Assembly (NCBI GenBank): GCA_913052445.1
Contig: CAJXDP010000013.1
Coordinates: 1-38,023 of the forward strand
Origin: an uncultured Formosa sp.
GTDB taxonomy: Bacteria > Bacteroidota > Bacteroidia > Flavobacteriales > Flavobacteriaceae
Length of the DNA: 38,023 bases
Direction of reading: 5' to 3'
In this document: piece after piece, positions 1 through 38,023 of the stretch
How the letters are laid out: each line of letters begins with the position of its first letter
Position numbering within the stretch: position 1 is the stretch's first letter
The notes under the pieces: generated by a model
The model's database searches: none
The model's input: the letters and a program-made list of their open reading frames with translations, nothing else
What the model was told of the DNA's origin: nothing
Made by a program: the position numbers and the translations under genes

Positions 1-3
1 TGT

Positions 4-11
4 TATTTTTG
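4..11 (+). promoter_or_regulatory. Candidate -7 promoter element for the M16 peptidase pair
   Basis: TATTTTTG matches the Bacteroidota -7 consensus TAnnTTTG. It lies 66 nt before the ATG at 78. The matching -33 element would fall outside the window, so only half of the promoter can be seen. Confidence 0.4.
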
Positions 12-77
12 GAGAAAATCTGTAACAAATTCTCAGGTTATACGTCTCATAAATATACATAATTAAAAAATTAACTC

Positions 78-1424
78 ATGAAAAAATGCTTATGTTTATT
101 AGCTACTTTGCTTGGATTAACCTCAACAATCTCCGCACAAGAAGTTAAATTTGAAGAATACGATTTAAGTAATGATCTACACGTTATCTTACACAAGGAA
201 GATGCAGCACCTGTTGTTACAGTTGGTGTTATGTACCAAATTGGTGCCAAAGACGAGATAGAAGGAAGAACAGGATTTGCCCACTTTTTTGAGCACCTTC
301 TTTTTGAAGGTACTGAAAATATAGAAAGAGGAAAATGGTTTGATATTGTTTCCGCCAATGGTGGAAGCAACAATGCCAATACTACACAAGACCGTACTTA
401 CTATTACGAAACTTTTCCATCCAATAAATTAGAAATAGGACTATGGATGGAAAGCGAACGAATGCTTCACCCTAAAATTGAAAAAATAGGTGTTGACACA
501 CAAAATGAAGTCGTTAAAGAAGAAAAGCGTCAACGTATTGACAATGCTCCGTATGGTAAAATAATATACAGAACAGGGATAGATAATCATCTCTTTAAAG
601 TTCATCCATATGGTCGATCGGTGATTGGGTCTATGGATGATTTAGATGCTGCAGAACTAGACGAGTTTATTGGTTTTAATGAAAAATATTACAACCCCAA
701 TAACGCAGTGCTTGTGGTGACGGGTGATATTGACATTGCAGAAACTAAAGCATTAATAATGGATTATTTTGGCACGATAGAGAATAATGCAGAATCAAAT
801 GTGAAATTAGAAATCACAGAACCCGCAATTGAAGAAACTAGATATGCTACGGAATATGACACTAACATTCAAATACCAGCTTATATTTTCTCATATATAA
901 CTCCAAAGTCTGTTGAAAAAGACGCCTACACCCTAGATTATATTTCATCTATTTTAACAGGGGGTAATAGTTCAAGAATGTACAAACGCATGGTAGATAA
1001 AGATAAAGTCGCATTACAAGTACTTGCTTTTAACCAGGCAAATCAAGATTACGGCACATATACTATGGGAGCAATTATAAAAGGTGAACCGGACTGGGAT
1101 ATATTAAAGTCTACAATGGATCAAGAAATTAAAAAACTACAAACAGTGTTAATTTCTGACAAAGAGTATCAAAAACTTCAAAACCAATTTGAGACCAATT
1201 ACGTACAGGCAAACTCAAGTGTTGAAGGAATTGCTGCATCATTAGCGACATACTATATGTTACAAGGCGATGCAAACAGAATCAATAAACAATTAGATAT
1301 TTACAGGACAATCACTAAAGAAGATATTAAGCGTGTGGCAAGTACCTACCTAAATCCTAATCAACGCGTTGAGATTAAATATTTATCAGGCACCGACCCT
1401 GCAACAGATGCTACAAAACAATAA
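78..1424 (+). CDS. M16 family zinc metallopeptidase (catalytic subunit type), secreted
   Basis: This is a periplasmic insulinase/pitrilysin-family peptidase of 448 aa. A signal peptide covers about residues 1-20, ending in ISAQ. The inverted zinc site HFFEH is at residues 69-73, and the distal acidic cluster NEVVKEEK at 143-150 supplies the third zinc ligand at the expected spacing of about 75 residues. The later parts (about 190-440) are the usual second M16 half, with NNAVLVVTGDID near residue 210. The family cleaves peptides inside a clamshell of active and inactive halves. The next gene encodes an M16 protein without the zinc site, so the two probably form an active/inactive heterodimer; this is inferred from M16B pairs elsewhere. 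The gap to that gene is 13 nt, so they are probably one operon. The substrate is unknown. Confidence 0.9.
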   Translation: MKKCLCLLATLLGLTSTISAQEVKFEEYDLSNDLHVILHKEDAAPVVTVGVMYQIGAKDEIEGRTGFAHFFEHLLFEGTENIERGKWFDIVSANGGSNNANTTQDRTYYYETFPSNKLEIGLWMESERMLHPKIEKIGVDTQNEVVKEEKRQRIDNAPYGKIIYRTGIDNHLFKVHPYGRSVIGSMDDLDAAELDEFIGFNEKYYNPNNAVLVVTGDIDIAETKALIMDYFGTIENNAESNVKLEITEPAIEETRYATEYDTNIQIPAYIFSYITPKSVEKDAYTLDYISSILTGGNSSRMYKRMVDKDKVALQVLAFNQANQDYGTYTMGAIIKGEPDWDILKSTMDQEIKKLQTVLISDKEYQKLQNQFETNYVQANSSVEGIAASLATYYMLQGDANRINKQLDIYRTITKEDIKRVASTYLNPNQRVEIKYLSGTDPATDATKQ

Positions 1425-1437
1425 ACATACCACAGTT

Positions 1438-3519
1438 ATGAAAAAATATATTATACACACATTGGTTGCAGTCTTAATTGGATTCTCTGCAACAGCTCAA
1501 ATAGATCGATCACAAATTCCATCTTCGGGTCCTACTCCAGAAGTTAACTTGAGAGATGCCAAGGAATTTAAATTAAAAAATGGGCTTACCGTTCTGGTAG
1601 CTACAGACACAAAATTCCCAGTTGTTAGCTGGAGTCTTAATCTTAACAACCCTCCAGTATTTGAAGGGGATAAGGCGGGTGTACAATCATTAACTGGTGC
1701 TTTATTAGGAAAAGAAACGCAAAAAAGCACAAAAGATGAGTTTGCTGAAAAAGTCGATTTTCTAGGAGCATCCGTAAGTGTTACTCCAAATGGAGGCTTT
1801 GGCTATTGCTTGACAAAATACCAAGAAGATGTGTTTTCACTGTTTGCTGAAGCGGCATTTGAAACTAAGTTTACACAAGAAGAATTAGATTTTGAAAAAG
1901 AACAGCTAATTGAAGGCATAAAGTCTGGTGAAAACAGTGCTGCAGCTATTGCTGGTAATGTGAGAGGCGCTGTTTTTTACGGAAAAAATCATGCCGCTGG
2001 AGAAATTGTAACTGAAGAAACAGTTAATAATGTCTCTCTTGAAGATGTAAAACAATTTTATATTGAACGATTTAAACCATCTAACGGATATATGCTATTT
2101 ACTGGAGACATTACAGTAAAAGAAGTAAAGAAGTTGTTAAAAAAATATATGAAAGGCTGGAAGTCAGGCTCTGTTACTATTCCTGAATATCCTTCATTTG
2201 AAGACGTTTCTACAACAGAAATTAACTTCGTTGATGTTCCAAATGCAGTTCAAACAGAACTCGCGGTTATGAGTGTTTCTGATTTAAAAATGACAGATAT
2301 TGATTACCATGCTTGCTTAGTTGCAAACTATATTCTAGGGGGTGCATTTGGATCTTACTTAAACATGAACTTAAGAGAAAAGAATGGCTATACATATGGA
2401 GTTAGATCTAGTTTAGGAACTGCTCGTTGGTATAATTCATCATTTAGAGTAACCACTAAAATTCGTAACACAGTGACAGACAGCGCTGTTGTAGAGGTGC
2501 TAAAAGAAATAAAACGTATAAAGGCAGAACCTGTTGATAATGAATTATTAGTAAATGCTAAGGCTAAATTTTTAGGAAATTTTATTCTGCAATCTGAAGA
2601 CAAAACAGTGGCTGCAAGGCGCGCTTTATCCATCAAAACTAATAAACTTCCTGAAGATTTTTACAAAAACTATATTGCTAACATAGATGCTGTAACGATA
2701 GAAGACGTACAGCGAGTTTCTAAAAAATATTTTAGCGACGAGAACGTACGTATCGTTCTTGTTGGTAAAGGATCAGATATTGTCGAAAATTTAGAAAAAA
2801 TTGAATGGAACGGTAAGACATTGCCAATAAAATTTTTCGATAAAGATGCTAATAGTATTAAAAAACCTGTCTTTTCAAAACCTATCCCTGATGGTGTCAC
2901 GGCAGCAACAGTTATTCAAAGCTATATCACAGCAATAGGTGGGTTAGAGGCTGTAAATGCAGTAACCTCTGTAATGATAGCAGCTAACGTTACTATTGAG
3001 GGGATGCCATTTAAACCAACAGCGATGATGAAAACGATGTCACCAAACATGTCCTCAATGGAAATGTCTATTGAAGGAATGGGAACAGTCATGAAACAAA
3101 AGTATAACGGAAGCGAAGGATATGCCGAACAGCAAGGCATGAAAATGCCAATGTCAGAAACTGAGCTAGCTGAAAAAGCAGAAGAAAAAGGCTTATTTCC
3201 AGAAACTTACCTGGATATTAGTACAATTACCTTGGTTGGTTTAATAGCAATTGAAGGAGTAGATGTTTATAAAGTTAAGTTGAAAGAGGATTCTTTCCGG
3301 TACTATAATTCAACTACTGGGCTTTTGGTAAGAACCGAAAAAACAGAAGAAGCACAAGGCCAAAAGGTAACCTCTGTTCAGGATCTATCCGACTATAGAG
3401 AGGTCGACGGAGTGCTATTTCCATATGAACAGAAAATCACAGCAGGTCCCCAAGTAATTGGCTTGACTGCAAGTGATATTACTATTAATGAAGGAGTTTC
3501 TGCGGAAGATTTCAATTAA
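1438..3519 (+). CDS. M16 family peptidase-like protein lacking the zinc motif, with extra C-terminal domain
   Basis: Translation most likely starts at 1438, where a signal peptide begins (MKKYIIHTLVAVLIG, cleavage after ATAQ). An in-frame start at 1369 would lie inside the preceding gene and hide the signal peptide. The protein is 693 aa. Residues about 40-480 are M16-like, including NGLTVLVATDTKFPVVSW and the later NLREKNGYTYGVRSS, the R/Y-containing substrate-binding signature of M16 partner subunits. At the place of HxxEH it reads LTGALLGKET, so it should not be catalytic. From about residue 490 to the end there is an added domain (YITAIGGLEAVNAV onward) resembling LolA-like outer-membrane lipoprotein carrier folds; that fold is inferred from pattern only. 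It is probably the partner of the upstream active peptidase. Confidence 0.85.
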   Translation: MKKYIIHTLVAVLIGFSATAQIDRSQIPSSGPTPEVNLRDAKEFKLKNGLTVLVATDTKFPVVSWSLNLNNPPVFEGDKAGVQSLTGALLGKETQKSTKDEFAEKVDFLGASVSVTPNGGFGYCLTKYQEDVFSLFAEAAFETKFTQEELDFEKEQLIEGIKSGENSAAAIAGNVRGAVFYGKNHAAGEIVTEETVNNVSLEDVKQFYIERFKPSNGYMLFTGDITVKEVKKLLKKYMKGWKSGSVTIPEYPSFEDVSTTEINFVDVPNAVQTELAVMSVSDLKMTDIDYHACLVANYILGGAFGSYLNMNLREKNGYTYGVRSSLGTARWYNSSFRVTTKIRNTVTDSAVVEVLKEIKRIKAEPVDNELLVNAKAKFLGNFILQSEDKTVAARRALSIKTNKLPEDFYKNYIANIDAVTIEDVQRVSKKYFSDENVRIVLVGKGSDIVENLEKIEWNGKTLPIKFFDKDANSIKKPVFSKPIPDGVTAATVIQSYITAIGGLEAVNAVTSVMIAANVTIEGMPFKPTAMMKTMSPNMSSMEMSIEGMGTVMKQKYNGSEGYAEQQGMKMPMSETELAEKAEEKGLFPETYLDISTITLVGLIAIEGVDVYKVKLKEDSFRYYNSTTGLLVRTEKTEEAQGQKVTSVQDLSDYREVDGVLFPYEQKITAGPQVIGLTASDITINEGVSAEDFN

Positions 3520-3540
3520 GTAAATATTCTGTAATAAAAA

Positions 3541-3570
3541 AGGCCGAAGTATTGCTTCGGCCTTTTTTTT
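3541..3570 (+). terminator. Bidirectional intrinsic terminator between convergent genes
   Basis: A perfect 9-bp stem AGGCCGAAG/CTTCGGCCT with a 5-nt loop is followed by seven more T. It is preceded by a run of A, so it can also work on the minus strand. It separates the plus-strand M16 operon from the minus-strand EamA transporter, whose stop codon overlaps its T-tract. Confidence 0.92.
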
Positions 3571-4444
3571 ATGCTTTTTTATTTACTAAATAAACTCCTA
3601 ATAAAATAAGTAATGACGCAAGCCCTTGGTTTATACCAAAAATCTCTCCATCTATCAGCCCCCACAGCAGTGCCACAAGTGGCATTAGGTATGCAACTGA
3701 AGACGCAAATACTGGGCTAGAGATTTGTATCAACGAATTAAATATAATTTTAGCCATCACTGTTCCAAATAAAGAAAGAATTGCGACACAGCCAATTGAC
3801 TTGTATATAGCTTCATTCTCAAAAGTTTCAATTGTAAAAAAGTTAGAGTAACTTAAAACTAAAATAGCTGGTATCACAATCGCTACAAAGTTACCTGTTG
3901 CTATTGCAATCGGCTTAACATCCTGAAGATAATGCTTGATTATATTAACACTACTGGCATACATGACCGTTGCTAAAACCACAAATCCTGCATATAAATA
4001 ATTTTGATCAGGATGAAGCTCCATGCTATTAAAAATAAGCATTGAAGCTCCTATAAACCCGAGTATCACTCCAATGACTTGAGTTTTAGTTGAAGTAATC
4101 TTAAATATTGCCAGCCCTATTAGAACTGTATTTAAAGGTACCAAAGAATTTAAAATAGAAACGATTCCACTGTCGACTTCCGTTTCTGCAAATGCAAATA
4201 GAAAAGACGGAAAAAATGTACCTAAAAATCCAGTAACAATTATCCACTTCCATTGATGGTTAAGTATAGTTTTAAGAGATCTAAATCCTATTATAAAAAT
4301 AAATAGTGCTGATATAACTGTCCTCAAACTACCTAACTGTAAAGGGGAAAGGCCTAGGAGCCCTTTTTTAATTAAAATAAAAGAACTTCCCCATGTTATA
4401 GCTAATAGTAAAAGGAAAAACCACTTTTTTTGTTCTGTATTCAT
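3569..4444 (-). CDS. EamA/DMT-family transporter, about ten membrane segments
   Basis: A drug/metabolite-transporter superfamily inner-membrane protein of about 291 aa. The start is placed at MNTEQKKW (4444). An upstream in-frame ATG at 4477 would add eleven residues that do not look like part of the family. The protein is made of two EamA repeats. The first opens with AITWGSSFILIKKGL, the typical WG-S-F signature, and the second ends with ALLWGLIDGEIFGINQG and a last helix. Hydrophobic segments follow one another throughout. Members export metabolites or amino acids; the substrate cannot be told from sequence. The gene stands alone between a terminator and a divergent lipoprotein gene. Confidence 0.85.
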   Translation of the reverse strand: MNTEQKKWFFLLLLAITWGSSFILIKKGLLGLSPLQLGSLRTVISALFIFIIGFRSLKTILNHQWKWIIVTGFLGTFFPSFLFAFAETEVDSGIVSILNSLVPLNTVLIGLAIFKITSTKTQVIGVILGFIGASMLIFNSMELHPDQNYLYAGFVVLATVMYASSVNIIKHYLQDVKPIAIATGNFVAIVIPAILVLSYSNFFTIETFENEAIYKSIGCVAILSLFGTVMAKIIFNSLIQISSPVFASSVAYLMPLVALLWGLIDGEIFGINQGLASLLILLGVYLVNKKA

Positions 4445-4505
4445 TAGGAGTAATTTATAGATTGCAAAATTGAACAATAAACTTAGAAAAACAATGAAAT
4501 ATCTT

Positions 4506-4513
4506 TACATTTG
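4506..4513 (+). promoter_or_regulatory. Candidate -7 promoter element for the HMA lipoprotein
   Basis: TACATTTG fits TAnnTTTG exactly and lies 21 nt before the ATG at 4535. No clear TTTG was found at the expected -33 distance, so the assignment is moderate. Confidence 0.4.
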
Positions 4514-4534
4514 TTTGTACAAAAAAATGGCACT

Positions 4535-4927
4535 ATGAATTATATAAATAAAATTATAAGCGTAACACTTATTTTAATCACACTGTGTGCTTGTAAGACA
4601 GATGAAAAGGCAGAAATCAAAACTATTAATATTTCCTCAGAAAAAAACAGCCAAAAGCTAAACCCCAATGCCGTTTACTCAAAAGCTGAGTTTATTATCA
4701 AGGGGATGACTTGTGAAATGGGTTGTGCCAAAACTATTGAGAAAAAACTAGCAAAATTGGATGGTATGAAGTCAGCTACTGTAGATTTCAAAAATGAACT
4801 CGCTTCAGTCGAATTCGACATATCTAAACTAAATCCTTTAACTATTACTAAAATAGTAAGTGACGTCAGCAATATTTATTCTGTTGAAAATATGCAAATT
4901 ATTAAGGCTGCCTACGACGCTAACTAA
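4535..4927 (+). CDS. Lipoprotein with heavy-metal-associated (HMA) domain
   Basis: A 130-aa protein starting at the ATG at 4535; a TTG eight codons upstream is in frame but lies inside the promoter-like element. Residues 1-19 form a lipoprotein signal with lipobox L-C-A-C and lipidated Cys20. A single HMA-type ferredoxin-like fold spans about 50-125, with the metal-binding loop MTCEMGC at 58-64 (Cys60 and Cys64). The loop has one residue more than the classic CxxC, as in several Bacteroidota mercury/copper-type HMA proteins. It probably binds copper or another soft metal at the cell envelope. No metal transporter gene is adjacent, so its partner is unknown. Confidence 0.8.
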   Translation: MNYINKIISVTLILITLCACKTDEKAEIKTINISSEKNSQKLNPNAVYSKAEFIIKGMTCEMGCAKTIEKKLAKLDGMKSATVDFKNELASVEFDISKLNPLTITKIVSDVSNIYSVENMQIIKAAYDAN

Positions 4928-4942
4928 GATTTAGAAAGCCAA

Positions 4943-6238
4943 TTAATTAGAGTTCATTAATGCTTCAATCTCATCAATTTCAATAGGAATATTCTGCATT
5001 AAATTTACAGGGCATCCTTTGGCTTGAATCACTACATCGTCCTCAAGTCTAATTCCCATATTTTCTTCAGGAATATAAATTCCTGGTTCAACGGTAAAAA
5101 CCATATTGGCTTGCATAGGCGATTTTAAAGAGCCAAAATCATGAGTATCTAAACCCATGTGGTGAGAGGTCCCATGCATAAAATACTTTTTATAAGCAGG
5201 CCACTCTGGATCTTCGTTCTGTACATCTGATTTATCAATTAGTCCTAAACCTAAAAGTTCAGATGTCATTAGTTTCCCAACCTCTACGTGATAGGCATCC
5301 CACATGGTTCCAGGAACAAGTAATTTAGTTGCTATATTTTTAACATTTAAAACTGCTTGGTACACCGCTTTTTGGCGCGCCGTAAATCTTCCATTAACTG
5401 GAATAGTTCGCGTCATATCACTCGAGTAATTAGCATATTCAGCCGCTACATCCATAAGCAAAAGTTCTCCATCATTACACTTTTGATTATTCTCTGTATA
5501 ATGCAAAACACAAGCATTATACCCAGAACCTATAATAGGCGTGTAAGCAAATCCTTTTGAACGATTTCTTATAAACTCATGAATGTATTCTGCTTCAATT
5601 TCGTATTCCATAACTCCAGGTTTGACAAATCCCAAAACTCTCCTAAATCCTTTTTCGGTGATATTACAAGCAGTTTTGATGAGTGTAAGTTCTTCGGGTT
5701 CTTTGACTCCTCTAAGAGATTCCATAATAGGAAAAATCGGAAGCAATTCATGAGATGGATAAGTCGATTTAACCATTTTGAGAAAACGGTCTTCACGTGT
5801 TTCCATCTCAACTGCTTGACGGTAATGTTCGTTGTTGTTGTAATAAAAATGAGTTGATTCTTCCATTAATTGTGAGAAAATAGACTCAAATTCGTTTAAC
5901 CAATATACAGTCTTAATTCCGGAGCAGACTGTAGCCTGTGATTTATTGAGCTTAGCACCTTCCCATATAGCAATATGCTTATTGGTCTCTTTTAAAAATA
6001 GTATTTCACGGTGTGCTTTAAGCTTAGCATTTGGAAATAAAAGTAAGATACTCTCTTCTTGATCTACTCCGCTTAAGTAAAAAATATTTCTATGTTGATC
6101 AAATGGAAGTGTACTGTCAGCTCCAGTGGAAAACACATCATTTGAGTTAAATATAGCTAAAGAATTTGATGTCATTCGTTGAGACAACTTAAGTCTATTT
6201 TTTTTAAATAATTCAGCACTGATCGGAAGGTATTTCAT
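4943..6238 (-). CDS. pepP: Xaa-Pro aminopeptidase (M24B, aminopeptidase P)
   Basis: A cytosolic dimetal peptidase that removes N-terminal residues preceding proline; 431 aa, normal for the family. Residues about 5-150 are the AMP_N domain (RNIFYLSGVDQEES). About 185-415 are the pita-bread catalytic fold. The five metal ligands can be placed: Asp263 (LLMDVAAEY), Asp274 (SSDMTRT), His359 (HGTSHHMGLDTHD), Glu384 (VEPGIYIP) and Glu399 (GIRLEDD). All are present, so the enzyme should be active. It has its own promoter-like element upstream and is divergent from sdhC. Confidence 0.93.
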   Translation of the reverse strand: MKYLPISAELFKKNRLKLSQRMTSNSLAIFNSNDVFSTGADSTLPFDQHRNIFYLSGVDQEESILLLFPNAKLKAHREILFLKETNKHIAIWEGAKLNKSQATVCSGIKTVYWLNEFESIFSQLMEESTHFYYNNNEHYRQAVEMETREDRFLKMVKSTYPSHELLPIFPIMESLRGVKEPEELTLIKTACNITEKGFRRVLGFVKPGVMEYEIEAEYIHEFIRNRSKGFAYTPIIGSGYNACVLHYTENNQKCNDGELLLMDVAAEYANYSSDMTRTIPVNGRFTARQKAVYQAVLNVKNIATKLLVPGTMWDAYHVEVGKLMTSELLGLGLIDKSDVQNEDPEWPAYKKYFMHGTSHHMGLDTHDFGSLKSPMQANMVFTVEPGIYIPEENMGIRLEDDVVIQAKGCPVNLMQNIPIEIDEIEALMNSN

Positions 6239-6256
6239 TGAGAAGTTTATTTAAAT

Positions 6257-6264
6257 CAAATTTA
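6257..6264 (-). promoter_or_regulatory. Candidate -7 promoter element for pepP
   Basis: On the minus strand the sequence reads TAAATTTG, an exact TAnnTTTG match, 18 nt upstream of the pepP ATG. No convincing -33 TTTG partner at the right distance. Confidence 0.35.
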
Positions 6265-6364
6265 TAAATTTTATAACACAATAAAAGTTAATTACAATTA
6301 AATTACATAATAGTGTTGTAGTTATTTATAACTATTCTAAATAACAAAATTATCTTCAGAGTTA

Positions 6365-6395
6365 TTGTCTAAAACGATATCGTGAAGTACCTTTG
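6365..6395 (+). promoter_or_regulatory. Promoter of the sdhC gene / sdh locus
   Basis: TTG at 6365-6367, a 20-nt spacer and TACCTTTG at 6388-6395 fit the Bacteroidota primary-sigma promoter. The element ends 25 nt before the sdhC ATG. The intergenic region also contains a perfect short palindrome at 6319-6334 (TAGTTAT/ATAACTA) that could be an operator. Confidence 0.65.
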
Positions 6396-6420
6396 TCCCG
6401 TTATATAAAAACAAATAGTA

Positions 6421-7098
6421 ATGAGTGATATTTTAAAGTCATCAATAGGAAGAAAGATAGCAATGGCTATCTCAGCTTTTTTCCTAATGTTTTTTATTCT
6501 ACAACACTTTGCCATCAATATTCTATCAGTACTAGACCCAAACTTGTTCAACGAAGTTTCACACTTCATGGGCACTAATCCTTTAGTTCAATTTGTACTA
6601 CAGCCAATTCTAATTTTTGGGGTTATTTTTCACTTTGCAATGGGATTCATTTTAGAGTTTAAAAATAAATCTTCAAGGTCCGTTAGCTATGCTAAAAATA
6701 ACGGAAACGCTAACTCTTCTTGGATGAGCAGAAACATGATTTACAGCGGGGGATTTATTCTAGTGTTTCTAGTGATTCATTTTATTGATTTCTGGATTCC
6801 TGAATTAAATATAAAATATGTGGTTGGGGATTCTTCAGGGCTTTTAGAGGATGGTTCTGGCTACCGTTATTTTGAAGAACTCCAACATAAATTTGTGCCG
6901 CTTTGGCGCGTGGCTTTATATTGCATTGGTTTTGTTTTTCTCTCCCTGCACTTACTGCACGGATTCAATTCAGCATTCCAATCAATTGGAGCGAACAACA
7001 AATACACTAATTCATTAAAAGGATTTGGCAAAGCTTACTCTATATTAATCCCGTTAGGGTTTATCATAATTGCATTATTTCATCATTTAAATCATTAA
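6421..7098 (+). CDS. sdhC: Succinate dehydrogenase/fumarate reductase cytochrome b subunit
   Basis: The single membrane-anchor subunit of the B-type (diheme) succinate:quinone oxidoreductase; 225 aa. Five hydrophobic segments are visible, at about 14-34, 57-79, 106-124, 163-182 and 206-222. Histidines suitable as heme ligands lie in the membrane spans (His29, His71, His120, His177/180). It takes electrons from SdhB and passes them to menaquinone in the inner membrane. In related flavobacteria sdhC, sdhA and sdhB are closely packed. Here the 129-nt gap to sdhA is unusual and contains repeated sites and a second promoter. Confidence 0.93.
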   Translation: MSDILKSSIGRKIAMAISAFFLMFFILQHFAINILSVLDPNLFNEVSHFMGTNPLVQFVLQPILIFGVIFHFAMGFILEFKNKSSRSVSYAKNNGNANSSWMSRNMIYSGGFILVFLVIHFIDFWIPELNIKYVVGDSSGLLEDGSGYRYFEELQHKFVPLWRVALYCIGFVFLSLHLLHGFNSAFQSIGANNKYTNSLKGFGKAYSILIPLGFIIIALFHHLNH

Positions 7099-7120
7099 AT
7101 ATTGATTCGTATTCAGTTTT

Positions 7121-7181
7121 GTGTTACATAGAAGCAACTTGTGTTACACTTAAAAAATAAACGTGTTACAAATGTGTTACA
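7121..7181 (+). repeat. Four direct GTGTTACA repeats, candidate recombinase arm-type sites / operator
   Basis: Exact GTGTTACA copies begin at 7121, 7141, 7163 and 7174. Three of the four are preceded by T. Start-to-start distances are 20, 22 and 11 bp, close to two, two and one turns of B-DNA, so all copies lie on about the same face of the helix. The last copy ends 4 nt before the -33 element of the sdhA promoter. Regularly phased short direct repeats next to an integrase gene are typical arm-type sites. The neighbouring ORF begins with an arm-binding-like domain. Confidence 0.7.
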
Positions 7182-7185
7182 TTTC

Positions 7186-7216
7186 TTTGTAGCTAGATAA
7201 ATTTTTAATACTTTTG
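7186..7216 (+). promoter_or_regulatory. Promoter directly upstream of the extended sdhA
   Basis: TTTG at 7186-7189, a 19-nt spacer and TACTTTTG at 7209-7216 are a close match to the Bacteroidota consensus. The -7 element ends only 11 nt before the ATG at 7228, giving a very short 5' leader. It lets sdhAB be transcribed separately from sdhC and may have come in with an integrase gene. Confidence 0.65.
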
Positions 7217-7227
7217 AAAAAGATAAA

Positions 7228-7551
7228 ATGAAAGACAAAAAAATAACATATTCACTCAATTATCGAAAACCAAAATCAGAATATAAGCTTTCTGATGAAT
7301 TGACTATATGTTTAAGATACTACCACAAGTGCGATAAGACTAATAAAACCAAAATAATAAAAAAAAGCACGGGCATTAAGTGCAAATTGCAAGATTGGGA
7401 TACAGACTGGCATAAGTCCAGTAGCAGAAACCCAATTAAAGATTCCGACTCAAACTATAAAAAAAAGAATAGGCTTATACTTAATAAAATTAAAGAATTT
7501 GACTTTAAAGATCTTGCTAAAAAAAGTTCAACAAATAAATCAAAAAAGAAG
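7228..7551 (+). other. Fused N-terminal domain of SdhA resembling an integrase Arm DNA-binding domain
   Basis: Codons 1-108 of the sdhA ORF. The pattern is: strand ([11 protein letters not shown]), strand ([12 protein letters not shown]), strand ([13 protein letters not shown]), QDWD, then a Lys-rich helix ([13 protein letters not shown], 81-93). The STGI...DW hallmark followed by N..L..I matches the N-terminal arm-type domain of Bacteroidota tyrosine recombinases (Arm-DNA-bind family). The core-binding and catalytic domains of a recombinase are absent. The homology call is made from pattern recognition, without an alignment. The stretch is open over 108 codons in AT-rich DNA, which is unlikely by chance. 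Confidence 0.65.
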
Positions 7552-9543
7552 TTAGAATCCCATGTGCCTGATGGTCCATTGGCTGATAAGTGGACTAACC
7601 ATAAAAACAACATTAACTTAGTCAACCCTGCGAATAAACGTCAGATAGACGTTATTGTGATAGGAACCGGACTTGCTGGAGGATCCGCAGCAGCAACATT
7701 AGCAGAACTTGGATATAACGTTAAAGCATTTTGTTTTCAAGATTCTCCGCGACGCGCGCATTCTATTGCTGCACAAGGAGGTATAAATGCTGCTAAAAAC
7801 TATCAAGGAGATGGGGATTCAACTTACCGTTTATTTTATGATACGGTTAAAGGAGGTGACTACCGTTCTCGAGAAGCTAACGTCCACCGATTGGCAGAAG
7901 TTTCAACAAATATAATTGACCAATGTGTGGCTCAAGGAGTTCCTTTTGCGAGAGACTATGGCGGATTATTAGACAACCGTTCGTTTGGAGGTGTTTTAGT
8001 CTCAAGAACATTTTATGCCAAAGGTCAAACAGGTCAACAACTCCTTCTTGGGGCATATTCTGCAATGAATAGGCAAATTGGTCGTGGGAAAATTAAAATG
8101 TACAACCGTCACGAAATGTTAGATGTTGTTGTAGTTGATGGAAAGGCGCGCGGAATTATAGCCCGCAACTTAGTTACCGGCGAAATTGAACGGCACTCAG
8201 CACATGCAGTCGTTTTAGGCTCTGGAGGATATGGCAATGTTTTTTACTTATCAACTAATGCAATGGGTAGTAACGTAACTGCAGCTTGGAAAGCTCACAA
8301 ACGAGGCGCTTACTTTGCAAACCCTTGCTACACACAAATACACCCAACGTGCATTCCTGTATCGGGTGATCATCAATCTAAGTTAACCCTTATGTCCGAA
8401 TCCTTAAGAAATGATGGTCGCATATGGGTTCCAAAAAATTTAGACGATGCCAAAGCTATCCAGAAGCGACAATTAAAGCCAACAGACCTTACAGAAGATA
8501 AACGTGATTATTTCTTAGAAAGACGTTATCCTGCCTTTGGGAATTTAGTTCCCCGTGACGTTGCTTCAAGAGCAGCTAAAGAAAGATGTGATGCTGGATT
8601 TGGTGTGAACAAAACTGGGGAAGCGGTATTCTTGGACTTTGCGGCCGCCATTATAAGATACGGAAAAGAAAAAGCACATGTCAAAGGTCTGAACGAAGAT
8701 GATCAGACCCTCATTCAAATCTTAGGGAAAGAAGTGGTTAAAAGCAAATACGGGAACTTATTCCAGATGTATGAGAAAATTGTAGATGAAAACCCTTATG
8801 AAACCCCAATGATGATTTATCCAGCTGTCCACTATACTATGGGAGGTGTCTGGGTTGACTATAACTTACAAACAACCATCCCTGGCTTGTATGCAATTGG
8901 AGAGGCTAACTTCTCTGAACATGGCGCAAATCGTTTAGGTGCTTCTGCCTTAATGCAAGGATTAGCCGATGGATATTTTGTATTACCATATACTATTGGA
9001 AATTACCTATCTAAAGACATTAGGACAGGGCCTATTTCAACTGAATCTGTAGAATTTGAGGAAGCAGAAGCAAAAGTAAAATCAGAAATTGAGCATTTCA
9101 TCAACAATAAAGGAACCAAGCCTGTAGATTATTTCCACAAACGTCTTGGGAAAATTATGTGGAACAAATGTGGAATGGCTCGTAACGAAAAAGAGCTAAG
9201 GGAAGCAATTGAAGAAATTTCAATACTTCGTGATGAATTTTATAAGGACGTTCGAGTGCCAGGATCAGCCAATGAGTTTAATGAAGAACTTGCAAAAGCA
9301 GGTCGTGTGGCGGACTTCCTTGAACTAGGAGAGTTGTTTGCAAAAGATGCGCTGGTGCGTGAGGAATCTGCTGGAGGTCATTTTAGAGAAGAACATCAAA
9401 CAGCTGAAGGGGAAGCGCAAAGAAGAAAGGAATTTCAATTTGTATCTGCGTGGGAATACAAAGGAGCTCCTAAAGACGCTGAGCTCCATAAAGAAGAATT
9501 AGTTTATGAAAATATTGAAGTCAAAGAACGATCCTACAAATAG
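7228..9543 (+). CDS. sdhA: Succinate dehydrogenase/fumarate reductase flavoprotein with fused N-terminal arm-type DNA-binding-like domain
   Basis: The flavoprotein oxidises succinate to fumarate and passes electrons to SdhB. SdhA homology covers residues about 109-771 (663 aa, the usual full size in this group). It has the dinucleotide fold [15 protein letters not shown] (146-160), the flavin-linked His178 ([11 protein letters not shown]), the substrate region [12 protein letters not shown] (372-383), PRDVASRAA with catalytic Arg443 (442-450), HYTMGG (535-540) and [17 protein letters not shown] (563-579). The core therefore looks intact. Residues 1-108 are foreign to SdhA: Lys/Asn-rich, with a strand pattern ending in [14 protein letters not shown], like integrase arm domains. 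SdhA in this group normally starts at about LESHVPDGP, but no ATG exists there; the nearest alternative is GTG at 7564. Translation from 7228 is inferred from the promoter just upstream and the open frame. sdhB follows after 8 nt. Confidence 0.92.
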
Positions 9544-9551
9544 GTGCTGAT

Positions 9552-10298
9552 ATGAATTTAACATTACAGATATGGCGACAAGAAAGCGCCAAGGTAAAAG
9601 GAAAAATTGTAGAATATCCTGTTCAAGATATCTCTCCAGACATGTCATTTCTTGAAATGTTAGACATCCTGAATGTACGGCTAATAACAGATGGTGATAC
9701 CCCTGTTGCTTTTGACCATGATTGTAGAGAAGGCATCTGTGGTTCTTGTTCGTTATATATTAACGGAGAAGCACACGGACCTGACCGTCGTGTAACAACC
9801 TGCCAACTTCACATGCGAAAGTTTAAAGACGGCGATACCATTTTTATTGAGCCCTTCAGAGCGGATGCATTTCCTGTTATAAAAGATCTAATAGTTGACC
9901 GATCAGCCTTTGACAGAATACAACATGCTGGTGGATTTATTTCTGTAAATACTTCTGGAAATACTCAAGATGGAAACTCTATTCCTATTTCAAAACATGA
10001 TGCCGATCAGGCAATGGATGCTGCAACTTGCATTGGGTGTGGAGCATGTGTAGCAAGCTGTAAAAACTCCTCAGCTATGCTGTTTGTAGGTGCTAAAGTG
10101 TCTCAATACGCTTTACTGCCTCAAGGTCAAATTGAAGCCACGGACCGTGTTCAAAATATGGTATCTCAAATGGATTTGGAAGGATTTGGAAACTGCACAA
10201 ATACAGGGGCTTGCGAAGTAGAATGCCCTAAGGGAATCTCATTAGAGAATATTGCTCGAATGAATCGGGAATTAATTAAAGCTAGCATAAAATCTTAA
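9552..10298 (+). CDS. sdhB: Succinate dehydrogenase/fumarate reductase iron-sulfur subunit
   Basis: A 248-aa electron-transfer subunit linking SdhA to SdhC. The N-terminal plant-type ferredoxin domain holds the [2Fe-2S] ligands Cys58, Cys63, Cys66 and Cys84 (CREGICGSC...C). The C-terminal domain has [11 protein letters not shown] (Cys160, 163, 166, 170) and the further cysteines 215, 221 and 225 (CEVECPKG) for the [4Fe-4S] and [3Fe-4S] clusters. The gene follows sdhA by 8 nt and is surely co-transcribed. Its stop codon overlaps by 4 bp that of the convergent lipoprotein gene. Confidence 0.96.
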
Positions 10299-11896
10299 TC
10301 TACCAAAACAAATTCTTCAATAGTATCCCAGCCTGCACGTACTTCAATAGGCTCTGATGCATAACTTACACGCTCTGGCTGTGTTTTACTCATATACTCA
10401 CCGGTGTCATAAAAGCCATTTTTATTACTGTCAAAAATTGCTCTTAGAAAATAAACTCCTGGAGTCACGTCCTTAAAATCAACAGAGGAAGAATCTTGTG
10501 CTAAATAGGACTCAACAACCAATCCTTTAGCATTTGTTATTTGTACAATTAAAGGATAAACCCCATTACCTATATTAATTCTTACATTTCCATAGTCAGA
10601 TTGAAGTTTTGTAGTAGCATTATAATTTATAGTATCATTTTGAGTACCATAGAAATCTGTTAAAGCACCTGGCAATAGTTGAATCTTATAACTATTTTTC
10701 TCGGACTTATTAAAATCCATCAAAATCCTATTGGTCGCCGAGTCCAATTCCGTAGTTGTTTCTATAAAAACCGAATCTTTATTCATGACCCGTACTTTGG
10801 ATTCATCAATACCTTGCAAAGGAATTGTAGCATTGATCATAAAAAGGTCTTTCAGCTTAAGATTCGAATAAACAGATTTAAGCACCAAAGAGTCTGGCTT
10901 AAGATCTTTAATTCTGACAACAGCTGTATCTATAGACTGCCCGCGAATGACTTCGAAAATTAAAGAATCAACCTCTAATGTAGGACGATACCAATAGTTC
11001 AAGGTGTCTTTTCCTGTTTCTTTAGTTATGATAGATGAAAAATCAACTGAGACATCAGACAGTATATTTATACGCATCGATTCTCCATCACCTTCATAAC
11101 CAAAAGCAATTTTGTTTTGAGATGCTTGTCGTGCACGCTTAAAACTATAATCAATAGATTCCTTAAACAGTCGCAACACATAAGCTGTATCTGAAGGTAC
11201 TGTAATAAATTGTTTCCTAAAGGCGATTTTGTCTGTTTTTTGTTCGAAAGTATAGTTAGGGCTCTCTTCTTTTAGAGCAGTTAACAAATAAGATCCTTTT
11301 TTTATATTTTCAAGACTAAAAGCAGACAAACTATCTGTAACAGAAATATATTTGGGCTTTTGTTTATAAACAATAGAATCGTAAAAAGAGGAGTCTAATT
11401 CATATAATAAAACAGCGACCCGTTCATCTACATCTTTATTCAGGGCGTCGGATACAATACCTGATACTGACAATGAATCAATATAATTCCCAGTAGAAAA
11501 AACATATTTATAATATGGAAACAAATTACCCTCGTTATTATCAGCTATACTTTCTCCAAAGTTAAACGCATAAGTGGTATTAGGCTGTAGAGTATCGAAT
11601 ATTTTAATAGTAATAGCTTTACTTGCGATCCCAACAGGTATAATCTCTGGCTCAATATTCATTGGAGGCGAAATAATAAGCTGTTTTTGAAGATTTTTTA
11701 ATTTTACATATTCATTAAATTGAATTTTGATTTCTTTAGCATCAAAATTTATAGAGAAATTTTCTGGGCTGGACCTTATAATAATTGGAGGTGTTTCGTC
11801 TTTTTCTCCTCCTGTAGTTGTGCCTCTATTTGCACAGTATGATAAAACCATACTGACTATAAATAAAAACACTATGTTAGATATCTTCTTAACCAT
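10295..11896 (-). CDS. Big_5-type Ig-like domain lipoprotein of unknown function
   Basis: A 533-aa predicted lipoprotein. The signal segment is about 1-20, with the lipidated residue probably Cys21 (VLSYCANRG; Tyr at -1 is atypical for a lipobox). A Gly/Thr-rich linker [12 protein letters not shown] follows. Residues about 36-135 look like a bacterial Ig-like (Big_5) domain: [43 protein letters not shown]. The middle is rich in beta strands. The C-terminal part (about 430-530) has a carboxypeptidase-regulatory-like pattern with a short Asp/Asn loop ([13 protein letters not shown]). Such proteins are common in flavobacterial envelopes and have no known function. It is transcribed alone, convergent with sdhB. 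Confidence 0.75.
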
Positions 11897-12042
11897 TAAA
11901 CATGCGTTTAATGCAAAGTAACAATATATTTTAGTACTAACGAAAGATGGAATGTGGAATTAATAAAGTCGATAAACTTGATCACATATTTATTGCAGAT
12001 AAAACATGATAAAAAACGATATTTTTCTGAAAAAGTATTATT

Positions 12043-12056
12043 TCTTCTTAAGAAGA
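12043..12056. repeat. 14-bp perfect palindrome upstream of glyS
   Basis: TCTTCTTAAGAAGA lies in the 255-nt spacer between the divergent lipoprotein and glyS genes. It could be an operator. No T-run follows it, so it is not a terminator. Apart from this and the glyS promoter nothing else was recognised in the spacer. Confidence 0.3.
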
Positions 12057-12139
12057 CATAAAAGTAGCAGTGAATTCATAAAACTCAAATTATATTTCAT
12101 ATTTGTAAGTAAGTTTAACTCATAATTCAGAAGGTTTTT

Positions 12140-12147
12140 TATTTTTG
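12140..12147 (+). promoter_or_regulatory. -7 promoter element of glyS, implying a leaderless transcript
   Basis: TATTTTTG fits TAnnTTTG and ends 4 nt before the glyS ATG (12152). Transcription would begin at or next to the A of the start codon. A poor -33 match (TTTA, 12114-12117) lies about 22 nt upstream. Confidence 0.45.
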
Positions 12148-12151
12148 TAAA

Positions 12152-13693
12152 ATGACAAACCAATCAGATACATTTAAAAAAGTAATATCCCATGCTAAAG
12201 AATATGGGTTTGTGTTTCAAAGTAGTGAAATATATGACGGGCTAAGTGCTGTCTACGACTACGCGCAAAACGGTGTCGAGTTAAAGAGAAATATCCGTGA
12301 ATATTGGTGGAAAGCCATGGTTCAAATGAACGATAATATCGTGGGATTAGATGCTGCCATTTTTATGCACCCAACTACATGGAAAGCCTCTGGTCACGTC
12401 GATGCTTTTAACGACCCACTAATTGACAATAAAGATTCCAAAAAACGCTACAGAGCTGATGTTTTAATTGAAGACTATTGCGCCAAGATTGAATTAAAAA
12501 TTGAAAAAGAAATAAAAAAAGCAGAAAAACGCTTTGGCGAAAATTTTGACAAAAATGAATTCATTAACACCAATGGTCGCGTGTTAGCCTATCAAGATAA
12601 AATTACAGCTATTTTATCAAGAATGGGGAGGTCATTAGAAAACGAGGATTTAGCAGATGTTAAAGCACTTATTCAAGAGCTTGAAATTTCAGACCCTTTG
12701 ACAGGAAGTAAAAACTGGACTGATGTAAAGCAGTTCAATCTTATGTTTGGAACAAAATTAGGAGCGAATGCAGAAAGTGCTATGGATTTATATTTACGTC
12801 CTGAAACAGCGCAAGGAATTTTTGTAAACTTTTTGAATGTTCAAAAAACAGGCCGGATGAAAATTCCTTTTGGGATTGCGCAGACCGGAAAAGCATTTAG
12901 AAATGAAATTGTTGCGCGGCAGTTTATTTTTAGGATGCGTGAATTTGAACAGATGGAATTACAGTTTTTCATCAAACCTGGTACACAAGCTAAATGGTAT
13001 GAGCATTGGAAAGAAGCGCGTATGAAATGGCATATATCATTGGGAATGGGTACTGACAACTACCGTTTTCATGACCATGATAAGCTTGCTCACTATGCAG
13101 ATGCAGCAGCGGATATAGAATTCAAATTCCCTTTTGGCTTTAAAGAACTAGAAGGGATTCACTCAAGAACAGATTTTGATTTGAGTCAGCACCAAACATA
13201 TTCTGGGAAAAAACTTCAATATTTTGATCATGAAGAAAATAAAAATTACACCCCATATGTCCTAGAAACCTCTATCGGGTTGGACCGTATGTTCCTAGCC
13301 GTGTTTTCAAATGCCTTGACTGAAGAAACTTTAGATAATCATACAACTAGAACTGTACTAAAACTTCCTGCAGTACTGGCACCAATAAAAGCAGCTATCT
13401 TACCTTTGGTAAAGAAAGATGGACTTCCTGAAGTTGCTAAGACTATTTTTAATGATTTAAAGTGGGACTTCAATGTGGTTTATGACGAAAAAGATGCTGT
13501 TGGTAGACGCTATCGTCGACAGGATGCTGTGGGTACGCCGTTTTGTATTACTGTTGATCATGATACCCTTGAGGACAAATGTGTCACCATTAGAAATAGA
13601 GATTCCATGGAACAACAGCGGGTCAAAATAGATGATATCAAAGCAATTATAGAAAATAAAGTCGCTATGAAACACTGGCTAAAAGAATTGTAG
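12152..13693 (+). CDS. glyS: Glycyl-tRNA synthetase (class II, dimeric type)
   Basis: A cytosolic enzyme charging tRNA-Gly; 513 aa, the eukaryote/archaea-like alpha2 form usual in Bacteroidota. The N-terminus (KKVISHAKEYGFVFQSSEIYDGLSAVYDY) is typical and supports the start at 12152. Motif 2 is near FRNEIVARQFIFRMREFEQMEL, with the substrate-binding acidic residues. Motif 3 is ETSIGLDRMFLAVF. A C-terminal anticodon-binding domain covers about 405-510 (LAPIKAAILPL, then VGRRYRRQDAVGTPFCITVDHDT). The gene is complete. It converges on the large outer-membrane protein gene with only 2 nt between stop codons. Confidence 0.96.
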   Translation: MTNQSDTFKKVISHAKEYGFVFQSSEIYDGLSAVYDYAQNGVELKRNIREYWWKAMVQMNDNIVGLDAAIFMHPTTWKASGHVDAFNDPLIDNKDSKKRYRADVLIEDYCAKIELKIEKEIKKAEKRFGENFDKNEFINTNGRVLAYQDKITAILSRMGRSLENEDLADVKALIQELEISDPLTGSKNWTDVKQFNLMFGTKLGANAESAMDLYLRPETAQGIFVNFLNVQKTGRMKIPFGIAQTGKAFRNEIVARQFIFRMREFEQMELQFFIKPGTQAKWYEHWKEARMKWHISLGMGTDNYRFHDHDKLAHYADAAADIEFKFPFGFKELEGIHSRTDFDLSQHQTYSGKKLQYFDHEENKNYTPYVLETSIGLDRMFLAVFSNALTEETLDNHTTRTVLKLPAVLAPIKAAILPLVKKDGLPEVAKTIFNDLKWDFNVVYDEKDAVGRRYRRQDAVGTPFCITVDHDTLEDKCVTIRNRDSMEQQRVKIDDIKAIIENKVAMKHWLKEL

Positions 13694-13695
13694 CA

Positions 13696-16600
13696 TTAAA
13701 AATAAGCTTTCAATTGAACTGTCCCCGCATGTATTGTACGGCTAGATTCACTCTTTCTTCCAAAATAATTTAAATTTAAATCCAAATACTTTGTGAGTTT
13801 TTTCTGCGCGATCAAAGACCATGTAAAGTTAGTGCCAGGCTGCAATCCTTCCATCATTTGATAAGCAACCGGAGTATTTGAGTTTCCAGAGAATTTATTT
13901 GAAAAATAATTAAACTCAACTGTAATTGCTGCTTTTTGATTATTTGTTAATGCAAATGAAAAACCATATTTTTCTTGAGCTAATTCTTCTAAATTCCCAA
14001 TTGAGTTATTCTTTTTCTGAAACTGATAAAATATATCGAATCGCTTGTTATCATCTAATAAATAAGAGACTTTTGGACTTAAAAGAGTCTCATTTAATTG
14101 ATGATTTTTTGAGGAAAAATTCTCACTTTCACTCTTATTTCTATCTAGACTACTTTGTAAATTAAGCAGCCACTGATTTTTTATTTTATGAGTAAAATTC
14201 AATTGATGGCTAACAGATTCAAGCTCAATGTATCCAAATGAAAGTACATTCCTAGCTTTTGAATCTAAATAACTATAGGAGATAGTGTAATGCTGTTTAC
14301 CTCTATTTAAGAACAATTGATTTCTAAAATTAGACTGGAGACCAAGTTGATCCTCAACTTTTGAATGAAATGGATTTAAGTGAATTGTTTGTTTGGTGTT
14401 TTTATCTTTTCGGTCAATTAAAAAAGAAACTTGATTGTAAAAGTGAGACCAAAACCTCCTATTGGACTGATTGGAATTGACCCATTGAATCGGATTAAAG
14501 GTAAGAGATTGGCTCAATTTGTTTTGATGTGTCCTAATATAAACTTGATTAGGCAACAAGACTCGTATATAAATTGCTTGATCTTGAAATTGTGCAAGTT
14601 CAAATTCTTCTAATTCCTGAATTCCGTTTTGATTGTAATCAAACCACACAAAGTTACCTTGTCCAGGCTCCACCTCTACATATGTAAAATCTTGTTGGGG
14701 TAACCGGCCAGCATTAGTTTCAAAAAGAGTATTCCAATAGATGAGATTATTTGCTATCTTTTGACTGTATTGAAGTCTGGAGTTAATAGATTTCTGTGAC
14801 CGATAAGAGCTGTTTTCTGATGTAAATTCTCGATAGTTAGCATATAAACTAAGTAATGTGTTTTTAGTTTGTATCCATTTAGAATCCAGATAATAGGTGT
14901 TTGAAGTGTTTACTTTTGTGAGTAGATTCCCTTGCAAACTGTCATTAATACGATGTATATATCCTATTTTGGCAAATACTTTGGTTGAATCTCCTAGCCC
15001 TGTAAAGACTTCATAGGACTTAAACCTCTGACTTACAGAGTCCAAAGTATTTGATGAAAGTTCTTTTTTTTCGTTGTGCTCAGTTGATAACTTAACACCT
15101 GCCCACCCTTTGTCATAATTATACTTTAGTTTTGTGTGTGACCTGTAGAAAATAGACTTAGAGTCTAGTGCATTTGTTTCTAGTAAACTAGAATTTGAAA
15201 TAAATTGAAAACGATAAAGTTTTAACTTTGCTAAGACCACATGCCGCTGGCCTTCGTAGTTTTCATTATAGTTTAAGTTCTGATACTTATAATTAAATTG
15301 TCCGATTTTTGGATGTACTAATTGAGCTGCTGTTTTAATAAAAACTTGATCTCCAAGGTTCGATGCTAATTGGTTGTTGTTTAGCTGTTCAATATTCCAA
15401 TCTCTGTTAAATTCAGGGTTATATAAGCCTTGAAGGTTTCGAAAGTTTTCATGAATATAATCAATATCTGTAGTCAAATTCAACATCCATATTTGAGAAG
15501 GTTTTAGTAATTGGTGAGCGATCGACAATTGAGTCGCAACACCAGTATTGTCTTGATCTTGTAATGATGAATATAAATTCAAATCATTCTTACTTGCAGC
15601 AAACTCAAAATTAACAGATGTATTTTCATTAGGTGTAAATGAACTATTGACAACAGCTAACTGCAACTTAACGGGCGCAATAAGTTGAACAATTGGCTCA
15701 TAATATCCTTGTTTCACTCCGTTTACCGGGGGGATATATTCATATATATTAGAAATTGCATTTGAGCTAGTAATAATATAATCACCTTTCTCAAGTCCTA
15801 AAGAGGTAAAGTTAACAAGATAAAGTTCATCTTCAGGATTAGTTGAAAACTCAAAAACTTCGATGCCATTTACCAGAACTTTCTTATATAAAATTCTATT
15901 TTCATTAATGGGCTCTAAACTTGCTGAAGGGGCTGTCATTAGTGCTTGGTCATCACCAGCATTTGATAAAATTGATGCTTGTTCTGAGCTAAGGGATTGC
16001 TGTAGAGGTTGGTTTTTTAAATCACTTTCATTGTAAAATGAGGCCCCAATAGTCCATTTTTCTGTTTTATATTCACTTCCTGCATACCCAATGAATCGCG
16101 AATAATTACGAGCACTCGATTGGTAATCAACTCTGATTCGCATTTCGGAAGTAATAGGGTAAGTAGCATTAAAAATAATCTCTCCTGCGTTATAATCTAT
16201 AATATAATCCTCTGTGGCACCACGCAGTAATGGAGCGCCGTTAACGTAAAGAGTTTCACTTCCCGAAACAACCAAAACATAGAGTTCGTTGTTGGGTCCC
16301 ATAAGCTTATATGGCCCTTGGTTGCCTTCTTGAGCAACAAATTGACTGGTTGTGAATTGACCACGAACTAAGGCGCCAGCTGCGAAAGCAGTATACTCAG
16401 AGTTGTTATTTTTGAAATGCGTGGACAGCGATAAACCCTGAACACGCTTTGAGAAATCTGAATAATATGAGTTATTGTTTTTAAGGTCTATATCACCTGC
16501 TCTGATTCTCCATTTATCACTAAAGACTTCCACGAAAACTTGATCAAATTCATCCAAACGTTGTGAATAACCACTTTCTTGCAATGGAATATTTGAATCC

Positions 16601-17130
16601 TGTATAGACGCTCGTAAAGTTACTTTATCATTTAACTTTCCACTAATTTGAAGGTCAAGTTCACTATTAAGAACCGAGTTTTGGTTGTTTCCTATAGTAA
16701 CTCCCCTTGAGATACTTCCTGATGAAATTAATCCATCAAAAGCAGAAACAGAGGGCTTTAGACTTGGCTCCGAAAAACTATAAAGCTTCTGCAGATTTCC
16801 CTTTCGTTTGACAATAACTGATTCATCAATTTCTTGATAAGTCTTGGTAATGAAGTTGGGATAACTTAAGTAATGTACTCGGATAGAATCTTGAATAGTA
16901 GTTTGAACAAGAGTTAAAGTTGATTCCTGGAAATTTACAGAATAAAATGAGGGCGAAATACGCTCATTTTTCAAATTTGTTACAAAAAAAGAGGAAGGGT
17001 TAATACTTACAGAGTCAAGCTGAATGGTGTCAGTTACTGCCAAAGTTTTTAGCCTGTACAGTGAAGACGACTGCTGAGATAAGCTCAGGCTGGATGACAA
17101 AAGAAATAAAATGATAAAAAAATTCTTCAT
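13696..17130 (-). CDS. Large outer-membrane beta-barrel-type protein, function unknown
   Basis: 1144 aa when started at MKNFFIILFLL (17130), which gives a clean signal peptide ending LSLSQ. A longer in-frame start at 17157 would mask it. The N-terminal 120 residues look like a small beta domain. Then comes GSISRGVTIGNNQNSVLNSELDLQISGKL (about 147-175), followed by many amphipathic strands. An Asn/Gly-rich acidic loop near GNFVWFDYNQNGIQELEEFE could bind calcium. The protein ends in Phe after a beta-strand pattern, as in barrel proteins recognised by BamA. Similar long proteins, distantly recalling pieces of SprA, occur in flavobacteria without known role. A -7-like element (TATTTTTG on the minus strand, 17155-17162) lies 24 nt upstream. 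Confidence 0.7.
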   Translation of the reverse strand: MKNFFIILFLLSSSLSLSQQSSSLYRLKTLAVTDTIQLDSVSINPSSFFVTNLKNERISPSFYSVNFQESTLTLVQTTIQDSIRVHYLSYPNFITKTYQEIDESVIVKRKGNLQKLYSFSEPSLKPSVSAFDGLISSGSISRGVTIGNNQNSVLNSELDLQISGKLNDKVTLRASIQDSNIPLQESGYSQRLDEFDQVFVEVFSDKWRIRAGDIDLKNNNSYYSDFSKRVQGLSLSTHFKNNNSEYTAFAAGALVRGQFTTSQFVAQEGNQGPYKLMGPNNELYVLVVSGSETLYVNGAPLLRGATEDYIIDYNAGEIIFNATYPITSEMRIRVDYQSSARNYSRFIGYAGSEYKTEKWTIGASFYNESDLKNQPLQQSLSSEQASILSNAGDDQALMTAPSASLEPINENRILYKKVLVNGIEVFEFSTNPEDELYLVNFTSLGLEKGDYIITSSNAISNIYEYIPPVNGVKQGYYEPIVQLIAPVKLQLAVVNSSFTPNENTSVNFEFAASKNDLNLYSSLQDQDNTGVATQLSIAHQLLKPSQIWMLNLTTDIDYIHENFRNLQGLYNPEFNRDWNIEQLNNNQLASNLGDQVFIKTAAQLVHPKIGQFNYKYQNLNYNENYEGQRHVVLAKLKLYRFQFISNSSLLETNALDSKSIFYRSHTKLKYNYDKGWAGVKLSTEHNEKKELSSNTLDSVSQRFKSYEVFTGLGDSTKVFAKIGYIHRINDSLQGNLLTKVNTSNTYYLDSKWIQTKNTLLSLYANYREFTSENSSYRSQKSINSRLQYSQKIANNLIYWNTLFETNAGRLPQQDFTYVEVEPGQGNFVWFDYNQNGIQELEEFELAQFQDQAIYIRVLLPNQVYIRTHQNKLSQSLTFNPIQWVNSNQSNRRFWSHFYNQVSFLIDRKDKNTKQTIHLNPFHSKVEDQLGLQSNFRNQLFLNRGKQHYTISYSYLDSKARNVLSFGYIELESVSHQLNFTHKIKNQWLLNLQSSLDRNKSESENFSSKNHQLNETLLSPKVSYLLDDNKRFDIFYQFQKKNNSIGNLEELAQEKYGFSFALTNNQKAAITVEFNYFSNKFSGNSNTPVAYQMMEGLQPGTNFTWSLIAQKKLTKYLDLNLNYFGRKSESSRTIHAGTVQLKAYF

Positions 17131-17154
17131 TACGACTCTTAAACTAAAAAAAAG

Positions 17155-17162
17155 CAAAAATA
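17155..17162 (-). promoter_or_regulatory. Candidate -7 promoter element for the large outer-membrane protein
   Basis: Minus-strand TATTTTTG is an exact TAnnTTTG match 24 nt before the ATG at 17130. It overlaps the upstream alternative start, which supports the shorter reading frame. The -33 partner is weak. Confidence 0.4.
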
Positions 17163-17252
17163 TTTTGTTGATATTTTTCGTTAAAACAAGACTAAATGTT
17201 TAGGGTAAAAGTACTCTATTAATTATTTTAGCTAAAACTAATGAATCAATAG

Positions 17253-18014
17253 ATGAAAATTATTTCTTACAACGTCAACGGAATTAGAGCTGCTCTCAGG
17301 AAAGGCTTTATTGATTGGCTTAAGAGTGCCAACCCAGATGTCATCTGTTTACAAGAGATAAAAGCACAGGTAGACCAACTCGACTTAAGTGTTTTTGAAA
17401 AGGCTGGATACCGCTACAACTATTGGTTTAGTGCTCAAAAAAAAGGCTACAGCGGCGTTGCTATTTTATCTAAAACAGAACCAAGTAAGGTTGTTTTTGG
17501 AACTGGAATTGAATCGATGGATTTTGAAGGTCGCAATATTCGTGCTGATTTTGAAGGTGTCTCAATCATGAGCCTATACTTACCATCTGGGACTAACTTA
17601 GCTAGGCTTAAACATAAACTTGAATACATGGACTTATTTCAAAACTATATAGACAAACTAAAAAAAGAGATTCCAAACCTTGTTATTTGTGGAGATTACA
17701 ACATTTGTCACGAGGCTATTGACATCCATGATCCCGTTAGAAACAAAAATATATCTGGTTTTTTACCTGAAGAACGGTCTTGGATGAGTAACTTTTTAAA
17801 TAATGGATTTGTAGATGCTTTTCGTGAGTTTAATTCAGAACCTCACAACTATAGCTGGTGGAGTTATCGGGCCAACTCTAGACAAAATAACAAAGGTTGG
17901 CGATTGGATTATACATTAATTACTAAACCTCTACAAGAAAAATTAAAAAGAGCCGTTATTTTATCTGAAGCTATGCATAGTGATCACTGTCCTGTTTTAG
18001 TTGAATTAAAGTAA
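17253..18014 (+). CDS. xth: Exodeoxyribonuclease III (AP endonuclease, EEP family)
   Basis: A 253-aa metal-dependent base-excision repair nuclease that cuts abasic sites and trims 3' ends. The endonuclease/exonuclease/phosphatase fold carries all key motifs: NVNGIRAALRKG (7-18), CLQEIKAQ with the catalytic Glu, the LYLPSGT region, GDYNICHEAIDIHDP with Asp and Asn, WWSYR, RLDYTLIT and the terminal SDHCPVLVEL. Normal family length. It is followed after 23 nt by the OmpA lipoprotein gene, and the two probably share a transcript with the aldo/keto reductase. Confidence 0.95.
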   Translation: MKIISYNVNGIRAALRKGFIDWLKSANPDVICLQEIKAQVDQLDLSVFEKAGYRYNYWFSAQKKGYSGVAILSKTEPSKVVFGTGIESMDFEGRNIRADFEGVSIMSLYLPSGTNLARLKHKLEYMDLFQNYIDKLKKEIPNLVICGDYNICHEAIDIHDPVRNKNISGFLPEERSWMSNFLNNGFVDAFREFNSEPHNYSWWSYRANSRQNNKGWRLDYTLITKPLQEKLKRAVILSEAMHSDHCPVLVELK

Positions 18015-18037
18015 ATTAATATTAAAAATCATATATA

Positions 18038-19000
18038 ATGCTTAAAAAAATTCTAATTTTATCATTCATTATTTCTGTATCTAGTTCTTGCGTATCTTCT
18101 AAGATCTATAAAGAATTAGACGGTAAATACACCACTCTTAAGGACGATTACGATTCTTTAAGTTCAGAAAACGAAGGAGTTATAGGTGAAAGAAATACCC
18201 TACAAAATCAACTAGATCAATTACAAAGAGAATATGATTCTTTGCTCTCAGAACGAGATAAACTTCTACAAGAACTGTCAGCGGTTCAGAAAAAATATGA
18301 TAGCTTAAATGAGTCCTACTCAGCATTAGAAAAAAACAGCTCGATAGAAATTGCTAATAACGTTCAAAAAAATAGAGAACTTCTGGCGCAGTTAGAAGCA
18401 AAAGAACTTGCCATATCTGCAGAAAATGACCGACTTTTAAAGTTAGAAGCTGACATACAAGAACGTTCTCAACGAATTGCAGAGTTAGAGGCGCTGATTA
18501 CTTCTAAAGACCAAGATATGCGTGATTTAAAAAATGCCATTTCAAGTGCATTAACTGCCTTTGAAGGTAAAGGATTAACTGTTGAACAGCGAGATGGAAA
18601 GGTATATGTATCAATGGAAAATAAATTACTTTTTAAATCTGGAAGTTGGTCCATAGGATCTGCAGGACGTGTAGCCATCGAGCAACTAGGGTCTGTATTA
18701 GCAGAAAACCCAGAAATTGCAGTACTTATTGAAGGTCATACGGATAATGATCCTTTTTCAAGTGGTGGATCAATTGCCAACAACTGGGACTTATCTACGA
18801 AACGCGCAACCTCAATTGTTCAGATCTTGAGTGAAAACACAAGAATAAATCCTGAAAGTTTAACAGCAGCTGGACGTGGCGAATATGCTCCTATTGCAAC
18901 TAACGAGACGAATGTGGGAAAGGCAAAAAACAGGCGAATAGAAGTAGTCCTTACTCCAAAATTAGATGAAATATCTAAGCTTTTAAAAAACGATTTATGA
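18038..19000 (+). CDS. OmpA-family lipoprotein with long coiled coil
   Basis: A 320-aa outer-membrane lipoprotein that probably ties the membrane to peptidoglycan. The signal ends in SVSSSC, with Cys18 as lipidation site. Residues about 25-170 form a continuous heptad-rich coiled coil (QNQLDQLQREYDSLLSERDK and onward), long enough to span much of the periplasm. The C-terminal OmpA/MotB domain (about 192-315) contains IEGHTDNDPF, NNWDLSTKRATSIVQIL and GKAKNRRIEVVL, the usual diaminopimelate-binding signatures. Its stop codon overlaps the start of the next gene (ATGA, 4 bp), suggesting translational coupling, although no functional link to a reductase is evident. Confidence 0.9.
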   Translation: MLKKILILSFIISVSSSCVSSKIYKELDGKYTTLKDDYDSLSSENEGVIGERNTLQNQLDQLQREYDSLLSERDKLLQELSAVQKKYDSLNESYSALEKNSSIEIANNVQKNRELLAQLEAKELAISAENDRLLKLEADIQERSQRIAELEALITSKDQDMRDLKNAISSALTAFEGKGLTVEQRDGKVYVSMENKLLFKSGSWSIGSAGRVAIEQLGSVLAENPEIAVLIEGHTDNDPFSSGGSIANNWDLSTKRATSIVQILSENTRINPESLTAAGRGEYAPIATNETNVGKAKNRRIEVVLTPKLDEISKLLKNDL

Positions 19001-20034
19001 AATACGCCACACTGCCGAGTACAGATATTAAAGTAAGTGAAATTTGCTTAGGCACTATGACTTGGGGAAATCAAAATACCGAGGCTGAAGGTCATGAACA
19101 AATTAATTTTGCATTAGACCAAGGAATTAATTTTATAGATACCGCAGAGCTGTATCCAGTGCCAGCAACAGCAAGTACACAAGGGCTAACAAGTAAGTAT
19201 ATTGGTAGTTGGCTTAAAAAAAACAAGAGCAGAGATCGAGTAATTATTGCCAGTAAAATTGCTGGGCCTGGCGATTACACTGCACACATCAGAACTACTG
19301 GATTTACTCCTGACTCTATAAAAGAAGCCTTAAATTTAGAACTCAAGCGCTTACAAACAGATTATATTGATTTGTATCAATTACATTGGCCCGAGCGTCA
19401 AACTAATACGTTTGGAGTGCGAGACTTTAAGCCAAGCCCTAAAGACCCATGGTTAGATAATTTTAATGAGGTATTACACAGCTTACAGACATTTGTTGAT
19501 GCAGGTAAGATTCGAGCTGTTGGAATTTCTAATGAGAAAGCATGGGGAACAATGCGCTTTGCTGAAGAAGTTAGAAATCATAATCTTACTCCTATAAGTA
19601 CTACTCAGAATGCCTATTCAATGTTAAACAGGGTCTTTGAAGGTGACTTGGCAGAAGTGTCTTTACGTGAAAATATCGGACTTTTAGCATACTCGCCTTT
19701 AGCATTTGGTGTCCTTACGGGAAAATATATTGAAGGAACCGCCGCAGAAAATTCGCGTCTAAAATTGTTTCCACGATTTGCTCGCTATAGTAGCGAACAG
19801 TCTACGAAAGCGACTATTCAATACTTAGAGTTAGCTAAAGATTTAGGAATTAGTCTAACTACTCTAGCACTGGCATTTGTTAATCAAAGACCATTTGTGA
19901 CTAGCAATATTATTGGGGCTACTAACTTAGATCAGTTAAAAGAAAATATTGATAGTATAAACACCAAGCTTTCAAAAGAGACATTAGATCGAATTGATAC
20001 AGTCCATGCTAGTATCCCCAACCCTGCTCCGTAA
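18997..20034 (+). CDS. Aldo/keto reductase, Tas-like
   Basis: A 345-aa NADP(H)-dependent oxidoreductase with a TIM-barrel. The N-terminus LPSTDIKVSEICLGTMTWGNQNTE and the insertion after FIDTAELYPVPA resemble E. coli Tas. The catalytic Tyr lies in DTAELYP, Lys in ASKIAGPGDY, and His in LYQLHWPERQ. C-terminal cofactor residues are in SNIIGATNLDQLKENI. The physiological substrate is unknown. In E. coli, Tas can complement a prephenate dehydrogenase mutant, but this organism has tyrA in the same window. The gene overlaps the preceding lipoprotein gene by 4 bp and converges on rlmN. Confidence 0.88.
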   Translation: MKYATLPSTDIKVSEICLGTMTWGNQNTEAEGHEQINFALDQGINFIDTAELYPVPATASTQGLTSKYIGSWLKKNKSRDRVIIASKIAGPGDYTAHIRTTGFTPDSIKEALNLELKRLQTDYIDLYQLHWPERQTNTFGVRDFKPSPKDPWLDNFNEVLHSLQTFVDAGKIRAVGISNEKAWGTMRFAEEVRNHNLTPISTTQNAYSMLNRVFEGDLAEVSLRENIGLLAYSPLAFGVLTGKYIEGTAAENSRLKLFPRFARYSSEQSTKATIQYLELAKDLGISLTTLALAFVNQRPFVTSNIIGATNLDQLKENIDSINTKLSKETLDRIDTVHASIPNPAP

Positions 20035-20050
20035 CCTTTATACTAAGTTT

Positions 20051-21097
20051 TTATGCTTGATCCTTATTGGCTAATTGACCACAAGCAGCATCAATATCTT
20101 TGCCTCGTGAACGGCGAACTGTAACAGTAATATTTTTAGCTTCTAACATTGAAACATACAAATCGATGGCTGTTTTACTTGCTTGTTGGAACACACCATC
20201 ATCAATAGGGTTATATTCAATAATATTTACTTTGCTAGGTGCAAATTTACAAAAGTTAATTAACGCTTCAATATCTGCTATGGTATCGTTGATTCCTTCC
20301 CAAACTACATACTCATAAGTAATAATACGGCTAGTTGCAGCGTACCAATGCTGTAGAGCCTCACGTAGATCTTTCAAAGGAAAAGTTTCATTGAAAGGCA
20401 TTATGGAAGTACGAATACTATCAATAGCGGAATGTAAAGACACTGCTAAATTAAATTTAACCTTATCATCAGCCATTTTTTTAATCATCTTTGGCACTCC
20501 AGAAGTAGACACAACTATGCGCTTTGGCGACATCCCCAAGCCATCTTTAGATGTGATTTTGTCAATAGCTTTAAGTACGTTATTATAATTCATTAAGGGC
20601 TCCCCCATTCCCATAAAAACAATATTTGATAAAGGACGGTTGTAGAATAATCTACTCTGTTTGTCAATAGCCACTACTTGGTCATAAATTTCATCAGGTT
20701 TGAGGTTACGCATACGCTTTAGTCTTGAGGTAGCACAAAACTTACAATCTAAACTGCACCCAACTTGGGAAGACACACAAGCAGTGGAACGCTTAGCTGT
20801 TGGAATCAAAACTGATTCTACAATCAAACCATCATGAAGCCTAATTCCATTTTTTATGGTTCCGTCAGAGCTTCGTTGCATAGAATCTACCTTAATATAT
20901 TTAATACTAAAGTGATTGTCCATCATCACTCTAGTTTCTTTTGATAAATTTGTCATGTCATCAAAATGGTGGGCTCCCTTTTGCCATAGCCACTCATAAA
21001 CCTGCGAGCCCCTAAAAGCTTTATCCCCATTAGAAGTAAAGAACGCTCTTAGATCCTCTTTTGATAAAGCACGAATATCTTTTTTAATGGTTTTCAT
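20051..21097 (-). CDS. rlmN: 23S rRNA (A2503-C2) / tRNA (A37-C2) methyltransferase, radical SAM
   Basis: A 348-aa dual-specificity RNA methyltransferase. The radical-SAM cluster motif is CSLDCKFC (Cys114, Cys118, Cys121). The preceding segment ESVLIPTAKRSTACVSSQVGC is diagnostic. The second half has GMGEPLMNYNNVLKAI, SLHSAIDSIRTSIMPFNETFPL, EYVVWEGINDT, and the methyl-carrying Cys region RRSRGKDIDAACGQL near the C-terminus. It is the last gene of the minus-strand run. The terminator between it and queA means it probably has its own promoter or relies on readthrough. Confidence 0.96.
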   Translation of the reverse strand: MKTIKKDIRALSKEDLRAFFTSNGDKAFRGSQVYEWLWQKGAHHFDDMTNLSKETRVMMDNHFSIKYIKVDSMQRSSDGTIKNGIRLHDGLIVESVLIPTAKRSTACVSSQVGCSLDCKFCATSRLKRMRNLKPDEIYDQVVAIDKQSRLFYNRPLSNIVFMGMGEPLMNYNNVLKAIDKITSKDGLGMSPKRIVVSTSGVPKMIKKMADDKVKFNLAVSLHSAIDSIRTSIMPFNETFPLKDLREALQHWYAATSRIITYEYVVWEGINDTIADIEALINFCKFAPSKVNIIEYNPIDDGVFQQASKTAIDLYVSMLEAKNITVTVRRSRGKDIDAACGQLANKDQA

Positions 21098-21120
21098 CTT
21101 AATTGAAACTAGTTAACATT

Positions 21121-21147
21121 AAAAAAAGCCTCATCATAAAGGCTTTT
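21121..21147 (-). terminator. Intrinsic terminator after queA
   Basis: On the minus strand an 8-bp stem AAAAGCCT/AGGCTTTT with an 8-nt loop runs into a T-tract (seven T in total, including the stem end). It lies 11 nt past the queA stop codon and 24 nt upstream of rlmN. Confidence 0.75.
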
Positions 21148-21157
21148 AAATTTGTTT

Positions 21158-22207
21158 TTAGATGATTAGCATGGCGTCTCCATAACTATAGAATTTATAT
21201 TTTTCCTTGACTGCCTCTTCATAAGCCTTTTTTACAAAATCATGCCCCCCGAATGCGGCTGTCATCATTAAAAGTGTTGACTTTGGAGTATGAAAGTTGG
21301 TTATCATGCAGTTTGCTATTGAAAATTCATAAGGAGGGAAAATAAATTTGTTTGTCCACCCCGAATAATCATTAAGATTCCCTATTGAAGACACAGAGCT
21401 TTCAATCGCACGCATCGCAGTTGTTCCAACTGCACAAATTCTACGTTTTTCTTTAAGCGCTGTATTTATTGTATCTGCGGTTTGTATTGGAATAATGATT
21501 TCTTCACTATCCATTTTATGTTTAGACAAATCTTCAACTTCTACTGGATTAAATGTTCCTAAACCAACATGGAGTGTGATTTCGGCAAAGTTAATTCCTT
21601 TTATTTCTAGGCGCTTTAACAAATGTTTAGAAAAATGCAATCCAGCTGTTGGCGCTGCTACAGCTCCTTCCTTTTTAGCGTAAATTGTCTGATAACGCTC
21701 CTCATCTTGTGGTTCAACCTCACGATTGATGTATTTTGGCAAAGGGGTTTGACCAAGTTGGGTTAGTTTTTTTCTAAATTCTTCATAAGAACCATCATAT
21801 AAAAACCGTAAAGTTCGTCCTCGTGATGTGGTGTTGTCAATCACTTCAGCTACCAACATTTCATCCTGACCAAAATAGAGTTTATTACCTATTCTAATTT
21901 TACGAGCAGGGTCTACCAATACATCCCATAAACGTTGCTCAGCATTCAATTCTCTAAGAAGAAATACTTCAATACGTGCTCCTGTTTTTTCCTTGTTACC
22001 AAATAATCGAGCTGGAAACACCTTCGTATCGTTAAGAATCATTACATCATCCTCATTGAAGTAGTCAATCAAGTCCTTAAACTGTTTATGCTCAATAGTT
22101 TGTTTTTCACGATTCAGAACCATAAGGCGTGATTCATCTCGGTGTTCAGAAGGATATTCTGCTAATAATTCATCTGGTAATTCAAAGTTAAAATGCGATA
22201 ATTTCAT
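21158..22207 (-). CDS. queA: tRNA preQ1(34) S-adenosylmethionine ribosyltransferase-isomerase
   Basis: A 349-aa enzyme making epoxyqueuosine at the tRNA wobble position from preQ1 and the ribosyl part of SAM. Characteristic blocks are [26 protein letters not shown] (5-30), [29 protein letters not shown]-like [24 protein letters not shown], and the C-terminal [20 protein letters not shown]. Length and start are normal. The gene lies between aroA and rlmN on the same strand, 69 nt after aroA, and ends in a good terminator. Confidence 0.97.
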
Positions 22208-22276
22208 GCTTAGTTTTTATATTTTAAAGTAGCGAATATACAACCTCAAAATAGGGGTTGTCAAGTATTTGAACCT

Positions 22277-23509
22277 TTATTTTAAAGATTTGGAAGTAAT
22301 GAATCCTAATTCGGATAAATTTGCCCAAAATTCTGGGAAGGATTTAGAAACAACCTCTGCTTCATTTATAGAAAAAGAAGTTAAAAGTGCCAGAGGAGCA
22401 AATGCCATAGCCATGCGATGATCGTTAAAGGTTTCTACGATAGCTCCAGAAACCAATGGCTTTGGATTTAAAAGGGATAAGCTATCATTGGAAATGTTTA
22501 TTTCTGTACCAAATTTATAAATTTCACTTTTAAGCGCCACTAAACGATCTGTTTCTTTTATTTTAAGGGTGTGCAATCCTGTAATTTGACATTGAATTTT
22601 AAGACCTAAACAACTAACCACGATTGTTTGTGCAATATCTGGAGCATTAGCTAAGTCGATATCAATAGATTCCGGTAAAAAGTTATTTATTTTTTTTAAA
22701 GTTATTTTAGAATCCTCAAAAGTAGTTTCAACTCCCATTTGATTATAGATTTCTTTCAATACTGCATCTCCTTGAAGGCTGTCTTTTTTGTAAGTACTCA
22801 AACGGACTTGAGTCCCTATGGGGCTGAAGGCAACAATACTGTAAAAATAAGAAGCAGATGACCAGTCGGATTCCACAGTGATTGTTTTTGAGTCAGTTTC
22901 AAGATAAGGTTTTACGTGAATAGTTTGACCTTCAAAAGACGTCTCTACTCCGATTTTTTCTAGCAATGATAGAGTCATTTTGATGTAGGGGACGGATGTA
23001 ATTTTTCCATCAAGATATAATTTCAAACCCTTTTCAAGCTTTGTAGCGATTAGCAATAATGCTGAAATATACTGGCTACTTACATTTGCCTTAATTCGAA
23101 CCTCATTTTTCAATAACCGTTTCCCTAAAATTATTAAAGGGGGATATCCTTCTTGATTAGCGTAATCTATATTTGCTCCTAAGTCTCTAAGCGTCTCGAC
23201 TAGTATTTTGATGGGGCGTTCTTGCATTCGCTTAGAACCGGTCAACAAGGTTCTTTTGCCTTCTAAAGTTGCGAAATAAGCTGTCAAAAAACGCATAGCG
23301 GTACCCGCGTGATGAATATCTATAGTAGTCGCTTCAGAGCTCAATGCCTTAAGCATGTGCTGGCTGTCATCTGAATTAGAGATGTTTTGTATTTCTATGC
23401 TGCTAAAAAGTGCTTTGAGCAACAAAAGTCGGTTGGATTCACTTTTAGAGCCCGTAATTGTAATATCTGTACTTAGGTTTATTTTTGAATTTTGTAGTAA
23501 GAGATGCAA
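22277..23509 (-). CDS. aroA: 3-phosphoshikimate 1-carboxyvinyltransferase (EPSP synthase)
   Basis: A 410-aa shikimate-pathway enzyme joining phosphoenolpyruvate and shikimate 3-phosphate. Signatures are GSKSESNRLLLL (21-32, the substrate-binding Lys-Ser region), HAGTAMRFLTAYFA (61-74, where the family often has NAGTALR), RPI in SKRMQERPIKIL, SSQYISALLL, and the C-terminal KETDRLVALKSE and NDHRMAMAFAPLAL. The call is secure, but the protein is short and divergent, as is common in Bacteroidota. It starts 2 nt after the MazG-like gene ends and probably shares its transcript. It serves the chorismate supply used by the Phe/Tyr operon about 2 kb upstream. Confidence 0.94.
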   Translation of the reverse strand: MHLLLQNSKINLSTDITITGSKSESNRLLLLKALFSSIEIQNISNSDDSQHMLKALSSEATTIDIHHAGTAMRFLTAYFATLEGKRTLLTGSKRMQERPIKILVETLRDLGANIDYANQEGYPPLIILGKRLLKNEVRIKANVSSQYISALLLIATKLEKGLKLYLDGKITSVPYIKMTLSLLEKIGVETSFEGQTIHVKPYLETDSKTITVESDWSSASYFYSIVAFSPIGTQVRLSTYKKDSLQGDAVLKEIYNQMGVETTFEDSKITLKKINNFLPESIDIDLANAPDIAQTIVVSCLGLKIQCQITGLHTLKIKETDRLVALKSEIYKFGTEINISNDSLSLLNPKPLVSGAIVETFNDHRMAMAFAPLALLTSFSINEAEVVSKSFPEFWANLSELGFITSKSLK

Positions 23510-23511
23510 AT

Positions 23512-23838
23512 CTATTTTAGTTTTTCGTTGCTGTGGTGACGATTATGGTCTCGCTTGGTTTTTAAACGTAGTTTTTTATCAAATGCATCTTGTAAATTCA
23601 CGCCTGTTTGATTAGCTAAACATAAAACAACAAATAAAACATCGGCTAGTTCTTCCCCAAGATCTTTATTCTTATCACTTTCCTTTTCACTTTGCTCGCC
23701 GTAGCGTCTGGAGATAATTCGGGCAACTTCCCCAACTTCTTCGCAGAGCTGTGCCATATTTGTGAGTTCGTTAAAATAGCGAACTCCATGGTCTTTAATC
23801 CATTTATCAACTGTTTTTTGTGAATTTTGAAGGTCCAT
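23512..23838 (-). CDS. MazG-like nucleotide pyrophosphohydrolase
   Basis: A 108-aa all-alpha NTP-PPase family protein. The metal-binding acidic motifs are EEVGE in LCEEVGEVARII (residues about 32-43) and EELADVLFVVLCLANQTGV (about 62-80). This is the E-x-x-E and E-x-x-D arrangement of MazG-type enzymes, which hydrolyse (d)NTPs to monophosphates. The C-terminus is short and His/Lys-rich (KRDHNRHHSNEKLK). It lies between dtd and aroA, with 2 nt to aroA. The biological substrate is unknown. Confidence 0.88.
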   Translation of the reverse strand: MDLQNSQKTVDKWIKDHGVRYFNELTNMAQLCEEVGEVARIISRRYGEQSEKESDKNKDLGEELADVLFVVLCLANQTGVNLQDAFDKKLRLKTKRDHNRHHSNEKLK

Positions 23839-23927
23839 ATTATTAGAATTAGATAATCACTAAATTAGTCAATCCTCAAGCTAAATCAAATTAATTCAAC
23901 TACAAATAGTAATTGAAAAACAACTAA

Positions 23928-24368
23928 TTATTCGCGTTTTTTCGTATCAATAATAATGGTAAGTGGGCCATCGTTTATGAGCGCTACTTTCATATTCGCA
24001 CCAAACTCACCTCTGTGAACCGATTGCTCTAAATCTGCCTCAAATTGCTCATAAAGTGGCTTTGCGATTTCTGACTTTGCAACTTTGTTGTAACTAAGTC
24101 GATTACCTTTTTTGATTTGTGCATGCAAGGTGAACTGACTAACTATTAAGGCGGAGCCTTCGCAGTCTTTAAGCGAGCTATTCATCATATTATCAGAATC
24201 ATTAAAAATACTAAGATTTGCTAGCTTATTACTTAACCATTTTATATCCTCTTTCTTATCTGTTTCTACAATTCCCAAAAAAACCAGTAATCCAGATTCG
24301 ATCTCAGCAACCTTAACGCCATCGACAGATACGCATGCATTTGAAACACGTTGAACTACTGCTCTCAT
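23928..24368 (-). CDS. dtd: D-aminoacyl-tRNA deacylase
   Basis: A 146-aa cytosolic proofreading enzyme that removes D-amino acids (and glycine) from tRNA. It shows MRAVVQRVSNACVSVDG at the start, LVFLGI, the catalytic SQFTLHAQIKKGNR (the SQFTL motif) and, near the end, the NDGPLTIIIDTK segment corresponding to the family's GP(V/L)T motif with the cis-proline. Its start codon overlaps the rsgA stop (ATGA type, 4 bp), so the two are translationally coupled. An 89-nt gap separates it from the MazG-like gene. Confidence 0.95.
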   Translation of the reverse strand: MRAVVQRVSNACVSVDGVKVAEIESGLLVFLGIVETDKKEDIKWLSNKLANLSIFNDSDNMMNSSLKDCEGSALIVSQFTLHAQIKKGNRLSYNKVAKSEIAKPLYEQFEADLEQSVHRGEFGANMKVALINDGPLTIIIDTKKRE

Positions 24369-25315
24369 TTTGGTTCATAATTATCAGTTCGGTAATGCTC
24401 TTCATCCCCTTCTAAAATCTGTGTATAGCTTTTATAACGAGATGCTGCAACTTGATTGTTTTCTAAGGCTGATTTCACACCGCACTGGGGCTCATGTAAA
24501 TGCAAACAATTGTTAAACTTACAAGATTGCTTTAGCGCAAATAGCTCTGGAAAATAATTATCCACCTCAGCGGGTTCCATATCAACAACTCCAAACCCTT
24601 TAATTCCAGGTGTATCTATAATTTGAGCCTCAAAGCTAAGATCAAACATTTCAGCAAAAGTAGTAGTGTGTTGCCCTTGTTTGTGCTGATCAGAAATCTC
24701 TTTGGTTTTAATATTTAAACCCGGCTCAATACTATTAACTAAAGTAGATTTTCCAACACCTGAATGTCCAGCAAACATACTTGACTTTCCAATCATGAGC
24801 TTTTTTACAGCCGAAATGTTTTCACCTGTTTTAGCCGAGATACTTAAGCACTCATAGCCTATTCCTTCGTAAAGAGCTGTCAGTTCCTTAACAATGTCTT
24901 TGGTCGCTACATCATTAACATCTACTTTGTTAAAAAGCAACACTGCTTTGATTGAATAAGCCTCGGTAGTTGCAAGAAAACGATCAATAAAGCTTGTAAA
25001 AGTTGGAGGATTATCGATGGTGACTAACAAAAAAACTTGATCGATATTACTTGCAATAATGTGGGTCTGCTTAGACAGGTTAACCGATTTTCTAACGATA
25101 TAATTTTTTCGTTGGTGAATATTTGTAATGACTCCAGTTTGGGTGTTATTACTTGTTTCTAAATCAAAATCAACCAAATCTCCAACTGCTAAAGGATTGG
25201 TGCTTTTGATCCCCTGAATCCGGAACTTTCCTTTAATACGGCATTCATAGAACGTTCCGTCTTGTGACTTAATAGAGTACCAACTTCCGGTAGATTTATA
25301 TACGATTCCTGTCAT
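24365..25315 (-). CDS. rsgA: Ribosome small-subunit biogenesis GTPase
   Basis: A circularly permuted GTPase that checks 30S maturation; 316 aa from the ATG at 25315. An in-frame start at 25339 would add eight residues outside the family pattern. An N-terminal OB fold (about 1-70) comes first. Then the G motifs appear in permuted order: G4 NKVD (129-132), G5 SISAKTG, G1 GHSGVGKS (183-190), G2 in QHTTTF, and G3 DTPGIKGFG (234-242). The C-terminal zinc site is Cys265, Cys270, His272/274 and Cys278. It heads the gene set rsgA-dtd and probably continues to the MazG-like gene, aroA and queA. Confidence 0.96.
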   Translation of the reverse strand: MTGIVYKSTGSWYSIKSQDGTFYECRIKGKFRIQGIKSTNPLAVGDLVDFDLETSNNTQTGVITNIHQRKNYIVRKSVNLSKQTHIIASNIDQVFLLVTIDNPPTFTSFIDRFLATTEAYSIKAVLLFNKVDVNDVATKDIVKELTALYEGIGYECLSISAKTGENISAVKKLMIGKSSMFAGHSGVGKSTLVNSIEPGLNIKTKEISDQHKQGQHTTTFAEMFDLSFEAQIIDTPGIKGFGVVDMEPAEVDNYFPELFALKQSCKFNNCLHLHEPQCGVKSALENNQVAASRYKSYTQILEGDEEHYRTDNYEPK

Positions 25316-25379
25316 TCTTAGATCTAAATATCTATACAAAGAAACAAATTTCTTTTAAAACCTTATTTTCAAAGAAAAC

Positions 25380-25403
25380 AAAAAAGAATCGCAATGCGAG
25401 CCC
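25380..25403 (-). terminator. Probable terminator of the Phe/Tyr operon
   Basis: On the minus strand GGCTCGC-ATT-GCGATTC, a stem with one mismatch and a 3-nt loop, is followed by TTTTTT. It begins just past the stop codon of the DAHP synthase-chorismate mutase gene and separates it from rsgA. Confidence 0.6.
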
Positions 25404-25407
25404 TTTT

Positions 25408-26490
25408 TTATTTATTCAATATTTTTTCTTGATGATTGATAGATTCTTGATGTACCGCTTTAAATAATTTCAGTATAAACTCTTCACTTAAATTGTATTG
25501 CTCCCCCTCTAGAACCATTTTTCCTAAAATTTCATTCCATCGCTTGCTTTGTAAAACAGCAACATTCTTTTGTTTTTTAAGCAGCCCTATTCCTTCTGCT
25601 ACTTTCATTCGCTTCCCTAAAGTCTCTAGAAGTTGATTATCGATCACATCAATTTGAGCGCGTAAATTTTGAAGTTGATCGTTATAGTCTACTTCTGGAG
25701 TTGACTCTTTTCTGATTTTTAGGTCTTTCATAATTTGAATCAACGAAGCTGGCGTTACTTGTTGTGCTGCATCACTCCATGCATTATCTGGATCAAAATG
25801 AGTTTCAATCATAAGACCATCAAAATTTAAATCTAAAGCTGTTTGAGAAACATCAAAAATCATATCACGATTTCCTGTGATGTGAGATGGGTCATTAATC
25901 AATGGAAGATCTGGAAACTTTGTTTGAAGCTCTATTGCCATCTGCCATTCTGGGGTGTTTCTATATTTAGTTTTATCATATGAAGAAAATCCCCTATGAA
26001 TGACCCCTAAGTTTTTTATATCCGCAGTCGACAACCGCTCAACAGCTCCCAGCCATAATGCTAAATCAGGATTTACAGGATTTTTAACTAAAACAATTTT
26101 GTCCGTACCCTTTAAGGCATCGGCGATTTCTTGGACAATAAAAGGACTTACCGTTGAGCGCGCACCAATCCAAAGCAGATCGATATCATGTTCTAAAGCC
26201 AATTCTACATGGGCCCTGTTAGCAACTTCGGTTGCGGTTTTTAAACCGGTCTCGGCTTTTACTTTTTGAAGCCATTTTAGACCTAGTGCTCCAACCCCCT
26301 CAAAGTTACCTGGCCGTGTTCTTGGCTTCCAGATTCCAGCACGATAATAGTTAACATCTGTATCTTTTAGCTCATGAGCTATTTTTAACACCTGTTCTTC
26401 CGTCTCCGCACTGCAAGGCCCCGCGATGACTAAGGGATGCTTTAAGTTTAAGGCACTCAGCCATCCTTTGAGTTCTTTATTATTTTTCAT
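25408..26490 (-). CDS. Bifunctional 3-deoxy-7-phosphoheptulonate synthase / chorismate mutase
   Basis: A 360-aa fusion. Residues about 8-255 are a KDO8P-synthase-like (type I beta) DAHP synthase: PLVIAGPCSAET (18-29), AGIWKPRTRPGNFEG, IGARSTVSPF, KNPVNPDL, and DPSHITGNRD with the metal-binding region. Residues about 265-350 are an AroQ-type chorismate mutase: LRAQIDVIDNQLLETLGKRM, GLLKKQ, and the C-terminal helix with KAVHQESI. It makes DAHP from PEP and erythrose 4-phosphate and converts chorismate to prephenate, so it performs both the entry step and the first committed Phe/Tyr step. This gene is last in the pheA-aminotransferase-tyrA operon, 10 nt after tyrA. The fused mutase often serves as feedback sensor in this family. 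Confidence 0.94.
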   Translation of the reverse strand: MKNNKELKGWLSALNLKHPLVIAGPCSAETEEQVLKIAHELKDTDVNYYRAGIWKPRTRPGNFEGVGALGLKWLQKVKAETGLKTATEVANRAHVELALEHDIDLLWIGARSTVSPFIVQEIADALKGTDKIVLVKNPVNPDLALWLGAVERLSTADIKNLGVIHRGFSSYDKTKYRNTPEWQMAIELQTKFPDLPLINDPSHITGNRDMIFDVSQTALDLNFDGLMIETHFDPDNAWSDAAQQVTPASLIQIMKDLKIRKESTPEVDYNDQLQNLRAQIDVIDNQLLETLGKRMKVAEGIGLLKKQKNVAVLQSKRWNEILGKMVLEGEQYNLSEEFILKLFKAVHQESINHQEKILNK

Positions 26491-26500
26491 TTTTTAATTT

Positions 26501-27352
26501 TTATACAATTCCTTTTAGTATTTGTTTTATGTGATTTGTGTTTTTCATTTCTAAGTGTATCGCATCAAAATCATCATTTTCCATGTAGGTTTTAAATTGA
26601 TTTAGATTTTTAATGTATTCAGAAAGTGATTCTATAACATTATCTTTATTTTGTTCAAAAATAGGGGCCCACATAGCTGGTGAGCTTTTTGCCAATCGTA
26701 CTGTAGATTCAAATCCACTTCCTGCCAAATCAAATATATCTGACTCATTCTTTTCTTTATCAATCACTGTCTTACCTAACATGAATGAGCTAATATGAGA
26801 AAGGTGAGACACATATGCTATGTGTTTGTCATGGTCAATAGGAGTCATATATCTAATATGCATTCCCATTTTCTTAAAAAGCGACATAACCATTGTCGAT
26901 AGAACTGTTGAGGTCTGATCCAATTCGCATATAATATTTGTTTTATTGTTAAAAAATCCTTTTGATGCTGCGCAAGGGCCTGAAAACTCAGTACCGGCAA
27001 TAGGGTGAGTCGCTAAAAAATTAGCCCGTTTTGGGTGTACAGCGAATGCATCACAGATTGCCTGTTTGGTAGAACCCATGTCAACAACTAGAGCTTTCTC
27101 TGATATCAACTCTAAAACTTCTGACAACATATTTATAGCTGAATTTACAGGAAGGGCCAAAACAACAAGATCGGCAGATCTAACAATGTCTAAATCTGCT
27201 ATTTGATCTATAATACCAAGCTCTAGGGCTTGATTTAAATGCTTGTGATTTTTATCAATTCCAGAAATATAAACTCCAGTAATATGTTCTCTAATATCTA
27301 ACGCAAAACTTCCGCCAATTAAGCCAACTCCTATGATGCTGATATGTTTCAT
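26501..27352 (-). CDS. tyrA: Prephenate dehydrogenase
   Basis: A 283-aa NAD(P)-dependent enzyme converting prephenate to 4-hydroxyphenylpyruvate for tyrosine. The Rossmann motif is GVGLIGGSFALDI (8-20). ADLVVLALPV, VVDMGSTKQ and the catalytic THPIAGTEFSGP (the conserved His in HPIAG) follow. The helical dimer domain has HLSHISSFMLGK. It is a monofunctional type without chorismate mutase or ACT domain. Its start overlaps the aminotransferase stop by 4 bp, so expression is coupled. Confidence 0.95.
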   Translation of the reverse strand: MKHISIIGVGLIGGSFALDIREHITGVYISGIDKNHKHLNQALELGIIDQIADLDIVRSADLVVLALPVNSAINMLSEVLELISEKALVVDMGSTKQAICDAFAVHPKRANFLATHPIAGTEFSGPCAASKGFFNNKTNIICELDQTSTVLSTMVMSLFKKMGMHIRYMTPIDHDKHIAYVSHLSHISSFMLGKTVIDKEKNESDIFDLAGSGFESTVRLAKSSPAMWAPIFEQNKDNVIESLSEYIKNLNQFKTYMENDDFDAIHLEMKNTNHIKQILKGIV

Positions 27353-28491
27353 GAAACACGTTTTATTGCTAATTCAATAATTTCTTTTGAAGCACATAAT
27401 GAGAAACGAATATAGCCTTCACCATTGCTCCCAAATATAGTTCCTGGAGCAATAAATAAATGATGCTCTTTTAATATTTTGTCGATAAATTCTTCGGACT
27501 TAAGCCCTTTAGGCAATTTAGCCCATACAAACATTCCTGAGGTGTTTTTTTCAAAAGAACAATTCAAAGCAGTTGCTAGTTTCCACACTAATTCACGCCG
27601 TTGTGAATAGATAAGATTCAAGTCGCTAAACCAAATTTTAGAGCTATTTAGAGCCTGAATCGCCCCTTTTTGAATGCCATAAAACATTCCAGAGTCCATA
27701 TTACTTTTAACTTTAATAACATTATCTAAGTGATCCTTAGAACCAATTAACATGCCAACACGCCAACCAGCCATATTAAATGTTTTACTTAATGAGTTCA
27801 ATTCCAAACAAACTTCATTAGCTCCTTCAATATTAAATATACTATTCGGTTGATCATTTAGAATAAAACTGTAGGGGTTATCATTAATAATTAGGATATC
27901 ATTTTCTTTTGCAAAATCAACAAGTCCTTTTAAAATCTCATTATCTCCCAAGGTCCCCGTAGGCATGTGGGGATAGTTGACCCACATTAATTTGACCTTA
28001 GATACATCCATAGACTTTAAAATTACTAAGTCTGGCTGCCAATTAGAGCTGGACTTTAAGTCATAAAAAACTGGGGAAGCCCCTACTAATTTGGTGACAG
28101 ATGTATAGGTGGGATAGCCGGGGTTTGGAATCAATACAGCATCTCCTTCGTTAAGATATGCCATTGAAATATGCATTATTCCTTCTTTACTCCCAATTAA
28201 TGGGAGCACTTGGTTTTCAGGATTAACCAATACATTATAATGAACTTCATAAAAGTTTGATATTGCTAATCTAAGCTCAGGTAATCCTTGATAACTTTGG
28301 TATTTATGCGCTGTTGAATCTGACAAACTATCTATTATAGCATTGATTGCAGCTTTTGGAGGAGCTAAGTCTGGACTACCTATTCCTAAATTAATAATTG
28401 GATTACCAGCAGTCTTAAGCCCATTTACCTGTTTTAATTTTTTGGAAAAGTAGTATTCTTCGACTGTTTGTAAGCGATCTGCTGTTATCAT
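27349..28491 (-). CDS. Pyridoxal-phosphate class I/II aminotransferase (aromatic/prephenate-pathway)
   Basis: A 380-aa fold-type I aminotransferase. Features include NLGIGSPDLAPP (33-44), YQGLPELRLAISNFY, the PLP-stacking and Asp regions (NPGYPTYTS, NDNPYSF), the Schiff-base Lys in SLSKTFNMAGWRVG, and the terminal IRFSLCASKE with the carboxylate-binding Arg. It overlaps pheA and tyrA by 4 bp on either side. From this context it probably transaminates phenylpyruvate and 4-hydroxyphenylpyruvate to Phe and Tyr. Similar enzymes are also annotated as aspartate or LL-diaminopimelate aminotransferases. Confidence 0.9.
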   Translation of the reverse strand: MITADRLQTVEEYYFSKKLKQVNGLKTAGNPIINLGIGSPDLAPPKAAINAIIDSLSDSTAHKYQSYQGLPELRLAISNFYEVHYNVLVNPENQVLPLIGSKEGIMHISMAYLNEGDAVLIPNPGYPTYTSVTKLVGASPVFYDLKSSSNWQPDLVILKSMDVSKVKLMWVNYPHMPTGTLGDNEILKGLVDFAKENDILIINDNPYSFILNDQPNSIFNIEGANEVCLELNSLSKTFNMAGWRVGMLIGSKDHLDNVIKVKSNMDSGMFYGIQKGAIQALNSSKIWFSDLNLIYSQRRELVWKLATALNCSFEKNTSGMFVWAKLPKGLKSEEFIDKILKEHHLFIAPGTIFGSNGEGYIRFSLCASKEIIELAIKRVS

Positions 28492-29318
28492 TTTTTTTTC
28501 GCGTTTTTATATTCTCCCAGTATCTTAAATTCTTCAGCTATAATTTTCATGATCGCTTTTCCTTTTTCAAAATCTGAGTATGCTTCAAAAGTAACATCTA
28601 CAAAGAAGGCATATTTCCAAGGCTTATCAATTTTAGGAAGTGATTGAATTTTAGTTAAATTTAAATTACAGTCACTCATCACGTTAAGCATAGTCGCTAA
28701 ACTTCCCCGCTTGTGGTCTAACTGGAATTTTACTGATGCTTTGTTTATAATTTCGGAGTCTTGAATATTAGGATCTCTTTCAAGAATAACAAAACGTGTT
28801 TCGTTGTGCTTAATGGTCTGTATGCTTTCTTCTAAAATGTCTAAGTCAAATAGATTAGCAGCTTCAAAGCTAGCTACTGCTGCAACGCCTGTAATTTGTT
28901 CCTCATGAATTCGTTTGGCAACTTCAGCAGTGTCAGTATCTTCAATTAATTTAATGTGAGGATAATGCTTAAAAAACTCTTTGCATTGTAATAAAGCCAT
29001 TGGATGTGAGAATACTTCTTTGATATCACTTGTTTCTTGTCCACTAAGGGCCATTAAGTTATGTTGTATATCTAGAAAAAACTCACCTGTAATATGTAAA
29101 TTTTGATCATCAATATGAGCGTAGTTGGGTATAATTGAACCCGCAATAGAGTTTTCTAATGCCATAACAGCCACTTCTGTATCTCTGCAAATTAAACTTT
29201 CCACAACTTCTCCAAATGACAGACACGGACGTACCTCAACACACTCCTCAAAATAAATTTGGGAGACAATATGATGGAAAGACCCTTCAATTCCCTGTAT
29301 AGCTACTCTTTTTATCAT
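28488..29318 (-). CDS. pheA: Prephenate dehydratase with C-terminal ACT domain
   Basis: A 276-aa monofunctional enzyme producing phenylpyruvate. The catalytic domain (about 3-180) shows VAIQGIEGSFHH, ALENSIAGSI and the hallmark NETRFVILER with the catalytic Thr-Arg-Phe. The ACT domain (about 192-270) has HKRGSLATMLNVMSDCNLNLTKIQSLP, the position of the GALV/ESRP-type phenylalanine-binding loops, so feedback inhibition is likely. It is the first structural gene of the operon. Its ATG sits directly after the T-tract of the attenuator terminator. Confidence 0.96.
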   Translation of the reverse strand: MIKRVAIQGIEGSFHHIVSQIYFEECVEVRPCLSFGEVVESLICRDTEVAVMALENSIAGSIIPNYAHIDDQNLHITGEFFLDIQHNLMALSGQETSDIKEVFSHPMALLQCKEFFKHYPHIKLIEDTDTAEVAKRIHEEQITGVAAVASFEAANLFDLDILEESIQTIKHNETRFVILERDPNIQDSEIINKASVKFQLDHKRGSLATMLNVMSDCNLNLTKIQSLPKIDKPWKYAFFVDVTFEAYSDFEKGKAIMKIIAEEFKILGEYKNAKKK

Positions 29319-29347
29319 AAAAAAAAATCCCGATGTTTACATCGAGA
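29319..29347 (-). terminator. Attenuator terminator in the Phe/Tyr operon leader
   Basis: Minus strand: 8-bp stem TCTCGATG/CATCGGGA (one G-T pair), loop TAAA, then nine T, ending directly before the pheA ATG at 29318. The 5' arm contains CTCGAT, which can instead pair with ATCGAG at 29395-29390. It is placed before the structural genes, not after, so it is a regulatory terminator. Confidence 0.85.
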
Positions 29348-29395
29348 CTTATATTTAAAATTTATAGTGATAAATTATATACATGATGCCTCGAT
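29341..29395 (-). promoter_or_regulatory. Antiterminator structure of the Phe/Tyr attenuator
   Basis: On the minus strand ATCGAG (29395-29390) is exactly complementary to CTCGAT (29346-29341). The space between them is closed by a second perfect hairpin, AATTTAT-CACT-ATAAATT (29376-29359), with flanking TATAT/ATATA. The base stem uses the terminator's 5' arm, so the two folds exclude each other. The upstream arm is inside the last codons of the leader ORF. Confidence 0.75.
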
Positions 29396-29452
29396 TTCTT
29401 TTCTAAAAAAGAAGTAATAAAAACTATAAAAAATATAATTTAGATTTATCAT
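29375..29452 (-). CDS. Phe/Tyr leader peptide of the pheA operon
   Basis: A 25-codon ORF (ATG 29452-29450, TAA 29377-29375). Residues 6-16 read YIFYSFYYFFF, that is nine Phe or Tyr in eleven. The tail is short and charged (RKEIEAS). This is the design of an amino-acid-sensing leader peptide. A ribosome stalled in codons 6-14 leaves the antiterminator arm at 29395-29390 free, while one that reaches the stop codon covers it and lets the terminator fold. No Shine-Dalgarno site is seen, as usual in this phylum. No homology is needed for the call; it rests on codon content, position and the mutually exclusive hairpins. Confidence 0.85.
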   Translation of the reverse strand: MINLNYIFYSFYYFFFRKEIEASCI

Positions 29453-29687
29453 ATGCAACAAGCTCTTTAGCTAAAGTATCTATTTTTTGTTTAATTTAAA
29501 ATTAAATAAGATTTTTTTGTTATCAAAGTAATAAAATTATATATAATTTAATAAAACGTGATATGAATTAATTAAATGTTTTTTTTTTCGTTTATTATAG
29601 AATAAACTTAATCGAGATGAATGAATTAAAAATAAATACAATTTATAGAGATCTATGTTATAACTTTTTTATTCGTTGAATATTCTT

Positions 29688-29695
29688 TAAATTTG
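29688..29695 (+). promoter_or_regulatory. -7 promoter element of metK
   Basis: TAAATTTG is an exact TAnnTTTG match. It predicts transcription from about 29700 and a leader of about 115 nt before the metK ATG. The -33 region is T-rich (29665-29670) without a clear TTTG. Confidence 0.5.
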
Positions 29696-29702
29696 CAATT
29701 AT

Positions 29703-29816
29703 AATACAGAGGACAAATTTGATCTGATTGCAACCTCATTAAAAAACAGCTAAAACAGTACTCTACTACTCTATAGCTTTGCAATTTTATTACATTGTTC
29801 TCATAAAACATTATTT
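29703..29816 (+). promoter_or_regulatory. Structured metK leader, possible SAM-responsive riboswitch
   Basis: GAGG (29709-29712) pairs with CCTC (29734-29737) around a segment ending GATTGCAACC. An A-rich linker and AGCTAAAAC follow, then AGCTA/TAGCT arms (29748-29752 and 29774-29778). The GCAACC...GCTAA order recalls the core of S-box (SAM-I) aptamers, and metK is a classic target. However, the sequence does not fit the standard SAM-I pairing, so the family assignment is tentative. Confidence 0.4.
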
Positions 29817-31067
29817 ATGAGTTATTTATTCACCTCCGAAAGTGTTTCAGAAGGCCATCCAGATAAGGTTGCAGATCAAATCAGTGACGCCCTAATTGAT
29901 CATTTTTTGGCTTTTGATCCAAGCTCAAAAGTTGCTTGTGAAACCCTAGTCACGACGGGACAGGTAATTCTTGCGGGAGAAGTTAAATCAAAAACCTACT
30001 TAGATGTACAAAAGATTGCACGTGACACTATAAATACTATAGGATATACTAAGGGTGACTATATGTTTGACGGCAACTCTTGTGGAGTACTTTCTGCGAT
30101 TCATGAACAGTCTGAAGACATTAATAGAGGAGTAGACAGAGTTGATGATGATCAAGGAGCAGGTGACCAGGGGATGATGTTTGGTTATGCCACCAATGAA
30201 ACTGAGAACTATATGCCTTTAGCATTAGACCTTTCGCATAGGATACTAATAGAATTGGCAGATATGCGAAGAGAAGAAACGGATATTCCGTATTTGAGAC
30301 CCGATTCCAAAAGTCAAGTTACCATAGAATATGATGACGACAATACACCAAAACGTATAGAGGCCATTGTAATTTCTACACAACATGACGATTTTGATGA
30401 AGAAACCATAATGCTAGCTAAAATTAGAGAAGATCTCAAAACAAAGCTAATTCCAAGAGTTATTGCGAAGCTACCTAAACATATTCAAGGATTATTTAAT
30501 GATCAAATTACCTATCATATCAACCCAACTGGAAAGTTTGTAATTGGTGGGCCTCACGGAGATACTGGTTTGACAGGAAGAAAAATAATTGTAGATACCT
30601 ACGGTGGAAAAGGGGCACATGGCGGCGGTGCCTTTTCAGGAAAAGACCCTAGCAAAGTGGATAGAAGTGCAGCTTATGCCACTCGTCATATAGCTAAAAA
30701 CATGGTAGCATCGGGACTCTGTTCAGAAGTACTTGTTCAAGTCAGCTATGCGATTGGGGTTGCTGAGCCAGTAGGTTTATTTATTAACAGTTATGGAACT
30801 TGTCCATTCAATTTGACTGATGGTACGATTGCGTTGAAGATCTCAAAGCTATTTGACTTGAAGCCTGCAGCAATTGAAAAACGATTAAAACTAAGAAATC
30901 CCATCTATAGTGAAACTGCTTCTTATGGGCATATGGGACGAGAAAACAAGTATGTTAGAAAGATTTTTCATCAACCTAATGGCGAAAGTAAATCTTTGGA
31001 TGTAGAATTATTTACATGGGAAAAATTGGATTATGTAGATGCTATAAAAAATGAATTTAACCTATAA
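29817..31067 (+). CDS. metK: S-adenosylmethionine synthetase
   Basis: A cytosolic enzyme forming SAM from ATP and methionine; 416 aa. Signatures: [19 protein letters not shown] (10-28), [12 protein letters not shown] (the hexapeptide-type motif), [22 protein letters not shown], and the P-loop-like [19 protein letters not shown]. It carries a modest acidic insertion around residues 165-190, common in Bacteroidota MetK. The product SAM is used by RlmN and QueA encoded in this window. The gene is monocistronic and ends 1 nt before the convergent transporter gene. Confidence 0.97.
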
Positions 31068-31068
31068 A

Positions 31069-31899
31069 TCAACTCAAAAGCCAGGCACCTGAAATCACCA
31101 TAATCAAAGAAATTATATACTCCCATTTAAAGCGATCCTTTAATAAAAAAACGGCAAGTATCATCGTAAAAATTGAACTAGAAAGACTGATAATATTTGA
31201 TATGAAAGGGTCTGTGGTTTTAAGACCATACATCCCTGTTATTACTGCTAAAAAGACCACTAGGGCCATTAAGTAAATAAAATCTAGCTTCAAAACTGAT
31301 ATCGCAGGCTGCTTTAAATAGTACAACAAGACTGCCGATACAACTAAAACCATAATCTCCTGATGCACGACTAAAAAAAAGAAGTCATGTGTTTGTAAGT
31401 TGTACCATTGCATAATAGCTGTTGTGGAGAAACATATCGACATTAAAAACAAATTACGATGGGTAGAAAAATCAACTTTTTTAGAACTGTTACGTTGATT
31501 CCGAAGAAAAACAAAAAAGCCTAATGAAATAACAATAAGTCCAATGGCGTAGTTATTTGGGATAATATGTTCAATATAATACAAATAGGTAGCTGAAAAT
31601 AGTGCTCCGAATAAACTATAATGAATAAACGTACTAATAGAACACTTTTTGAGTGCATAAATCATAAAGACTAAACCTAAAGCGCCAACAAAACATGTTA
31701 AGTTAATAAATACAGCCTGACCAATCGTGTTATAGAAAGTATAATTGTTATAATTAAACATTAATACAAATACTCCAATAAAGCTGGTTATAATAGATCG
31801 CTTAACGATAACTTGTAACGGAAAATAGCCGGCAACTATCCATTTCCATAAAATATTATTAACTGCAAAAAAAAGTGCTGATAAAATTAAATATAACAT
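31069..31899 (-). CDS. EamA/DMT-like transporter, about ten membrane segments
   Basis: A 276-aa multi-pass inner-membrane protein with two halves of about five hydrophobic helices. The first helix, LILSALFFAVNNILWKWIVAG, and the ending FLLKDRFKWEYIISLIMVISGAWLLS match the drug/metabolite-transporter pattern (the E in the last repeats is typical of EamA). Substrate unknown. It begins 6 nt after the end of the upstream unrecognised gene, so the two are probably co-transcribed. Confidence 0.75.
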   Translation of the reverse strand: MLYLILSALFFAVNNILWKWIVAGYFPLQVIVKRSIITSFIGVFVLMFNYNNYTFYNTIGQAVFINLTCFVGALGLVFMIYALKKCSISTFIHYSLFGALFSATYLYYIEHIIPNNYAIGLIVISLGFFVFLRNQRNSSKKVDFSTHRNLFLMSICFSTTAIMQWYNLQTHDFFFLVVHQEIMVLVVSAVLLYYLKQPAISVLKLDFIYLMALVVFLAVITGMYGLKTTDPFISNIISLSSSIFTMILAVFLLKDRFKWEYIISLIMVISGAWLLS

Positions 31900-31905
31900 A
31901 TTAGT

Positions 31906-33222
31906 TTAGAAATACTTTTTTAAAAACGATAAATTAAAACGTTTAAAACCTGTTACTTTTACAAGCTCTGAATATTCCGCTTCAATACTTATTAACTCAC
32001 GAGGATGGGCTGTAGTTTGCAATTCTAAATGGTAACTAGTAATAAGATAGAATAGTTTCAAATAAGCATAATATGAGTTTGTTTTGGACCTGTCCAAGGT
32101 TACTAGGTTTAGGTTATAACTTGCTAGATCATAGTCCTTATTTTTTATTTTAACTAAAGCTAAAGAAATTAAATATGTGTTTTGAGTAGCATAATAACGC
32201 CAATTATTTGACTCAAATAATTCCTTTGAAAATTCTGAAAACAAGTATTCTATTTCATCAATAGCTTTTATAAATATAAGCGCCGGGAATACCTCAATAA
32301 AGAAAACAGAAACATGCTGGGTTTTAGCAACTTTTGAGATTTTAGTTACTAAATTATTTATGGGCTTAGATTCTTTAAAATAAGTTGTTATAATCTCATA
32401 CCCTAATAATCTACCTAGTAGTGCTGGATATAGTTTTAATTTAGAAATATTTGGTTTATAGGGTTTATAAGTTGATTTTCCTGAAAGAAATAAATTATAT
32501 TGCCAAATTAAGTTAGAAAACAGTTTGTTTTCAGGTTTTTGGTCCGCCAATATTCGATTTTTAATGAAGAATCCGTAGTAGCCATTAAAATTAGAGTAGT
32601 CTATATAAAAATCTAAAATATCAGTTTTAAAGACATAATCATCATGTAATAACGGAGCTAAGTTTTCATATTGGGGCCTTGAGAGAGTTCTTAATACTGC
32701 TCCTACAGCATAAGCTATTTTTAAAACCTCTATTACTTCTTCGGAATTAATATTATTTTCTTTAAATAGTAAGCCCGGACTTCTTTTAAGAAAAAGGATC
32801 TTTAATAAATCTAGCCTTTCTCGTCTAATAAATGACTTGATTAAAGAGCTAATGTGATACACATAATCGTTATGAGGCTTTAAAACTTCTAATCGATTTA
32901 TCATTTCGGGGGTTAAAGAATCTGCGTTTTCAAAATCAGAAATAAAAGTCCATCTATCCCAGTTCGCATCTTTATCTACAAAAATTGAAAAGTTAGAAAA
33001 GGATTTATATCCTAAAAACTCACATAAAGTATCTAGAGTTTTTAATTGAGGGGCGCCCGATGGTAAGAACCCAAAAAAACGTCTTAATGTATTAAATCCA
33101 ATCGGACGTAACACATTGATTGTAATTTGTTGATGTAAGTACTTAACGTCCGATTGTCTTTTGAGCTTAAAGCCCAACTTTTGGTCAATTTCAGACTTTA
33201 GCTTAAATATTAGAGAATCCAT
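31906..33222 (-). CDS. Unrecognised protein with possible DNA-binding-like N-terminus
   Basis: A 438-aa soluble protein with no signal peptide or membrane helix. I do not recognise the family. Residues about 20-80 contain VKYLHQQI, RPIGFNTLRRFFGFLPSG and TLDTLCEFLGYKSFSNFSIF. This arrangement, S/I-x-x-TLRRFFG then LDTLCxFLGY, recurs at the N-terminus of many Bacteroidota regulatory-type proteins and looks helix-turn-helix-like. The rest (90-438) is alpha-helical, with Tyr/Leu-rich stretches that could be TPR-like repeats (EIEYLFSEF, YLISLALVKIKNKDYDLASYNL). It lies 6 nt upstream of a DMT transporter gene and may regulate or accompany it. Confidence 0.6.
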   Translation of the reverse strand: MDSLIFKLKSEIDQKLGFKLKRQSDVKYLHQQITINVLRPIGFNTLRRFFGFLPSGAPQLKTLDTLCEFLGYKSFSNFSIFVDKDANWDRWTFISDFENADSLTPEMINRLEVLKPHNDYVYHISSLIKSFIRRERLDLLKILFLKRSPGLLFKENNINSEEVIEVLKIAYAVGAVLRTLSRPQYENLAPLLHDDYVFKTDILDFYIDYSNFNGYYGFFIKNRILADQKPENKLFSNLIWQYNLFLSGKSTYKPYKPNISKLKLYPALLGRLLGYEIITTYFKESKPINNLVTKISKVAKTQHVSVFFIEVFPALIFIKAIDEIEYLFSEFSKELFESNNWRYYATQNTYLISLALVKIKNKDYDLASYNLNLVTLDRSKTNSYYAYLKLFYLITSYHLELQTTAHPRELISIEAEYSELVKVTGFKRFNLSFLKKYF

Positions 33223-33326
33223 AGCTGACTAAAATACAACATGATAAGTAAAATAGGGCTAACTATGGGCTAAAATAATTTTAGATATCGTGTTCGTGTA
33301 ACTAATTTAGAAAATGACTTGAATGA

Positions 33327-36038
33327 CTAAAGCTCGAAACGAACACGAAACGTTAAATATCGTGGTTGAATAAAGTATTCTGTAGCACTAACTGAAATAT
33401 TAGAGGCATTGCTTTGGTTTTGCGAACGTGTATCGAGTAAATTAGTAGCTTTTAACTCATATTCAAACTTTGAATCCTCATCTTTTCTGTAAGATAAAGA
33501 TGCATTCCAAAATTCATAGGTATTAATTGAACTCTGTTCATCACTAAAATCATTATAAGAGTAATCTGTTCTAAAAGTAAAGGACTTTAGAAATAATGCA
33601 TCTATTTCGATAGTAGGGCTTTTAGTAAAAAACTTAGTCGTGTTGGCTCCTAAATTGTTATCCTGTATTGAATATCGATAACTTAAATCAACGTTTGGTG
33701 CTGTTCTAAAATTAGTTCGAAATTCGGCTCTATATGTTTGTGAAAAGCTTTCATTTACAGAACGTCTACCCTGGATAAATTGATTAAACTTGGAGTAATT
33801 TAAGTTAGCTCTAACGGACCCTCTTAGTTTACCAAAAGTACGCTGGTAACGCCCAGTAGCTGAAAAATTTTCATCCGCAAAATTGGAATTAAAAGGAGTA
33901 GAAACTCGAATTACACTACCAGGTGTAAAAATAGATTCAGTTCTAATGTTATCAATGCTTTTATTATAATTGATGTTAGCAAAAATATTAGTATAATTAA
34001 ACATATTAAAGCTATAGTATGATAAGTTAACATTATGAGAAAGCGCGCTTTGCAACTCTGGTGACCCAGTAAATAACGAATTATAGTTATTCAAAACTAG
34101 ACCACTTGCAAATTGTGAAACATCTGTAAACTGTGTTTGCATTCGATATGTTAAATTCAATGTTTCGCTCTTTTTAATATCATACCTCATATTAAAATCA
34201 GGTAAAAACCTATAAAAATTATCAGTGGTTTTCTCATTAAATTGAGTATTTGAAATTGAATATGCATGCGCAGAAACACCAGGTGTAAAAGTGAAATTAT
34301 TATATTTTAATCGATAATGTAACCCTAAATAAACGTCTGAAAAATTGTAAGCAATATCATTAGTCGATAAACCTCCAGCAATTGCAGGGGTTGGATCAAG
34401 TACTGTTTGATCATCTAAGTTTTGAAAGATCTTAGAATCAAATTGCTGACGACTTGCAATGGTTCCAAGTGTAAAATTAATATTGCTCTTCTTGTTGAGA
34501 ATGTTCCAATAGTCTAACTTTGCATCAACTTGATTAGACTGTACTCTCTTTTCCTGAGCTAGATTATAATTTATTTGAGAACCGTTCAAACCTAAATCAT
34601 TGGCTGTTCCGCTATAATTAGCTTTATCTTCTAAAATGGCATTATAAAATGGATCTTCATCTTTTATTAGATGCTGAGCCTCAAAAGCAAAAATATTAGT
34701 TTCGTTAAGCGTGTAATAATAATTCAAACTTTGATTAAAACTAAATGGATTGATGTCTTCAAGCTGATTAATTGAACCATTAATAGAAGAGTTGAATTGC
34801 TGGTCTTGAGAGCTTTTAGATAAATTTCCAAGGGCCTCGTATTCAAGTTGGTTATTAGCATTTGGTTGAAACTTCGTGGTAAGCTTAGCCAACCCCAGGT
34901 CATTATTTTGAATGGTATTACTTTCTGTATCTTCATTAGGAATTCCAAGGTCAGCATCCGAATATTGAGTGCTTCTATTTTCTTGTAATTCATTTTTAGT
35001 GTTTGAAAAGATGGCAAACCCACCAAAATCCAAAGTCTTTTTTGGAGACCAACTAAAATTAGCAGCAGCAAACTTGGTATTAATGTCTTTGGCTCTGTTA
35101 TTTTGTAATACTAATGAACTAATATCGTTGTTACCCAAGCTTAAGTTTGTACCGCTGTTTTGGCTTGGTGATTTAAATCCACCAGAAAAATTATAATAAT
35201 CTCGCCGAGAAAAACCAACTTCACCAATATTATTTAAATCTCCAATAAAATTAATGCTATATTCTGGGCTATAATAAAACAATTTTGGTTGGGCTAAGTA
35301 AAGGTCATTTGCCTCAGAATCTCCAGCTCCAACAGTAATATTTCCAAACCAGAAATTTTTCTTTCCTTCTTTTAACTTGATATTAATAGCTATGTTGTCT
35401 TGGTTATTGGTAACACCTCCTAATTGACCAACTTCCGAATAATTTTTTAAAACCTGAACCTTATCTACAGCATTGGAAGGGATGTTTTTTGTGGCTAACT
35501 TAGTATCCCCGTCAAAAAAATCTTTTCCTTCAACCATCAACTTAGTGACGACTTTGCCTTCCACTTCAACTTGACCATCATCATTAATTTCAACGCCTGG
35601 GAGGTTTTTAAGAACATCTTCTAGTTTTCTTTCAGTACCGGTATTAAAAGAGTCCGCATTGTAAACTAAGGTGTCTCCGCTAATAGTTACCGGCATTTCG
35701 TAAGTCAGTTCTACTTCGTCTAAAGAGTTGTCCTGAATCAAAACAAAATCCTGAGTGATGTTGGATTCTTGTGTTTCTAATATTTGGTCCAAAGACTTCA
35801 TTCCTATATAACTCGCTTGAATATTATAGGTTGTATTCTTTTTTAAATCCAAACGAAAAAGTCCTTCATCATTAGTTATCGCATAAGAATCTAATGTCTT
35901 ACTAGCTTTATTAATCGCGATGACATTTGCTAACTCTAATGGGCTCCCTAAACTGTCTTTGATAACTCCTTCAAGCTTAACTTGTGAAAAACTCGCTATA
36001 CTAAGCGAAAAAAATATGATTGAGATAGTATACTTCAT
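33327..36038 (-). CDS. TonB-dependent-receptor-like outer membrane beta-barrel protein
   Basis: 903 aa. The signal peptide is about 1-19 (ending ASFSQ). A CarboxypepD_reg-like domain covers 20-110 (LEGVIKDSLGSPLELANVIAI). A plug-like domain is around 115-230: GDTLVYNADSF, LEDVLKNLPGVEINDDGQVEVEGK, VDKVQVLKNYSEVGQL. The rest is a beta-barrel ending in RFRVRFEL with a terminal hydrophobic residue. This is the OMP_b-brl_3 type often found beside GLPGLI proteins. No clear TonB box or SusD partner is seen. It is the third gene of the run after two GLPGLI genes (25-nt gap). The transported substrate is unknown. Confidence 0.88.
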   Translation of the reverse strand: MKYTISIIFFSLSIASFSQVKLEGVIKDSLGSPLELANVIAINKASKTLDSYAITNDEGLFRLDLKKNTTYNIQASYIGMKSLDQILETQESNITQDFVLIQDNSLDEVELTYEMPVTISGDTLVYNADSFNTGTERKLEDVLKNLPGVEINDDGQVEVEGKVVTKLMVEGKDFFDGDTKLATKNIPSNAVDKVQVLKNYSEVGQLGGVTNNQDNIAINIKLKEGKKNFWFGNITVGAGDSEANDLYLAQPKLFYYSPEYSINFIGDLNNIGEVGFSRRDYYNFSGGFKSPSQNSGTNLSLGNNDISSLVLQNNRAKDINTKFAAANFSWSPKKTLDFGGFAIFSNTKNELQENRSTQYSDADLGIPNEDTESNTIQNNDLGLAKLTTKFQPNANNQLEYEALGNLSKSSQDQQFNSSINGSINQLEDINPFSFNQSLNYYYTLNETNIFAFEAQHLIKDEDPFYNAILEDKANYSGTANDLGLNGSQINYNLAQEKRVQSNQVDAKLDYWNILNKKSNINFTLGTIASRQQFDSKIFQNLDDQTVLDPTPAIAGGLSTNDIAYNFSDVYLGLHYRLKYNNFTFTPGVSAHAYSISNTQFNEKTTDNFYRFLPDFNMRYDIKKSETLNLTYRMQTQFTDVSQFASGLVLNNYNSLFTGSPELQSALSHNVNLSYYSFNMFNYTNIFANINYNKSIDNIRTESIFTPGSVIRVSTPFNSNFADENFSATGRYQRTFGKLRGSVRANLNYSKFNQFIQGRRSVNESFSQTYRAEFRTNFRTAPNVDLSYRYSIQDNNLGANTTKFFTKSPTIEIDALFLKSFTFRTDYSYNDFSDEQSSINTYEFWNASLSYRKDEDSKFEYELKATNLLDTRSQNQSNASNISVSATEYFIQPRYLTFRVRFEL

Positions 36039-36063
36039 AGAACTCTAATTAATATAAATTGTA

Positions 36064-36930
36064 TTATTTCCTTCTTTTATTACCACGACCTTGATACATA
36101 GAGCGCATTTCCTCCATTTTTTTTGTTACAATATCATTATATTCTTTACGTGATACAACGTCTCCTTTTTCAGGTGCTTCAATTACGTCTTTGTCTTTGG
36201 GGTTCATTATTATTTTAGAACACAAAATAGTTGTTTTATCTGTATTGACTTCTAAGATTAGACCGGGTAACCCCCAGAAATCACCTGGACCCTGACTCAC
36301 AGGAATCTGTGGCGTATACCATGCAACAACTTCAATTTCTTTTGGGATTTCGATATCTTCAGAAATATTAGTTGTTTTGGTAGAATCTTTTTTCGCGTTT
36401 GAGCTTTTCGAAGGTTTTTTTCTTCGCATACTTCGCCAATCAAATTCGTCTACTTTTTTAATTGCTGTAGCTTTCATGCAAAGGTATTGACCAATTTTTT
36501 TAGTTTCAGTTCCTAACTGCCATTTAAGCTGAGTTAGTGAATCTGAAATTAAAAACTGTTTTCCAAAAAACTCCTGGTCCTGTAAGAACCGTTGTGATTT
36601 TATGTTTTTATATTGCATCCCAGAAGAGAAACTATTCCCCCATCCACCAAACCCTCTACCAGCTCCTGGAGCTTCGAGCGCCTCATCTTCTTTGTAGGTT
36701 GAAGATTCTCTGTCAAAGGCGAGGATGTACGTTTTCTCGAACATACCACGCATGCGATCTGCAATTTGCTTTTTTTGCTGTTCACTCATTTTACGACCTC
36801 CCCACCCATCCATATCAACAGATGTTTTAGAAAAATAATAGGCTTTCCCTTGAAAGTTTTGGGCGTAGGTTGCTGAAGAAATCAGCAAAACTATTAGTAC
36901 TATTTGATAAGCTTTATTTATAAAATTCAT
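36064..36930 (-). CDS. GLPGLI family protein (second in operon)
   Basis: A 288-aa secreted protein with signal peptide about 1-23 (ending ATYAQ). It has the family-defining sequence GPGDFWGLPGLILEV (about 215-229). It opens with QGKAYYFSKTSVDMDG and has a paired charged linker (RRKKPSKSSNAKKDSTKT, about 168-185). The C-terminus is basic (MYQGRGNKRRK). It is about 35-40% similar by eye to the next gene, with which it forms a tandem pair. Function unknown; members often flank TonB-receptor-like genes. Confidence 0.85.
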   Translation of the reverse strand: MNFINKAYQIVLIVLLISSATYAQNFQGKAYYFSKTSVDMDGWGGRKMSEQQKKQIADRMRGMFEKTYILAFDRESSTYKEDEALEAPGAGRGFGGWGNSFSSGMQYKNIKSQRFLQDQEFFGKQFLISDSLTQLKWQLGTETKKIGQYLCMKATAIKKVDEFDWRSMRRKKPSKSSNAKKDSTKTTNISEDIEIPKEIEVVAWYTPQIPVSQGPGDFWGLPGLILEVNTDKTTILCSKIIMNPKDKDVIEAPEKGDVVSRKEYNDIVTKKMEEMRSMYQGRGNKRRK

Positions 36931-36955
36931 TTATATTGATTTTTGATTGAATGTG

Positions 36956-36992
36956 TTTAAACTATGACGAACGAAACTACACATAGTTTAAA
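36956..36992. repeat. 11-bp perfect inverted repeat between the two GLPGLI genes
   Basis: TTTAAACTATG and CATAGTTTAAA are exactly complementary across a 15-nt loop. No T-tract follows in either direction, so it is not a standard terminator. It could be an operator, an mRNA-stabilising hairpin or a processing site. Confidence 0.6.
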
Positions 36993-37017
36993 TTAAATAC
37001 GTTAAAATTTATCTAAA

Positions 37018-37809
37018 TTAGTCTATGGACTCAATCTCAATTGAGATGCTATTTCCTTTCCCGTCTTGTTGGAAACTCATTTCCTTTATCTTTTTTTCTA
37101 CTATTTGATCGTACTTAGATTGTGAAATAGGCTTTCCCTTCTTTGGGGACAGGATTGTAATTGGTTTTTTTGGGTTCAATGTAACTTTACTACATAAAAT
37201 CACTTTTGAGTCATAATTTAGTTCTAAAATAAGCCCTGGTAGTCCTTGAAATGCACCAGGACCATTACTAATAGGTATTTGAGGAGCATACCAGGCTGTA
37301 ATTGTTTTACTTTTTTTAGCCGGCTCATCAGAATATGGATTCACTTTGATTAGTTGTTCAGCAGTTGCCTTAAAACAGGTATATTTCCCAATATTTTTAG
37401 TGTCGGAATGAAGTTTCCAATCAATTTTCTGAAGAGTATCTTGAATTAGGAAAATCTTTCCCAAAAAATCACTTTGTTTAGTGTATCGCTCATCCTTAAT
37501 GTTTTTATAAAGTATGTCGGTGCCAGAAGATGACATAATAATCATGTCACTTCCAAGAGAAGGTGTCGCAAGCTCTTCATCTTCTTTGTAAACGGATTGT
37601 TCCTGATCGAAGGACAAAACGTATGTTTTCTCAAATTGCTTTTGAAGCATGGCCATAATTTCATCTTGCATTCCACCCGCCTGGGTGCTGTCTAGTTCGA
37701 TTTCTATTTTATCTTTGGTTTTATAGGTGGCTATCCCTTGGAAGTCTTGAGCGCTTAAAATTGAAGAGCCTAAAGAAATTAAAAATACAGCTCTAATAAT
37801 TATATTCAT
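37018..37809 (-). CDS. GLPGLI family protein (first in operon)
   Basis: A 263-aa secreted protein with signal peptide about 1-20 (ending ILSAQ). The motif GPGAFQGLPGLILEL lies at about 191-205. The shared blocks FQGIATYKTKDKIE, KQFEKTYVLSFDQEQSVYKEDEEL and WYAPQIPISNGPG match its neighbour, so it is a tandem duplicate. It heads the operon GLPGLI-GLPGLI-TonB-receptor-like protein. A -7-like element (minus-strand TATTTTTG, 37830-37837) lies 20 nt upstream of its ATG. Confidence 0.85.
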   Translation of the reverse strand: MNIIIRAVFLISLGSSILSAQDFQGIATYKTKDKIEIELDSTQAGGMQDEIMAMLQKQFEKTYVLSFDQEQSVYKEDEELATPSLGSDMIIMSSSGTDILYKNIKDERYTKQSDFLGKIFLIQDTLQKIDWKLHSDTKNIGKYTCFKATAEQLIKVNPYSDEPAKKSKTITAWYAPQIPISNGPGAFQGLPGLILELNYDSKVILCSKVTLNPKKPITILSPKKGKPISQSKYDQIVEKKIKEMSFQQDGKGNSISIEIESID

Positions 37810-37829
37810 TGCTAATGGTTTTTTAGAGT

Positions 37830-37837
37830 CAAAAATA
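37830..37837 (-). promoter_or_regulatory. Candidate -7 promoter element of the GLPGLI/TonB-receptor operon
   Basis: Minus-strand TATTTTTG fits TAnnTTTG and is 20 nt before the ATG at 37809. No good -33 partner was found. Confidence 0.4.
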
Positions 37838-37935
37838 AAAAATACCTAATGGTAGATAAATTCACTATAAGGTTAGACTCTGAAATCTATAAATTGTTAC
37901 AACTCTAAACAAAAAATTGTATTTTTAAAGTCGAG

Positions 37936-38023
37936 ATGAAACAACCCACCTATTTCCTATTACTGTTCAGTTGTTGGCTTTTTAGTCAAACTCCTTTAAC
38001 CGCTAAACTAATTGAATCGACTC
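37936..38023 (+). CDS. Secreted protein, N-terminal fragment cut by window end
   Basis: An ATG at 37936 opens a frame that stays open to the last base (29 codons). The encoded start (MKQPTYFLLLFSCWLFSQ) is a good signal peptide. The rest lies outside the window, so no family can be named. It is divergent from the GLPGLI operon. Confidence 0.55.
   Translation, partial: MKQPTYFLLLFSCWLFSQTPLTAKLIEST

Follow-up and report, generated by a model that had tools for sequence, protein, structure and literature searches.

A complex II flavoprotein, SdhA, fused to an integrase-type arm DNA-binding domain in marine Flavobacteriales: a proposed PutA-like autogenous regulator

Why a respiratory flavoprotein should begin with a domain of a DNA recombinase, and whether this domain is a scar or a working part, is the question raised by one locus in a 38,023-nucleotide stretch of DNA from an uncultured Formosa sp., termed the window here. 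A 771-codon ORF on the forward strand has an ATG at position 7228, is stop-free to position 9543 and comprises an ~110-residue homologue of an integrase arm domain in frame with a complete SdhA. Similarity to SdhA was detected from about residue 106 onward, with NF005749 matching residues 106 to 771, and a full-length match to TIGR01811 was obtained with a score of 936.9 bits (cut-off, 541). All 17 of the other sampled genomes of the genus have an SdhA of ~672 codons in an open frame; the N termini listed read MALDSKIPEGPL, and their Met aligned with residue 107 of the window protein, where the SdhA body begins (positions 7546 to 9543, forward strand, stop codon included). The extension replaces the first six or so residues of SdhA, leaving residues 1 to 112 as extra sequence and confirming the claim of a preliminary description of this DNA that additional in-frame codons precede the normal SdhA start. 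No in-frame ATG follows codon 1 ahead of SdhA, and the other possible starts in this frame are two TTG codons (25 and 54) and one GTG (codon 113). Directly upstream of the fused gene is sdhC, encoding the membrane anchor subunit of complex II (positions 6421 to 7098, forward strand; PF01127 Sdh_cyt, E = 3.7e-6), whose position upstream of sdhA is kept in relatives, while sdhB, encoding the iron-sulfur subunit, follows at positions 9552 to 10298 (forward strand; PF13085 Fer2_3, E = 2.8e-22, and PF13183 Fer4_8). The window protein resembles the Bacillus-type SdhA (TIGR01811) in its full-length match and in the sdhC-sdhA-sdhB order expected of such an operon but differs from it in having a 112-residue N-terminal extension. 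The RAHS motif, which we take to surround the FAD-linked His of SdhA, was invariant in 20 aligned SdhA fusions. A Pfam scan of nine neighboring ORFs in the window detected no mobile-element gene.

Homology and a predicted fold both indicate that the extension is an integrase-type arm DNA-binding domain. Pairwise BLASTP aligned 84 residues of the extension at 54% identity (E = 1e-27) with L074, a tyrosine integrase that is 547 residues long and matches PF17293, PF13102 and PF00589. Residues 1 to 108 of the window protein alone matched 0 Pfam families, and the full protein matched Arm-DNA-bind_5 with an E value of 0.7, under the cut-off for that family; PF17293 was detected at E values of ≤0.1 in the extensions of 27 of 40 aligned relatives, the best value being 9e-7. 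An AlphaFold model of the domain had a strand-strand-strand-helix arrangement with a mean pLDDT of 84.5 and values above 90 in most of the ten-residue blocks between residues 11 and 90, and three strands followed by a helix is the architecture given for arm-binding domains in PMC8138268. The full-length fusion was modeled poorly (pLDDT of 55.2 with 20 close sequences), with the arm domain again as the best part. A Foldseek search with the domain against the PDB and viral models gave no match at an E value of ≤0.001, and PDB sequences searched with a profile likewise gave no match. From the alignment, PF17293, AlphaFold and BLASTP, the domain was assigned to residues 1 to 92 (positions 7228 to 7503, forward strand), with strands at residues 6 to 10, 24 to 34 and 41 to 53 and a helix at residues 77 to 90. 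It is joined to SdhA by a linker of residues 93 to 106 (positions 7504 to 7545, forward strand) that varies in length and sequence among relatives. The preliminary assignment of the extension as an arm domain was thus borne out by PF17293 in relatives, BLASTP to L074 and the AlphaFold fold; of the two checks proposed there for residues 1 to 108, structure prediction was positive and the Pfam search was negative.

The SdhA-arm fusion was detected in 42 distinct genomes from three assigned families (f1, f8 and f11), a total made up of the fusions found in a scan of genome contigs plus those of the window, G111, G607, G635 and G645; every fusion seen comes from an unfinished environmental genome. 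Chimeric assembly was considered as a source of the fusion and was ruled out by this recurrence. The contig scan yielded 39 loci, 37 of which were in-frame fusions behind sdhC, the remaining two being a locus that ends at a contig edge (L063) and a stand-alone ORF (L059). In a sample of the family, 13 of 397 genomes matched the domain (seven SdhA fusions, one stand-alone ORF and, for the rest, integrases); in a sample of the order, there were matches in 8 of 395 genomes, 5 of them fusions. The fusion was present in 1 of 18 sampled genomes of the window's own genus. A phylum-wide scan for SdhA matched 266 of 296 genomes, and the matches listed were mostly frames of 637 to 713 residues, the longer ones among them, by length only, being those of G1006 (747), G1033 (750) and G809 (889). 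The extension had been described as unusual, which holds for the phylum but not for small marine Flavobacteriales, in which many other genera have the fusion. A check of related strains had also been suggested; 17 of the 18 sampled congeners, i.e., all besides the window, were without the extension, yet 42 genomes have the fusion.

All 39 of the fusion loci examined were in frame, and in none of them did the 20 codons immediately preceding SdhA include an ATG, supporting the earlier proposal that the protein is probably translated as a fusion; TTG or GTG was present in these codons in 9 of the 39. Many junctions retain LDSKIP or LNSKVP, a remnant of MALDSKIP, indicating a join at about codon 3 of sdhA. 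Fourteen close pairs were compared: in 10, the core of the domain had dN/dS values of 0.01 to 0.11, and in the remaining 4 the synonymous sites were saturated. Values for the linker were above those for the core in most pairs. These ratios are indicative of purifying selection on the arm domain of the fusions, and 24 alignment columns were invariant among 40 domain sequences. In the domain tree, 43 non-integrase rows were set apart from four integrases (support, 99/98), a split in keeping with one capture. The window copy grouped with Formosa-labelled MAGs and others (support, 90/95) and was divergent, with an end branch of 0.64. The SdhA tree, which has 116 rows with some second copies from one genome, showed a patchy distribution of the fusion and needed 8 changes, at least 6 by starred branches, indicating that the trait had been transferred, lost or both. 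The window fell among domain-less congeners in this tree, and the divergence of its copy and the rarity of the fusion in the genus could reflect a recent loss of need. A congener, G004, has away from sdhA a 65-aa ORF like part of the arm domain (L004, 1492 to 1689, reverse strand; 35% over 52 residues), which is perhaps a relic.

The interval between sdhC and the fused gene contains four GTGTTACA repeats (positions 7121 to 7181, forward strand) that were absent from the preliminary description. Repeat 1 (7121 to 7128) was designated a predicted arm-domain binding site from motif enrichment in fusion loci, and further predicted sites were located by motif search at 7141 to 7148 (repeat 2, 20 bp from repeat 1), 7163 to 7170 (repeat 3, 22 bp from repeat 2) and 7174 to 7181 (repeat 4, 11 bp from repeat 3). 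There is no GTGTTACA elsewhere in the 38 kb; 0.87 was expected, and 2 of 100 shuffles reached 4. The pair GTGTTA-N4-8-GTGTTA occurred once in the 1.73-Mb draft genome of the window (G000; 81% complete), beside sdhA at positions 7163 to 7179 (repeats 3 and 4). A putative promoter of the fused gene, TACTTTTG, was assigned at positions 7209 to 7216 (forward strand) by its consensus match to TAnnTTTG, which we take to be the Bacteroidota −7 promoter element.

Across the fusion loci, 123 GTGTTA motifs were seen versus 10.3 expected from shuffles, and at least two were present in all 36 of the scorable loci. Same-strand spacings (n = 56) were 11 to 12, 20 to 23, 35 to 39 and 46 to 48 bp, or approximately one to four helical turns. 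This clustering in phase was equalled by 0 of 2,000 random sets and held for the 18 distinct spacing lists, in a collection whose related loci are not independent. A phased motif pair was detected in 33 of 39 fusion loci versus 0 of 55 loci without the domain, using spacing classes that were set after the counts had been seen and control regions of ~370 bases for the fusion loci versus 286 for the domain-less loci. The repeats were kept and phased within otherwise divergent control regions, and in two loci in which the fused ORF abuts sdhC (L167 and L168) there were 4 and 5 repeats upstream of sdhC instead. Motifs at the fusion loci occurred in both orientations, favoring recognition of DNA rather than RNA, and 33 of 93 were located within 20 bp before to 10 bp after TAnnTTTG-like elements (bins −20 and 0), a crowding that fits repression. 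From this distribution, we infer that the GTGTTA repeats are the binding sites of the arm domain. Domain-less congeners (L010 to L026) often retain a lone GTGTTA or TAACAC upstream of sdhC; 14 single motifs were counted versus 4.0 expected in 16 loci, with two loci having two motifs that were never phased. Such lone motifs are possibly a trace of a former fusion or a site for another factor.

Repeats were also found beside the genes of integrases with related arms. All ten of these Bacteroidota tyrosine integrases with PF17293-like arms (L074 to L080 and L116 to L118) had two direct repeats at a 12-bp interval (12 to 13 bp in L117) located 45 to 115 bp before their own start, in a set in which L076 is nearly the same as L075, L078 is truncated and the start of L077 is approximate; the same repeat test was passed by 252 of 2,100 random windows of integrase loci. 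Two direct repeats 12 bp apart upstream of int provide a usable rule for finding arm sites. The closest integrase, L074, has as its repeat GTGTTCCAAATTGTGTTCTAAAT, which resembles GTGTTACAAATGTGTTAC of the fusions and of which an inverted copy lies next to the start codon. As the motifs are similar and the repeats are those of the integrase's own gene, it appears that the domain was captured along with its operator from an integrase. Fused SdhA thus shares with tyrosine integrases of the Arm-DNA-bind_5 (PF17293) type homology, three strands plus a helix and, next to the gene, direct repeats in tandem at intervals of about one turn, but it has a respiratory enzyme attached and no core-binding or catalytic recombinase domain, PF13102 and PF00589 being absent from the Pfam matches of the ORF, whose frame runs into SdhA. 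A close-relative pattern search of viral contigs found relatives of neither the domain nor the L074 arm, and none of the domain were found in plasmids; phages had 17 distant integrases of <60% identity, of which the best 10 matched outside the arm.

A motif search of 30 genomes, with positions matched by coordinates, gave 43 loose pairs, 19 of them at sdh; of the 21 pairs of the GTGTTAC type, 15 were at sdh. The loose pattern also matched away from sdh, its reversed control giving 0 to 4 matches per genome, and no GTGTTAC-type pair was detected in the 6 domain-less congeners of this set. In G000, no wider regulon was detected, the sdh pair alone fitting the pattern; 6 of the 21 GTGTTAC-type pairs, all in other genomes, were away from sdh. 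In G111, a flavodoxin gene (L107, 606 to 1130, reverse strand) has the same GTGTTACAAATGTGTTACAAAT pair ~47 bp upstream and is a possible second target.

Two variations on the fusion amount to natural experiments, namely, the stand-alone copy of L059, beside a replaced SDH operon, and a fusion in family f6. Canonical SdhA is absent from the draft genome containing L059 (G191; 84% complete), which has a distant SDH operon of 29% identity instead, and the arm domain persists as a stand-alone 131-aa ORF with four motifs upstream. The junction in this locus (5640 to 10044; G191/G466) contains an sdhC remnant, and its motifs are GTGTTA/TAACAC. In family f6, SdhA is fused at nine loci, from eight genomes, to an excisionase-type HTH unrelated to the arm domain, as detected with PF12728 in all three tested (E = 2.9e-11 to 5.5e-15, above the cut-off) and with TIGR01764 in both tested (E = 1.3e-12 and 4.8e-13). 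A triplet with 10-bp phasing, RGACA-N5-RGACA-N5-RGACA, was present in 7 of the 8 HTH-carrying f6 genomes, G473 being the exception; 12 of 14 matches were immediately before sdhA, several across the start codon, with four of the 14 representing a local duplication in G502. The reversed control gave 0 matches, as did three HTH-less f6 genomes and three others. These data point to an independent, parallel fusion of SdhA to another DNA-binding domain. The f6 loci were L138, L148, L149 to L153, L155, L156, L165 and L166, with three f6 genomes being without the HTH. An excisionase-type HTH like that of f6 was also found fused to a C5 DNA methyltransferase-like protein (L199, 448 to 1710, reverse strand; G258).

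The explanation that we favor, and hold to be probable, is that SdhA took the DNA-binding domain of a recombination protein together with its sites and became a PutA-like autogenous regulator of sdh. The capture probably took the 5′ end of an integrase gene and the repeats in front of it into the gap between sdhC and about codon 3 of sdhA. Binding of the fused domain to the GTGTTA repeats would be cooperative and on a single helical face, at sites surrounding the promoter of its own operon either in the sdhC-sdhA gap or in front of sdhC, and SdhA would act as an autogenous regulator, most likely a repressor. The operator would be bound by flavoprotein that still awaits incorporation into complex II at the membrane or that is in a particular redox or ligand state; assembly on SdhB and SdhC would remove this flavoprotein and relieve repression, such that the supply of soluble flavoprotein would track demand. 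DNA binding, the direction of control and the signal are predictions from sequence patterns. The more speculative of two readings offered at the outset, a PutA-like enzyme with its own control region as target, is now the better supported, owing to the phased repeats, as predicted sites, at sdh. With more reserve, but still as the likelier state of affairs, we propose that complex II has turned into its own transcription factor on at least two occasions in marine Flavobacteriales with small genomes, acquiring in each case a DNA-binding domain (an integrase arm or an excisionase HTH) and its tandem operator from the recombination machinery of a mobile element, and that free SdhA reports assembly or redox state to the sdh operon in place of a separate regulator.

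PutA is described in PMC5293562 as a flavoenzyme that associates with the membrane, has a DNA-binding domain at its N terminus and autogenously represses its own regulon. Fused SdhA is likewise a flavoenzyme with an N-terminal DNA-binding domain and predicted sites in its own control region, but PutA has a ribbon-helix-helix and oxidizes proline, whereas SdhA carries an integrase arm or, in f6, an excisionase HTH. Repression and membrane switching belong to PutA and would apply to fused SdhA by analogy, and we propose that the latter works like PutA but outside the PutA family. A further likeness is with C5 DNA methyltransferases such as M.SsoII, in which an N-terminal HTH region reportedly regulates transcription of the enzyme's own system; these are DNA-modifying enzymes and not respiratory ones. 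No report of an SdhA with a DNA-binding domain was found in the literature searched, which lacks most subscription journals.

The other reading offered at the outset, in which a deletion removed an element, fused the 5′ end of int to sdhA and left the domain and repeats inert, accords with the plainly integrase origin of the domain, the resemblance of the repeats to integrase arm sites and a window copy that is divergent and confined to 1 of 18 genomes of the genus. It can stand at most for a remote origin. As a recent scar, it is opposed by the absence of a mobile gene among the nine scanned ORFs and by a domain that recurs in 42 genomes with 24 invariant columns among 40 sequences and core dN/dS values of 0.01 to 0.11, as well as by repeats that were maintained and helically phased in divergent control regions and by the independent f6 fusion; we regard an inert relic as quite unlikely. 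Rather less strained, although still improbable, is a regulator acting in trans, the domain being cut off in the linker or made separately via an internal start and SdhA itself being ordinary. A stand-alone ORF does exist in L059, linkers vary freely, and potential internal starts are provided by the GTG at codon 113 of the window and by the TTG or GTG codons of 9 of 39 loci. The frame was, however, kept in 39 of 39 loci with no ATG near the old start, and a separate gene, which should be easy to evolve, was seen only where canonical SdhA is gone.

That same locus bears on a nonregulatory role, in which the domain would hold the enzyme or nascent chain at its own gene near the membrane for assembly of complex II, since the stand-alone ORF has no SdhA to tether. 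Such tethering would make sense of sites adjoining the gene of their presumed binder and of the need for SdhA to meet the membrane subunit encoded alongside; the motifs, however, surround putative promoter elements and start codons, as operators would, and we consider a tether very unlikely. Least credible of all is a live attachment locus, with the repeats of the sdhC-sdhA gap and the domain being maintained by related mobile elements rather than by the host. Arm sites and arm domains do belong to recombination systems, and the distribution of the trait over the SdhA tree is patchy, but at every fusion locus examined sdhC was followed by the fused ORF with no integrase or element in the gap, and the pattern search of viral contigs for close relatives and the search of plasmids found none of the domain.

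If autogenous regulation by fused SdhA is correct, a central enzyme of the TCA cycle and respiration would directly control its own operon, as few enzymes, PutA among them, are known to do. The DNA-binding modules of integrases and excisionases, together with their operators, would then be reusable as ready-made regulatory cassettes, and the fusions would connect, in a way open to experiment, the assembly of complex II with gene expression in bacteria that are abundant in the ocean.
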